Notes under the pieces: model-generated
Databases searched by the model: none
Seen by the model: only the letters and a program-made list of their open reading frames with translations
What the model was told of the DNA's origin: nothing
Source of the DNA: Gammaproteobacteria bacterium
GTDB taxonomy: Bacteria; Pseudomonadota; Gammaproteobacteria; Pseudomonadales; JADFDG01
Assembly: GCA_018262975.1 (NCBI GenBank)
Contig: JADFDG010000003.1
Location: 1-64,000, forward strand
Length of the DNA stretch: 64,000 nt
Direction of reading: 5' to 3'
Shown: positions 1 through 64,000 of the stretch, in pieces
Layout of the letters: the number at the start of each line of letters is the position of its first letter
How positions within the stretch are numbered: the first letter of the stretch is position 1
Program-made: the position numbers and the translations under genes

Positions 1-589
<589 letters not shown>

Positions 590-695
590 TATAACACCCA
601 AGCGTTGCTACAAGCAGCACCAAGCTTGCGATCACAGAAGACAATCCTCTCCACAGACTCGCTCGTCCCTTGTGAAGGCAACAGATCAACCCTTT
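590..695 (+). other. 23S-5S internal transcribed spacer
   Basis: This spacer of about 105 bases lies between the mature 23S and 5S ends. I see no tRNA gene in it. Short ORFs crossing it are not credible because they run through both rRNAs. It should be removed during rRNA processing. Confidence 0.8.
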
Positions 696-813
696 TGCCT
701 GACGACAATAGAGCAGCGGTACCACCTGATCCCATCCCGAACTCAGAAGTGAAACGCTGCATCGCCGATGGTAGTGTGGCATTGCCCATGCGAGAGTAGG
801 TCATCGTCAGGCA
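696..813 (+). rRNA. rrf: 5S ribosomal RNA
   Basis: The sequence starts TGCCTGACGA and ends TCGTCAGGCA, so its ends pair to form the 5S terminal helix. The core contains the universal CCGAACTCAGAAGTGAAACG and GATGGTAGTGTGG stretches. Its length of about 118 nt is normal. It is the last gene of the rRNA operon and is followed within 10 bases by a terminator. Confidence 0.96.
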
Positions 814-822
814 CCTATCCCG

Positions 823-852
823 AACCCCGGTCAGAAATGACCGGGGTTTTTT
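823..852 (+). terminator. Rho-independent terminator of the rRNA operon
   Basis: An 11-bp perfect stem (AACCCCGGTCA / TGACCGGGGTT) closed by a GAAA tetraloop runs into a T-run. It begins 9 bases after the 5S 3' end and is one of the clearest intrinsic terminators in the window. Confidence 0.93.
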
Positions 853-884
853 ATTGCCTGCGCCAGGCCCCGTTCTGCTGGTTC

Positions 885-907
885 TGCGTATACGCAATGT
901 ATACAAT
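885..907. promoter_or_regulatory. Putative TetR operator overlapping a -10 element
   Basis: TGCGTATACGCA (885-896) is a perfect 12-bp palindrome. GTATAC is repeated at 888-893 and 899-904, which gives a 17-bp inverted repeat with a 5-bp spacer. The distal half merges with TATACAAT (900-907), a plausible -10. It sits 33 bases upstream of the likely GTG start of the adjoining TetR gene, the usual arrangement for autorepression. No good -35 is visible. Confidence 0.5.
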
Positions 908-940
908 CGGCGGGTCATCGGTGTTCGCGGGATCGAACCA

Positions 941-1669
941 GTGGAAGCCATCAGCCATACCGCCGCGGCGCGGCCGCCATCCACCGACCGTGCGCAATTG
1001 CGTGCGGTCATCGAAATGATGCTCTCCAGCGACCTCGCCCGGGCCAGTGCATTGCCCCTGCACCACGCCCCGGAGTCGCTCTCGCGCTCGCCGGCAAAGC
1101 TGGAGATCCTCGTGAACTCCATGCTGGTCTTCCTCGAGCGCGGCGTTAACCAGGTCACCGTGCAGGACCTGCTCGACGCTGCCGGTATATCGCGGCGCAC
1201 TTTCTACAAGTATTTCCGCAACAAGGTCGATGTGCTGGAAAGCCTCTACAAGCTTGCCGTCGACATCATGGTGGTGAGCTACAAGGCCAGCGTCGGTAAT
1301 GCGCGCACGGTCGGTGAAGTCGCGGGCTGCATGCCCGGTGTGTTCTTTGATTACCACCACGACCTGGCCCCGGTGATCCGGATGATGCAGGAGGAGGCGA
1401 TCCGCACGGACTCGCCGCTCGCTCCCTATCGCAAGGCGGCGATGCGCACGGTGGCGGGGGTGGTGAACGAGGAGATCCGGCGGATCACCGGGCGGTCGAT
1501 CGACCCGCTGATCATCCATTCGCTGCTGTGGGGCATGGAAGGCATGTCGATCGAATTCCTGCGCGGGGATGCGGACTCGGTGAACGACATCGCCCACGCG
1601 CGCAAGGTGGTTTCAGGCATCGCCGAGGCGGCGTTGCACAAGGCAGTCAATGACAGTTCCAGGGAGTGA
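941..1669 (+). CDS. TetR/AcrR family transcriptional regulator
   Basis: The helix-turn-helix lies near residues 72-95 (VTVQDLLDAAGISRRTFYKYF), the classic TetR DNA-binding signature, and the remainder is a helical ligand-binding/dimerisation region. The frame stays open back to a TTG at 854, but that start would overlap the rRNA terminator. GTG at 941 is preferred. ATG codons at 1016/1019 are also possible and would place the HTH closer to the N-terminus, as is usual in the family. The stop codon is 6 bases before the short-chain reductase gene, so the two are probably co-transcribed. The ligand is unknown. A palindrome just upstream may be its operator. Confidence 0.85.
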   Translation: MEAISHTAAARPPSTDRAQLRAVIEMMLSSDLARASALPLHHAPESLSRSPAKLEILVNSMLVFLERGVNQVTVQDLLDAAGISRRTFYKYFRNKVDVLESLYKLAVDIMVVSYKASVGNARTVGEVAGCMPGVFFDYHHDLAPVIRMMQEEAIRTDSPLAPYRKAAMRTVAGVVNEEIRRITGRSIDPLIIHSLLWGMEGMSIEFLRGDADSVNDIAHARKVVSGIAEAALHKAVNDSSRE

Positions 1670-1675
1670 CTCGTG

Positions 1676-2455
1676 ATGCAAGATCTGTTTTCGGTCAAGG
1701 ACAAGACGGTGCTGGTCACCGGTGGTACCAGCGGCATCGGCGCGATGATCGCCGAGGCCTTCGTGCGTGGCGGTGCGCGCGTGTTCGTCTCGTCGCGCAA
1801 GAAGGATGCGTGCGAGGCGACGCAGCAGGCGCTGTCGGCGCTGGGCTGGTGCCGCGCATTGCCGGCTGACGCCGGCACGGCCGAGGGTCGCGCCGCGCTC
1901 AAGGCGTGGCTGGAGCAGGAAGCCGGTGGTGCCCTGGACGTGCTGGTCAATAACGCCGGCACGACTTGGGGCGCGCCGATGGAAGCCTATACCGAGGATG
2001 CCTGGGACCGGGTGACCGCCCTGAACCTGAAAGCACCGTTCTTCCTGGTGCGTGAACTGCTTCCCTTGCTGGGCAAGCGTGCCACGGCGGAGTCGCCGTC
2101 GCGGGTGATCAACATCACCTCCATTGCCGGCCAGCAACCGGCCAGCCTGATGGCCTATGCCTATGGCCCCAGCAAGGCCGGCCTGAACCATCTCACCCGC
2201 GTGCTTGCCAACGAACTGCTGGCGAAGAACATCACGGTGAACGCCATTGCCCCGGGGTTCTTCCCCAGCAAGATGACCGCCTACCTGCGCAAGACCGAGG
2301 AGGCAGAGCGTGCGCTGGCCCAGACGGTGCCGATGAAGCGTCTGGGCAGCATGGAGGACGTTGGCGGCCTGGCGATCTACCTGTCGTCGCGGGCGGGCGC
2401 CTACATGACCGGCAATATCATCCCGCTCGATGGCGGCATGTTGCTGCGTAGCTGA
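1676..2455 (+). CDS. SDR family oxidoreductase, RhlG-like
   Basis: This is a classical short-chain dehydrogenase/reductase of 259 residues. The Rossmann glycine motif TGGTSGIG is at 15-22, NNAG at 92-95, the catalytic Ser near 149, and YGPSK (Tyr/Lys) at 163-167. The closing AYMTGNIIPLDGG stretch is typical. The motif context (NNAGTTWGAPMEAY, AYGPSKAGL, IAPGFFPSKM) resembles the NADPH-dependent beta-ketoacyl reductase RhlG of Pseudomonas, so 3-oxoacyl or similar substrates are likely but unproven. AGGGAG lies 9 bases before the ATG. GTG at 1673 is an alternative start. The gene follows the TetR gene closely and is probably controlled by it. Confidence 0.85.
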   Translation: MQDLFSVKDKTVLVTGGTSGIGAMIAEAFVRGGARVFVSSRKKDACEATQQALSALGWCRALPADAGTAEGRAALKAWLEQEAGGALDVLVNNAGTTWGAPMEAYTEDAWDRVTALNLKAPFFLVRELLPLLGKRATAESPSRVINITSIAGQQPASLMAYAYGPSKAGLNHLTRVLANELLAKNITVNAIAPGFFPSKMTAYLRKTEEAERALAQTVPMKRLGSMEDVGGLAIYLSSRAGAYMTGNIIPLDGGMLLRS

Positions 2456-2479
2456 AACCGCGGGCGTGCTTGCCGGCGA

Positions 2480-2698
2480 TCAGTCCGGCAAGCGCGCGAA
2501 GCGAGGCTGGCTGTGGCCAGCCACCGTCACGTCTTCGAGGAACATGGCGCGTGGCCTGACCCACAGCGCCCGCTCGCCATACTCGGGGCGATAGACCACC
2601 ATCAGCTCGCCCGTCTCGCTGTGGCGGGCAATGCCGAGCACCTCGTAGGTGTTGCCCTTGTAGTGGCGGTAGCGTCCCGGCGCCGGCTGCATGTCCAT
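2480..2698 (-). CDS. DUF1653 domain protein
   Basis: This small 72-residue protein has the DUF1653 pattern: PGRYRHYKGNTYEVLGIARH near the N-terminus, then ELMVVYRPEYGERALWVRPRAMF. The family is widespread, cytosolic and of unknown biochemical function. The ATG at 2698 is preferred. A TTG at 2704 would overlap the upstream TetR stop as TTGA. It is the last gene of the leftward run valS-gdhA-tetR and faces the SDR gene across about 24 bases. Confidence 0.8.
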   Translation of the reverse strand: MDMQPAPGRYRHYKGNTYEVLGIARHSETGELMVVYRPEYGERALWVRPRAMFLEDVTVAGHSQPRFARLPD

Positions 2699-2700
2699 GT

Positions 2701-3372
2701 TCAATTGCCTTTGCGGGTGCCGCGGACGAGTTGCGCCGGTTCGGCGCGCAGGCCTTCCATGAGCACGCGCAGGTAGCGCACTGCCTGCTCCTCGAGGTCG
2801 CCCTGGCCGGTGAGCGCCCAGGTGTACGTGGAGCCGATCATCACGTTGAACATCAGGTGCACGGATTCGCGGATGGAGAGGGCGCGGAAATAGCCCTGGT
2901 CGCGCAGTGTGCCGAAGAAGGCCTCGGCGAAGGGCATGTTCTGTTCCACCAGCGCCAGGTGCTTGCGCTGGATGTCTCCCATGAATTCGCCGGCCTCCTG
3001 GATGAGTACGCGCGAGAATTCGCGGTTGCTCTCCAGGAAGCGGGCCATCGCGCGGGCGGCGTTCTCCAGCCGCTGCAGCGGATCGCCGCTTTCGACCATG
3101 GCCGCCAGCGCGAGGTCGCGCATGTAGTCGAGGCTTTCCTCGACGATCACCAGCAACAGCGCTTCCTTGCTGGGAAAGAACTTGTAGATGGTGGCCTTGC
3201 CAACGCCCGCCCGCTCGGCGACCGCACGCACTTCGGCGGAGCGGAAGCCTTGCTGTGCGAACACTTCCTGCGCGGCATGCAGGATGCGCGTACGGCGGTC
3301 GGAGAGTTCCCTGCCCAACCAGCGCGCGGGTGGCGTGGAAGACTTGCCGCTCTGGGTGCTCTTGCTCGCCAT
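2701..3372 (-). CDS. TetR/AcrR family transcriptional regulator
   Basis: The 223-residue protein has an N-terminal HTH near residues 22-67 (RRTRILHAAQEVFAQQGF, then AVAERAGVGKATIYKFFPSK), a textbook TetR DNA-binding domain, followed by a helical effector domain. The frame is open further upstream inside gdhA, but the ATG at 3372, preceded by AGG, gives the normal family length. It starts 7 bases after the gdhA stop and is probably co-transcribed with it. Its targets cannot be told from the sequence. Confidence 0.88.
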   Translation of the reverse strand: MASKSTQSGKSSTPPARWLGRELSDRRTRILHAAQEVFAQQGFRSAEVRAVAERAGVGKATIYKFFPSKEALLLVIVEESLDYMRDLALAAMVESGDPLQRLENAARAMARFLESNREFSRVLIQEAGEFMGDIQRKHLALVEQNMPFAEAFFGTLRDQGYFRALSIRESVHLMFNVMIGSTYTWALTGQGDLEEQAVRYLRVLMEGLRAEPAQLVRGTRKGN

Positions 3373-3379
3373 GGGGTAC

Positions 3380-4729
3380 CTACTGGATGCCGAATGCAAG
3401 CATGGCCCGGGCGACGCGCCGGAACCCGGCGCGATTGGCGCCCAGCGAATAGTCGACGCCATCGGGTGTTTCGCCATATTGCACGCACTGGTCGTGGATG
3501 CGCGACATGATGTGCTGCAGGCGCTGGTCGATATCGGCACGCTCCCAGGGCAACGACATGCGGTTCTGGGTGATCTCCAGCCCCGATACGGCCACGCCGC
3601 CGGCATTGGCGGCCTTGCCCGGTACGAACACGATGCTGTTGCTGCGCAGCATGGCGCGTGCTGCCGCGGTCACGGGCAGGTTGGCGCCCTCGATCACCCA
3701 GCGGCAGCCGTTGGCCGCCAGCGTGCGGGCATCGTTTTCGTCCAGTTCGTTTTGCGTGGCGCAGGGCATGGCGATGTCGCAGGACGTTGCCCAGGCTTTC
3801 TGCCCGGCAACGTAGCGTGCGCCGACGGCCGCGGCGCAGTCTGCCAGGGCCCGGTATTCGCCGGTGCGCAACTCCTTCAGGCGTGCCAGTTGCTCCGCCG
3901 CGAAGCCGCCGGGGCCGGCCTCCAGCGTGCCGCGGGAATCGGACAGCGTGAGCACGCGGGCACCACTGGCGCAGAGTTTTTCGGCGGCATGCAGGGCCAC
4001 GTTGCCAGCGCCGGAAACGGCAACCCCGAGACCTTCCAGGGTGCGTTGCCCGCGGGCCAGTACGTGCTGCAGGAAATAGACCACGCCGTAGCCGGTGGCC
4101 TCGGCACGTACCTGGCTGCCGCCCCACAGCACGCCCTTGCCGGTCATGGCCGCGGTGACGGTGCCGGTGATGTGCTTGTATTGCCCGAACAGGAAACCGA
4201 TCTCGCGGGCGCCCACGCCCAGGTCGCCGGCGGGCACGTCGGTGTCCGGCCCGATGTGCCGGTACAGCTCGGTCATGAAGGCCCGGCAGAAGCGCATGAT
4301 CTCGGCGTCGCTGCGCCCGCGCGGGTCGAAGTCGGCGCCGCCCTTCGCGCCACCCATGGGCAGGCCGGTCAGGCTGTTCTTGAACGTCTGCTCGAAGGCC
4401 AGTGCCTGCAGCGTGTCGAGGTTGACCTGGGGATGGAAGCGCAGGCCGCCCTTGTAGGGGCCTACGGCGTTGCTGTGCTGGACGCGGTAGCCGCGGTTGA
4501 CGTGGACCTCGCCGGCATCGTCTTCCCAGCACACGCGGAAGGCGATGATGCGGTCGGGGACCGTCAGGCGCTCGAGCACGCGGGCACGCACCAGCGCGCT
4601 GTCCGCGGCGATGTCGGGCAGCACGCTGGCAGCCACCTCGGCGACGGCGCCGCGGAATTCCGGCAGGCCCTGGTGGTGCGCGTCGAACCGCGCGAGGAAA
4701 CGTGCCAGCTCGTCATCGCCGTTGCTCAT
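3380..4729 (-). CDS. gdhA: NADP-specific glutamate dehydrogenase
   Basis: The enzyme interconverts 2-oxoglutarate plus ammonia and L-glutamate using NADP(H). At 449 residues it has the usual length of the bacterial hexameric enzyme. Substrate-binding PYKGGLRFHP is at 91-100, and catalytic-lysine PMGGAKGG is at 124-131 (Lys129). A Rossmann coenzyme domain with SGAGNVALHAAEKL lies near residue 240. GGGAGA-like Shine-Dalgarno sequence precedes the ATG. It lies 37 bases downstream of valS and 7 bases upstream of a TetR gene, so the regulator may be a local passenger or a controller of the cluster. Confidence 0.96.
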   Translation of the reverse strand: MSNGDDELARFLARFDAHHQGLPEFRGAVAEVAASVLPDIAADSALVRARVLERLTVPDRIIAFRVCWEDDAGEVHVNRGYRVQHSNAVGPYKGGLRFHPQVNLDTLQALAFEQTFKNSLTGLPMGGAKGGADFDPRGRSDAEIMRFCRAFMTELYRHIGPDTDVPAGDLGVGAREIGFLFGQYKHITGTVTAAMTGKGVLWGGSQVRAEATGYGVVYFLQHVLARGQRTLEGLGVAVSGAGNVALHAAEKLCASGARVLTLSDSRGTLEAGPGGFAAEQLARLKELRTGEYRALADCAAAVGARYVAGQKAWATSCDIAMPCATQNELDENDARTLAANGCRWVIEGANLPVTAAARAMLRSNSIVFVPGKAANAGGVAVSGLEITQNRMSLPWERADIDQRLQHIMSRIHDQCVQYGETPDGVDYSLGANRAGFRRVARAMLAFGIQ

Positions 4730-4766
4730 GCGGGCTTCTCCCGTGGTCGCCGCTGCCGCCCGGTGC

Positions 4767-7550
4767 CTAGAGCACCTTGATCTTTTCGAGCTGGTCCTCG
4801 AGGCGGGCCAGCGCCGTGCGCTGCTCGTCGAGTTTCGCGCGTTCTTTGCCCACTACGTCCGCCGGCGCCTTGTCGACGAAGGCGGGATTTTTCAACTTGC
4901 CGTCGAGGCGGGCGACCTCGCCGCGCAGGCGTTCCACTTCCTTCGCCAGTCGCGCCAGCTCAGCCTTCTTGTCGATCAGGCCGGCCATGGGCACGAGGAT
5001 TTCCATGTCGCCGACCAGCTGGGTGGCCGAGGGCGGTGCCGAGTCGGTCGGGGTCAGCCAGGTGATGGATTCGAGGCGGGCAAGGACCTTCAGGAAGGCG
5101 GTGTTCTCCTCGAAGCGGCGCTTGTCCTCGGTGTTGCCGTTGTGGAAGAACACCGGCAATTGCTTCGACGGCGGGATGTTCATCTCGCCGCGCACGTTGC
5201 GCAGTGCGGTGACCACGCCTTGCACCCAGGCGATGTCGGCCTCGGCGCGCTCGTCGAGGCGCTCCGGGTTCGGCACCGGCCAGGGCTGCAGCATGATGGT
5301 CGGGCCGGACTTGCCGGCCAGCGGCGCGATGGTCTGCCAGATCTCCTCGGTGATGAACGGCATGAACGGGTGCGCCAGGCGCAGGATGACTTCCAGCACG
5401 CGCACCAGCGTGCGGCGGGTACCGCGCAGCTGCGCTTCCGTCGCGTTCGGGTCGTTCAGCACCGGTTTGGACAGTTCCAGGTACCAGTCGCAGTACTCGT
5501 TCCAGATGAACTCGTAGAGCGACTGCGCGGCGAGGTCGAAGCGGAAGGCGTCGATATGCGCGGCGATGTCGGTCTCGGCACGTTGCAGACGCGAGGCAAT
5601 CCAGCGGTCGGCGAGCGACAACTGGACGTCACCGCCATCGAGGCCGCAGTCCTTGCCCTCGACGTTCATCAGTACGTAGCGGGTGGCATTCCAGATCTTG
5701 TTGCAGAAGTTGCCGTAGCCCTGGATGCGCTTCATGTCGAACAGGATGTCGCGGCCGGTCGCGGCCAGCGACGCGAAGGTGAAACGCAGCGCGTCGGTAC
5801 CGAAGGACTCGATGCCCTCGGGGAACTGCTTGCGGGTGGCCTTGTCGATTTTCGGCGCGTCCTGCGGCTTCATCAGGCCGGTGGTGCGCTTGGCGACCAG
5901 CGACTCGAGGTCGATGCCGTCGATGATGTCCAGCGGGTCCAGCACATTGCCCTTGGACTTCGACATCTTCTGGCCTTCGTGGTCGCGGACGAGGCCGTGC
6001 ACGTAGACCTTCCTGAACGGCACCTGCGGGGTGCCGTCCGGGTCCTTGATGAAGTGCATGGTCATCATGATCATCCGGGCGACCCAGAAGAAGATGATGT
6101 CGAAGCCGGTGACCAGCACGTCGGTGGGGTGGAACTGCTTGAGTTCCGGCGTGTTCTCCGGCCAGCCGAGCGTGGAGAAGGTCCACAGCGCCGACGAGAA
6201 CCAGGTATCGAGCACGTCCTCGTCCTGGCGCAGCTTCACGTTGGCGGCGATGCCGTATTTCGCGCGCACTTCCGCCTCGTGGCGGGCAACATAGACGTTG
6301 CCCTCGTCGTCGTACCAGGCCGGGATGCGGTGGCCCCACCACAGCTGGCGCGAGATGCACCAGTCCTGCAGGTCGCGCATCCAGGCGAAGTACATGTTCT
6401 CGTACTGCTTGGGCACGAACTCGATGCGGCCGTCTTCCACGGCCTTCACCGCCTCGACGGCCAGCGGGCCGGTCTTCACGTACCACTGCCAGGTCAGGTA
6501 GGGCTCGATGACGACGCCGGAGCGGTCGCCGCGCGGCACCTTCAGCGCGTGGTCGTCGATCTTCTCCAGCAGGCCGAGCGCGTCGAGGTCGGTGACGATC
6601 TGCTTGCGCGCGACGAAGCGGTCGAGGCCGCGGTACTTCTCCGGGGCGTTCTCGTTGATGGTCGCGTCGATGGTGAAGATGTTGATCAGTGGCAGCTTGT
6701 GACGCTTGCCGACTTCATAGTCGTTGAAGTCGTGCGCCGGCGTGATCTTCACGCAACCGGTGCCGAATTCCGGGTCGACGTAGCTGTCGCCGATGATGGG
6801 GATCAGGCGGTCAACCAGCGGCAGTCGCACCTGCTTGCCGATCAGGTCCTTGTAGCGGGCGTCGTCCGGGTTCACCGCGACGGCAGTGTCGCCGAGCATG
6901 GTTTCCGGGCGGGTGGTGGCAACGACGAGATGGCCGGTGCCGTCCGCCAGCGGGTAGCGGAAGTGCCACATCGAACCTTTTTCTTCCGAACTCACCACTT
7001 CGAGATCGGAAATCGCCGTGTGCAGTTTCGGGTCCCAGTTCACCAGGCGCTGGCCGCGGTAGATCAGGCCGTCCTCGTGCAGGCGCACGAACGCTTCCAG
7101 CACCGCCTGCGACAGGCCGGCATCCATGGTGAAACGCTCGCGGGTCCAGTCCACCGACGAACCGAGGCGACGGATCTGGCGGGTGATGGTGCCGCCGGAC
7201 TGCTCCTTCCACTCCCAGACCTTCTCGAGGAATTTCTCGCGGCCGAGGTCGTGGCGGGTGAGGTTCTGCGCACCGAGTTGCCGTTCGACGACCATCTGCG
7301 TGGCGATGCCGGCGTGGTCGGTGCCCGGTTGCCACAGGGTCCTGTCGCCCTTCATCCGGTGGTAGCGGATGAGCAGGTCCATGATGGTGTTGTTGAAGCC
7401 GTGGCCCATGTGCAGCGAGCCGGTGACGTTCGGCGGCGGGATCATGATGCAGTACGGCTTGCCGTCGCCCTGCGGGGCGAAGTAGCCGGCCTGTTCCCAG
7501 CGCTGGTACCAGGTTTGCTCGATGGCGGACGGGTTGAACGACTTTTCCAT
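4767..7550 (-). CDS. valS: Valyl-tRNA synthetase
   Basis: This class Ia synthetase charges tRNA-Val and edits mischarged threonine. The HIGH-type signature HMGH lies at residues 47-50 within [15 protein letters not shown], and KMSKSKGN is near residue 530. An anticodon-binding domain and a C-terminal coiled-coil arm (about 860-927, rich in Glu, Arg, Leu) complete the normal 927-residue architecture. The ATG at 7550 is favoured over a GTG three codons upstream. It follows pepA-holC-small protein in the same direction, an order shared with Pseudomonas, and precedes gdhA. Confidence 0.97.
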
Positions 7551-7597
7551 GGCGGGCACGCGAAATGAGGGCCGGGGAAGCCGGCGGGAGGGGGGCG

Positions 7598-7603
7598 ATT
7601 ATA
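7598..7603 (-). promoter_or_regulatory. Candidate -10 element upstream of valS
   Basis: On the minus strand the 89-base gap before valS contains a perfect TATAAT in a GC-rich setting (GCTATAATCG), about 48 bases upstream of the valS ATG. No convincing -35 is seen 16-18 bases further up, so this is a candidate only. It would let valS be transcribed separately from pepA-holC. Confidence 0.45.
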
Positions 7604-7639
7604 GCGGTGCCGGCGCGGGCGCGCCGACCCGGGAACGTT

Positions 7640-8011
7640 TCAGGGCTCCCGCGGCGCTACGAGCTCTTCCAGCAGTGATTCCAGTTCCTGCTGCAGGCGA
7701 TCGTGCAGTTCGGCGGTGAGGCGGGCCGAATGGGCCGCGACGATTTCGTCGACGATGGCCGGCGCCCGCGCCCGCAGCAGGTGGCCGGCGGCACGCAGGT
7801 GCTCCGGACCGGCCGCGCGCCGCCGCGCCGCTGGCGGCGTGGCGGGTGTCGCCGGTTGCGGCGCGGGGTCGTCAAACAGGGACTGCTGGGCCGCGCGCGG
7901 CAGGGCGGCCGGTCCGGCGACATCCGCCGTGCCGGTCTCCAGCGGTACCGGTTCCATCAGGATGGGGATGGCCGCGTGGTCGTCGGGGGGCGGGGTGTGC
8001 TGGCTGCTCAT
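7640..8011 (-). CDS. Conserved hypothetical protein between holC and valS
   Basis: The 123-residue protein is not assignable to a named domain. The first ~75 residues are low-complexity and rich in Pro, Ala and Asp. The last ~50 (from EHLRAAGHLL through RLQQELESLLEELVA) look like amphipathic helix. It starts 2 bases after the holC stop, so it is translationally linked to it. I recall a small hypothetical gene in this position in Pseudomonas, which suggests the gene is genuine and conserved by context. No function is proposed. Confidence 0.7.
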   Translation of the reverse strand: MSSQHTPPPDDHAAIPILMEPVPLETGTADVAGPAALPRAAQQSLFDDPAPQPATPATPPAARRRAAGPEHLRAAGHLLRARAPAIVDEIVAAHSARLTAELHDRLQQELESLLEELVAPREP

Positions 8012-8013
8012 GA

Positions 8014-8448
8014 TCAGGGGCGTCGGGCCTGGCCGAGGTCGTGGTAGTGAACCGTGTAACCGCGTTGTTGCCAGCGGCGGTAGGCAGCCCGCGCCCCGTC
8101 GCGCGCCGCCGGGTCCGCCGGAACGATTTCCGCGATGCGCGTGAATTGCCCGGGGGCCGCTGCCAGGTCGCCGGCGAGGTTGACCAGCAGGTTGTGGTCG
8201 CTGTCCGCCAGCGCGCTGGCCACGCACACCGGATCGGCGGTATCGCGGCCGTGCGGCAGGAAGCCTTCCGGCGCGAACGACCACAGCAACGCGTCGAGTT
8301 CGGCTGCGTGGCTGTCGTCGCGTGCCAGCAACAGCGTGCGGTAGCCGTTGCGCAGCGCCTTTTCCGCGAGGCGGCAGGCATAGCGCTCCCGCGCCTGCGG
8401 GCCGTCGGCGGCCAGCTGGTAGAAGTCGACGCGGCGCTCCGTGCTCAT
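8014..8448 (-). CDS. holC: DNA polymerase III subunit chi
   Basis: Chi is the small clamp-loader accessory subunit that bridges psi and single-strand binding protein. This 144-residue product has the family features: VDFYQLA near the N-terminus, RLAEKALRNGYRTLLLARD, LLWSFAPEGFLPHG (conserved FLPH), and a C-terminal YHDLG. The length is typical. The ATG at 8448 is preferred over a GTG two codons upstream. It lies 16 bases downstream of the pepA stop, matching the conserved pepA-holC-valS order. Confidence 0.92.
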   Translation of the reverse strand: MSTERRVDFYQLAADGPQARERYACRLAEKALRNGYRTLLLARDDSHAAELDALLWSFAPEGFLPHGRDTADPVCVASALADSDHNLLVNLAGDLAAAPGQFTRIAEIVPADPAARDGARAAYRRWQQRGYTVHYHDLGQARRP

Positions 8449-8464
8449 GGTCACCGGCAGCTGC

Positions 8465-9985
8465 TCAGTGGCCGCTGGCGTCGAGCAGGTACTGCACCAG
8501 CAGGCTCACCGGGCGGCCGGTGGCACCCTTGTAGGGGGCATGGCTGTGCCAGGCGGTGCCGGCGATGTCGAGGTGGGCCCAGGTGTAGTCCCTGGTGAAC
8601 CGCGCCAGGAAGCAGGCGGCGGTGACGCTGCCGGCGCGCGGGCCACCGATGTTGGCCATGTCGGCGAACGGGCTGTCGAGTTGCTCCTGGTATTCCTCCC
8701 ACAACGGCATCGGCCAGGCGCGGTCGTTGCCTTCCTGGCCGGCTTTTACCAGCGCGTCGCCCAACGCGTTGTTGTTGCTGTACAGGCCGTGCGCCTGGTT
8801 GCCCAGCGCCACCACGCAGGCGCCGGTGAGGGTGGCGATGTCGATGACCGTCTTCGGCTTGTACTTGCCGACCCAGGTCAGGGTGTCGCACAGCACCAGT
8901 CGGCCCTCGGCGTCGGTGTTGAGGATTTCCACCGTCTGCCCGGAGAGGGTGGTGACGATGTCGCCGGGGCGCGAGGCGTTGCTGCCGGGCATGTTCTCGG
9001 CGGCGGCGATCACGCCCACCACGTTGACCGGCAACTTCAGGGCCACCACGGCGCGCATCACGCCGAAGACGGTGGCGGCGCCGCACATGTCGTACTTCAT
9101 CTCGTCCATGCCGGCGCCGGGCTTGATGCTGATGCCGCCGGTGTCGAAGGTGATGCCCTTGCCGACGAACACGTACGGTTTGTCACCGGCCTTGCCGCCC
9201 TTGTACTCCATGGCGATCAGCTTGCCGGGCTGGTCGCTGCCCTGGGCGACCGAGGCGAAGGCGCCCATGCCCATGGCGCGGATCTGCTTCTCGTCCAGCA
9301 CGGTGACCTTCAGTTTCTTCGTTTCGCGTCCCAGCTGTTGCGCGCGCTGCGCCAGGTAGGACGGGTGGCAGACGTTGGGCGGGAGGTTCCCCAGGTCGCG
9401 GGTGAGGCGACGGCCCAGGCAGATGGCCTCGGCCTCGGCCACGGCGCGCTTCTCGGCGGCATGCGGCTGGCGACCGGCCAGGCCGAGGGTGACGGCAGCC
9501 AGTTGCGGCGCCTTGCCGGCCTTGGTGGACTTGCCCTTGCCGGTCTTCGACTTGAACTGGTCGAAGCGGTAGGTCAGTTCATCGATGGTCTTGATGGCCT
9601 CGCGTACGCGCCAGGCTTCGCTGACGCCGTCGACGGCCAGGTCGTCCAGCAGGACCACGGCGTCGGTCAGCGGCATGCCCTTGAGGGCATTGGCCACACT
9701 CACCAGCACGCGGTTGGCCTCGGTGGTCGACAGCGCGCGCTCGGCGCTGCCCAGGCCGGCCAGCACCAGCCGGGCTGCCTTCAGGCCGGCCGGCTGGTGG
9801 ATGACCAGGGCCTGCTTGACGGTCCCCTTGAGGTCGCCCTGTTTCGCCAGTTTGCGCAGCAGGCCGCCGGTGGCGCGGTCCACCTGCTCGGCGGCCGCCG
9901 ACAGCTTGCCGTCGGCGTGTACGCCCACCACCAGGCAGTCGGTGCGGGCGGTGGCGGGGTCAAGGTGCTTGATGCTGAACTGCAT
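8465..9985 (-). CDS. pepA: Leucyl aminopeptidase (M17 family)
   Basis: This cytosolic hexameric metallo-aminopeptidase releases N-terminal residues from peptides. In some gammaproteobacteria PepA also binds DNA. The protein has 506 residues, with an N-terminal macro-like domain and a C-terminal catalytic domain. The M17 signature NTDAEGRL lies near residue 350, and metal/active-site residues are visible in GKGITFDTGGISIKP and MKYDMCGAA. It heads the pepA-holC-valS run and is divergent from lptF across 140 bases. This divergent pepA / lptFG arrangement is conserved in gammaproteobacteria. Confidence 0.96.
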   Translation of the reverse strand: MQFSIKHLDPATARTDCLVVGVHADGKLSAAAEQVDRATGGLLRKLAKQGDLKGTVKQALVIHQPAGLKAARLVLAGLGSAERALSTTEANRVLVSVANALKGMPLTDAVVLLDDLAVDGVSEAWRVREAIKTIDELTYRFDQFKSKTGKGKSTKAGKAPQLAAVTLGLAGRQPHAAEKRAVAEAEAICLGRRLTRDLGNLPPNVCHPSYLAQRAQQLGRETKKLKVTVLDEKQIRAMGMGAFASVAQGSDQPGKLIAMEYKGGKAGDKPYVFVGKGITFDTGGISIKPGAGMDEMKYDMCGAATVFGVMRAVVALKLPVNVVGVIAAAENMPGSNASRPGDIVTTLSGQTVEILNTDAEGRLVLCDTLTWVGKYKPKTVIDIATLTGACVVALGNQAHGLYSNNNALGDALVKAGQEGNDRAWPMPLWEEYQEQLDSPFADMANIGGPRAGSVTAACFLARFTRDYTWAHLDIAGTAWHSHAPYKGATGRPVSLLVQYLLDASGH

Positions 9986-10036
9986 GGGGGCTGCTCCGGG
10001 GCAGGAATCGTCGTATCGGGCGGGTGCGGCAATCGC

Positions 10037-10042
10037 TACAAT
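10037..10042 (+). promoter_or_regulatory. Candidate -10 element for lptF
   Basis: TACAAT lies in the 140-base divergent gap between pepA and lptF, 83 bases upstream of the lptF start. The hexamer 17 bases further upstream (TATCGG) is a poor -35. This is the best promoter-like site in the gap on the plus strand. Confidence 0.35.
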
Positions 10043-10124
10043 GGCGCCGGCCTTGAGGGTGCGGCGGTATCGTCCGCCCGACTATAGGCAACGCCCTGAA
10101 CTTCCAGCAAGCGCGGAGAATCGC

Positions 10125-11234
10125 GTGCTCGTCTATCGCTACCTGTCCCGGCAGTTGTTCGCCTCGACGCTGGCGGTGGCGTTCGTGCTGGTGCTCGTGC
10201 TGGTGTTCGGCCGCTTCATCAAGTATCTCGGCGACGCCGCCGAGGGCCGCATCCAGGCCGAGGCGCTGTTCAGCCTGCTGGCCTTCCGCCTGCCGGGTTT
10301 CCTCGAACTGATCCTGCCGATGGCGCTGTTCATGGGCGTCATGCTGTCGTTCGGGCGCATGTACGTGGACAGCGAGATGACCGTGCTGCGCGCGTCCGGG
10401 GTCAGCAATGTGCAACTGGTGCGCATGTGCGCCGTGCCGGCGCTGATGATGGCGGGCGTGGTGGCGGCCTTCAGTACGGTGCTCACGCCGTGGGGCTTTG
10501 CCGCCGTCGAGCACATCATGGAAGAGCAACGCTCGCGCCCGGAGATCGACATGCTGTCTGCCGGTCGTTTCTACAAGCGCAACGTCGATGGCATCGAGCG
10601 GGTCACCTACGCGGAGGGGCTGGTCGACGGTCGTACCCGCCTGGAAAACGTGTTCCTGTCCGAATTCCCGGTCGGCGCGGACGCCGGCAACCGCCAGCCG
10701 AACGTGATCACCGCGGCCTCGGGCCGGCGCGTGCAGGATGAAGCCGGCAACCAGTACCTCGAACTCACCAGCGGCTATCGCTACGAGGGCCAGGCCGGCA
10801 GGCCGGACTACCACGTCATCGCATTCGAAACGTATCGCGTGCGCATCGAGGAAAACCCGGTGACCGGCAGCGAGGAGACCCGCGGCCAGCCAACCCGTGC
10901 GCTGTTCTCCCGCGATGACCTCCGCTCGGTGGCGGAACTGCAGTGGCGCGTGTCGGTGCCGTTCATGTGCTTCGTGGCCGTGCTGCTGGCCGTGCCGCTG
11001 GCGCGCGTGCAGCCGCGCCAGGGGCGGTTCCTCAAGTTGCTGCCCAGCGTGCTGGTATTCCTCGCGTACCTGGTGTTGCTGGTCGGCGTCAGGCAGTGGG
11101 TGGAGAAGGGTGCGCTGCCGCCGTCGCTGGGGCCCTGGTGGGTGCACCTGCTGTTCGCCGCGCTGGGATTGTTGCTGGTGTTCGGCGAGGACCTGCGCCT
11201 GCGCTGGGTGACCCGCGGGGGGCGTGCCGCATGA
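10125..11234 (+). CDS. lptF: LPS export ABC transporter permease LptF
   Basis: LptF is an inner-membrane subunit of LptB2FG, which extracts lipopolysaccharide from the inner membrane for transport to the outer membrane. The 369-residue protein has the YjgP/YjgQ layout: N-terminal membrane helices (about 10-30, 55-80, 100-125), a central periplasmic beta-jellyroll region (about 130-270) and three C-terminal helices. It starts with MLVYRYLSRQL, where the initiator is GTG at 10125 with GGAG 6 bases upstream. A longer open frame upstream overlaps pepA antisense and is rejected. It overlaps lptG by 4 bases (ATGA). Confidence 0.94.
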   Translation: MLVYRYLSRQLFASTLAVAFVLVLVLVFGRFIKYLGDAAEGRIQAEALFSLLAFRLPGFLELILPMALFMGVMLSFGRMYVDSEMTVLRASGVSNVQLVRMCAVPALMMAGVVAAFSTVLTPWGFAAVEHIMEEQRSRPEIDMLSAGRFYKRNVDGIERVTYAEGLVDGRTRLENVFLSEFPVGADAGNRQPNVITAASGRRVQDEAGNQYLELTSGYRYEGQAGRPDYHVIAFETYRVRIEENPVTGSEETRGQPTRALFSRDDLRSVAELQWRVSVPFMCFVAVLLAVPLARVQPRQGRFLKLLPSVLVFLAYLVLLVGVRQWVEKGALPPSLGPWWVHLLFAALGLLLVFGEDLRLRWVTRGGRAA

Positions 11235-12292
11235 AGACGCTGCAGTCCTACATCGGTCGCTCGGTGTCGCTGGCCATCCTCGGCGTGACCTTCCTGCTGG
11301 TGACGCTCGACCTGCTGTTCGCGTTGCTGGCGGAGCTCGAGGAACTGCGTGCCAGTTACCAGTTGTGGCAAGCCGTGCAATTCGTGGGCATGACCGCGCC
11401 GCGCCGGCTCTACGAGATGATGCCGACCGGCACCCTGCTGGGCTGCCTGGTGGCGCTCGGGGCGCTGGCCAACAACAGCGAACTGGTGGTGATGCGTGCA
11501 GCCGGCGTGTCGTTGCTGCAGATCCTGTGGGCGACGTTGCGGCCGGTCCTGCTGGTGGCGCTGGTCGGTTTCGCCATCGGCGAATACGTGGCGCCCTATA
11601 CCGAGCAGATCGCGCAAAGCAGTCGTTCGGTGGCGTTGGGCAGCGGCAAGGCGTTGCACTCGCGGTTCGGCGTGTGGCACCGCGAGGGCAGCGAATACAT
11701 ACACGTCAACGCGGTGGAGCCCAGCGGGCGGCTGTTCGACGTCACGCGCTTCCGCTTCGATGACAGTGGCCGCCTCGTGCAGGCCAGCCATGCGCACACC
11801 GCGTTGTACCAGGGCGATCACTGGTATCTCGAGGGTGTCGACGTCACCGAGATCGGCCAGCGCGAGGCGCGCTCGTCGCGCTTCGACTCGTTGACCTGGT
11901 ACACCAGCCTGACGCCGGGACTGCTGACGCTGCTGACCATGGACGCCGAGGACCTGTCGGTGACCGGGTTGTGGCGCTATGCCAACTACCTGTCGTCGCA
12001 GGGCCTGGACGGCGCGCCCTATTTCCTCGCGTTCTGGAACAAGCTGCTGCAGCCGCTGATGATGTGCGCGATGGTATTCATCGCCATCTCCTATGTATTC
12101 GGGCCGCTGCGGCAGGTCACCATGGGCCTGCGTATCCTGGCCGGCGTGGTCACCGGCCTGATGTTGCGCTACTTCGAGGAGCTGACCGGCACGGCGGCGC
12201 TGGTCTACCACTTCCCGACCCTGCTGGCGGCGCTGGTGCCGGTGGTGGTGGGGATGGCCATAGGCCTGTTCGCCTTGCGCCGGTCGGGCTAG
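11231..12292 (+). CDS. lptG: LPS export ABC transporter permease LptG
   Basis: This is the partner permease of LptF, 353 residues. It shows N-terminal membrane helices (LGVTFLLVTLDLLFALLAE), the cytoplasmic coupling region (TAPRRLYEMMPTGTLLGCL, then NNSELVVMRAAGVSL), a periplasmic domain, and three C-terminal helices (PLMMCAMVFIAISYVFGPLR onwards). ELVVMRAAG is the typical LptG coupling-helix motif. The start overlaps the lptF stop, indicating translational coupling. A PP2C gene follows 65 bases later with its own ribosome-binding site. Confidence 0.94.
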   Translation: MKTLQSYIGRSVSLAILGVTFLLVTLDLLFALLAELEELRASYQLWQAVQFVGMTAPRRLYEMMPTGTLLGCLVALGALANNSELVVMRAAGVSLLQILWATLRPVLLVALVGFAIGEYVAPYTEQIAQSSRSVALGSGKALHSRFGVWHREGSEYIHVNAVEPSGRLFDVTRFRFDDSGRLVQASHAHTALYQGDHWYLEGVDVTEIGQREARSSRFDSLTWYTSLTPGLLTLLTMDAEDLSVTGLWRYANYLSSQGLDGAPYFLAFWNKLLQPLMMCAMVFIAISYVFGPLRQVTMGLRILAGVVTGLMLRYFEELTGTAALVYHFPTLLAALVPVVVGMAIGLFALRRSG

Positions 12293-12357
12293 CGGCGAAC
12301 GGTTGGCCGCGCCCGGGCCGGCAGGCTACAGTTAGGCGCAGTTCACGAGGGACGCCC

Positions 12358-13083
12358 ATGACCGATGCCCAGATCCGCTGGTCCAGCACCGGTCGGAGCG
12401 ACCGCGGCGCCAAGCGGAAGATCAACGAGGACGCCATCCTGTTGCGGCCGGAGGCCGGCATCTGGCTGGCGGCCGACGGTATGGGCGGCCACGAGGCCGG
12501 TGACGTCGCGTCGCGCATGGTCGCCGAGGCGGTGGCGGGCCTGTCGGTGTCCGGGCCGCTGTCGGCAGTGGTCGAGTCCCTCGAGGATGCGCTGGTGCGC
12601 GCCAATCGCGATATCCGCGAGCATGCCGCGCGGCTTTTCGGTGGCCGCGCCATGGGTTCGACGGTGGTGAGCATGGTGGTCGGCGATGGCGTGGGTGCCT
12701 GCCTGTGGGCCGGTGATTCCCGTCTCTACCGCCTGCGTGAGCGCAACCTCGAGCAGATCTCCCGTGACCACAGCGAGGTGCAGGAATTGCTCGATCGTGG
12801 ACTCATCACCGCGGAGGAGGCCGTCAACCACCCGCATGGCAACGTGATCACCCGCGCCGTGGGCGGCGCGCCGGAACTGCAGCTGGAGACCACGCTGTTC
12901 GATATCCGCTCGCGCGACTGTTTCCTGCTGTGCAGTGATGGCCTGTACAACGAACTGGCCGACGACGAGATCTGCCAGGCCCTCGGGGAGGACATCGAGC
13001 GCAGCGCCGACCTGTTGTTGCGCATGGCGTTGGCCAAGGGCGCGCGCGACAACGTGTCGCTGGTACTGGTGCAGGCGGCCTGA
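12358..13083 (+). CDS. PP2C-family protein serine/threonine phosphatase
   Basis: This metal-dependent phosphatase has 241 residues. The PPM motifs are in order: RSDRGAKRKINEDA (Asp16, Glu24), ADGMGGHEAGDVAS (39-52), a MGSTVV stretch near residue 100, WAGDSRLYRLR, and the closing DCFLLCSDGLYNEL and ARDNVSLVLV. It resembles soluble bacterial Stp/PrpC/PppA enzymes. GAGGGA precedes the ATG at 12358, and a longer upstream frame overlapping lptG is rejected. No Hanks kinase is adjacent. A CHASE2-kinase lies 48 kb away in the same window. No type VI secretion genes, the usual home of PppA, are seen. Confidence 0.9.
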   Translation: MTDAQIRWSSTGRSDRGAKRKINEDAILLRPEAGIWLAADGMGGHEAGDVASRMVAEAVAGLSVSGPLSAVVESLEDALVRANRDIREHAARLFGGRAMGSTVVSMVVGDGVGACLWAGDSRLYRLRERNLEQISRDHSEVQELLDRGLITAEEAVNHPHGNVITRAVGGAPELQLETTLFDIRSRDCFLLCSDGLYNELADDEICQALGEDIERSADLLLRMALAKGARDNVSLVLVQAA

Positions 13084-13088
13084 CAGCG

Positions 13089-13478
13089 ATGAACGATTCC
13101 AGTCTGCCGGGCGGTGGCGCCCAGAACGCTGCCAATGACAGGATCGCCGAGGAAAACCGCCGCCTGCTGTGGATGCACCGCGCGCTGCTGTCCGGCGAGA
13201 TCGGTTTCGACGAGTACCGTGACCAGCGCCGCGAGATCATCGACCGCGTTGCCGGGATCCGGCCGCTGCGTCCGGCCGCCGCCAGGGAGCTGGCCCCGGT
13301 AACGTCGCCCAACATTCCGCGACTCGAGGTTCCCGTGACCCCGGCGGCGGCTTCACCGGTGCGCCTGCAGGATCCGCCCGATGATCACCCGCAGGGGCGC
13401 TCGGACATCGTGCTGGGCATTGCGGTGGTCGGGGTGGTGCTGGTGGTGCTGGCGGCGCTGCTGGCGTTCTTCTGGTAG
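13089..13478 (+). CDS. Small tail-anchored membrane protein, unknown function
   Basis: This 129-residue protein has a soluble N-terminal part containing a helical stretch (AEENRRLLWMHRALLSGEIGFDEYRDQRREIIDRV, split here only for description), a Pro/Ala-rich linker (about 60-100), and one C-terminal transmembrane helix (about 107-128, IVLGIAVVGVVLVVLAALLA). It ends almost immediately after the helix, so it is probably a tail-anchored inner-membrane protein. It starts 5 bases after the PP2C stop and is likely co-translated with it, which suggests a role as partner or membrane tether of the phosphatase. That role is inference. Confidence 0.72.
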   Translation: MNDSSLPGGGAQNAANDRIAEENRRLLWMHRALLSGEIGFDEYRDQRREIIDRVAGIRPLRPAAARELAPVTSPNIPRLEVPVTPAAASPVRLQDPPDDHPQGRSDIVLGIAVVGVVLVVLAALLAFFW

Positions 13479-13491
13479 GCGCGCCGCGCAC

Positions 13492-13956
13492 TCACTGCTT
13501 CGCGTCCTTGGGCAGCACGACCACGCGGGTCCGCGAGGCGCTGTCGTGCCAGGTGCGACCGCTGACGATCACCCACAGCATGCCCAGCAGGGCAGCGCCC
13601 AGCGACACGGTACCCACCAGTGAGCGCACCGCGCAGTCACCCACGGTGACGGCACGTGCTTCGCCGTGCGCGTCCACGCCCACCAGCTGCAGGCGCCAGG
13701 CGCGCATGCCGAGGGTCTGGCCGCCGTGCAGCCAGAACCAGCCGTAGAACAGCGCGGTTTCCAGCCACAACGCCGGCAGCCCGACCCATTGCATGAGCCG
13801 CGGATCGATGGCCTCGTTGCCATGCAGGATGACCGCCACGCCCACGCTGGTGAACCACAGCGCGAGGATGAGCAGGCCGTCATAGACCAGTGCCGCCAGG
13901 CGGCGGAACAGGCCGGCGTCCGGCAGGCTGCTGTAGGGGATGCGGGTCGTGGTCAT
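13492..13956 (-). CDS. RDD family membrane protein
   Basis: The 154-residue protein has the RDD signature: LFRRLAALVYDGLLILALWF at its N-terminal helix (Arg-Asp-rich pattern), a second helix in the LETALFYGWFWLH region, GQTLGMRAWRLQLV (the conserved GQTLGKR-type motif), and a last helix (VGTVSLGAALLGMLWVIVS). The function of most RDD proteins is unknown. Some act in transport or membrane homeostasis. The frame extends upstream through the tRNA gene, but the ATG at 13956 is the proper start. It lies 25 bases downstream of tRNA-Leu and may share its transcript. Confidence 0.85.
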   Translation of the reverse strand: MTTTRIPYSSLPDAGLFRRLAALVYDGLLILALWFTSVGVAVILHGNEAIDPRLMQWVGLPALWLETALFYGWFWLHGGQTLGMRAWRLQLVGVDAHGEARAVTVGDCAVRSLVGTVSLGAALLGMLWVIVSGRTWHDSASRTRVVVLPKDAKQ

Positions 13957-13980
13957 GGGGGGGGATGAGTAGGGCCCGCG

Positions 13981-14067
13981 TGGTGCCGGAAGTCGGAATC
14001 GAACCGACACTCTGTCGCCAGAACCGGATTTTGAGTCCGGCGCGTCTACCAGTTTCGCCATTCCGGC
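13981..14067 (-). tRNA. tRNA-Leu (anticodon CAA)
   Basis: On the minus strand the gene begins GCCGGAATGGCGAAACTGG and ends TTCCGGCACCA. The 7-bp acceptor stem is perfect, and the CCA is encoded. The anticodon loop is CTCAAAA, flanked by CCGGA/TCCGG, which gives anticodon CAA for UUG codons. A long variable arm, expected for tRNA-Leu, lies between the anticodon stem and the T arm (GGTTCGATTCC). Confidence 0.96.
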
Positions 14068-14080
14068 GCGGGCGGGCGGC

Positions 14081-14086
14081 ATTCTA
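14081..14086 (-). promoter_or_regulatory. Candidate -10 element of the tRNA-Leu gene
   Basis: TAGAAT on the minus strand sits 13 bases upstream of the tRNA 5' end. It is followed by a very GC-rich discriminator (GCCGCCCGCCC), as is usual for stringently controlled stable-RNA promoters. The -35 is not recognisable. Confidence 0.5.
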
Positions 14087-14180
14087 GCAGCACCGGCGCC
14101 GGCCTGCAGCGTCTGCCGTACGGCGGTGGCAGTGGCGGGGGGCTTTCGCTACCCTTGCCGCGCCTTCCGGGACCCCTGCC

Positions 14181-16386
<2,206 letters not shown>

Positions 16387-16447
16387 GGCGCAGTCGCCCG
16401 CCGTCCCGTTTCCTCATCCGTAACCCCTCGATTCTTCAGGAGATCAC

Positions 16448-16801
16448 ATGAGTTTCTTCATCAGCGAAGCCTGGGCCGAAGGCGCCCCCGCCGCAGCCGC
16501 GCAACCGCAGGGTGGCGGCATGATGACCCTGGTGATGTTCGGCGTGCTGATCGCCATGATGTATTTCCTGATCTGGCGCCCGCAGTCCAAGCGCATGAAG
16601 GAACACCGCGAGCTGGTGTCCGGCCTGGCCAAGGGCGACGAAGTCGTGGTCAACGGCGCGATCCTCGGCCGCATCACCAAGGTCACCGACGAGTACGTGG
16701 CGCTGGACATCGCCGACGGCGTAGAGATCAAGGTCTCCAAGATGTCCATCACCGCGTCCCTGCCCAAGGGCACGCTCAAGCAGATCAAGGAAGCCAACTG
16801 A
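16448..16801 (+). CDS. yajC: Sec translocase accessory subunit YajC
   Basis: YajC is a small inner-membrane protein that associates with SecDF. This 117-residue copy has an Ala/Pro-rich N-terminal periplasmic tail, one transmembrane helix (about 21-40, MTLVMFGVLIAMMYFLIWRP) and the conserved cytoplasmic region RPQSKRMKEHRELVSGLAKGDEV, then GRITKV. CAGGAGATC gives a good ribosome-binding site. It sits between tgt and secD, as in most proteobacteria. Confidence 0.95.
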   Translation: MSFFISEAWAEGAPAAAAQPQGGGMMTLVMFGVLIAMMYFLIWRPQSKRMKEHRELVSGLAKGDEVVVNGAILGRITKVTDEYVALDIADGVEIKVSKMSITASLPKGTLKQIKEAN

Positions 16802-16838
16802 GCCTTCCGCGTCACCGCCAGGCAACCCGGATGTACCC

Positions 16839-18749
16839 ATGAACCAGAATTCGCCGTGGCAGATCGCAGTGGTCCTGCTGGTCGTGCTGGCCAGCGCGAT
16901 CTACGCCATCCCCAATCTTTACCCCGACGAGCCGGCGATCCAGATCTCCGGCCAGAACGCCTCGGTGCAGGTGGGGGACGATGTCGCCCGTCGTGCCGAG
17001 CAGGTGCTGGCGGCGGCGAACCTGCCGTTCAAGCCTGCGGAGCCGGTGCAGAACTCGCTGCTGATCCGCATCGGTGACAGCGAGGCACAGGTCAAGGCCA
17101 AGGAAGCCGTACAGCGGGCGCTGGGCGATGATTTCGTGGTGGCCTACAACCTGGCGCCGACCACGCCGGCCTGGCTGCTGTCGTTGTATGCCACGCCGAT
17201 GAAACTCGGCCTGGACCTGCGCGGTGGCGTGCACTTCAAGCTCGAAGTCGACATGGAACGCGCCATCGCGCAGCGCGAGGAAGCGTGGGTCGACCAGATC
17301 AAGTCCGTGCTGCGCGAGAAGCTGCCGGAGGGCGTTCGCTTCAAGAGCGTTCGTCGCGGCGAGCGTGGCGGCATCGAGGCGCGCTTCGGTGACGCGGCTG
17401 CCCGCGATGCGGCGCGCGGCATCATCCAGGCCACCACCGCCGATTTCGTGATCACCGACGTCGAGGCCGCCGGCGAGTACAACCTGGCGCTGAAATTCTC
17501 CGAGGCGGCGATCAAGGAGATCCAGGACTACGCCATCGACCAGAACCGCACCACCATTGCCAACCGCGTGAACGAGCTGGGCGTGGCCGAGCCGCTGGTG
17601 CAGCGCCAGGGCGCCAACCGCATCGTCGTGGAGCTGCCGGGCGTGCAGGACACCGCCACCGCCAAGCGCGTGCTGGGCCGCACCGCCAGCCTCGAGTTCC
17701 GCATGGTGGACTGGGAAAACCCGGGTCCCTGGCAGCCGGGTCGCGCGGCGCCGCCGGGCACCGAGGTCTATCCGTTCAAGGACAACCGCGAGCCGCCGCG
17801 CGTGCTCAAGCGCGAGAAGATCGTCACCGGTGACTCGGTGATCGGCGCCAAGGCCGGCTTCGACCCGCAGACCAGCACGCCCAACGTGTCGATCACCCTC
17901 GACAGCAAGGGTGGCCGTTCGATGCAGCGCACCACCACCGACCACGTTGGCGACCTGATGGCGGTGCTGTTCGTGGAGACGCGTGCGATCACCCGCACGG
18001 TCACTGACCCGGACGGCACCTTGCGCACGGTCATCGACAAGGTCGAGGAGAAGTACCTGATCAACGCCGCGCAGATCAATGGCGTGTTCGGTTCGCAGTT
18101 CCAGATCACCGGCCTGGACTCGCCGGCGGAAGCGGCGGAACTGGCCCTGTTGCTGCGCTCCGGCGCGCTGGCGGCGCCGATGTACTTCGTCGAGGAGCGC
18201 ACCATCGGCCCGAGCCTCGGCAAGGAAAACATCCAGGCCGGCTTGCAGGCCGCGGTGTACGGCTTCCTGCTGGTCGTGCTGTTCATGGTGGTCAACTACC
18301 GCCTGGTGGGCGTGTTCGCCTGCATCGCGCTGGTGGGCAACCTGTTGCTGTTGCTGGCTTTGCTGGGCGCCATCGGCACCACCCTGACCATGCCCGGCAT
18401 CGCCGGCATCGTGCTCACCATGGGTATCGCCGTGGACGCCAACGTGCTGATCAACGAGCGTATCCGCGAGGAGCTGCGCAAGGGGCTGTCGGTGCAGCAG
18501 GCCATGGACAAGGGTTACTCCCGTGCCTGGGCCACCATCATGGATTCGCACCTGACCACGCTGATCGTCGGCCTCGTGCTGTTCGGCCTGGGTGCCGGTT
18601 CGGTGAAGGGCTTCGCCATCACCCTGTCGCTGGGCATCATCACTTCGCTGTATACCGCCGTCGTCTTCTCCCGCGTGCTGATGAACTGGAAGTACGGCAA
18701 CAAGCCGGTGAAGGCGCTCAGCATCCAGCCGATCTGGGTACGCTCATGA
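16839..18749 (+). CDS. secD: Protein translocase subunit SecD
   Basis: SecD works with SecF as an RND-type, proton-motive-force-driven pump that pulls proteins through SecYEG from the periplasmic side. The 636-residue protein has an N-terminal membrane helix (about 8-26), the LGLDLRGGVHFKLEVDM motif, large periplasmic domains, and the C-terminal five-helix membrane domain with GIAGIVLTMGIAVDANVLINERIREEL. Its last codons overlap the secF start by 4 bases (ATGA), so the two subunits are translationally coupled. Confidence 0.97.
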   Translation: MNQNSPWQIAVVLLVVLASAIYAIPNLYPDEPAIQISGQNASVQVGDDVARRAEQVLAAANLPFKPAEPVQNSLLIRIGDSEAQVKAKEAVQRALGDDFVVAYNLAPTTPAWLLSLYATPMKLGLDLRGGVHFKLEVDMERAIAQREEAWVDQIKSVLREKLPEGVRFKSVRRGERGGIEARFGDAAARDAARGIIQATTADFVITDVEAAGEYNLALKFSEAAIKEIQDYAIDQNRTTIANRVNELGVAEPLVQRQGANRIVVELPGVQDTATAKRVLGRTASLEFRMVDWENPGPWQPGRAAPPGTEVYPFKDNREPPRVLKREKIVTGDSVIGAKAGFDPQTSTPNVSITLDSKGGRSMQRTTTDHVGDLMAVLFVETRAITRTVTDPDGTLRTVIDKVEEKYLINAAQINGVFGSQFQITGLDSPAEAAELALLLRSGALAAPMYFVEERTIGPSLGKENIQAGLQAAVYGFLLVVLFMVVNYRLVGVFACIALVGNLLLLLALLGAIGTTLTMPGIAGIVLTMGIAVDANVLINERIREELRKGLSVQQAMDKGYSRAWATIMDSHLTTLIVGLVLFGLGAGSVKGFAITLSLGIITSLYTAVVFSRVLMNWKYGNKPVKALSIQPIWVRS

Positions 18750-19699
18750 ACAACCCTGCCAACAACCCGACGGCTCCGCACCAGGAGCACACCCGCGCCA
18801 TCAACTTCATGCGCCTGGCGCCGTACATGACGGTGCTGTCGATCATCATGACGGTGGGCGCAGTACTGCTGCTGGTCTTCAAGGGCCTGAACCTGGGCCT
18901 GGATTTCACCGGCGGTACGCTGCTGGAAGTGCGCTACGCCCAGGAGGCCAGCCTCGAGCAGGTGCGCAGCCAGCTGGCGGCGGCCGGCCACGAGGAAGCG
19001 ATCGTGCAGAACTTCGGTTCGGCGCGCGACGTGCTGGTGCGTATCCCGCCGGATGACAGCGGCGATCCGGCCAAGCTGGGCACCGCGGTGTTCGAGGCGC
19101 TCAAGGCGTCCTCGCCGGACTTGCAGTTGACCCGCACGGAATTCGTCGGCCCGGCCGTGGGCGAGGAGCTGCGCGACCAGTCAGGCATCGCCCTGATGGT
19201 CTCGCTGGGCCTGATGATGCTGTTCGTGTCGGTGCGTTTCGTGTGGCGCCTGTCGCTGGGCTCGGTGCTGGCGCTGGCGCACGACGCCATCATCGTCATC
19301 GGCTTCTTCGCGCTCACCGGGCTGACTTTCGACCTGACGGTGCTGGCCGCGGTGCTGGCGATCATCGGCTACTCGATCAACGAGAGCATCGTGGTGGGCG
19401 ACCGGGTGCGCGAGAACTTCCGCCTGCTGCGCAAGGGCACCACGGCGGAAATCATCAACGGCGCCGTCACCCAGACGCTGTCGCGCACGGTGATGACTTC
19501 GACCACCACGTTCCTGTCCGCCTGCGCGCTGTTCCTGTTCGGCGGCGAGGCCATCCACAACTTCGCGGTGGCGATGATGGTGGGCGTGGCGTTCGGCACC
19601 TACTCGTCGGTGTTCGTGGCATCGTCGCTGACCATGTACCTGGGTATCAGCCGCGATGACTTCGTGCCCAAGGCCGAGGAAGTGGACGAGCGGCCCTGA
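18746..19699 (+). CDS. secF: Protein translocase subunit SecF
   Basis: SecF is the partner of SecD, 317 residues, with six predicted membrane helices. Diagnostic stretches are INFMRLAPYM at the start, GLNLGLDFTGGTLLEVRY (the D1 motif), and ILAIIGYSINESIVVGDRVREN (the D5-type motif with Asn/Asp). It is the last gene of the queA-tgt-yajC-secDF operon and is followed 14 bases later by a strong terminator. Confidence 0.97.
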   Translation: MNNPANNPTAPHQEHTRAINFMRLAPYMTVLSIIMTVGAVLLLVFKGLNLGLDFTGGTLLEVRYAQEASLEQVRSQLAAAGHEEAIVQNFGSARDVLVRIPPDDSGDPAKLGTAVFEALKASSPDLQLTRTEFVGPAVGEELRDQSGIALMVSLGLMMLFVSVRFVWRLSLGSVLALAHDAIIVIGFFALTGLTFDLTVLAAVLAIIGYSINESIVVGDRVRENFRLLRKGTTAEIINGAVTQTLSRTVMTSTTTFLSACALFLFGGEAIHNFAVAMMVGVAFGTYSSVFVASSLTMYLGISRDDFVPKAEEVDERP

Positions 19700-19713
19700 A
19701 CAGCCCCACAACG

Positions 19714-19742
19714 AAAAAAGCCCGCATCACGCGGGCTTTTTT
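19714..19742. terminator. Bidirectional Rho-independent terminator between secF and suhB
   Basis: AAAAAAGCCCGC, a 5-base loop, then GCGGGCTTTTTT forms a GC stem flanked by an A-run and a T-run, so it can terminate from either side. It separates the convergent genes secF and suhB, leaving 20 bases to the suhB stop. Confidence 0.92.
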
Positions 19743-19762
19743 GTGGCTGCTTGCCGGGCCGC

Positions 19763-20581
19763 TCAGCGGCGCAGCGCTTCCGGCACGTGCGGCGCGATGG
19801 TCTGCAGCAGCGCCTTGAGCACCTTCGGGTTGCCGCCGACCACGTGGCCGCTGTCCAGGTGCGTTTCCTTGCCGTTGAAGTCGCTGACCAGGCCGCCGGC
19901 CTCGGTGATCAGCAGGGTGCCGGCGGCCATGTCCCACTCCTTCAGGCCGAATTCCCAGAAGCCGTCCATGCGGCCGGCAGCCACGTAGGCGAGGTCCAGG
20001 GCCGCGGAGCCGGGGCGGCGGATGCCGGCGGTCTGCTGCGCGACGTCCTTGAACATCGCCAGGTAGGCGTCGATGTGCGGCATCTGCTCCTTGCGGAACG
20101 GGAAGCCGGTGCCGATCAGGGCGCCCTCGAGGCCCTTGCGGTCGGAGACGCGGATGCGGCGGTCGTTGAGTTGCGCGCCGCGGCCGCGCGAGGCGGTGAA
20201 TTCTTCCTTGCGCATCGGGTCGTACACCACCGCGTGCTCGATGCGGTCGCGCACCTTGATGCCGATGGATACCGCGAACTGCGGGAAGCCGTGGATGAAG
20301 TTGGTGGTGCCGTCGAGCGGGTCGATCACCCACACGGTTTCGGTGTCCCCGCCGCGGCCGGCAATGAAACCGGCTTCCTCGGAGAGGATGGCGTGGTGCG
20401 GGTAGTTCTTCTGGATGGTGTCGATGATGGCCGCTTCGGCGGCGCGGTCGACGGCGGTGACGAAATCGTTCTGCCCCTTGGACTCGACGGTGAGCGGTGC
20501 ACCGCGGACGAGGGCCTGTTCCATGATACGGCCGGCGGCCTGGGCGGCGCGCAGCGCGATGGTGACGATGGGCTGGTGCAT
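19763..20581 (-). CDS. suhB: Inositol-1-monophosphatase / Nus-factor SuhB
   Basis: This Mg-dependent, Li-sensitive phosphatase is a member of the IMPase family. In E. coli, SuhB also acts with Nus factors in rRNA antitermination. The 272-residue protein has the family motifs LSEEAG (metal ligand Glu), WVIDPLDGTTNFIHGFP (motif A), and EWDMAAGTLLITEAGG (motif B). It is transcribed away from trmJ, and the suhB-trmJ pair at the head of the isc locus is conserved in E. coli and Pseudomonas. Confidence 0.95.
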   Translation of the reverse strand: MHQPIVTIALRAAQAAGRIMEQALVRGAPLTVESKGQNDFVTAVDRAAEAAIIDTIQKNYPHHAILSEEAGFIAGRGGDTETVWVIDPLDGTTNFIHGFPQFAVSIGIKVRDRIEHAVVYDPMRKEEFTASRGRGAQLNDRRIRVSDRKGLEGALIGTGFPFRKEQMPHIDAYLAMFKDVAQQTAGIRRPGSAALDLAYVAAGRMDGFWEFGLKEWDMAAGTLLITEAGGLVSDFNGKETHLDSGHVVGGNPKVLKALLQTIAPHVPEALRR

Positions 20582-20709
20582 GGAAGGCGACCTCGAGTGT
20601 CAGGGGCTGGATGGGCGTTAAAGATCGGTCCCGGCGTGGCGGGGGCGCCATCCTAGCAGAAGCCGGGCCCGCCCGGCAGCGGCCCGGCGCCGGGCGGCCG
20701 GTGTGCGGC

Positions 20710-20715
20710 TATACT
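20710..20715 (+). promoter_or_regulatory. Candidate -10 element for trmJ-cysE
   Basis: TATACT lies in the 182-base divergent gap between suhB and trmJ, followed by a GC-rich discriminator and 48 bases of leader before the trmJ ATG. No clear -35 is visible. Confidence 0.45.
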
Positions 20716-20763
20716 CGCCGCCCCGTGCCGCTATGCCCGGCCTCGTCACCGGAACCCCGCCCC

Positions 20764-21585
20764 ATGCTGGACCGCATCCGCATCGTCATGGTGAATACCT
20801 CGCACGCCGGCAATATCGGCTCGGCGGCGCGCGCCATGAAGACCATGGGGCTGTCGCAACTGTGGCTGGTCACGCCCGAGGAGTTCCCGAAGCGCAAGGA
20901 CAAGGCCGATGCCATGGCGTCGGGCGCCACCGACCTGGTGGAGCAGGCGCGGCTGGTGGCCAGCCTCGACGAGGCGCTGGACGGCTGCCTGCTGGTGCTG
21001 GGTGCCAGCGCCCGCCAGCGCCGCATTCCCTGGCCGCACGTCACCGCCGAGAAGGCCGCGACGATGGCCCTGGACCAGCTGGCCGCGGCAACGCCCGGCG
21101 GCGACATCGCCATCCTGTTCGGCCGCGAGCAGAGCGGGCTGACCAACGACGAACTGCAGCGCTGCCATGCGCACCTGGAGATACCCGGCAACCCGGAGTA
21201 CCCGGTGCTCAACGTGGCCTCGGCCATCCAGGTGGTATGTTATGAACTGCGCAAGCAGTGGCTGGCGCGCGAGGCGGCGCCGGCCGCCGACCCGGTGCAG
21301 ATGCCGGTGGAACTGGTGCGCTGGGACGACGTGCCGGCCAGCGCGGAACAGCTCGAGCAGTTCTTCGCCCACTGCGAGCAGACCCTGCTGGAAATCGGCT
21401 TCTTCGAGGCCGATACGCCGAAAAAACTGATGTCGCGGGTGCGCCGCCTGTTCATGCGCGCCCGCCCCGATGAACGCGAGATGCGCATGCTGCGCGGCAT
21501 ACTTTCGAGCGCGCAGCAGGCGGCACGAGACCAGAGCGGTACGCCGCCGCGGCGCGGCGAGCGTCGCCGCGACAGCCAGGAGTGA
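20764..21585 (+). CDS. trmJ: tRNA (cytidine/uridine-2'-O-)-methyltransferase TrmJ
   Basis: TrmJ is a SPOUT methyltransferase that modifies the 2'-OH of residue 32 in certain tRNAs. The protein has 273 residues. [20 protein letters not shown] and KTMGL open the knotted domain, [16 protein letters not shown] is the SAM-binding motif, and [19 protein letters not shown] closes the trefoil knot. A basic C-terminal tail follows. The ATG at 20764 is the family start. It overlaps the region just before cysE and stands in the conserved trmJ-cysE-iscR order. Confidence 0.95.
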
Positions 21586-21590
21586 CGAGC

Positions 21591-22355
21591 ATGTTCGACC
21601 AGTTGCGCGACGACATCCGCTCGGTGTTCGCCCGCGATCCCGCCGCGCGCAATACGCTGGAGGTGGTGCTCACCTACCCGGGCGTGCACGCGCTGATCTT
21701 CCATCGCATGGCGCACGCGCTGTGGGGCGCGGAATTCAAGCTGCTGGCCAGGCTGGTGAGCACCTTCTCGCGCTGGCTGACCGGCATCGAGATCCATCCC
21801 GGCGCGAAGATCGGCAAGCGTTTCTTCATCGACCACGGCATGGGCGTGGTGATCGGCGAGACCGCCGAGATCGGCGACGACGTGACCATCTATCACGGCG
21901 TGACGCTCGGCGGCACCACCTGGAACAAGGGCAAGCGCCACCCGACGCTGGCCGACGGCGTGGTGATCGGCGCCGGCGCCAAGGTGCTCGGCCCGATCGT
22001 GGTCGGGGCGGGCGCCCGCATCGGCTCCAACTCGGTGGTGACCAAGGCCGTGCCGCCGGGCGCCACCGTGGTCGGCATCCCGGGCCGTGTCATCGTCCGC
22101 GAACAGCCGGGCGAGGTGGATGCGCAGAAGAAGGCCTTTGCCGAGAAGCTGGGCTTTGATGCCTACGGGGTATCCAGCGACATGCCCGACCCGGTGGCGC
22201 GCGCCATCCATGGGCTGGTCGACCACGTGCATGCCATGGACCAGCGGGTGGACGGGATGTGCGAGGCCCTGCGCAAGCTCGACGCCGGCTACTGCGACCG
22301 CAAGCCGCCGGAGCTCAAGGACGACCTGCTCGAGGAGCGGGACAGCTCCGGCTGA
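21591..22355 (+). CDS. cysE: Serine O-acetyltransferase
   Basis: CysE makes O-acetylserine from serine and acetyl-CoA, the carbon precursor for cysteine, which in turn feeds the desulfurases downstream. The 254-residue protein has the left-handed beta-helix hexapeptide repeats (about 65-170) with [39 protein letters not shown] and the catalytic His in DHGMG. It is shorter at the N-terminus than the E. coli enzyme, as is common for the Pseudomonas/Azotobacter type beside isc. ATG at 21591 is chosen over a GTG at 21582. Confidence 0.93.
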
Positions 22356-22366
22356 CCCTGCGGGTA

Positions 22367-22391
22367 ATACCCATGTATTTCTGTCAACTAT
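22367..22391 (-). promoter_or_regulatory. IscR type-1-like binding site A (iscR promoter)
   Basis: Read on the minus strand these 25 bases run ATAGTTGACA...ATGGGTAT and fit the type-1 IscR pattern (ATA-S-YY-GAC ... RRS-TAT) closely. It directly abuts site B, which is in the opposite orientation. As I recall, the E. coli iscR promoter has the same arrangement of two abutting 25-bp sites, so autoregulation by Fe-S IscR is expected. Confidence 0.82.
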
Positions 22392-22416
22392 ATAGTTGAC
22401 AGAAATACTAGGTTAT
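22392..22416 (+). promoter_or_regulatory. IscR type-1-like binding site B overlapping the iscR -35
   Basis: These 25 bases begin ATAGTTGACA and end CTAGGTTAT, matching the type-1 IscR pattern with a weaker 3' half. TTGACA at 22396-22401 is a perfect -35, and GATTCT at 22419-22424, 17 bases on, is a weak -10. IscR bound here would block RNA polymerase. Sites A and B share the 34-bp perfect palindrome at 22375-22408. Confidence 0.8.
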
Positions 22417-22475
22417 TGGATTCTCACCCCTGCCAAACACTGACTGGAAAAGCCTTCCCGGCGGGGGAAACCACC

Positions 22476-22943
22476 ATGCGTCTGACCACCAAGGGCCGCT
22501 ATGCGGTCACCGCGATGCTCGACCTGGCCATCAATGCGGACAAGGGGCCGGTAAGCCTGGCCGACATTTCCGAGCGCCAGGGCATCTCCATTTCCTACCT
22601 CGAGCAACTGTTCGCCAAACTGCGCAAGAACGAACTGGTGAGCAGCGTGCGTGGCCCGGGTGGCGGTTACCGCCTGGCGCGGCCGGCGAAGGAAGTCTTC
22701 GTGGCCAGCATCATCGATGCGGTGGACGAGCAGGTCGACGCGACGCGCTGCAGCGGCGAGGGCACCTGCCAGGACGGCGGCATGTGCCTGACCCACTACC
22801 TGTGGCAGGACCTGTCGGCACAGATCCACAACTTCCTGTCGAACATCAGCCTGGGCGACCTGGTCGCGCGCCAGGAAATCCGCGCGATTTCCGATCGCCA
22901 GCGCGAGCGGCAGCGTCCGGCGGACGTCATCAACCTGCGCTGA
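22476..22943 (+). CDS. iscR: Fe-S cluster-dependent transcriptional regulator IscR
   Basis: This Rrf2-family sensor of Fe-S status has 155 residues. The N-terminal winged helix starts [18 protein letters not shown] and includes [19 protein letters not shown] and the wing [11 protein letters not shown]. The [2Fe-2S] ligands are Cys92, Cys98 and Cys104, with His107, at the same numbers as in E. coli IscR. ATG at 22476 follows GGGGGAA. An open frame further upstream would cross the operator. It is followed by REP elements and a terminator-like hairpin before iscS, which may uncouple the two genes. Confidence 0.96.
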
Positions 22944-22950
22944 GCGACCG

Positions 22951-22974
22951 TCGGGGGCATGGCCCCCTCGCTAC
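22951..22974 (-). repeat. REP element a (GTAG-headed palindrome)
   Basis: On the minus strand this reads GTAGCGAGGGGGCCATGCCC then CCGA: a GTAG head followed by an imperfect GGGGGC-CATG-GCCCCC palindrome. It is identical over 24 bases to REP element c at 24214-24237. It stands head-to-head with element b, 2 bases away, just after the iscR stop. Confidence 0.82.
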
Positions 22975-22976
22975 AC

Positions 22977-23000
22977 GCAGGCAGGGGGGCATGCCCCCGA
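22977..23000 (+). repeat. REP element b (diverged)
   Basis: GCAGGCAGGGGGGCATGCCC then CCGA differs from element a at 4 of 24 positions, including GTAG to GCAG in the head. With element a it forms a BIME-like inverted pair between iscR and iscS. Confidence 0.7.
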
Positions 23001-23012
23001 CGCGTTATCATG

Positions 23013-23044
23013 ACGGCGGCATGCGCGGGCATGCCGCCGTTTTC
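23013..23044 (+). terminator. Terminator-like hairpin between iscR and iscS
   Basis: ACGGCGGCATG (23013-23023), a 6-base loop CGCGGG, and CATGCCGCCGT (23030-23040) make a perfect 11-bp stem followed by TTTTCGTTT. It could terminate or attenuate transcription from the iscR promoter before iscS. It ends about 20 bases before the iscS start codon. Confidence 0.6.
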
Positions 23045-23062
23045 GTTTGCAGGAGATCCGCC

Positions 23063-24217
23063 GTGAGCCGTCGCGCCATTTACCTCGATTACGCCGCCAC
23101 CACGCCGGTCGATCCGCGGGTTGTTGCGCGCATGGTCGACTGCCTGGGCCCGGAAGGCAATTTCGGCAACCCCGCCTCGCGTTCGCACGGGTACGGCTGG
23201 CTGGCCGAGGAAGCGGTGGAGAACGCGCGCCTGCAGGTCGCCGAACTGGTCAACTGCGATGCGCGCGAGATCGTCTGGACTTCCGGTGCCACCGAGAGCG
23301 ACAACCTCGCCATCAAGGGCGCGGCGCTGCACTACCGTGACAAGGGACGCCATGTCGTCACCAGTGCCATCGAGCACAAGGCGGTGCTGGATTCCTGCCA
23401 CTGGCTGGAAATGCAGGGTTTCGAGGTGACATATCTCTCGCCGGGCCCGGACGGCATCATCGCGCCGGCGCAACTGGCCGGCGCGCTGCGCGACGACACC
23501 GTGCTGGTGTCGCTGATGCACGTGAACAACGAGATCGGCACCATCAACGATATCGCCGCGCTCGGTGCTGTCTGCCGCGACCGTGGCGTGGTCTTCCACG
23601 TGGACGCCGCGCAATCCACCGGCAAGTTGCCGATCGACCTGGCGACGCTGCCGGTGGACCTGATGAGTTTCAGCGCGCACAAGACGTACGGGCCGAAGGG
23701 CATCGGGGCGCTGTACGTGCGCCGCCTGCCGCGTGTCAACCTGGAGGCACAGATGCACGGTGGCGGCCACGAGCGCGGGCTGCGGTCAGGCACGCTGGCG
23801 ACGCACCAGATCGTCGGCATGGGCGAGGCTTTCGAGATCGCCGGCCGGGAAATGCAGGAGGAGGGCGCGCGCATCGCTGCGCTGCGTGACCGGCTGTGGG
23901 CGGGGCTTTCGCAATTGCCGGACGTCTACCTGAACGGCAGCGCCAGTGCGCGCATCCCCCACAACCTGAACGTCGCCTTCGGCGGCGTGCACGGCGAGGC
24001 GTTGCTCAACGCGCTCAAGGACATCGCGGTGTCCACCGGTTCGGCGTGCAACTCGGCGACGGTGGAGCCGTCCTACGTGCTGACCGGCATCGGCGTGCGG
24101 CGCGAGTTGGCCGATTCGTCGCTGCGCTTCTCGCTGGGGCGTTTCACCACCGCCGACGAGATCGACCGCGCGGTGGCGCATGTCCTCGAGGTCGTGCCGC
24201 GCCTGCGCGGTTTGTAG
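23063..24217 (+). CDS. iscS: Cysteine desulfurase, IscS-type with short C-terminus
   Basis: This PLP enzyme takes sulfur from cysteine as a protein persulfide for Fe-S clusters and tRNA thiolation. The PLP lysine is Lys207 ([10 protein letters not shown]) and the active cysteine Cys329 ([15 protein letters not shown]), one residue from the E. coli IscS positions (206 and 328). The GTG start at 23063 has AGGAG 7 bases upstream. The protein has 384 residues. The last ~20 residues of canonical IscS, which contact IscU, are missing, and it ends RLRGL. No iscU follows. The stop codon TAG lies within the GTAG head of a REP element. Confidence 0.93.
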
Positions 24218-24237
24218 CGAGGGGGCCATGCCCCCGA
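24214..24237 (+). repeat. REP element c overlapping the iscS stop codon
   Basis: GTAGCGAGGGGGCCATGCCC then CCGA is the exact reverse complement of the sequence at 22951-22974. Its GTAG head contains the TAG stop of iscS. It is tail-to-tail with element d across 17 bases, forming an inverted pair between two convergent genes. Confidence 0.82.
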
Positions 24238-24254
24238 TGCACCTGGCAGGCGGG

Positions 24255-24278
24255 TCGGGGGCATGGCCCCCTCTCTAC
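24255..24278 (-). repeat. REP element d overlapping the patatin-gene stop codon
   Basis: On the minus strand this reads GTAGAGAGGGGGCCATGCCC then CCGA, one mismatch from elements a and c. Its GTAG head supplies the TAG stop of the leftward patatin gene. A further isolated GTAGCGAGGG (24285-24294, plus strand) lies in the last codons of that gene. Confidence 0.8.
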
Positions 24279-25249
24279 GGGCGGGTAGCGAGGGCGGCGC
24301 GGACGGCGGCGGGCGCCGTGCGTTGCGCGGTTTCGAACACGCCGGCCCGTCGCGCGGGATCCATCATGTTGAAGCCGATCGCCGCGAGGTCCTCGGCGCC
24401 CGGTTCCAGGCGGATGACGCGGATGCCGGCCTGTTCCAGCAGCGCCACTTCACGGTCGACGATCGCGGTCATGTAGCGGCGCGCGGCGCGTTCGAGGCGC
24501 GCCAGCGGCGAGCGCGGGGCATCCGGTCGCGAAGAGGCCATCGGCGCCAGCACGATCGCTTCTTCCACGCCCTGGCCGATCACGAAATCCGCCGACACCG
24601 GCGAGGCGATGCCGCCGTCGAGGAAGGTGCGCCCTTCGTGCGTCACCGGCGGGCACCAGCCGGGCACGGCGTAGCTTGCGCAGACGGCGCGGTTGAGCGG
24701 CATGGGCGGCGCGTCACCGCGGCCCAGCGCGACGCGTTCGCCGCTGTCGGCATCCACCGCCATGATCCAGGTGCGCGGGTGGGGCGCCCACGCGCCGGGC
24801 GCCACCACGCTGTCGATCAGCCGGACGAAGGGCCGCATGTCGGCGCGCCCCTGCGGCAGGATGCCGGTGAGCGCGGTGAGCGCGCTGACCTCGCCGCGCA
24901 GTCCTTTCTTCACCAGGGCCGTGCCGGTGAGCGCCGCGGCGGGCAGCGGCGGCAGCGCGCCGCCGGTATCTGTGTCGTGGTTCCAGGCGCAATCGGCGAG
25001 CTCGCCGCGCTCGCTGTCCATCATCCGCGACACCGGCACGCCGGCGCCCAGCAGGGCGGCCAGCACCGCACCGGCGGAGGTGCCGACCAGGATGTCGGCA
25101 TCGCGCGCATCCCAGTCGAGGGCGCGCTGCAGTTCGTCGAGCACCGGGATGCTCCAGGCCGCGCCGGCGACGCCGCCGCAGCCGAGCACCAGCGCGCGTT
25201 TCGGCGCTGCGGCAGGCATGGTCGCCGCGGTTTTCGTGCGCTTACGCAT
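24275..25249 (-). CDS. Patatin-like phospholipase/esterase
   Basis: This Ser-Asp dyad lipid acyl hydrolase has 324 residues. The oxyanion motif LGCGGVAGAAW is at 22-32, the nucleophile motif GTSAG at 56-60 (Ser58), and the catalytic Asp is in FLDGG near residue 209. There is no signal peptide, so it is probably cytosolic. Its ATG overlaps the monooxygenase stop by 8 bases (ATGCGTAA), so it is translationally coupled to the BVMO. A role in hydrolysing the ester produced by the BVMO is a reasonable inference. The long frame upstream inside the BVMO gene is not used. Confidence 0.88.
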   Translation of the reverse strand: MRKRTKTAATMPAAAPKRALVLGCGGVAGAAWSIPVLDELQRALDWDARDADILVGTSAGAVLAALLGAGVPVSRMMDSERGELADCAWNHDTDTGGALPPLPAAALTGTALVKKGLRGEVSALTALTGILPQGRADMRPFVRLIDSVVAPGAWAPHPRTWIMAVDADSGERVALGRGDAPPMPLNRAVCASYAVPGWCPPVTHEGRTFLDGGIASPVSADFVIGQGVEEAIVLAPMASSRPDAPRSPLARLERAARRYMTAIVDREVALLEQAGIRVIRLEPGAEDLAAIGFNMMDPARRAGVFETAQRTAPAAVRAALATRP

Positions 25250-26735
25250 GCTGCACCCCGCGCGCCGGCGCTGCTTCGCGTTGCTGGTGGTAGCTGGCGT
25301 GATCGAATTCGCCGAGCAGCCGGCGCATGGTCTGCGTGCTCCACGGGAAGCCGATGCTGTTGCGGCCATTGGCGTCGATGTAATAGCTCGAGCAGCCGCC
25401 GGTGTTCCAGACGGTGCCGGCGAGGTCGCGCTGCACCTCGCGGTTCCAGGCGTCCTGCGCGTCCTGGCGCACTTCCAGGCGTTCCACGCCGTGGCGCCGC
25501 ATGGCGCGCACCGCGCCCATGATGTAGTCGAGCTGCGACTCGATGACGATGAAAGCCGAGTTGTTGCCGATCGCCAGGTTCGGGCCCAGTACCAGGAAGA
25601 AGTTCGGGTAGCCGGCGATGGTGGTGCCGCGGTAGGCCTGCGGGCTGCCCTGCCAGAGCGCGTTGAGCGACACGCCGGCGGTGCCGTACACGTGCGAGGC
25701 ATTCGGCTGTTCGGCGACGTGGAAACCGGTGCCGAGGATGATGGTATCGACCTCGCGCCTGCTGCCGTCCTGGCCGATGAGTGTGCGGCCCTGCACTGCC
25801 TTCACGCCGGTGGCGAGCACGTCCACGTTGGGCTGCGCGACTGCCGGGTAGTAGTCATTGGACAGCAGCACGCGCTTGCAGCCGAGCACGTAGTCGGGCG
25901 TGAGCTTCGCGCGCAGGACCGGGTCCTGCACCGCGTGCTCGAGGTGCGCGCGCGCGAGGCGCTCGTAGAAGCGCATCAGTGACGGGTGGCGGAAGCCGAG
26001 ACCGAACACCTCCAGGCCGTTGTAGATGGTGCGGCGCAGCAACTCCGTTGCGTACGGCAGGCCCAGCAGCTTCTGCGACAGCGCCGGCATGTCGGCGTCC
26101 GGTTTGGGGAGGATCCACTGCGGGGTGCGCTGGAACAGCACCAGCTGCGACACCTTCGGCTGGATCTGCGGCACGAACTGGATCGCCGAGGCGCCGGTCC
26201 CGATCACCGCCACGCGCTCGCCGGTGAGGTCGTGGCCGTGGTCCCAGCGCGCGGAATGGAACAGCTTGCCGTCGAAGTCCTTCAGCCCCGGTATGTCCGG
26301 CACGATGGGTTCGTGCAGGTAGCCAGTGCAGGACACCAGCGCGCGCGCGTGGAAGGTGCCGTCCGGTGTCTGCACGATCCAGCGCCGGCTACGCTCGTCC
26401 CAGCGGCATTCCTGCGCCGGTGTTTCGTAGCGGATGTGGTCGTGAATGCGATGCCGCTGCGCCACGTCCTGCACATAGTCGAGGATCTCGCCCTGCGCGG
26501 CGAACACCCGGCTCCAGTCCGGTTTCTGCGCGAAGGAGTAGGAATAGAGCGCGGATGGCACGTCGCAGGCGCAGCCGGGATAGGTGTTGTCGCGCCAGGT
26601 GCCGCCGGCGGCGGCCGCCTTCTCGAGGATGACGAAGTCGGTGACGCCCTCGCGCAGCAGGCGCACCCCGGCGCCGATGCCGCTGATGCCGGCGCCGATG
26701 ATGAGGACGTCGGTGTTGATCGGGGTCTGGCTCAT
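25242..26735 (-). CDS. Flavin-containing Baeyer-Villiger-type monooxygenase
   Basis: This FAD/NADPH enzyme has 497 residues. The FAD-binding motif GAGISG is at 14-19, the type I BVMO fingerprint F-D-G-KLF-H-SAR-W-D at 154-165 (FxGxxxHxxxW[P/D]), and the NADPH-binding GTGASA at 179-184. Such enzymes insert oxygen next to a ketone to give esters or lactones. It is the middle gene of a tightly coupled trio: the SDR stop overlaps its start by 4 bases, and its stop overlaps the patatin start by 8 bases. The substrate cannot be read from the sequence. Confidence 0.9.
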   Translation of the reverse strand: MSQTPINTDVLIIGAGISGIGAGVRLLREGVTDFVILEKAAAAGGTWRDNTYPGCACDVPSALYSYSFAQKPDWSRVFAAQGEILDYVQDVAQRHRIHDHIRYETPAQECRWDERSRRWIVQTPDGTFHARALVSCTGYLHEPIVPDIPGLKDFDGKLFHSARWDHGHDLTGERVAVIGTGASAIQFVPQIQPKVSQLVLFQRTPQWILPKPDADMPALSQKLLGLPYATELLRRTIYNGLEVFGLGFRHPSLMRFYERLARAHLEHAVQDPVLRAKLTPDYVLGCKRVLLSNDYYPAVAQPNVDVLATGVKAVQGRTLIGQDGSRREVDTIILGTGFHVAEQPNASHVYGTAGVSLNALWQGSPQAYRGTTIAGYPNFFLVLGPNLAIGNNSAFIVIESQLDYIMGAVRAMRRHGVERLEVRQDAQDAWNREVQRDLAGTVWNTGGCSSYYIDANGRNSIGFPWSTQTMRRLLGEFDHASYHQQREAAPARGVQHA

Positions 26736-27580
26736 GGGTTCCTCTTCGGATTGGCGAGGGAGGCAATGCGTTCTTCATAGCCGGCGCGGGCATCGCGGTC
26801 GATGGCCTCGAGCACGCGGCGGTCGCCCAGCGTGCGGCGCAGGCCGCGCAGCAGCCAGGACGGCGCCACGCCCTGCAGCGGCGCCAGCGGCGCCATGTAG
26901 CGGGGCACGGTGACGGCCGGCAGGCGGTGAATGATGGCGGCGACGATCGCCTCGGCGACGTCCTCCGGCGAGGCGGTGGGAATACCGCGGGCGGCCACGT
27001 CGGTGCCGGCGGCCAGCTCGGTGGTGACCTTCGCCGGCATCACGTGCGAGAAATCGATGCCGCTGTCGCGGTATTCCTCGCGCAGCGTGTCGGTGAGCCC
27101 GACCACCGCGAATTTCGTCGCGCAGTACACCGCGAGGCCCGGCACCGCGAGCACGCCGGCCATCGACGCCACGTTCACCACGTGGCCACGGCCGCGGGCG
27201 ATCATGCCCGGGAGCGCGAGCTTGCAGCCGTGGATCACGCCGCGCAGGTTGATGTCGATCTGCGCGTCGGAGAGCGCGTCGGTTTCGTCGAGGAACGGGC
27301 CGCTGGGCATGATGCCGGCGTTGTTGACCAGCACGTCCACCGGCCCCAGCGCCGCCTCGGTGCCGGCCAGGAAGCGCGCGAAGGATGCGCGGTCGCGTAC
27401 GTCGAGCGCGTCGCCGTGGCCACCGATCGACTGCGCGGCCTCGCGGGCCAGCGCGGCGTCGATGTCGCCGATCGCCACGCGGGCGCCGCGCGCCGCCAGC
27501 GCTCGCGCGGTGGCCAGGCCAATGCCGCGGCCGCCGCCGGTGATCGCCACCACCGCGCCCCGCAGGGTACTCACTGCCAT
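26732..27580 (-). CDS. SDR family oxidoreductase
   Basis: This 282-residue short-chain dehydrogenase has TGGGRGIG at 14-21, Asp near 39 after GARVAIGD (suggesting NAD preference), NNAG at 86-89, catalytic Ser139 and YCATK at 152-156. The extended C-terminus (after VPRYMAPLAPLQG) is typical of SDRs next to BVMOs. It is the first gene of the SDR-BVMO-patatin unit, with GAGGCAG before the ATG. It probably converts a secondary alcohol to the ketone taken by the BVMO (inference). It is divergent from an AraC-type regulator across 133 bases. Confidence 0.88.
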   Translation of the reverse strand: MAVSTLRGAVVAITGGGRGIGLATARALAARGARVAIGDIDAALAREAAQSIGGHGDALDVRDRASFARFLAGTEAALGPVDVLVNNAGIMPSGPFLDETDALSDAQIDINLRGVIHGCKLALPGMIARGRGHVVNVASMAGVLAVPGLAVYCATKFAVVGLTDTLREEYRDSGIDFSHVMPAKVTTELAAGTDVAARGIPTASPEDVAEAIVAAIIHRLPAVTVPRYMAPLAPLQGVAPSWLLRGLRRTLGDRRVLEAIDRDARAGYEERIASLANPKRNP

Positions 27581-27713
27581 GTCTGCCTCGGGAAGTTGTC
27601 CGGAGCCCGCAGTGTCGGTGCCGCCGGTGGCTGGCCGTGAGGCGCGCGGGCGCCGGAAGGCCTATCATTATGGGCCACCCTGGCCTCCCATCCCTGTCCT
27701 CCCGACCCTGCCC

Positions 27714-28754
27714 ATGAGCGTTCCGGCCTACCTGACCCGACCGACCGTCTCGATCGCCTACCTGCAACTGCTGGTGGAGATCCTCGTGGAGCGAGGCATA
27801 CCTGCCGCGCGCCTGCTGGCCGGCCAGCCGATTTCCCCTCAACTGCTCGAGCAGCCGGACGCGCGCATGTCGGCCTACCAGTGGACGCGGCTGGTAATCC
27901 GCGGCCTCGAGCTCACCGGTGACCCGGGCCTTGGCTACGAGTACGGCCTGCGCATGCGGCCGACCGCGCACGGCGTGGTCGGCTACGCGTCGATGACCTG
28001 CACGACGATGCGCCAGGCGATGGAGATCTCGGTGCGCTACGCGCGCGTGCGGCAGGCGCACTTCACCATGCACCTGCAGGAGAATGCCGGGCAGGCGCTG
28101 CTGGAACTGCGCGAGAAATACCCGATCGCGGTGCTGCGCAGTTTCTTCATCGAGAACATCCTGCTCGGGCTGGTGCGCGGCTATGCGGTGCTGCTCGGGC
28201 GCGAACCGCGGGACGTGGAAGGCCTGGAGATCTGGTTCGACTGGCCGGAACCGCCCTGGCACGCGGCCTGGGCGTCGCGCCTGCCGCCAGTGCGCTTCTC
28301 GATGCCGGTGAACGGCGTGCGCCTGTCCGCTGCCTGCCTGGCATTGCGCCCGGTGCTGGCCGATCCGCACGCTTCGCAGCAGGCGATCGCGCTGTGCGAG
28401 CGCGAACTGGCGCTGGCCGCCGATGCCGAGGCCGACATCGCCACGCGGGTGCGCGCGTTGCTGGTGCCGGGCAAGCATGGTGGTTATCCGCCACTGGATG
28501 AAGTCGCATCCCGGCTGGCGATGTCCGGCCGTACCCTCAAGCGGAAATTGCAGCAGGCCGGCACCTCCTTCCTGCTGATGCTGGAAGAGGCGCGTCGTCG
28601 CGATGCCCACGCCTTGTTGGCGCACACGGAACTGTCGGTGCAGGACGTGGCGGCGCGCCTCGGTTACCTGAATCCCGCCAATTTCTCGCGCGCGTTCAAC
28701 CAGTGGACCGGCGAATCGCCCACCGCCTACCGGGTGCGGGTGCGCGCCGCCTGA
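27714..28754 (+). CDS. AraC family transcriptional regulator
   Basis: The 346-residue protein has an N-terminal effector domain of the Arabinose_bd type seen in OruR/ArgR-like regulators (residues ~15-200) and a C-terminal pair of HTH motifs (residues ~245-340: DEVASRLAMSGRTLKRKLQQ, then VQDVAARLGYLNPANFSRAF). It is divergent from the SDR-BVMO-patatin genes and is their most likely activator. ATG at 27714 is chosen because the upstream extension runs antisense through the SDR gene. TATCATTAT at 27663-27671 could be its -10 region. It converges on the next gene with 11 bases between. Confidence 0.9.
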   Translation: MSVPAYLTRPTVSIAYLQLLVEILVERGIPAARLLAGQPISPQLLEQPDARMSAYQWTRLVIRGLELTGDPGLGYEYGLRMRPTAHGVVGYASMTCTTMRQAMEISVRYARVRQAHFTMHLQENAGQALLELREKYPIAVLRSFFIENILLGLVRGYAVLLGREPRDVEGLEIWFDWPEPPWHAAWASRLPPVRFSMPVNGVRLSAACLALRPVLADPHASQQAIALCERELALAADAEADIATRVRALLVPGKHGGYPPLDEVASRLAMSGRTLKRKLQQAGTSFLLMLEEARRRDAHALLAHTELSVQDVAARLGYLNPANFSRAFNQWTGESPTAYRVRVRAA

Positions 28755-28765
28755 GGGCGCGCGCG

Positions 28766-29962
28766 TCAGGCGGCGTTGCGGCCCTTGTAGGCGGCCTGCT
28801 CGTTGGTCTGCACCTTGTAGCCGTAGGCCTTGCGGTGCTCGTTGCGCGCCAGTTCGCGGCGGTACCGCATGGCCCCGGCGGCATACAGCAGGCGCTCGCC
28901 GCCGGGCAGGTAGCGGTGCACCAGCCAGAATCCGCGCCCCAGGCCGCGGAAGACGCGGATGCCCCAGTAGTCGCCCTTGTCCTCGATCTTCATGCCGGTG
29001 ACGTAATCGTTGCCGGACAGGTAGCGGGTGATCTGGTGCAGGAAGGTGCGCGCCATGCCGTAGGGAATGCGCGTGTCGCGGTGCGCTTTCTGCGCCACCT
29101 CGTCGAGGATGCACTTGGTCTGCTCGCTCAGCTTGTCCGGCTTCGCCTGGTGCTTGAGGGATGCCAGGAAGAACGCCTGCTGCTCCTCGATGGTCCTGGG
29201 CAGCACGCCTTCGTCGATGCCCAGCACGTAGCCGGCGTAGCGCCACAGCAGCAGGAAGCTGTCGATTTCCTCGCGCTCCAGGCGGATGCCCAGTTGCAGC
29301 AGCGAGCGGATGTTCAGGTAACCGAACAGCCCCAGCGTGATGGCGAGGTCCTGCTGGTTGATCGGGACTTCCGAGGGATGCTGGAAACGGCCGCTGTCGA
29401 CCAGGAAGCGGCGGATCGCCGCGTGCAGCAGGCGCACGCGCGCCATCGTCTCGTGGCCCTTCTCGCCGGGTACCAGCTGGCCGGGGAAAGCCAGGCGGAT
29501 CACCATGGCGACGGTCTCGGTGAGCCGCTGCGTGGCGCTGCCGGACAGCATGCCGGTCATGGCGGTGACCATGGCCATCTTCTGGAACACGGCGCCGCCG
29601 ACCAGCGAGCCGGCGAACAGCGACACGCCCATGAACGGCGCATAGGACGCCAGCAGGCGCTGGCCCTTTTCCATCGCCGCGAAGTCGGCCCAGGCCGGCA
29701 CGGTGTTGATGTGGGCAAGGAACGCGCCGCAGTCGGCATCGCCGCGCGCGGCCTTCTCGCGCACCGCGCCGAGCAGGTCGTGCATGTTCTTCAGCGGGCC
29801 GTCGGCGGCCAGCCCGGCCAGCACGCGGTCGGCGAGCGGATCGCCGACGGTGCGCCAGTGATCGAGGGCATCTTCCGTGTACGGGGTAACGTAGCGCAGT
29901 TCGTGGAAGCGTGGCGTCACGCCCAGCGGCGGAAGCTGCGACAGGTCTAGGACGTTGGTCAT
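28766..29962 (-). CDS. DUF2236 / latex-clearing-protein-like oxygenase
   Basis: This 398-residue protein belongs to the DUF2236 (MpaB/Lcp oxygenase catalytic) family. The segment SATQRLTET ... MARVRLLHAAIRR places Arg146, Thr150 and His180 with the same spacing (4 and 30) that I recall for the essential Arg164, Thr168 and haem-ligand His198 of Streptomyces Lcp. A b-type haem oxygenase is therefore plausible. The ATG at 29962 has GAGGG upstream. An ATG at 29983 would overlap the preceding gene. It follows the Gcr-type gene by 10 bases in the same direction as suf. The substrate is unknown. Confidence 0.82.
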   Translation of the reverse strand: MTNVLDLSQLPPLGVTPRFHELRYVTPYTEDALDHWRTVGDPLADRVLAGLAADGPLKNMHDLLGAVREKAARGDADCGAFLAHINTVPAWADFAAMEKGQRLLASYAPFMGVSLFAGSLVGGAVFQKMAMVTAMTGMLSGSATQRLTETVAMVIRLAFPGQLVPGEKGHETMARVRLLHAAIRRFLVDSGRFQHPSEVPINQQDLAITLGLFGYLNIRSLLQLGIRLEREEIDSFLLLWRYAGYVLGIDEGVLPRTIEEQQAFFLASLKHQAKPDKLSEQTKCILDEVAQKAHRDTRIPYGMARTFLHQITRYLSGNDYVTGMKIEDKGDYWGIRVFRGLGRGFWLVHRYLPGGERLLYAAGAMRYRRELARNEHRKAYGYKVQTNEQAAYKGRNAA

Positions 29963-29972
29963 GGCAGGACCC

Positions 29973-31934
29973 TCAGGTGTCATTGCGTGGCGGCCACAGG
30001 AAGGACAGCGGTTGCTGGCGCAGGCGCCGTGCCAGCGACCGCAGCAGGGCGCCGCCGTCGTCGATGCGCTGACCGCGTGCGCGCAGCGCGACCCACAACG
30101 CCAGCGCGAAACTGACCGCCAGGTTGACCAGCGCGATGAGCAGGATGCCGGCCAACGACACGGCCATCACCGCCACTGGCAGCCCGAAATCGCTCGCACC
30201 CAGGGCAATGGCGAAGTTGGCTGCCGAGAAGGTGACATGGCGGATGTCGAGCGGCAGGCCGAGGATGGCGCCGACGAAGCCGGTCAGGCCCAGGGCGAAG
30301 CCGAAGAACGCATTGCCCGCCACGCCTCCCAGGTTGTCCTGCATCCACGCGGCGAAGCGGTCGCGGCGCGTCGCGCCGGCAACCCGCGCCAGCCAGCCGA
30401 CGCGGCGGATGCGATCGGCCAGGCGCTCGTACACGGCGAGGTTGTCGACGTACCCGGTGACCAGTCCCGACACGAACAACCATACGCCGGCGATCGCCGC
30501 GTGGAACAGCGCCGGACTGGTGAGCGGATCGAGTTCGGCCAGCAGGTGCGGGGTCTTCGCGACGGGCGTGGCGGAGCCGCCCAGCACCAGCAGCAGCGTG
30601 GCGAGCAGGGCGATCGGCACCGCCAGCATCACGTTGCCCAGCACCGCGACCAGTTGCGTGCGCGTGACCCGCGACACCAGCAGGCTCACGGCATCGTTGT
30701 CGGCGCGCCGGCCCTGCCCGGCGGCCAGGTGCGCGGCGATGGTCTGCGCGGTCATCGCCGGCTGCTTGGTGGCGATGGTGAAGTGCAGCACGTAGATCAG
30801 CACGAAGCCGAGCGCATAGTTCAGGCTGAATCCCAGCGCCTCGACCAGCGGCGGCAGGTGCAGGGCAGCGATCTGCATCTTGGCGATCGCCATCAGGCCG
30901 ATGATGCCGCCGGCGCCCAGCGCCGAGCGGAACATCGCCAGGTATTCGCTGCGCGTGCGCGTGACGTAGTGCTCGCCGGTGCGACTGGCATTCTCGGTGG
31001 TGAGCAGCGCCAGCAGCGAGGTGCTTTCGCCCAGGTGCTGGCCGACGTCGTGGGCCTGGCCCTCGGCGAGCGCCAGCTGCACGGCGAGGGCGATGCGTCG
31101 CTGGACGGCATCAGTGGACTCGCTGCCGAATTCGCGCGCGATCGCCAGCAGTTCCGCCAGGCGGGCGAGTGACTGCGTCACCCGTTGCAGCAGGAAGGTC
31201 AGGCGCAGGCTGGCGCCGCCGCTGCGCGCGCTGCGGCGCACGCGCGCCACCACGTCATGGCACTGTGCCAGCAAGACGTCGAGATCGGCGATATCGGGCG
31301 CCGGGCCGTTTGCCACCGCCACGCGCGCCGCCGCCAGCCACTGCTGCAGCAGGGCGTTCTGCGCCAGGAACGGGTTGTTGTGTTCGCGCGGCACGCGGTA
31401 GTGGCGTTGCAGTTCCGGTTCGACACCCATGGCGGCGAGCCGGACCGACAGCAGGTCGATCGCATCGAGCAACGCGACGCGCGGCCGCAGCCAGAGGCGT
31501 GCTTCGTCATCGCCGATAGCGAGCGCGCGCACCAGGCGCTCGCCATCCGCCGCCGGGAGACGTTCGAGCCAGCCGGCGTCGCGGCCGCTGTCGAACAGCG
31601 TGCCGAACTGACCGGCCAGCGTCAGGTCGCGTGGGGCTGGCAGCAGGCGGCCGGTGATGCGCCGGCCAAGCTCGGTGAAGAAACCGGTGTTGGCGAGGAT
31701 GCCGGTTTCTGCCAACAGCTTGGCGGCCGTGCCGTCACCGAGCAGTTCGCGCAAGGCAGCGCGCAATGCGTCGCGCAGCTCGGGATACACCTCCAGCAAG
31801 TGGCACAGGGCGTCCACGCCGTTGCCCGGCTCGTCCGCCTCGAAGCGGCGCACCGCGGCCACCAGCGCCTCGAGACCGGCGGCGCGATCTCCCCCGGCGA
31901 TGAGCTTGAGTGCCTCGTGGGGTCCGGTACGCAT
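29973..31934 (-). CDS. SpecificRecomb/Gcr family multi-pass membrane protein
   Basis: The 653-residue protein matches the family annotated as 'site-specific recombinase Gcr' (PF10136). The soluble N-terminal half contains GEHYVTRTRSEYLAMFRSA at its end. The C-terminal half has at least six hydrophobic helices, with the conserved HFTIATKQPAMTAQT and NLGGVAGNAFFGF stretches. No recombinase catalytic motif is visible, and a membrane function is more likely than recombination. It starts 21 bases after sufE and is followed 10 bases later by the Lcp-like gene, so it may belong to the suf transcript. Confidence 0.82.
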   Translation of the reverse strand: MRTGPHEALKLIAGGDRAAGLEALVAAVRRFEADEPGNGVDALCHLLEVYPELRDALRAALRELLGDGTAAKLLAETGILANTGFFTELGRRITGRLLPAPRDLTLAGQFGTLFDSGRDAGWLERLPAADGERLVRALAIGDDEARLWLRPRVALLDAIDLLSVRLAAMGVEPELQRHYRVPREHNNPFLAQNALLQQWLAAARVAVANGPAPDIADLDVLLAQCHDVVARVRRSARSGGASLRLTFLLQRVTQSLARLAELLAIAREFGSESTDAVQRRIALAVQLALAEGQAHDVGQHLGESTSLLALLTTENASRTGEHYVTRTRSEYLAMFRSALGAGGIIGLMAIAKMQIAALHLPPLVEALGFSLNYALGFVLIYVLHFTIATKQPAMTAQTIAAHLAAGQGRRADNDAVSLLVSRVTRTQLVAVLGNVMLAVPIALLATLLLVLGGSATPVAKTPHLLAELDPLTSPALFHAAIAGVWLFVSGLVTGYVDNLAVYERLADRIRRVGWLARVAGATRRDRFAAWMQDNLGGVAGNAFFGFALGLTGFVGAILGLPLDIRHVTFSAANFAIALGASDFGLPVAVMAVSLAGILLIALVNLAVSFALALWVALRARGQRIDDGGALLRSLARRLRQQPLSFLWPPRNDT

Positions 31935-31955
31935 GCGCTGTGAACCCGGCCGTGG

Positions 31956-32402
31956 TCAGGCGCAGGCGCGCGCCGTGTCCTTGATGCGTTGCACCATCGC
32001 GCGCAGGCCGTTGCCGCGCGTCATGCTCAGGTGGCGCATGAGGTCGAGGCGCGCGAACAGCGCGTCGATGTCGAACGCCAGCACCTCGGCGGGCGACTTG
32101 CCGTTGTAGGCGGCCAGCACGATGGCGGCCAGTCCCTTGACGATCAGCGCGTCCGAATCGATGCCCAGCCACAGGCGGCCGGTGGCCGGGTCATGGCGGG
32201 TTTCCAGCCACACCTGGCTCTGGCAGCCGCGCACCAGGCGCGCCTCGGTGCGCAGTGCCTCAGGCATGGCCGGGACCTGCTTGCCCAGGTCGATGATGTA
32301 GGCGTAGCGCGCTTCCCAGTCGTCGAGGAACTCGAGCGCGTCGACGATATCGTCGGTGCCGATGGTGTTGCCGAAAGGCTGGCTGGCGAGGTCGTAGGTC
32401 AT
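31956..32402 (-). CDS. sufE: Cysteine desulfuration protein SufE
   Basis: SufE accepts persulfide sulfur from SufS and delivers it to SufB. The protein has 148 residues with the conserved RLVRGCQSQVW motif (acceptor Cys60), an EFLDDWEARYAYIIDLGK region near the start, and the family helix GLAAIVLAAYNGKSP. Length and motifs are typical. It is the last suf gene here, 28 bases after sufT and 21 bases before the Gcr-type gene. Confidence 0.94.
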   Translation of the reverse strand: MTYDLASQPFGNTIGTDDIVDALEFLDDWEARYAYIIDLGKQVPAMPEALRTEARLVRGCQSQVWLETRHDPATGRLWLGIDSDALIVKGLAAIVLAAYNGKSPAEVLAFDIDALFARLDLMRHLSMTRGNGLRAMVQRIKDTARACA

Positions 32403-32430
32403 CGGGGCAGTTTACCCGATCGTGGCGGCG

Positions 32431-32964
32431 TTACAGCGGCAAGCCCAGTTCCAGCTTGACCTCGTCGGACAGGTCGCTGCGGTCCCAGGGCGGGTCGAAC
32501 TCCAGGTCGACCTTCACCTCGCGCACGTTGGGCACCTTGCCGACGCGGTACTGCACGTCGCCGACCAGTACCGGGCCCATGCCGCAGGTGGGTGCGGTCA
32601 GCGTCATGCGGATGCGCACGGTATTGCCCTCCACCGCGACCGCGCGCACCAGGTGCAGGTCGACGATGTTCACCGGGATCTCCGGGTCGTAGATGGTGCG
32701 CAGCGCCTTCCACACGTCGTCCTCGCGCACGCGCTCGCCGTCCGGCGGCGCGAAGTCGAAGTCGAGGTCGCAGGTCAGCCCGAGGGCGTCCGCGTCGGTG
32801 CCGTCCACCCGCGCCATGTTGCCCTTGACCGTCACCGTGAACGTGCCGCCGAGCGCCTGGCGCAGGGTGATGAAGCTGTTCTTCGGGATGGTGATGGCGG
32901 TGCCCACCGGCACGAGGCGGGCGGGGCAGTCGCGGGTGGTGACGACGGTGCGCTGGTCGGCCAT
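32431..32964 (-). CDS. sufT: Fe-S assembly protein SufT (DUF59 domain)
   Basis: This is a MIP18/PaaD-like (DUF59) protein with an N-terminal extension, 177 residues, matching SufT. The DUF59 core contains VWKALRTIYDPEIPVNIVDL and the TAPTCGMGPVLVGDV stretch with a conserved cysteine. The N-terminal part (VPVGTAITIPKNSFITLRQALGG) is specific to the SufT type. SufT helps Fe-S maturation under high demand in other bacteria. ATG at 32964 is preferred. A GTG at 32976 would overlap the sufA stop. Confidence 0.88.
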   Translation of the reverse strand: MADQRTVVTTRDCPARLVPVGTAITIPKNSFITLRQALGGTFTVTVKGNMARVDGTDADALGLTCDLDFDFAPPDGERVREDDVWKALRTIYDPEIPVNIVDLHLVRAVAVEGNTVRIRMTLTAPTCGMGPVLVGDVQYRVGKVPNVREVKVDLEFDPPWDRSDLSDEVKLELGLPL

Positions 32965-32972
32965 GGCGGCGC

Positions 32973-33329
32973 TCACTTCACGGTGAAACTTTCACCGCAG
33001 CCGCATTCGCCGGTGACGTTCGGGTTGTGGAACTTGTAGAAGGCGTTGAGGCCTTCCTTGACGTAATCGATCTCGGTGCCGTTGACCATGGCGAGCGCGC
33101 TGCCGTCGACGTAGACCGTCACGCCGTCGCCGAAGGTGAACTTGCGGTCGCCCGGTTGTTCTTCCTTCACCAGGTCCAGCACGTACATGTAGCCCGAGCA
33201 GCCGCTGGGCTTCACGGCAAGGCGCAGGCCGATGGCATGCTCGCGGGCCAACTGGGCGCGCGTCTGCGCGATGGCCGCCTCGGTCATGGTGACGGTTTCC
33301 TGGCCGGGAACGTAGCTCTGTACCGACAT
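32973..33329 (-). CDS. sufA: A-type Fe-S carrier SufA/ErpA-like
   Basis: This A-type carrier of 118 residues has the three conserved cysteines Cys44 (PSGCSGYMY) and Cys109/Cys111 (GECGCGESF). It passes clusters from the SUF scaffold to apo-proteins. The ATG at 33329 has GGGAGG upstream, and the open frame beyond it runs into sufS. The product is between SufS and SufT in the operon. By sequence alone SufA, IscA and ErpA are hard to tell apart, so the name rests on the operon. Confidence 0.9.
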   Translation of the reverse strand: MSVQSYVPGQETVTMTEAAIAQTRAQLAREHAIGLRLAVKPSGCSGYMYVLDLVKEEQPGDRKFTFGDGVTVYVDGSALAMVNGTEIDYVKEGLNAFYKFHNPNVTGECGCGESFTVK

Positions 33330-33348
33330 GGCTTCGACCTCCCTCGGG

Positions 33349-34572
33349 TCAGAGAAACTTGCGCACTTTTTCCAGTGCGGCAATGAAACGATCGATGTCG
33401 TCGCGGGTGTTGTACACCGACAGCGACGCGCGCACCGTACCGGGCACGCCCAGGCGCTGCATCAGCGGCATGGTGCAGTGGTGGCCGGTGCGCACCGCCA
33501 CGCCCTGCTGGTCGAGCAGCGTGCCGACGTCGTGCGGGTGGGCGCCGTCCATCAGGAACGAGAACACCGACACCTTGTGGCGCGCGGTGCCCACCGGCTT
33601 CAGGCCGGGGATGGCGGTGGCGCGCGCGGTGAGTTCGGCGAGCAGCGCGTCCTCGTGGGCGGCCAGCGCCGCGCGGTCCTGCGCGGTGAACCAGTCGATG
33701 GCAGCGCCGAGGCCGATGTTGCCGGCGATGTGCGGCGTGCCGGCCTCGAACTTGTAGGGCAGCTTGTTGTATGTGCTGGTCTCGTAGCTCACCGTCTCGA
33801 TCATCTCGCCGCCGCCGTGCCAGGGCGGCATCGCGTCCAGCAATTCGCGGCGGCCCCACAGCACGCCGGTGCCGGTGGGGGCGAACAGCTTGTGGCCGGA
33901 GAACACGTAGAAATCGCAACCGAGCGCCTGCACGTCCACCGGCAGGTGCGACACCGCCTGGGCGCCGTCGATCAGCACCAGCGCGCCGGCGGATTTCGCC
34001 GCGGCGATGATGTCCCGGACCGGGTTCACCGTGCCCAGCGCATTCGACACGTGCGTGCAGGCGACCAGCCGCGTGCGTTCGCCGAGCAGGGCGCGGTAGC
34101 CGTCGAGGTCGAGTTCGCCGGCATCGTTCATCGGGATCACGCGCAGTTTCGCGCCGGTGGCCTGGCAGGCCATCTGCCAGGGCACCAGGTTGGCGTGGTG
34201 CTCCAGGGCGGACACGATGATCTCGTCGCCGGCCTTGAGGAAGGTGCGTGCCCAGCTGCAGGCCACCAGGTTGATCGACTCGGTGGTGCCGCGGGTGAAG
34301 ATCACCTCGGCGTCCTCGCGCGCATTGATGAAGCGCTGCACCGACGTGCGCGCCGCCTCCATCACCTGCGTGGCGTGGTCGGCCAGCTGGTGGGCGCCGC
34401 GGTGCACGTTGGAGTTGTACTGGCGGTAGTAGTCATCGACCGCCTCGATCACCGCCAGCGGCTTCTGCGTGGTGGCGGCGTTGTCCAGGTAGACCAGCGG
34501 CTTGTCGCCAGCCAGCGTGCGCGCCAGCAGCGGGAACTGCGCGCGCAGGGCGCCAATGTCGGGCGCGCTCAC
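33349..34572 (-). CDS. sufS: Cysteine desulfurase SufS
   Basis: This group II desulfurase has 407 residues. NAATTQKP near the N-terminus, PLP lysine at Lys228 (SGHKLFAPTGTG) and active Cys366 (RTGHHCTMPLM) are at nearly the E. coli SufS positions (226 and 364). It works with SufE. The initiator is GTG at 34572, which overlaps the sufD stop as GTGA. A longer frame into sufD is rejected. With iscS this gives the window two desulfurases. Confidence 0.95.
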   Translation of the reverse strand: MSAPDIGALRAQFPLLARTLAGDKPLVYLDNAATTQKPLAVIEAVDDYYRQYNSNVHRGAHQLADHATQVMEAARTSVQRFINAREDAEVIFTRGTTESINLVACSWARTFLKAGDEIIVSALEHHANLVPWQMACQATGAKLRVIPMNDAGELDLDGYRALLGERTRLVACTHVSNALGTVNPVRDIIAAAKSAGALVLIDGAQAVSHLPVDVQALGCDFYVFSGHKLFAPTGTGVLWGRRELLDAMPPWHGGGEMIETVSYETSTYNKLPYKFEAGTPHIAGNIGLGAAIDWFTAQDRAALAAHEDALLAELTARATAIPGLKPVGTARHKVSVFSFLMDGAHPHDVGTLLDQQGVAVRTGHHCTMPLMQRLGVPGTVRASLSVYNTRDDIDRFIAALEKVRKFL

Positions 34573-35879
34573 CGGGAACCCCCGGGGCGTCCGCTGCGCT
34601 GCGCGAACCAGCGGGCAAACCGCCCGTGCACCCAGCCGGCGAGGCCCGGCACCGGCACGTCGTCGACCATCGCGTTGACGAAGCCCAGCGCCAGCATCAG
34701 CTCGGCGTCCGGCCGGGCGATGCCGCGCGACTGCAGGTAGAACACGCCGGTCTCGTTGAGCTGGCCGACGGTGGCGCCGTGCGAGCACTTCACGTCGTCG
34801 TTGTAGATTTCCAGTTCCGGTTTGGTGTCCACCTCGGCGTCGGCGGACAGCAACAGGTTGTTGTTCACCAGTTCCGCGGAAGTCTGCTTCGCACCCGGGT
34901 GGATATGGATGCGGCCGTTGAACACCGCCTTGCCGTTGCCGCCCACCAGTCCTTTCCAGGACTGGTCGCTGGTGCCGTGCGGTTGCGCGTGGTCGATGCG
35001 CGCCTGGGTGTCGGCGTGTTCGTCGGTGCCAACCAGCCAGGCGCCCTTGAGCGCGAGTTCCGCGCCGGCGCCGTTGAGCGTGCAGGCGAGGTCGGTGCGC
35101 TTCAGCCGGCTGCCGGTCATCAGTTGCCAGGCATCGCAGCGGCTGCCGCCCTGCAGGTTGAGGTGCAGGCTGCCGACGTGGAACTGGCGGTGGTCGGCGA
35201 AATCCAGGCGTGCGTGCACCAGCCGGGCGTCGCGTGCCAGGTCGATGGCGGTGACGGCATTGGTGAACAGGTTGTCGCCGTGGCCGGTGTACTGCTCCAC
35301 GAGCGTCAGCGACGCCTGTGCCTCGACGCTCACCAGCAGGCAGGCCTGCGCGGTGGCCGGTGCATCGCCGGTGGCGTGGAAGACCACGTGCAGCGGCTTG
35401 CCGGCCGTGGCGCCGCGCGGCACGCGCACCAGCAGGCCATCGGCGAAGGCGGCGCCGTTCAGCGCGGCGAACGGCAGGCGGGCGGTGTCGGTGAGCGCCA
35501 GCAGGGCGCGCGCGTGCGCCTGCTCGGCGTCCGGCAGGCTGACAAGTGGCGCGACGATCAATTCGCCGCCGGCGGGCAGCGACGATTGCGTCGCGTCGTA
35601 GCGGCCGTTGACGAACACCACGCGCCAGGCGTCGAGCGGCGGCAGGTCGTCAGCCGGTACGCTGGCGCGACTGACCGTGGCGCCCGCGGCCAGTGCCGCG
35701 GACTGCGTCAGCGCGTGCAGGCTGGTGTATTTCCAGGCCTCGGCCTTGCGGCCCGGGAAGGCGGTGTCCTGCAACGCGCGCTGGGCGCGCGCGCGGTAGT
35801 CGGCCAGCCATGCCGGGCAGGTGGCGGACGCGGCCAGCGCGAGGGCTTGGGCAGGCAGGCTGTCGTGGTCGGCGCTCAT
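34569..35879 (-). CDS. sufD: Fe-S assembly scaffold subunit SufD
   Basis: SufD is part of the SufB-C2-D scaffold complex. The protein has 436 residues. The N-terminal helical part contains PGRKAEAWKYTSL (the typical 'EAWKYT' motif), then comes a beta-helix core. The C-terminus has IYNDDVKCSHGATVGQL, with the conserved Cys-His pair, and LQSRGIARPDAELMLALGF, all diagnostic of the SufB/SufD family. It lies between sufC and sufS with a 4-base overlap to sufS. Confidence 0.94.
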   Translation of the reverse strand: MSADHDSLPAQALALAASATCPAWLADYRARAQRALQDTAFPGRKAEAWKYTSLHALTQSAALAAGATVSRASVPADDLPPLDAWRVVFVNGRYDATQSSLPAGGELIVAPLVSLPDAEQAHARALLALTDTARLPFAALNGAAFADGLLVRVPRGATAGKPLHVVFHATGDAPATAQACLLVSVEAQASLTLVEQYTGHGDNLFTNAVTAIDLARDARLVHARLDFADHRQFHVGSLHLNLQGGSRCDAWQLMTGSRLKRTDLACTLNGAGAELALKGAWLVGTDEHADTQARIDHAQPHGTSDQSWKGLVGGNGKAVFNGRIHIHPGAKQTSAELVNNNLLLSADAEVDTKPELEIYNDDVKCSHGATVGQLNETGVFYLQSRGIARPDAELMLALGFVNAMVDDVPVPGLAGWVHGRFARWFAQRSGRPGGSR

Positions 35880-35891
35880 GCGTGCTCCGCG

Positions 35892-36647
35892 TCAGCCGGC
35901 CGCGGCGGCGTCTTTCAGCCAGCCGTAGCCTTTCTCTTCCAGCTCCAGCGCCAGTTCCTTGCCGCCGGATTTCACGATGCGGCCGCCGGCCAGCACGTGC
36001 ACGTGGTCGGGCACGATATGGTCGAGCAGGCGCTGGTAGTGGGTGACCAGCACGAACGAGCGGCCGGCGTCGCGCAGCGAGTTCACGCCCTGCGCCACCA
36101 CCTGCAGCGCGTCGATGTCGAGGCCGGAGTCGGTCTCGTCGAGGATGCCCAGCGCCGGTTCCAGCAGCAGCATCTGCATGATCTCGTTGCGCTTCTTCTC
36201 GCCGCCGGAGAAGCCCTCGTTGACGCCGCGCTTGAGGAAGGCCTGGTCGAGGTTCACCTTCGTGCACGCCTCGCGCGCCTTCTTCATGAAGGTCACCGCG
36301 TCCCACACGTCCTTGCCCTGCGCCTTGCGCACCTGTTCCAGCGAGGCCTTGAGGAACTCGAGGTTGGACACGCCGGGGATTTCCACCGGGTACTGGAAGG
36401 CCAGGAACATGCCCTTGCGTGCGCGTTCTTCCGGCGCCAGGCCGGTGATGTCCTCGCCGTTGAACAGGATCTCGCCGGCGGTCACCTCGTAGCCGTCGCG
36501 CCCGGACAGCACAGCGGCCAGCGTGCTCTTGCCGGACCCGTTGGGACCCATGATGGCGTGCACTTCGCCGCTGCCGATGGTCAGGCTCAGGCCCTTGAGG
36601 ATCTCCTTGCCCTGGACGTTGGCGTGGAGGTTGCGGATTTCCAGCAT
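35892..36647 (-). CDS. sufC: Fe-S assembly ATPase SufC
   Basis: This soluble ABC-type ATPase of the SUF scaffold has 251 residues. Walker A is GPNGSGKSTL, the signature motif FSGGEKKRNE, Walker B LGILDETDSGLDIDAL, and the switch His is in LVTHYQRLL. The start at MLEIRNLHA (36647), with GGAAG upstream, gives the usual length. An ATG 11 codons further up is possible. There is no membrane-spanning partner, as expected for SufC. Confidence 0.95.
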   Translation of the reverse strand: MLEIRNLHANVQGKEILKGLSLTIGSGEVHAIMGPNGSGKSTLAAVLSGRDGYEVTAGEILFNGEDITGLAPEERARKGMFLAFQYPVEIPGVSNLEFLKASLEQVRKAQGKDVWDAVTFMKKAREACTKVNLDQAFLKRGVNEGFSGGEKKRNEIMQMLLLEPALGILDETDSGLDIDALQVVAQGVNSLRDAGRSFVLVTHYQRLLDHIVPDHVHVLAGGRIVKSGGKELALELEEKGYGWLKDAAAAG

Positions 36648-36693
36648 CTTCTTGGCTTCCGGTATCTGTTGGCGTCGCATGCGTGGCCGGGTA

Positions 36694-38199
<1,506 letters not shown>

Positions 38200-38255
38200 T
38201 CTATAGAGGAAGCGAGCTCAAGGCTCCCGGGGTTGTCGGTCCGGGCCGGGGCGCG

Positions 38256-38261
38256 ATTATG
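38256..38261 (-). promoter_or_regulatory. Candidate -10 element of the suf operon
   Basis: CATAAT on the minus strand matches five of six -10 positions and lies 57 bases upstream of the sufB ATG at 38199. A 17-base spacer would put the -35 (TGGTAT, weak) inside the IscR site at 38279-38303. That is a natural layout for repression or for activator-assisted use of the promoter. Confidence 0.5.
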
Positions 38262-38278
38262 GGCCGTTGCCCGATGCA

Positions 38279-38303
38279 ATACCATAGTAAAATACTCGGG
38301 TAT
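38279..38303. promoter_or_regulatory. Putative IscR type-1-like site upstream of sufB
   Basis: ATACCATAGTAA then AATACTCGGGTAT (25 bases in total) follows the type-1 pattern: ATA-S-Y at the left end, WWW in the centre, and RRS-TAT at the right end. It shares the CGGGTAT/GGGTAT end and the AATAC core with the sites at iscR. It lies in the sufB-ndk gap, overlaps the likely suf -35 region, and is 87 bases before the ndk -10, so suf is the more likely target. Confidence 0.7.
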
Positions 38304-38389
38304 TGGCATGGATCAGCAGAAATACGGTGCCGCGCAGGGCCCGGACAAGTCCGCCGGCGGTCGCGGTAGGCGGCCGGACCCTTCCCGCG

Positions 38390-38395
38390 TATAAT
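38390..38395 (+). promoter_or_regulatory. Candidate -10 element for ndk
   Basis: A perfect TATAAT followed by a GC-rich discriminator (CGCGCGTCC) lies 81 bases upstream of the ndk ATG. No good -35 is seen. The leader that would follow contains a short T-run at 38404-38409. Confidence 0.55.
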
Positions 38396-38476
38396 CGCGC
38401 GTCCTTTTTTGGGGTAGGCGCCTGCCCGCCCCGTTTTCCCTGTAACTCTTTGCCTATCAGGCATTTGGAGACTTCG

Positions 38477-38908
38477 ATGGCTGTCGAGCGTACCCTTTCG
38501 ATCATCAAGCCGGACGCGGTTGGCAAGAACGTGATCGGCGAGATCTACACCCGGTTCGAGAAGGCGGGCCTCAAGGTCGTCGCGGCGCGCATGATGCACC
38601 TGTCGCAGGCGCAGGCCGAGGGCTTCTATGCCGAGCACAAGGCGCGTCCGTTCTTCAAGGCGCTGGTGGACTTCATGATTTCCGGCCCGGTCGTGGTTTC
38701 GGTCCTGGAAGGCGAGAACGCCGTCCTCAAGCACCGTGACCTGATGGGCGCCACCGACCCGAAGAAGGCCGACGCCGGCACCATCCGTGCCGACTTCGCC
38801 TCCTCGATCGACGAGAACGCGGTGCACGGCTCCGACTCGACCACGTCGGCTGCCCGCGAGATCGCGTACTTCTTCAGCAGCCTCGACGTCTGCGAGCGTA
38901 CGCGCTGA
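38477..38908 (+). CDS. ndk: Nucleoside diphosphate kinase
   Basis: Ndk balances NTP pools by phosphate transfer through a phospho-histidine. The 143-residue protein has [12 protein letters not shown] at the start and the active-site motif NAVHGSDS with His117. GGAG lies 6 bases before the ATG, and the upstream open frame crosses the suf promoter and is rejected. The gene stands directly after the SUF block. In Pseudomonas it follows the isc genes, which marks the right-hand edge of the replaced segment. Confidence 0.97.
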
Positions 38909-38979
38909 ACCGCCGGGCGTTCGTCGCGGTCTGACAGGAGGCGCGAACGCCAGCGAACTGCAACCAGGGTAAAAAGAAG

Positions 38980-40149
38980 ATGGCCGAGAGCAAGACCAAC
39001 CTGCTGGGGATGACCCGCGAAGCGCTCGAGGCCTTCTTCATTGACCTCGGCGAGAAGAAATTCCGCGCCACCCAGGTCATGCAGTGGATCCACGCCCGTG
39101 GCGTCGATGACTTCGACGCCATGAGCGACCTCGGCAAGGCCTTGCGCGCCAAGCTCAAGGACGTTGCCGAGATCCGGGCACCCAAAGAGGTGTACCACGA
39201 CTTCTCGAAGGACGGCACCCGCAAGTGGGTGCTGGAGATGGACGGCGGCGGCAAGGTCGAGACCGTGTTCATCCCCGATGGCGAGCGCGGCACCCTGTGC
39301 GTGTCCTCGCAGGTTGGCTGCGCGCTCGACTGTTCCTTCTGCTCCACCGGCAAGCAGGGTTTCCAGCGTGACCTGTCCGCGGCCGAGATCATCGGCCAGG
39401 TATGGATCGCCAACAAGTCGTTCCCGCCGCGTACCAACATGGGCGAGCGCAACATCACCAACGTGGTGATGATGGGCATGGGCGAGCCGCTGCTGAACCT
39501 GCAGAACGTGCTGCCGGCGCTCGAGCTGATGAAGGATGACTTCGCCTACGGCATTTCGCGCCGTCGCGTCACCGTGAGCACCTCCGGCGTGGTGCCGGGC
39601 ATCGACGACCTCGGCGAGGCCATCGACGTGTCGCTGGCGCTGTCGCTGCACGCGCCCAACGATGAACTGCGCAACGAGCTGGTGCCGATCAACCGCAAGT
39701 ACCCGCTGGCCGAGGTGATGGCGGCCTGCCGTCGCTTCCTCGCCCGCCATCCCACCAACAGCCACCGTTCCATCACCATGGAATACGTGATGCTGAAGGG
39801 CGTGAACGACACCAACGAGCATGCGCACCAGTTGGCGAACCTGCTGCTGGACAGTGGCGTGCCGAGCAAGATCAACCTGATCCCGTTCAACCCGTTCCCG
39901 CACGCCGGCTACGAGCGCTCGTCCAACAACCAGATCCGCCGCTTCCAGGAAATCCTCATGGCGGCCGGCTTCGTCACCACCGTGCGCACCACGCGCGGCG
40001 ACGACATCGATGCCGCCTGCGGCCAGCTGGTCGGGCAGGTCAATGACCGCACCCGTCGCAGCGAGCGCTGGCGTGCGGCGCGCATTCCGGTGGAAGGCAT
40101 TGACGCCGAACCATCGTCCCGGGACCACACGCGGAGTACTGCCCGATGA
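38980..40149 (+). CDS. rlmN: Dual-specificity RNA methyltransferase RlmN
   Basis: This radical-SAM enzyme methylates C2 of A2503 in 23S rRNA and A37 in tRNAs. The 389-residue protein has the CxxxCxxC cluster motif at Cys114, Cys118 and Cys121 ([11 protein letters not shown]), the [10 protein letters not shown] stretch, and the C-terminal catalytic Cys near 347 (DAACGQLVG). Its last codons overlap the start of the pilF-like gene by 4 bases. The ndk-rlmN-pilF-rodZ-ispG-hisS order is conserved in Pseudomonas. Confidence 0.96.
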
Positions 40150-40985
40150 ACCTGCCGAAGCGCGCCCTGTTGTTGCTGTCGCTGTCGCTGGTGCTGCTGG
40201 CCGGCTGCAGCAGCTCGGGCGAGGTCGTCGATCGCAAGCTGGAGCGCGTTACCGCCGGGCTGACGGAGGAAGAGCAGCAGACCAAGGCCGTTGGTGCGCG
40301 CGTGGCCGCCGGCATGGAGGCGCTCAAGGCGCGTGACCCCGAGCGCGCGCGCCGCCATATCGCCCGTGCGCTGGAGATCGATCCGGATTCCGCCGAGGCG
40401 CACAACGCCATGGCGCTCTACTACCGCTTCGAAGGCGACGTGAAGCGCGAGGAAGATCACTACCGCAAGGCCATCCGTTCGAATGGCAAGTTCAGCCAGG
40501 CGCGCAACAACTTCGCCGTGCTGCTGTACCGCCAGGGCCGCTACAAGGATGCCATCGAGCAGCTGGAAATCGCCGCCGACGATACCAACTACGACCAGCG
40601 TCACATGGCCTGGCTGAACCTGGGCCGCAGTTACGCAGCGGTGCAGCAGTACGACAAGGCCATCAACGCCTTCCAGCGTTCGCTGCGCCTGGACAGCACG
40701 CAGCCGGATGGCCTGCTCGAACTGGCCGATGCCTACCTGGCCCAGGGTCAGTACGGTGATGCGCGCACCTACCATGCCGCGTACGCGGCGCGCACGCGCC
40801 AGAACGCGCGCAGCCTGTGGATCGGCATCCGCATCGAGAAAGCGCTCGGTGGCGAGGACAAGCTGGCCAGCTACGAGTTTCAGCTGGCCAAGATGTACCG
40901 TGATTCGCCGGAATATGCCGCCTGGCAGGCCTGGAAGGGCAATGGCTCGCCGATGCCTGCCGCGGCAAGCAAAGGGGTGAATTGA
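40146..40985 (+). CDS. pilW: Type IV pilus biogenesis lipoprotein PilF/PilW (TPR)
   Basis: This outer-membrane lipoprotein helps assemble the PilQ secretin. A signal peptide with lipobox LLAGC at about 17-21 precedes tandem TPR helices (residues ~45-250), for example [21 protein letters not shown] and [21 protein letters not shown]. The length of 279 is near the family norm. It lies between rlmN and rodZ, the standard position for pilF/pilW, with overlaps on both sides. No other pilus genes are in the window. Confidence 0.9.
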
Positions 40986-41866
40986 TGAGTTTCTCCGGTG
41001 GCGAGAAGTTGCGCGCGGCGCGCGAGCAGAAAGGCCTGACCGTGGACGACGTGGCCGCGCGCCTGAAGGTGCCGGCCCGCTACATCGTGGCGCTCGAGGA
41101 GGGCGACCTCTCGGCGTTGCCGGAGCCCACGTTCGTGCGCGGTTACGTGAAGGCCTATGCGCGTACGGTCGGCGTGGATGCCGGCGAGTTGCTCGATTCG
41201 GTGGGCCCGGTGGAAGTGAAGGCGCCGCGGCCGTTGGTGGCCGTCGACAGCGTTTCGCCGACGCCACGCAAGGCTGGCGCGCGCGCGCCGAAGTTCCGCG
41301 GCGCTTCGCATCGTCACCACTGGTTGCTCGGCGGCGTGGCTGCCGTGGCGCTGCTGGCCTGGGCCGTATGGCCGGGCGAGGAAGCCCCGGTGCAGCAGGC
41401 GCCGGTGGTGGAAGCGCCGGTCGCCGCCGTGCCGCCGCCGGCTGCGCCGGCGGGTGATGGCATGGTCACCGTGGCGGTGCCGTTGCCGGGCAGCCAGCCT
41501 GCCCCGGCGCCGGTGGCTGCCGTACCGGGTGCGACCGCGGCGCTGCCGCCGCCGGCCGCGGCGCCCGCCGCACCGGCAACCGGCGCCGCCAGCGTGCCGC
41601 CAGTGACTGCGCCGTCGGTGCCGGGCCTGGTGCTGCGCTTTCGTGGCACGTCCTGGGTCGAGGTGCGCGACGTGGACAACGTGGTCCTGCACACCAGCGT
41701 GGCGCTCGCCGGCTCCGAGTTGAAACTCGACGGCAAGCCGCCGCTCACCGTGACGCTCGGTGATTCCTCGGTGGCCGACGTCTGGTACAACGGCGAGCAG
41801 GTGGCCGTTGACCGTTTCGCCCGCGCCGGCGTGGCGCGCATCATCGTTGGCCAGGCGATGAGGTGA
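40985..41866 (+). CDS. rodZ: RodZ-like cytoskeletal membrane protein
   Basis: RodZ links MreB to the membrane for rod shape. The 293-residue protein has an N-terminal cytoplasmic HTH_25 domain ([19 protein letters not shown], then [13 protein letters not shown] and [11 protein letters not shown]). One transmembrane helix lies near 113-130 ([18 protein letters not shown]), followed by a Pro/Ala-rich periplasmic linker (about 135-205) and a C-terminal DUF4115 beta domain ([13 protein letters not shown] ... [13 protein letters not shown]). The ATG overlaps the preceding stop (TGATG). The same context occurs in Pseudomonas and E. coli (rodZ-ispG). Confidence 0.92.
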
Positions 41867-41871
41867 CCCGC

Positions 41872-43011
41872 ATGCACATGCAATCGCCGATCAAGCGCCG
41901 CAAGACCCGCCAGATCATGGTGGGCAAGGTCCCGGTGGGTGGTGATGCGCCGATCTCGGTGCAGACCATGACCAACACCGACACCTGCGACGTCGATGCC
42001 ACGGTGGCGCAGATCCGCCGCTGTGTCGCCGCCGGGGCCGACATCGTGCGCGTGTCCGTTCCGTCCATGGACGCCGCCGAGGCATTCGGGCGCATTCGTA
42101 CGCAAGTCGACGTGCCGCTGGTCGCCGACATCCACTTCGACCACCGCATCGCGCTGGCGGTGGCGGAAAAGGGCGCCGACTGCCTGCGCATCAACCCGGG
42201 CAACATCGGCTCCGACGAGAAGGTACGCGCGGTCGTCGATTGCGCCCGCCACCATGGCTTGCCCATCCGGATCGGCGTCAATGCCGGCTCGCTCGAGAAG
42301 GACATCCAGAAGAAATACGGCGAGCCCACCGGCGAGGCGTTGCTCGAGTCGGCCATGCGCCACATCGACATCCTCGAGCGGCTCGACTTCCACGAGTACA
42401 AGGTGAGCGTGAAGGCCTCCAACGTCTTCCTCACCCTCGACGCCTACCGGCTGCTGTCGAAGCAGATCGACAAGCCGCTGCACCTGGGCGTGACCGAGGC
42501 CGGGGTGTTCCGCTCCGGCACGGTGAAGTCCGCCATCGCCCTGGGCATGCTGATGTACGAAGGCATCGGCGACACCATCCGCATCTCGCTGGCCGCCGAG
42601 CCGGAAGAGGAGGTGAAGGTCGGCTTCGACATCCTCAAGTCGTTGGGCCTGCGCTCCAACGGCATCAATTTCATCGCCTGCCCGAGTTGCTCGCGGCAGG
42701 AATTCGACGTCATCCGCGTGATGAACGAGCTCGAGGCGCGCCTCGAGGACGTGCGCGTGCCGATGGACGTGTCGGTGATCGGCTGCAAGGTCAATGGCCC
42801 GGGCGAGGCGAAGGAGGCGGACATCGGCGTGGTCGGTGCCAGCCCGAACAGCCTGGTCTACCGCCACGGCGAGAAGAGCCACCTGATACCCACGGCGCAC
42901 CTCGTCGACGAGATCGAAAAGATGGTGCGCGAACGCCTGCGCCAGGCCGAGGCCGACAAGGCCGCGCGCAAGCAGCGCGACGACGACAGCGGCATCATCG
43001 CGCGCGGCTGA
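41872..43011 (+). CDS. ispG: 4-hydroxy-3-methylbut-2-en-1-yl diphosphate synthase (flavodoxin)
   Basis: IspG is the [4Fe-4S] enzyme of the penultimate MEP-pathway step of isoprenoid synthesis. The 379-residue protein opens with [20 protein letters not shown] and has the cluster cysteines in [13 protein letters not shown] and [12 protein letters not shown], with the conserved Glu after the last motif. GAGGTGA lies 5 bases before the ATG at 41872. A GTG at 41863 overlapping the rodZ stop is an alternative. Its need for clusters makes it a likely client of the nearby SUF system. Confidence 0.96.
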
Positions 43012-43034
43012 CCGGAACCCAGGAAAACGAACAC

Positions 43035-44314
<1,280 letters not shown>

Positions 44315-44315
<1 letters not shown>

Positions 44316-44974
44316 TGGACGTTTACCGTACGGAAGAAGAACAGATTGCCGCCATCCAGAAGTGGTGGCACGACAACGGCAAGGCGGTGCTGATCGCCGT
44401 GGTGCTGGCGGTACTCACCTACGCCGGCTGGGTCTGGTACCAGAAGCACAAGCTTGAGCAGCAACTGGAAGCCGCCAACCTCTACCAGGGGATGATGCAG
44501 TCCTTCCAGGAGCTCACCGCGGGCGGCGAGGGTGCCGCCGACGCGCACCAGCGCGTGCTCAAGGCCGGTGAGGAGCTGATCGGCAAGCACGGCAGCAGCG
44601 TATACGCGCAGTTCGCCGCACTGATGCTGGCCGGCGATGCCGTCGAGCAGGATGACTACCCCACTGCCGAGAAGCACCTGCGGACCGCCCTGGAGCACAA
44701 GGGCAGCGACGCGGTGACCGCCGTGATCACCCACCGCCTGGCGCGCGTGCTGTCCGCGCAGGGCAAGCACGACGAGGCGCTGGCGCTGCTGGACGCCAAG
44801 GCGCCGGAGAAGCTGGCGGCCGCCCGCGAGGACGTGCGTGGCGACGTGCTGATGGCACAGGGCAAGCGTGCCGAAGCGCGCGCGGCCTGGCAGAAGGCGT
44901 TTGACGGCATTCCCGAGCAGGATCCCTCGCGCTCGCTGCTGCAGATGAAACTCGACTACGTGGCCGGCGAGTGA
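44315..44974 (+). CDS. yfgM: YfgM-like TPR membrane protein
   Basis: YfgM is an inner-membrane protein with a periplasmic TPR domain that works with PpiD at the SecYEG translocon. The 219-residue protein has a short cytoplasmic start with the conserved EEEQIAAIQKWWHDNGK, one transmembrane helix (about 23-42), then TPR-like helices to the end. GGGGAGGAAG precedes the ATG, which overlaps the hisS stop by one base (TGATG). The hisS-yfgM-bamB-der order is conserved. Confidence 0.92.
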
Positions 44975-44985
44975 GTCAGGCCCGC

Positions 44986-46122
44986 ATGAAGCTGCGTACC
45001 CTGCTGGTCCCGCTGGCCGCACTGCTGCTGGTTGCCTGCGGCGACAAGGAGGAGATGCTGGCGCCGTCGCCGTTGCCGGATTTTGCCCCGGCGGTGGCGA
45101 TCAAGCGGCAGTGGACCGCGGATACCGGTGCCGGCATCGACGTGGCGGGTGCCCGCCTGGTGCCGGCGGTGACCGGGCAGGCGGTGTACGCAGTCGATGG
45201 CAGCGGACTGGTCAGTGCGCGTGATCGCGCTGACGGGCGCCTGCTGTGGCGTCGCAAGACCGGGTTCGCCTTCAGCGCCGGCCCGGTGGTTGCCTACGGG
45301 CAGTTGTTTGCCGGCACCCGCGAGGGTGAACTGGTGGCGCTGTCGGCTGACAGCGGTGAAGTGTCGTGGCAGGCGCAGCTCGGTGGCGAGGTGCTGGCGC
45401 CGCCCGTGGTGGAAGGCGATGCGTTGGTGGTCAAGGCCACCGATGGTCGCGTGTCATTGTTCGAACGTGCCGACGGCAAGTTGCGCTGGGTGCATGACGG
45501 CGGGCTGCCGCCGCTGTCGCTGCGCGCGGCCAGCCGGCCGCTGCTGCTGGTCGATGGCGTCGTGGCCGGCCTGCCCAGCGGCATGCTGGTGGCGCTCGAT
45601 CGCGCCACCGGCCAGCCGGTGTGGGAGCGTCGCGTGGGCGAGCCTTCCGGCAAGTCGGAGCTCGATCGCCTGGTGGATGTCGCCGGTGATATCGAGCTCG
45701 CCGGCAACAGGCTCTATGCCGCCACCTTCCAGGGCCGGCTGGTGGCGCTGGACCTGCGCAACGGCCAGTTCGCGTGGCAACAGCCGCTGTCCACCTGGCA
45801 ACCGCTGGTTGCCGGTAATGACGACGTCTGTGCCGTCGATGCCGACAGCCGCCTGCAGTGCTGGCGCGCGGAGGACGGCGTCGTCCTGTGGCGGTTGGAG
45901 TCGTTGCTGGGCCGGCAACTGGCCGGCCTTGCGCAGTATGGCCCCTGGTTGCTGGCCGGCGATTACCAGGGCTGGTTGCATGTCATCCGCCGTGCCGATG
46001 GCGTGATCGCCGGACGCGTGCGCGTTGACCGTGACGGCATTGCCGTCGCGCCCGTGGTCGATGAAGGCACGGTGTTCGTGCTCGGCCGTGGCGGCAAGCT
46101 CGCCGCCTTCACTCTCGAGTAA
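44986..46122 (+). CDS. bamB: Outer-membrane protein assembly lipoprotein BamB
   Basis: BamB is a lipoprotein of the BAM complex that inserts beta-barrels in the outer membrane. The 378-residue protein has a signal peptide with lipobox LLVAC (Cys at about 18), then an eight-bladed beta-propeller with repeated PQQ-like blades ([48 protein letters not shown]). ATG at 44986 gives a proper lipoprotein signal. A GTG at 44971 overlapping the yfgM stop is possible. It sits 4 bases before der. Confidence 0.94.
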
Positions 46123-46126
46123 ATAC

Positions 46127-47533
46127 ATGAAACCGGTCATCGCGCTTGTCGGTCGCCCCAACGTCGGCAAGTCGACGCTTTTCAACCAGTTGACGAAGTC
46201 GCGCGACGCCATCGTCGCCGAGTACGCCGGTCTCACCCGCGACCGCAAGTACGGCGAGGGCCGGGTGGGCGAGAAGTCGTTCATCGCCATCGATACCGCC
46301 GGCATCGGCCAGGAGGTGGAGCCGGGCGTGGACCAGCTGATGGCGAAGCAAAGCTGGCTGGCCGTCGAGGAAGCCGACATCGTGCTGCTGCTGGTCGATG
46401 GTCGCGCCGGCCTGCAGGCTGACGACGACTTCATTGCCCGCCGCCTGCGCAACGCCGGCAAGAAAGTCTTCCTGGTGGTCAACAAGACCGACGGCGTCGA
46501 TCCGGAAGTCGCGCGCAGCGAGTTCTTCTCGCTGGGCTTCGACGAGGTGCACCCGATCGCCGCCGTGCATGGCCGTGGCGTCACGCAACTGATCCAGCAC
46601 GTGCTGGCGGACGTTCCCGAGCAACCGGCGGATGTCTTGCCGCCCGACGACGACAGCATCCGCATCGCCATCGTCGGGCGCCCCAACGTGGGCAAGTCCA
46701 CGCTGGTGAACCGTATCCTCGGCGAGGAGCGCGTGGTGGTGAGCAACCTCGCCGGCACCACCCGCGACAGTATCTACGTCCCGTACGAGCGCAACGGCCG
46801 CAAGTACACGCTGATCGACACCGCCGGCGTGCGCCGTCGTGGCCGGGTCGACGAAGCGGTCGAGAAGTTCTCGGTGGTGAAGACCCTGCAGGCCATCGAC
46901 GATGCCCAGGTGGCCATCCTGGTCGTCGATGCGCACGAGGGGCTGGTGGAACAGGACCTGCACCTGCTCGGCTACGTGCTGGAGAAAGGTCGCGCGCTGG
47001 TCATCGCCATCAACAAGTGGGACAACCTCGACACCTACCGCAAGGACCTGGTGCGCAAGGAAATGGATCGCCGGCTCGGCTTCGTGGAGTTCGCGAAGAC
47101 CCACTTCATCTCGGCGCTGCACGGCACCGGCGTGGGCGACCTGTACACGTCGATCGAGGCAGCGTACAAGGCGGCCGGCGCGCGGCTGTCGAGCTCGCGG
47201 CTTACCGAAATCCTCGCCGGCGCGGTGCAGCAGCACCAGCCGCCGGTGGTGCGTGGCCACCGGCCCAAGCTGCGTTATGCCCACATGGGTGGTACCGAGC
47301 CACCGCTGATCGTCATCCACGGCAACAACCTGACGCAGATTCCCGACGACTACACGCGCTACCTCGAGAATGTCTTCCGCAAGGTGATGCGCCTGGAAGG
47401 GTCGCCGCTGCGCATCGAGTACAAGGGTGGCGAGAATCCCTATGCCGGTCGCAAGAACACCCTGACCCCCCGGCAGGTCGCCAAGAAGAAGCGCCTGGTG
47501 CGCCACATCAAGAAGCAGAAACGCAAGGATTGA
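46127..47533 (+). CDS. der: Ribosome-associated GTPase Der (EngA)
   Basis: Der is essential for 50S subunit maturation and has two tandem GTPase domains. The 468-residue protein has GRPNVGKST twice (residues 9-17 and about 183-191). Each copy has the switch motif DTAG and NKxD (NKTD, NKWD), and a KH-like C-terminal domain with [20 protein letters not shown] follows. A Lys/Arg-rich tail ends the protein. The ATG at 46127 is 4 bases after bamB. An in-frame upstream extension through bamB is rejected. Confidence 0.96.
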
Positions 47534-47659
47534 TCCCGGCGGCCACCCGGCGGTCCGCCGGGACCCGCGCCCGCGCAGCCGCTGGTAGTGGGACGCCAGT
47601 CTCGCCTGATAGGATCGTCAACGTGGTGCTTCCTGCGCAAACCTGACGGATCCCGACCG

Positions 47660-49849
47660 ATGCGACCCCTGCTTGTCGTTCCCGCGTCCCTGCTGGCGCT
47701 ATCAACACTGCTGCCGGCGGCCATGGCTGCCAGCCCCGACCTGGCGGCCCTGCCGCCGGAGCTCAGCGACACTGCCGTTCCCCAGGTACTCACGCCGGCC
47801 CGGCTCGCGCAGGCACAGGTGGACGTGGCGGCCAGCGTGACTGTCATCGACCGCGACATGATCCTCGCGCTGGGCGCGCGCGACGTGCCGGACTTGCTGC
47901 GCCTGGTGCCGGGCATGATGGTGACGCGCACCTCGGGGCACGAGTTCGCGGTGAACTACCACGGCACCAACATCCGCGACATCCGCCGCCTGCAGGTGCT
48001 CGTGGATGGCATGAGCGTCTACCAGCCCGGCTTTGCGCGCATCCTGTGGTCGGAACTGCCGGTGTCGATGGATGACATCGAGCGCATCGAGGTGACGCGC
48101 GGGCCGGACGCGGCCTCCTACGGTGCCAACTCCTTCTCGGCGATCATCAACATCATCACCGTCCACCCGCAGGACAGCACCGACAACATGCTGCGCGTGG
48201 CCGGCTTCTCGCCGGCGGTGTTCGACAACAATCGCGGCACCGCCGACACGGGCGGTCGCCTCGTCGGGCATGGTGACCGCAGCGACTGGCGACTGTCGTT
48301 TTCCACGCGTGCCGACACCGGTTTCGACGAGGACCGCTGGGGCCTGCCCTACCGCGACGACCGCGAGGTGGGTCTCGTCAACTGGCGCTCGGAGTTCCGT
48401 CCGGATGACCGCGATCGCCTCGAACTGATGGTCGCCGTGGCCGACAGCAAGAAGGAGGAGTACGCAGAGTCGTACGACGTGTTTACCCGCTACGAGGATG
48501 AGCCGGTCAACAGCGTTCGCTACAGCAACCTGCTCGGACGCTGGACCCGTGAACTGTCGCCGGACCACGTGGTCCAGCTGCAGGCCTACGCACAGCAAAC
48601 CGACAGCCGTTACCGTTGGCGTTCCTGCCTCGACCCGATCCTGTTGTCCGACGAGCTCGGTGCCCTGGCGGCGATCGATCAGTCCTACGCCGAGGGGTTG
48701 CTGGCGGCGGCGGCCAACCCGGCGACGCTGCCGGCCTATATCGGCTCGCTGCCCCCGGCAGCGCAGGCTGCGGCCATCGCGGTTATCGATGCCTACACCG
48801 ATTTCCAGGTGGGCGGATTCACCGAGACCTGCGGCAGCGTGAACCTGGACTCGCGCGAGAGTCGCTTCGACATCGAGGTGCAGGACACCCTGCGCGTCAA
48901 CGACCAGTTGCGGGTGGTGTCCGGTGCCAGTTACCGCCGTGACAGCGCGGCGTCCGAGAGCTACCTGCATGCCGCGCGCCACAACGAGGTGTGGCGCCTC
49001 TTTGCCCACGGCGAATATCGCATGGTCGACAGCCTGCTGTTCAACGTTGGTGCCATGGTCGAGCGTGACGATGTCAGCGGCACGCAGTTGTCGCCGCGTG
49101 CGGGCGTCAACTGGCGGGTGGCGGACCAGCAGTCCCTGCGCCTCGTCAGTTCGCGTGCCGTGCGCAACCAGGACATTTACGGCAAGTACGCGAGCACGGG
49201 GCTGACTTTCAGGGAATTGTCTCCGGCTTTCCCTGCCGGTGACACGACCGCGGACTTCTTCCTGGCGCAATCGACCAGCACGCTGCCGCTCCCTGAAGAG
49301 ATCAATGCGTTCGAGGTGGGCTATTTCGGCTATTTCCCTGCGTTGCGCACCGACATGGACGTGCGCTGGTTCTGCGAGAAGCTCAACAAGCTGGTCAGCG
49401 ATCCCGCCAACTTCTTCGAGTTCGAGGTGGATAACGATTCGTGGACCGAGCTGCGCGGCATCGAGTTCCAGGTCCACCACTCGCTGGCGCCCGGCAGTTG
49501 GGCGTGGGCCAGCTACGCCTATATCGATAACGACAGTACCAACATCATCGAAACCAAGTTCACGGCACGCCACAGCGGCAGCGTGGCTGTTGCCCACCGC
49601 TTCGCCTCGCGCTGGAATGCCTCGGCAGCGTGGTACGTGAACCGCTACCAGAACCGTATCGCGGGGCGCTACTGGTACCATGCCGAGCGCCTGGACCTGC
49701 GGGTGGCCCACGACATCCCGCTCGGGGGTGCAACCTTGCAGGTGTATGCCAATGCACAGTGCGACACCGATGACAATCCGGAGATTTTCATCGACAACAA
49801 CTACGACGATCGCGTTTACGCTTACCTCGGGATGCAACTGACGTTCTGA
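47660..49849 (+). CDS. TonB-dependent outer-membrane receptor
   Basis: The 729-residue protein has a cleavable signal peptide (MRPLLVVPASLLALSTLLPA, cut near AMAAS). The plug domain (about 50-160) includes SVTVIDRDMILALGARDVPDLLRLVPG, VLVDGMSVY and IERIEVTRGPDAASYGANSF. A beta-barrel follows, ending YAYLGMQLTF with a terminal Phe. The plug resembles receptors of the colicin I/vitamin B12 group, but the ligand is unknown. It starts 126 bases after der, with a possible TAGGAT -10 at 47610. It is followed by a binding protein and a hybrid kinase in the same direction. Confidence 0.9.
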   Translation: MRPLLVVPASLLALSTLLPAAMAASPDLAALPPELSDTAVPQVLTPARLAQAQVDVAASVTVIDRDMILALGARDVPDLLRLVPGMMVTRTSGHEFAVNYHGTNIRDIRRLQVLVDGMSVYQPGFARILWSELPVSMDDIERIEVTRGPDAASYGANSFSAIINIITVHPQDSTDNMLRVAGFSPAVFDNNRGTADTGGRLVGHGDRSDWRLSFSTRADTGFDEDRWGLPYRDDREVGLVNWRSEFRPDDRDRLELMVAVADSKKEEYAESYDVFTRYEDEPVNSVRYSNLLGRWTRELSPDHVVQLQAYAQQTDSRYRWRSCLDPILLSDELGALAAIDQSYAEGLLAAAANPATLPAYIGSLPPAAQAAAIAVIDAYTDFQVGGFTETCGSVNLDSRESRFDIEVQDTLRVNDQLRVVSGASYRRDSAASESYLHAARHNEVWRLFAHGEYRMVDSLLFNVGAMVERDDVSGTQLSPRAGVNWRVADQQSLRLVSSRAVRNQDIYGKYASTGLTFRELSPAFPAGDTTADFFLAQSTSTLPLPEEINAFEVGYFGYFPALRTDMDVRWFCEKLNKLVSDPANFFEFEVDNDSWTELRGIEFQVHHSLAPGSWAWASYAYIDNDSTNIIETKFTARHSGSVAVAHRFASRWNASAAWYVNRYQNRIAGRYWYHAERLDLRVAHDIPLGGATLQVYANAQCDTDDNPEIFIDNNYDDRVYAYLGMQLTF

Positions 49850-49881
49850 AGCCCGGGGTGGGCAAGGGAAGAAACTCAAGG

Positions 49882-50745
49882 ATGACGATGCAGGGGCTCG
49901 TGCTGGCGCTGTTGCTCTGGCTGGTCGCAGGACCGGTCGGCGCGGCGTTGCCTGTCGTGCGGGTCGTCGGTCCGGAGCCGGTGGCGGCCCGCGTGGAGGC
50001 CGCCCTTGCCGGGCAGGCTTCGTCGGTCGAGGTGCGGCGTGACGCGCAACCCGCCGCGCTGGTGGTGGCTATCGGTGCGCAGGCCTTCCGCGATGCCCTC
50101 GCCGACGCGCAGGCCCCGGTAGTCGGCATTGCGCTGTCCCGCCACGCCTACCGGGCCCTGGCCACGGAGCCCGGACGCCACACGGCCTTGTACTGGGATC
50201 CTGATCCCGCGCGGCAGCTGCGGCTGGTTCGCGCGTTGTTGCCGGGCGCGAAGCGTGTCGGCGTCGTACTGGGTGCGCCGGACGACCCGCTGACCGGGTT
50301 GCTCCGGCGTGAAGGGGCCCGCCTGGGCCTCGAGGTGGTGATCGGTGTCGTCGGTCGTGAGGGCAGCCTGCCCCGCACCCTCACTGCTGTTCTCGCCGAC
50401 AGCGATGCGCTGCTGGGTATCGACGATCCGGCGGTTTTCTCGCCGGAGCTGGCGAAAACGACCTTGCTGACTTCCTACCGGCACGCCAAGCCGGTGTTCG
50501 GCCCCACGTCCGCTTATGTGGTCGCCGGCAGCGTCGCGTCGCTTGCCACCGACCTCGAGGCGACAGTGGCGGCGCTGGCTGACTGGTTGCCGGAGTTGCT
50601 CGCGCCCGGCCCGTTGCCGCTGCCGCGCTACCTGCCACGTTACCGTGTCGCCACCAATCCGCAGGTGGCGCGTTCACTGAAGCTGTCCTTGCCGCCGGTG
50701 CCGAAACTCGAGGCACTGCCAGGCCTTTCGGGGAATACACCATGA
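49882..50745 (+). CDS. ABC-type substrate-binding-like periplasmic protein
   Basis: The 287-residue protein has a signal peptide ([21 protein letters not shown]) and an ABC_sub_bind/YtfQ-like two-lobe pattern: [50 protein letters not shown], and [16 protein letters not shown]. There are no cognate ABC permease or ATPase genes here. Its stop overlaps the kinase start (ATGA), which suggests it is a periplasmic ligand sensor for that kinase (inference). A second ATG lies two codons into the start region at 49888. Confidence 0.82.
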
Positions 50746-52514
50746 GCCACCTGCCGGGCCGATCCTTGCGGGCCCGCATCCGCCTGCTGGCCGTGTTGCC
50801 GGTGATTGTCATCACCGTGCTGCTGGTCGCCTACTTCCTGCTCGAACGTTTCGCGGCGCTGGAGCAGGAGCTTGATAGCCGCGGCCAGATCATGGCCCGC
50901 CAGCTCGCGCCCGCCAGCGAATACGGCGTGATTTCGGGCAACCCCGAGGTGCTGTCCGGACTGCTCGAGCAGTTGCTGCGCGAGGATGACGTGCTGGCAG
51001 CATCCGTTTTCGACGCAGAGGGCAACCTGCTGGCGCAGCGCCGCCGGCCACAGACCGACGAACCGCGTGAAGCGCAGCACTTGCGGATGTTCCGGGCCAC
51101 CGTGTTGCAGCAGCGAGTAGCCAATGACGACATGACCGCGATGGCCGGTCTCGGCACCCCGCTGCCGTCCGCCCGCGTCGGCGAGGTCGAGGTGGTGATG
51201 GTTACGGACGGCATCGTTGCCATGCAGCACCGGGTATTCGTCCAGGCCCTGTTGATCGCCGCGCTGGTGCTCGCCATCACGTTGGGGGTCGCCACGCGCG
51301 TTGCCGCCGGCATTGCGCGCATCGAGGAGGCGCGCCTGTCGGCCGAGCATGCCTCGCGCGCCAAGAGCGAATTCCTGGCGATGATGTCCCACGAGTTGCG
51401 CACGCCGATGAACGGCGTGCTCGGCATGCTGGAACTGCTGGCAGATACGCGACTCGACGGCGACCAGCGCCATTGCCTGGAGACGGCGCGGCGCTCGAGT
51501 GAGCACTTGCTGGTGGTCATCGACGACATCCTCGACTTTTCGCGCATCGAGGGTGGTCGGCTGGCGCTGGAGAGCATCGAGTTCGCGCTGTCGCCGCTGC
51601 TGGAAAACACCGTCGACGGTTTCATGCACCAGGCGGCCGCGCGCGACATCACCCTTCGGCTGGACATCGAGCCGGCCCTGCGTGCGCTGGTGATCGTCAG
51701 CGACCCGACGCGCCTGCGCCAGGTGCTGGTGAACCTGGTCGGCAACGCCGTGAAGTTCACCGAGAAGGGCAGCGTGACCGTGCGCGTCGATGGGCGGCTC
51801 AAGGGCAGCGGGCGGGCCGCGTTGCGCATCATCGTCGAGGATACCGGCATCGGCATACCGGCCGATCGCATCGAGCAGATGTTCGAGCCGTTCCGCCAGG
51901 CGGACAGTTCGACGTCGCGTCGCTACGGCGGCACGGGGCTGGGGCTCGCCATCGCGCGGCGCCTGACCGCGATGCTCGGCGGCGAGCTGGTGGCCGAGAG
52001 CACGGTCGGCGTGGGCACCCGGTTCACGATGCATATCGAGTTGCCGGCGCGTGCCGATGGCCGCCTGTTGACCGGCCAGGCGGTCGCGCCGGCGCGCACG
52101 GCGCCCGTGGACCCCGGTCTTGCCGGGCGTCGCGTCCTGCTGGTGGAGGACAACCACGTCAGCCAGATGGTGGCGCAGGGCATGCTGCGCAGCTTCGGTA
52201 TCGACGTGGACATGGAAGCTGACGGCGAGGCCGCCCTGTTGCGGCTGGCATCGACGCGCTACGACGCGGTGCTCATGGACCTGCAGATGCCGCGCCTCGA
52301 CGGCATCGCGGCCACGCAGCGATTGCGCGCGTTGCCGCCGGATGCCGGTGGGCAGACGCCGGTCATCGCGGTGACCGCCAATGCCTTCGCCGGCGAGCGC
52401 GAGCGTTGCCACGAGGCCGGCATGAACGGCTACGTGTCCAAGCCGTTCACCCGTGACGGGCTGCGTGACGCACTGGTGGCCGTCATTGGCCGCAATCAGT
52501 CACCGCTGGCCTGA
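50742..52514 (+). CDS. Hybrid sensor histidine kinase (HisKA-HATPase-REC)
   Basis: The 590-residue protein has a membrane helix at about 14-36, a periplasmic region (about 37-160), and a second helix at about 163-187. HisKA carries phospho-acceptor His217 ([11 protein letters not shown]), HATPase_c has N-box [10 protein letters not shown] and G boxes EDTGIGIP and GGTGLGLAI, and a C-terminal receiver has Asp513 ([12 protein letters not shown]) and Lys567 (SKPF). No Hpt domain is present, so a separate phosphotransfer protein is needed. It is translationally coupled to the binding protein. Its 3' end overlaps the convergent xseA by 19 bases. Confidence 0.92.
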
Positions 52515-53842
52515 ATCGCTTCCACCCGGCAATCGAGCGTGCCGTCGCCCAGTCGCGCGCTGATACGCTGGCCAACGCTGGCCTCGGCGGCGCTGCGCAG
52601 CACCGTCCCGCTGGCGTCGCTGACGATGGCATAGCCGCGCGACAGCGTGGCCAGCGGGCTGACGGTATGCAGGCGCGCGCCGGCTGCCTCCAGGGCAAGG
52701 CGCTGGCGCGCCACGCGTGCCGACAGCGCACGCGCCAGCCGCGCGCGCAAGGCGTCGGCCTGTTCCGCGCGTGCCGGCAACGCGCGGTCCGGTGAGGCCT
52801 GGTGCAGGCGACGCGACAGGTCGGCGAGGCGCGTGGTTTCTTCGGCGAGGCGTGCACGCAGTGCGCGGCGGGCGCGCAGGTCGAGTTCGTCGAAGGCCTG
52901 CCCGTATTCGCGCAGGCGCCGGTCCGGGCGCACCAGTCCCTTGCGCGCCAGCGCCAGCCGCGCTGCCTGTTCCTGCAGCACGCCGCGCAGGTGGCGGTCG
53001 AGCGCGCGCAGCGACGCCTCGATGCGCGCCAGCAGTTCGTCGCGCGGCGGCGCCACCCGTTCTGCGGCGGCCGACGGCGTCGGCGCGCGCAGGTCGGCCA
53101 CGAAATCGCTGATGGTGACGTCGGTCTCGTGGCCCACCGCGCTGATCACCGGGATGTCGCTGGCCACGATCGCGCGCGCCACCATTTCCTCGTTGAACGG
53201 CCACAGGTCTTCCAGCGAGCCGCCGCCGCGGCCGACGATCAGCACGTCCACCTCGGCACGCCGGTTGGCGGCGGCGATGGCGCTGGCGATGCCCAGTGCC
53301 GCCTCGCGGCCCTGCACCAGCGTCGGGTAGAGCACCAGCGGGATCCAGGGGGCACGCCGGCGCAGCACGGTGAGGATGTCGTGGATGGCGGCGCCGGTCG
53401 GCGAGGTGACGATGCCGATGGCGCGCGGGAAGCGGGGTATGGGCCGCTTGCGGCCCGCGTCGAACAGGCCCTCGGTGGCCAGCCGGGCCTTCAGCGCCTC
53501 GTAGGCCCGCTGCAGGCTGCCCTGGCCGGCGTCCTCCAGGTGTTCCACGATCAGCTGGTATTCGCCGCGCGCCAGGTACAGCGACGGCCGGGCGCGCACG
53601 CGCACCAGCATGCCGTTGCGCGGCCTGGTCCCCAGGAAGCGGCTGCGCCCGCGGAACATGGCGGCCCGTACCTGCGATTCGTCGTCCTTGAGGGTGAAAT
53701 ACAGGTGCCCGGAGGCCGCCGCCACCAGGTTGGAGATCTCCCCCTCGATCCAGCTCAGCGGGATGCTGCCCTCGATCAGGCCCTGCACCCGCCGGTTGAA
53801 CTGGCTGACGCTGAGGACGTCGGGGCGGTCGGTGTCGGCCAT
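52496..53842 (-). CDS. xseA: Exodeoxyribonuclease VII large subunit
   Basis: XseA degrades single-stranded DNA together with XseB. The 448-residue protein has an N-terminal OB-fold ([41 protein letters not shown]), the catalytic region with [30 protein letters not shown] and [17 protein letters not shown], and a long C-terminal coiled coil. The ATG at 53842 ([14 protein letters not shown]) is the family start. The frame beyond is open but crosses the guaB promoter. It is divergent from guaB and overlaps the hybrid kinase tail-to-tail. Confidence 0.95.
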
Positions 53843-53962
53843 CGGGGCAGGGTTCCGGGTTGCCGGCCCGGGACGGGCCATCGGTGGCGAGCCTAGCAAA
53901 AGCCCCGGCCGCCGTGATGGCCTGTCGGCATTTTCCACCGGCCCGCGGGCGGCCGGCTCCCG

Positions 53963-53968
53963 TATAAT
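53963..53968 (+). promoter_or_regulatory. Candidate -10 element of the guaBA operon
   Basis: A perfect TATAAT followed by the GC-rich discriminator GCGCGGC lies 76 bases upstream of the guaB ATG. GC-rich discriminators are typical of stringently controlled promoters, which fits guaBA. No clear -35 is seen 16-18 bases upstream. Confidence 0.55.
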
Positions 53969-54044
53969 GCGCGGCTTGTTCCCGGGGCCCCCCTGGCCCC
54001 GCCGACCGAGGCCCGGATCGCGGCCTCCCGGAATGGGTGCCCCC

Positions 54045-55514
54045 ATGCTCCGCATCGCGCAAGAAGCCCTCACCTTCGACGACGTCCTCCTGCTGCCTGC
54101 CGAGTCCAACGTCCTGCCCAAGGACGTGAGCCTGAAGACGCGCATCACGCGCAACATCACGCTCAACATCCCGCTGGTTTCCGCGGCCATGGATACCGTC
54201 ACCGAGGCGCGCCTGGCCATCGCCATCGCCCAGGAAGGCGGCATCGGCATCCTGCACAAGAACATGGAGACCGCCGACCAGGCGCGCGAAGTGCGCGCGG
54301 TGAAGAAGTACGAGAGCGGCGTGGTGCGCGACCCGATCACCGTTGCCCCCGACATCACCATCGGCGAACTCATCGCGCTGACTCGCGCCCATAACATCTC
54401 CGGCGTGCCGGTGGTGGCCGGCAGCGAACTGGTGGGCATCGTCACCAGCCGCGACCTGCGCTTCGAGACGAAATACGACCTGCCGGTTTCCGCGGTGATG
54501 ACGCCGAAGGAGCGCCTCGTCACCGTGCAGGAAGACGCCAGCCAGGCCGAAGTGAAGGCGCTGCTGCACAAGCATCGCATCGAGAAGGTGCTGGTCACCA
54601 ACAAGGAAGGCCAGCTCAAGGGCCTGATCACCGTCAAGGACATCGCCAAGGCCGCTGCCTACCCGAACGCCTGCAAGGATTCGCAGGGCCACCTGCGCGT
54701 GGGTGCCGCGGTCGGCACCGGTGCCGGTACCGAGGAGCGTGTGGCGGCGCTGGTGGAGGCGGGCGTCGACCTGATCGTGGTCGACACCGCGCACGGCCAT
54801 TCGCGCGGCGTGATCGAACGCGTGGCCTGGGTGAAGAAGAATTTCCCGAACGTGGACGTGATCGGCGGCAACATCGCCACCGCGGAAGCCGCGAAGGCGC
54901 TGGCCGCCGCCGGCGCCGACGCCGTGAAGGTCGGCATCGGCCCGGGTTCCATCTGCACCACGCGCATCGTCGCCGGCATCGGCGTGCCGCAGATCACCGC
55001 GGTGGCCAACGTGGCCGCGGCGCTGGAAGGCACCGGCATATCCATCATCGCCGATGGCGGCATCCGCTTCTCCGGCGACCTCGCCAAGGCGATCGCCGCC
55101 GGTGCCAACGTGGTGATGGTCGGTTCGTTGCTGGCCGGTACCGAGGAGGCGCCGGGCGAAGTCGAACTGTTCCAGGGCCGCTACTACAAGGCCTACCGCG
55201 GCATGGGTTCGCTGGGCGCCATGGCGCAGCGCAGCGGCTCCTCCGACCGTTACTTCCAGGACGCCTCCGCCGGCGTGGAGAAACTGGTGCCGGAAGGCAT
55301 CGAGGGTCGCGTGGCCTACAAGGGCCCGATGTCCGCCATCGTCCACCAGATGATGGGCGGCCTGCGTGCCTCCATGGGCTACACCGGCTGCGCCACCATC
55401 GACGAGATGCGTACGAAGACGCAGTTCGTGAAGATCACTTCCGCGGGCATGAAGGAATCGCACGTCCACGACGTGCAGATCACCAAGGAAGCCCCGAATT
55501 ACCCGATTGGCTGA
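54045..55514 (+). CDS. guaB: Inosine-5'-monophosphate dehydrogenase
   Basis: GuaB oxidises IMP to XMP, the committed step to GMP. The 489-residue protein has [19 protein letters not shown] at the start, a CBS pair at about 92-205 ([32 protein letters not shown]), the active-site loop GPGSICTTR with Cys304, and the flap region near [13 protein letters not shown] at 54045 gives the canonical start [11 protein letters not shown]. An ATG 4 codons earlier is possible. The guaA gene follows at a short spacing. Confidence 0.97.
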
Positions 55515-55536
55515 CGATTACCGAGTGAAATCCCCG

Positions 55537-57114
<1,578 letters not shown>

Positions 57115-57296
57115 CGGGCGTGCCGTGCGCGCGGCACCGGTGGCTGCGCGCACGCCGTCGCTGAGTGACGCATAAGTCGCCAGCGGTCCTCCCTGCCGGA
57201 TCATCCGTCCTGTCGTCGCCCGGTCGTCCGGGCGGCTTGCCGTGCATTTTTTCCCGGGTATAGCCTGCAGTTTCCCCGGTAGCGGACATACGGACT

Positions 57297-59525
57297 GTGC
57301 GCCTTTACCCTGCAAGCATTCGCGCGCGCGCGCTGGTGCTCGTGCTGCTCATCTTCGTGGTCGTGGTCGGCACGGCCGTTCATCGCGCGGAGAGCCGGCG
57401 CGAACATGCCGTGGCGGGTGCCATGGCCCACCTGCATGCGCATGCCCTGTTCCTCGCCAATCGCCAGGCGGACATCCTCGAACAGACGCGGATGCTGGTC
57501 GGTGCCCTGGAAGACGAGCTGGCCGGCGGCCGTACGCCGCCGGGTGGCTGCCCGCTGGCCCTGTCGACCTTCGCCAGCATCCATCCGTACTTCAGCGACG
57601 TCGTCGTGACCGATGCCGATGGGCGGATTACCTGTGGCGTTGCACCGCGCCGGCCGGTGGTCAGCCTGGCGGATCGCGATTACTTTGCGGTAGCCCGCGT
57701 CACGCAGGGCGAGGTGATCGGCGCGCCGGCGATATCGCGTACCACGGGTGACTGGATCGTGCCCTATGCGCAGGCATTCCGGGCGCCGGATGGCGCCATG
57801 CTCGGCGTGATCGCGGTGGCAATGAACTTCGAGTGGCTGGCGCAGGAAGAAGTGTTTGCGGAGCTGCCGTCCGGGGCGCGCATCGGCCTGGTGGACGCCG
57901 CGGGCATGCCGGTCGGCGGCATGTCGATGGCTCATGCCGGCACGGGCAGCCTGCGTGGCACGCCACTGTTCGAAGCGATCCTCTCGCAGGGAGGCAGCGG
58001 GACCTTCGAGGAGTCCGACGGGCCGGCTGATCGCCGCGTATTTGCCTTCGCCCTGCTGCTGGAAACGGTGAGTGGCCCGCTGCACGCGTGGATCGAATTG
58101 CCGCGTGATGAAATCACCGGTGAACTGGACCGGGCATTTTTCGTCGAGGTCCGGTTCATCGTGTTGCTGGCCTTGCTGTCGCTCGCGACGGTGTGGGCCG
58201 GCGTGGAATTGCTGGTGGTCAGGCGCGTCCGCTCCGTGGCGACGGCCGCCGCGCGGCTGAGCCAGGGTGACCAGACGGCGCGCACCGGTGTGCGGCATGG
58301 CAGCGATGAAATCGGGCGCCTCGCGCAGGTGTTCGACGACATGGCACTCGCCCTCGCATCACGGAACGAGGTGCTGCGCCTCAACCGGGCACTGGGCATC
58401 ATGAACGACTGCCATCGGCTGCTGGTGCAGGAGCCCGGCGAACAGGCGCTGCTGGAGGGCGTCTGCCGGATCCTGGTGGAGGAAGGCGGCTATGTGCTTG
58501 CCTGGGTCGGCTGCGTCGACCATGACGAGAACCGCAGCATTCGCCCGGTTGCGCAGGCGGGTTTCGAACTGGGCTACCTGCAACGCGTGCAGGTGACCTG
58601 GTCGGACAGCGAACGCGGCCGTGGGCCCGTGGGGTCGGCGGTTCGCACGCGTCTCGCGCAGGTCAATTACGACATCGAGACCGACCCGCGCATGGCGCCA
58701 TGGCGCGATGACGCGCGCCAGCGTGGCTACCGGTATTGCAGCGCATTCCCGTTGGTGCATGGCGCCGGTGTCATCGCGGTCCTTGCCATCTACTCGGCGG
58801 AAAGCCACGCCTTCTCCGGCGAGGAGACCAGCCTGCTGTCATCGCTTGCCGATGACCTCGCCGCCGGCATTGTCAGCCGCCGCCTGCGCGACGAACACCA
58901 GAGGGCACTGGAGCGTCTCGAGAAAACCATGGAGGCTACCGTGCAGGCGGTGGCCACGACGCTCGAGATGCGCGACCCCTACACGGCCGGCCACGAGCGG
59001 CGGGTCAGTCACCTGGCGGTGGCTATCGGCCGTGAACTCGGCCTGGACGAGGACGCGCTGCGCGGCATCCACCTGGCCGGTCTCGTGCACGACATCGGCA
59101 AGATCCGCATACCGGTCGAGATACTCACCAAGCCGACCCGCCTGACCGACGTCGAGTACCGGTTGCTGAAGGAGCACCCGGCCGCCGGCTACGAGATACT
59201 CAAGGACATCGACTTTCCCTGGCCAATCGCGGCCATGGTGCGCCAGCACCACGAGCGTATCGATGGATCGGGCTACCCGCTGGGTCTCGCCGGCGAGCAG
59301 ATCCTGCCCGGCGCGCGCATCCTCGCGGTTGCCGACGTGGTGGAGGCCATGGCATCCAGCCGCCCGTTCCGCCCGGCACTGGGCGTGGACATCGCCCTGG
59401 CCGAGATCGAGCGCAATCGCGGTCGCATCTACGACGCGCAGGTGGTGGATGCCTGCCTGTCACTCTTCCGCGAGAAGCACTACGTGCTCGGCGGGCCTGC
59501 ATTGCACACGGAGGTGAGTTCGTGA
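57297..59525 (+). CDS. Cache-HAMP-GAF-HD-GYP signalling protein (c-di-GMP phosphodiesterase-like)
   Basis: The 742-residue protein has a membrane helix at about 12-30, a periplasmic Cache-type sensor (about 35-275, with YFSDVVVTDADGRITCG and SLADRDYFAVARVTQGE), a second helix at about 277-300, HAMP to about 350, GAF (about 370-530), and HD-GYP (about 545-742). The HD motif is His598-Asp599 (HDIGK), and GYP is at 659-661 (DGSGYP). Metal-ligand residues look intact, so c-di-GMP hydrolysis is likely. The start is GTG at 57297 with a weak ribosome-binding site. It overlaps the next HD-GYP gene by 4 bases. Confidence 0.9.
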   Translation: MRLYPASIRARALVLVLLIFVVVVGTAVHRAESRREHAVAGAMAHLHAHALFLANRQADILEQTRMLVGALEDELAGGRTPPGGCPLALSTFASIHPYFSDVVVTDADGRITCGVAPRRPVVSLADRDYFAVARVTQGEVIGAPAISRTTGDWIVPYAQAFRAPDGAMLGVIAVAMNFEWLAQEEVFAELPSGARIGLVDAAGMPVGGMSMAHAGTGSLRGTPLFEAILSQGGSGTFEESDGPADRRVFAFALLLETVSGPLHAWIELPRDEITGELDRAFFVEVRFIVLLALLSLATVWAGVELLVVRRVRSVATAAARLSQGDQTARTGVRHGSDEIGRLAQVFDDMALALASRNEVLRLNRALGIMNDCHRLLVQEPGEQALLEGVCRILVEEGGYVLAWVGCVDHDENRSIRPVAQAGFELGYLQRVQVTWSDSERGRGPVGSAVRTRLAQVNYDIETDPRMAPWRDDARQRGYRYCSAFPLVHGAGVIAVLAIYSAESHAFSGEETSLLSSLADDLAAGIVSRRLRDEHQRALERLEKTMEATVQAVATTLEMRDPYTAGHERRVSHLAVAIGRELGLDEDALRGIHLAGLVHDIGKIRIPVEILTKPTRLTDVEYRLLKEHPAAGYEILKDIDFPWPIAAMVRQHHERIDGSGYPLGLAGEQILPGARILAVADVVEAMASSRPFRPALGVDIALAEIERNRGRIYDAQVVDACLSLFREKHYVLGGPALHTEVSS

Positions 59526-60463
59526 ACGACCCCCTATTCCAGGCAACCTTCGACCACGTGGCTGAACCGCTCCTGCTGCTCGATGGCGACGGCAAGGTCA
59601 TGGCCGCCAACCCGGCCGCCGGACGGCTGTTCGGCCGTGACCCGGCGGCGCTGCTGAGCGCGGGGTTGCCGCAGTTGCTGGCATCGCCGGACGACGCCGC
59701 GCTGCTGTCGCCGGTCGCGTGTGCGCTGTCATTCCGGCGGGCGGATGGCAGTTTCTTCCGCGGCGAGGCGCGGCGCTTGCACGTGGCGGTCCCCGGACGC
59801 GCGGCGCACGCCATCCTGGCCGTGCGTGAGTTGCCCGCGCAGGCCGGGCTGCTGGCGGATCCGGATGCAGCGCGGCTGGATGCCGTGCGCCAGCAGGCGT
59901 TGCTGGCCTTGTCGCGCGTGGTTGAACTGCGTGACCCGCACACGGCTGGCCACGAGGATCGTGTCGGCCTCATCGCGCGCGAGCTGGCGGCCGAACTCGG
60001 CTGGCAGGAGCAACGCTGCCGGTACCTGCAGATGGCTGGCCTGGTACACGATGTCGGCAAGGTGGCCGTGCCGGCGGAACTGCTGGCCAAGCCGGCGGCG
60101 CTCACGCCGCTGGAGTACGAGGTGGTCAAGCACCATGTGCGCGCGGGCTACGAGATCCTCAAGGATTTCGACTTCCCGCTGCCGTTGGCGGAAATTGTCC
60201 TGCAGCACCACGAGCACTTCGGCGGTGGAGGCTATCCGCGTGCCATCCAGGGGGACGACATACTGCCCGAGGCGCGGGTGATCGCCGTTGCCGATGCCCT
60301 TGATGCCATGCTGTCGCACCAGCCGTTCCGTTCGGCGCGTGGCCTGGATGCCGCGCTTGCCGAACTGCAGGCGCAGCGTGGGCAAATGTTCGATCCGGCA
60401 GTGGTGGATGCGGCAGTCCGGCGCACGCGCGCCTCGGAGTCCTGGTTGTCCCCGATACGTTGA
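59522..60463 (+). CDS. PAS-HD-GYP domain protein
   Basis: The 313-residue cytosolic protein has an N-terminal PAS-like domain (about 5-105, FDHVAEPLLLLDGDGKVMAANPA, then GRLFGRDPAALL) and HD-GYP (about 120-313). HD is at His176-Asp177 (HDVGK), HHEHFGGGGYP carries GYP at 237-239. The initiator GTG overlaps the preceding stop (GTGA), so it is made with the membrane-bound HD-GYP protein. Catalytic residues appear intact. Confidence 0.88.
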   Translation: MNDPLFQATFDHVAEPLLLLDGDGKVMAANPAAGRLFGRDPAALLSAGLPQLLASPDDAALLSPVACALSFRRADGSFFRGEARRLHVAVPGRAAHAILAVRELPAQAGLLADPDAARLDAVRQQALLALSRVVELRDPHTAGHEDRVGLIARELAAELGWQEQRCRYLQMAGLVHDVGKVAVPAELLAKPAALTPLEYEVVKHHVRAGYEILKDFDFPLPLAEIVLQHHEHFGGGGYPRAIQGDDILPEARVIAVADALDAMLSHQPFRSARGLDAALAELQAQRGQMFDPAVVDAAVRRTRASESWLSPIR

Positions 60464-60545
60464 CGGGCCTGCGGGGTGATACCCGGGTTCATCCCGGGCA
60501 GGTATCGTATGCGCTCCGCCGACTGACCCGGTTGCCTGCCGCGAC

Positions 60546-60983
60546 ATGACGAACGACGAAGCCTTCATGCAGCGAGCCCTCGCCCTGGCCCGCGAGGGTG
60601 CCCTGCTCGGCGAGGTGCCGGTCGGCGCCGTGGTGGTGCGCGACGGCGAGATCGTCGGCGAGGGCTTCAACCGCCCGATCATCACCCGCGATCCCACCGC
60701 CCACGCCGAAGTGGTTGCCCTGCGCGATGCGGCGCAGCGCCTCGGCAACTACCGGTTGGTCGATTGCGACCTCTACGTGACGCTGGAGCCTTGCCTGATG
60801 TGCTGCGGGGCGCTGGTGCACGCGCGCGTGCGCGAGGTGATCTATGGCACCACCGAGCCCAAGGCCGGCAGCGTCGAGTCGCGGCTGAACGCGCTGGCGC
60901 TGCCGCACCTGAACTACCGGGTGGCGGCGCGCGGCGGCGTGCTGGCCGGTGAGTGCGCGCAACTGCTCAGCGAGTTCTTCCGC

Positions 60984-60998
<15 letters not shown>
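60546..60998 (+). CDS. tadA: tRNA(adenine34) deaminase
   Basis: TadA makes inosine at the wobble base of tRNA-Arg(ACG). The 150-residue protein has the zinc-site motifs HAE (His53, Glu55) and PCLMC (Cys83, Cys86), with GEVPVGAVVV and TEPKAGSVES (the tRNA-binding region) as expected. It converges on the kinase gene with a 15-base overlap of the coding ends. The neighbouring mltF and tadA are also close to each other in E. coli and Pseudomonas. Confidence 0.96.
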
Positions 60999-63593
<2,595 letters not shown>

Positions 63594-63694
63594 GAAGGAT
63601 CCCGTAGCGCGCCGGGGGAAAACGATTGCGGCCGGACAGGGCCGGCCGCAGGCATTCTATAACAGGGCAGGCGGGGGATGCCTGCCGGAGGCTG

Positions 63695-64000
63695 TCAGTT
63701 GGCGCTGCTGTGCGCCGGGCCGCCCATCGCCAGCATCATCTGGTCGTTGCGGGTGCTGTTGCTGGCCAGTACCAGCAGGTCGTAGTAACGACGCACATGG
63801 CGCACGTAGATGATCGCCTGGGTGGCGCCACGGGCATAGCCGTAACGGGTCTGGGAGTACCAGCGCTGCTGCTTGAGCAGGGCAAGGTTGTCACGCACCT
63901 CCGGCCAGGAATCCGGGTTGCCGCCGCGCTTGCGGGTCAGCTCGCGGGCGTCCAGCACGTGCGACAGGCCGGCGTTATAGGCGGCCAGCGCCATCCAGGT
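63695..64000 (-). CDS. mltF: Membrane-bound lytic murein transglycosylase F, C-terminal part (partial)
   Basis: The frame runs off the right edge. The visible last 101 residues contain TWMALAAYNAGLSHVLDAREL (the SLT-domain AYN-G motif) and WYSQTRYGYARGATQAIIYV with RYYDLLVL, matching the C-terminal end of the MltF catalytic domain. MltF cleaves peptidoglycan with formation of 1,6-anhydro ends and carries an N-terminal substrate-binding-like domain, outside this window. The stop codon is at 63695-63697. Confidence 0.9.
   Translation of the reverse strand, partial: TWMALAAYNAGLSHVLDARELTRKRGGNPDSWPEVRDNLALLKQQRWYSQTRYGYARGATQAIIYVRHVRRYYDLLVLASNSTRNDQMMLAMGGPAHSSAN

Follow-up and report, generated by a model that had tools for sequence, protein, structure and literature searches.

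The closest described counterparts of the system reported here are the REPtrons of Stenotrophomonas and Pseudomonas and the GTAG repeats of Di Nocera et al. (2013). RAYT cleavage has been reported at a CT beside the REP, with both CT and CA used in one system, and the Stenotrophomonas RAYT barely cleaves a GCAG head (PMC8266576). In addition, GTAG heads often supply stop codons, i.e., their stop-codon effect is already published (PMC3733652; Di Nocera et al., 2013).

In the window, i.e., the whole stretch of 64,000 nucleotides analysed here, four 24-base elements lie around iscS (23063–24217, + strand), at the coordinates and on the strands given by a first-pass annotation of this DNA. Upstream, between iscR (Rrf2 family; 22476–22943, +) and iscS, an exact copy of the consensus (22951–22974, −) and a GCAG-headed copy with four mismatches (22977–23000, +) are the left and right partners of a head-to-head pair with a 2-nt spacer. 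Downstream, a second exact copy (24214–24237, +) and a copy with one mismatch (24255–24278, −) form a tail-to-tail pair between iscS and a convergent gene for a patatin-like phospholipase (24275–25249, −). These similarities and pairings agree with the annotation, which had also assigned a GTAG head and a GGGGGC-CATG-GCCCCC palindrome to every element; three of the four heads are indeed GTAG, but that of the 22977 element is GCAG, and the palindrome, although present, reads GGGGGC-CAT-GCCCCC, with 6-base arms and a 3-base loop. If a GTAG REP is defined as a GTAG or GTGG head beside a palindrome, 20–40 bp in all, three of the elements fit directly and the fourth has GCAG in place of GTAG. Each GTAG head of the tail-to-tail pair contains the TAG stop of the adjoining gene, that of iscS at 24215–24217 and that of the patatin gene at 24275–24277. 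At ≤3 mismatches the window holds three matches to the consensus, vs. none in each of 100 dinucleotide shuffles.

A search of the genome (3,306,067 bases in 29 contigs, 99.95% complete) recovered 561 copies of the REP at ≤3 mismatches (288 + 273), compared with 0 for a reversed control, and the count was 566 (292 + 274) when the fifth base was left free. Outside its own genome, the consensus was found as a single 3-mismatch match in each of 3 of the 114 other genomes of the order searched and was absent from the remainder. This order is probably GTDB Pseudomonadales, judging by one member whose isc region is 89% identical in DNA to that of Pseudomonas delhiensis. To describe the arrangement of copies, we used a 464-kb sample comprising the window and 20 stretches of 20 kb; this sample is non-random, since some stretches were chosen with REP positions known and one (L163) was chosen for its RAYT gene. 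Neighbouring pairs among its 118 elements (≤4 mismatches) were tail-to-tail in 36 cases, direct in 12, and head-to-head in 9, with a spacer of exactly 2 nt in 7 of the last. The alternating orientation and regular spacing of a BIME are thus seen in the sample (36 tail-to-tail plus 9 head-to-head), while the gaps flanking iscS hold simple pairs. In a set of 94 copies, a pyrimidine (T or C) preceded the head in 96% and followed the element in 95%. The RAYT stretch held 39 REPs vs. a mean of 3.9 in the remaining 19 stretches and, since 5 of the 20 stretches (L146, L147, L148, L156, and L157) contained no element at ≤4 mismatches, dispersal is uneven. Among the matches listed, exact copies numbered 1 on a contig of 319 kb (C11) and 15 on one of 115 kb (C4). 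Near the RAYT gene, an array of five REPs in fixed order was observed twice (L163, 4318–4491 and 6412–6585), and shorter versions lay at 3658 (four elements) and 5211 (three elements).

The first-pass annotation had made its reading depend on further copies of the 24-mer and on the presence of a RAYT gene, and both exist. A profile search returned a single PF01797 match in the genome, and the matching protein was identified as REP_Tyr_transpos by NCBIfam (138.6 bits vs. a cut-off of 80). Its gene has REPs of its own family in inverted pairs on either side, and the head of the REP behind it is the RAYT's own TAG stop. H65 and H67 (HxH) and Y126, the presumed catalytic residues of the family (HUH motif and tyrosine), were invariant in seven aligned sequences, i.e., this protein and six relatives. 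When the ten RAYT loci from other genomes nearest to this one were inspected, nine had GTAG- or GTGG-headed palindromes with other stems in their vicinity and one (L229) had none. We are therefore highly confident that all four elements belong to a single family of GTAG-headed REPs dispersed by the RAYT (TnpA-REP) encoded in this genome, with background placement at iscS. Directly observed in favor of this account are the copy number, sequence, and pairing of the elements, the REP-flanked RAYT with its HxH and tyrosine, the pyrimidine before the head, and placement at gene 3′ ends; the family was probably spread by this matching, single-copy RAYT. The RAYT would nick single-stranded REP DNA beside a pyrimidine-ending target and join the REP elsewhere, and copies would mostly survive where they lie immediately downstream of a stop codon or coincide with one, GTAG in the latter case giving an in-frame TAG.

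Placement relative to genes, which were called with a purpose-written codon-usage script, was strongly extragenic: 117 of the 118 sampled elements lay outside called genes (tandem gaps, 65; convergent, 39; divergent, 13), and one lay inside a called gene at a stretch edge. REPs were present in 33/218 tandem, 19/53 convergent, and 7/65 divergent gaps of length >0. When the first REP past a gene was on the same strand (n = 56), it formed the TAG stop itself in 22 cases and started 3–55 nt later in 34; in a further 15 cases the first REP was opposed in orientation. Of the 411 genes in the sample, 58 stopped at TAG and 22 of these stops were REP heads, TAG making up 9.3% of stops once the REP-head stops were removed; without the RAYT stretch, the figures were 16 REP stops among 52 TAG stops in 389 genes. 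For the 22 same-strand REPs of the sample that meet the end of a gene in the frame that yields a stop, no read-through was seen. The list of REP-stopped genes, from which genes <240 nt were dropped, contained 21 of the 22, and 20 of these were scanned against family models, the RAYT having been scanned separately against NCBIfam; the references on the minus strand lacked their first codon, which leaves the 3′ end unaffected. Twelve proteins had a usable NCBIfam model, four had no match, and four had a weak or partial one. Eleven of the 12 ended ≤7 positions before the model end (e.g., LptB, 241/241; IlvA, 520/521; and RNase T, 199/200), the furthest being an ABC-F protein at 631/638; the exception was IscS, which fell 21 short. 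Genes with a REP shortly downstream (20 of 29 scanned) were similar, i.e., mostly full length with a few short of some models. A tentative and rather unlikely reading of this placement is that REP insertion in this lineage is aimed at native stops, using a pyrimidine-ending target that directly precedes the final G of an NYG codon, with GTAG replacing the stop in frame; the repeat would then be a portable stop codon plus hairpin. Selection alone could yield the same picture. In any case, this is a counted example of a mobile repeat giving stop codons, which makes its choice of target testable.

The first-pass annotation had presented iscS as bracketed by BIMEs, and this did not prove meaningful. 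Among 390 genes with both gaps in view, iscS is one of 18 with REPs on either side; REP-bearing gaps are common, and there are no REPs at the other end of the replaced isc segment. Seven of the 18 bracketed genes are in the RAYT stretch and 11 lie outside it. Shuffling the gaps gave a mean of 7.8 bracketed genes (sd 2.4), with 0 of 2000 shuffles reaching 18; REP-bearing gaps are thus more clustered than the shuffle predicts, which we counted, together with the uneven dispersal among stretches, against the account of RAYT dispersal with background placement. Nevertheless, the REPs around iscS are this genome's background and their placement is ordinary, so that a misleading lead is removed. In short, the annotation's assignment to GTAG-headed REPs and RAYT holds, given hundreds of genomic copies and a REP-flanked RAYT gene, but its emphasis on iscS does not.

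Three more specific readings of the iscS REPs were weighed against dispersal by the RAYT. Since the TAG in a REP head ends IscS (384 aa) 21 residues ahead of the end of its family model, the REP at 24214 could be thought to have broken iscS by a premature stop, removing an IscU-binding tail. The part absent here matches the larger portion of the C-terminal helix with which E. coli IscS contacts IscU; in that protein, loss of residues 376–404 abolished IscU binding (PMC2854127). An IscS that serves IscU would be expected to carry this tail in a genome with IscU, and both are absent here, the genome having no PF01592 (IscU) match. However, the tail (SPLW...EWAAH), found in 33/34 relatives of the order with a strong IscU hit, was found in 0/49 with no hit and 0/6 with a weak hit, genomes that lack this REP family. 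These figures cover the 89 of 114 relatives in which the tail was read (34/55 with a strong hit, 49/53 with none, and 6/6 with a weak one; loci L035–L063 and L164–L223); four no-hit relatives were left out, three with no proper iscS found (G051, G090, and G107) and one with iscS cut by a contig end (G061), and G040, whose IscU hit falls into two pieces, was placed in the IscU-bearing group. Since the tail is absent in 55/55 relatives with no or weak IscU, the REP need not be the cause and, with 11 other REP-stopped proteins ending within 7 positions of their models, truncation of IscS by the REP is disfavoured and very improbable indeed. The sole tail-less relative with IscU (G083) has iscU on a separate contig and sufB after iscS, and two IscU-less relatives (G017 and G046) keep a short SPQW remnant. 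A FastTree phylogeny of 90 IscS rows requires a single change for the tail and two for IscU, so that one old event would suffice; the loss of the tail may have been such a single event rather than repeated coevolution with IscU, and the latter is not claimed. Across this order, the IscU-binding tail and IscU thus co-occur in nearly every case read, and we found no statement of their joint loss in the literature, which was available mostly as partial text.

The surroundings of iscS raise two further readings, one for each REP pair. The window from 24218 to 38476 contains six other genes after iscS and then, on the opposite strand, a suf cluster (31956–38187, −; sufB-C-D-S-A-T-E, names from sequence and synteny) with sufB beside ndk; the six genes on the iscS side are unrelated. 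Gene order is iscR-iscS-iscU...ndk-rlmN in two IscU-bearing relatives. Of 13 informative iscU-less relatives (G108, with neither suf nor ndk, was excluded, and ndk was not reached in G005 and G021), 5 continue from iscS into sufB-C-D-S-A-T on the same strand, and in 8 the next gene is ndk. Relative to the collinear order in those five, the iscS-ndk block is most simply read as one inversion, and its left breakpoint coincides with the tail-to-tail pair, which might therefore have mediated, or be the scar of, the rearrangement by which the suf genes came to lie inverted in the iscS-ndk interval. The first-pass annotation had likewise put the REPs at the left edge of a replaced isc segment; the right-hand pair does lie there, iscU is missing, and an inverted suf cluster is inside, but there is no REP at the other end. 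Indeed, a search of the right edge (38188–38476) at ≤6 mismatches found no REP, and a comparison of the two edges found no shared repeat scoring >9 bases, so that an inversion mediated by REPs is unproven. A search for recombination between REPs on either side of the suf block was negative. Moreover, with REPs in about one-third of convergent gaps regardless (19/53), a later insertion is enough and is the economical explanation, and since 8 of the 13 relatives lack a suf block there, the ancestral order is uncertain; we consider a role of the pair in the rearrangement improbable. The sufB-ndk gap contains a sequence (38279–38304) that is similar to the type 1 sites bound by IscR and is a putative site of this kind. 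The head-to-head pair, for its part, lies in an iscR-iscS gap of 119 bp; in the comparison with relatives that the annotation had proposed, the median was 21 among 41 relatives with iscR alongside that lack iscU or have only a weak IscU hit, and 42 among 33 that carry IscU, which suggests that the pair was added to a gap that used to be short. Between this pair and iscS is a terminator-like hairpin (23012–23041, +; 13 pairs, a 4-base loop, and a weak T tract) that ends 21 nt ahead of the iscS start, is not a REP copy, and matched only itself when sought elsewhere within the window. The predicted RNA fold of this gap is strong (z = −5.6; −6.9 for the convergent iscS-patatin gap). Pair and hairpin together might be a putative control element, maintained by selection, through which iscS would be expressed independently of iscR, and the length of the gap, its fold, and the position of the hairpin would fit. 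However, REPs occur in tandem gaps anyway (33/218), terminator-like sites are equally frequent in shuffles of the region (mean 1.0), and one member of the pair, the 22977 element, is degenerate, making such an element unlikely; the expression of iscS may be influenced in some way. With dispersal by the RAYT as the preferred reading, one REP pair would have inserted into the short gap separating iscR from iscS, the GCAG-headed element of this pair probably being no longer a good RAYT substrate, and another would have capped the convergent iscS-patatin gap, where each head now forms a stop codon; the REPs at iscS would probably be, at most, RNA hairpins at transcript ends.

These results record a REP/RAYT system in a family that, like its genus, is represented by this genome alone. 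It resembles the REPtrons of Stenotrophomonas and Pseudomonas in its GTAG head, short perfect palindrome, and hundreds of copies, as well as in the inverted REPs around one RAYT gene and the enrichment of REPs near it, but differs from them in having its own stem sequence (PMC2817692, PMC8266576). It is also like the GTAG repeats of Di Nocera et al. (2013; PMC3733652), which lie mostly in tandem and convergent gaps near 3′ ends, are commonly dimers, and have heads that give TAG. Beyond that account, as far as the text available goes, we have counted the share of TAG stops formed in this way (22/58) and found a convergent pair of genes in which both stops are REP heads.
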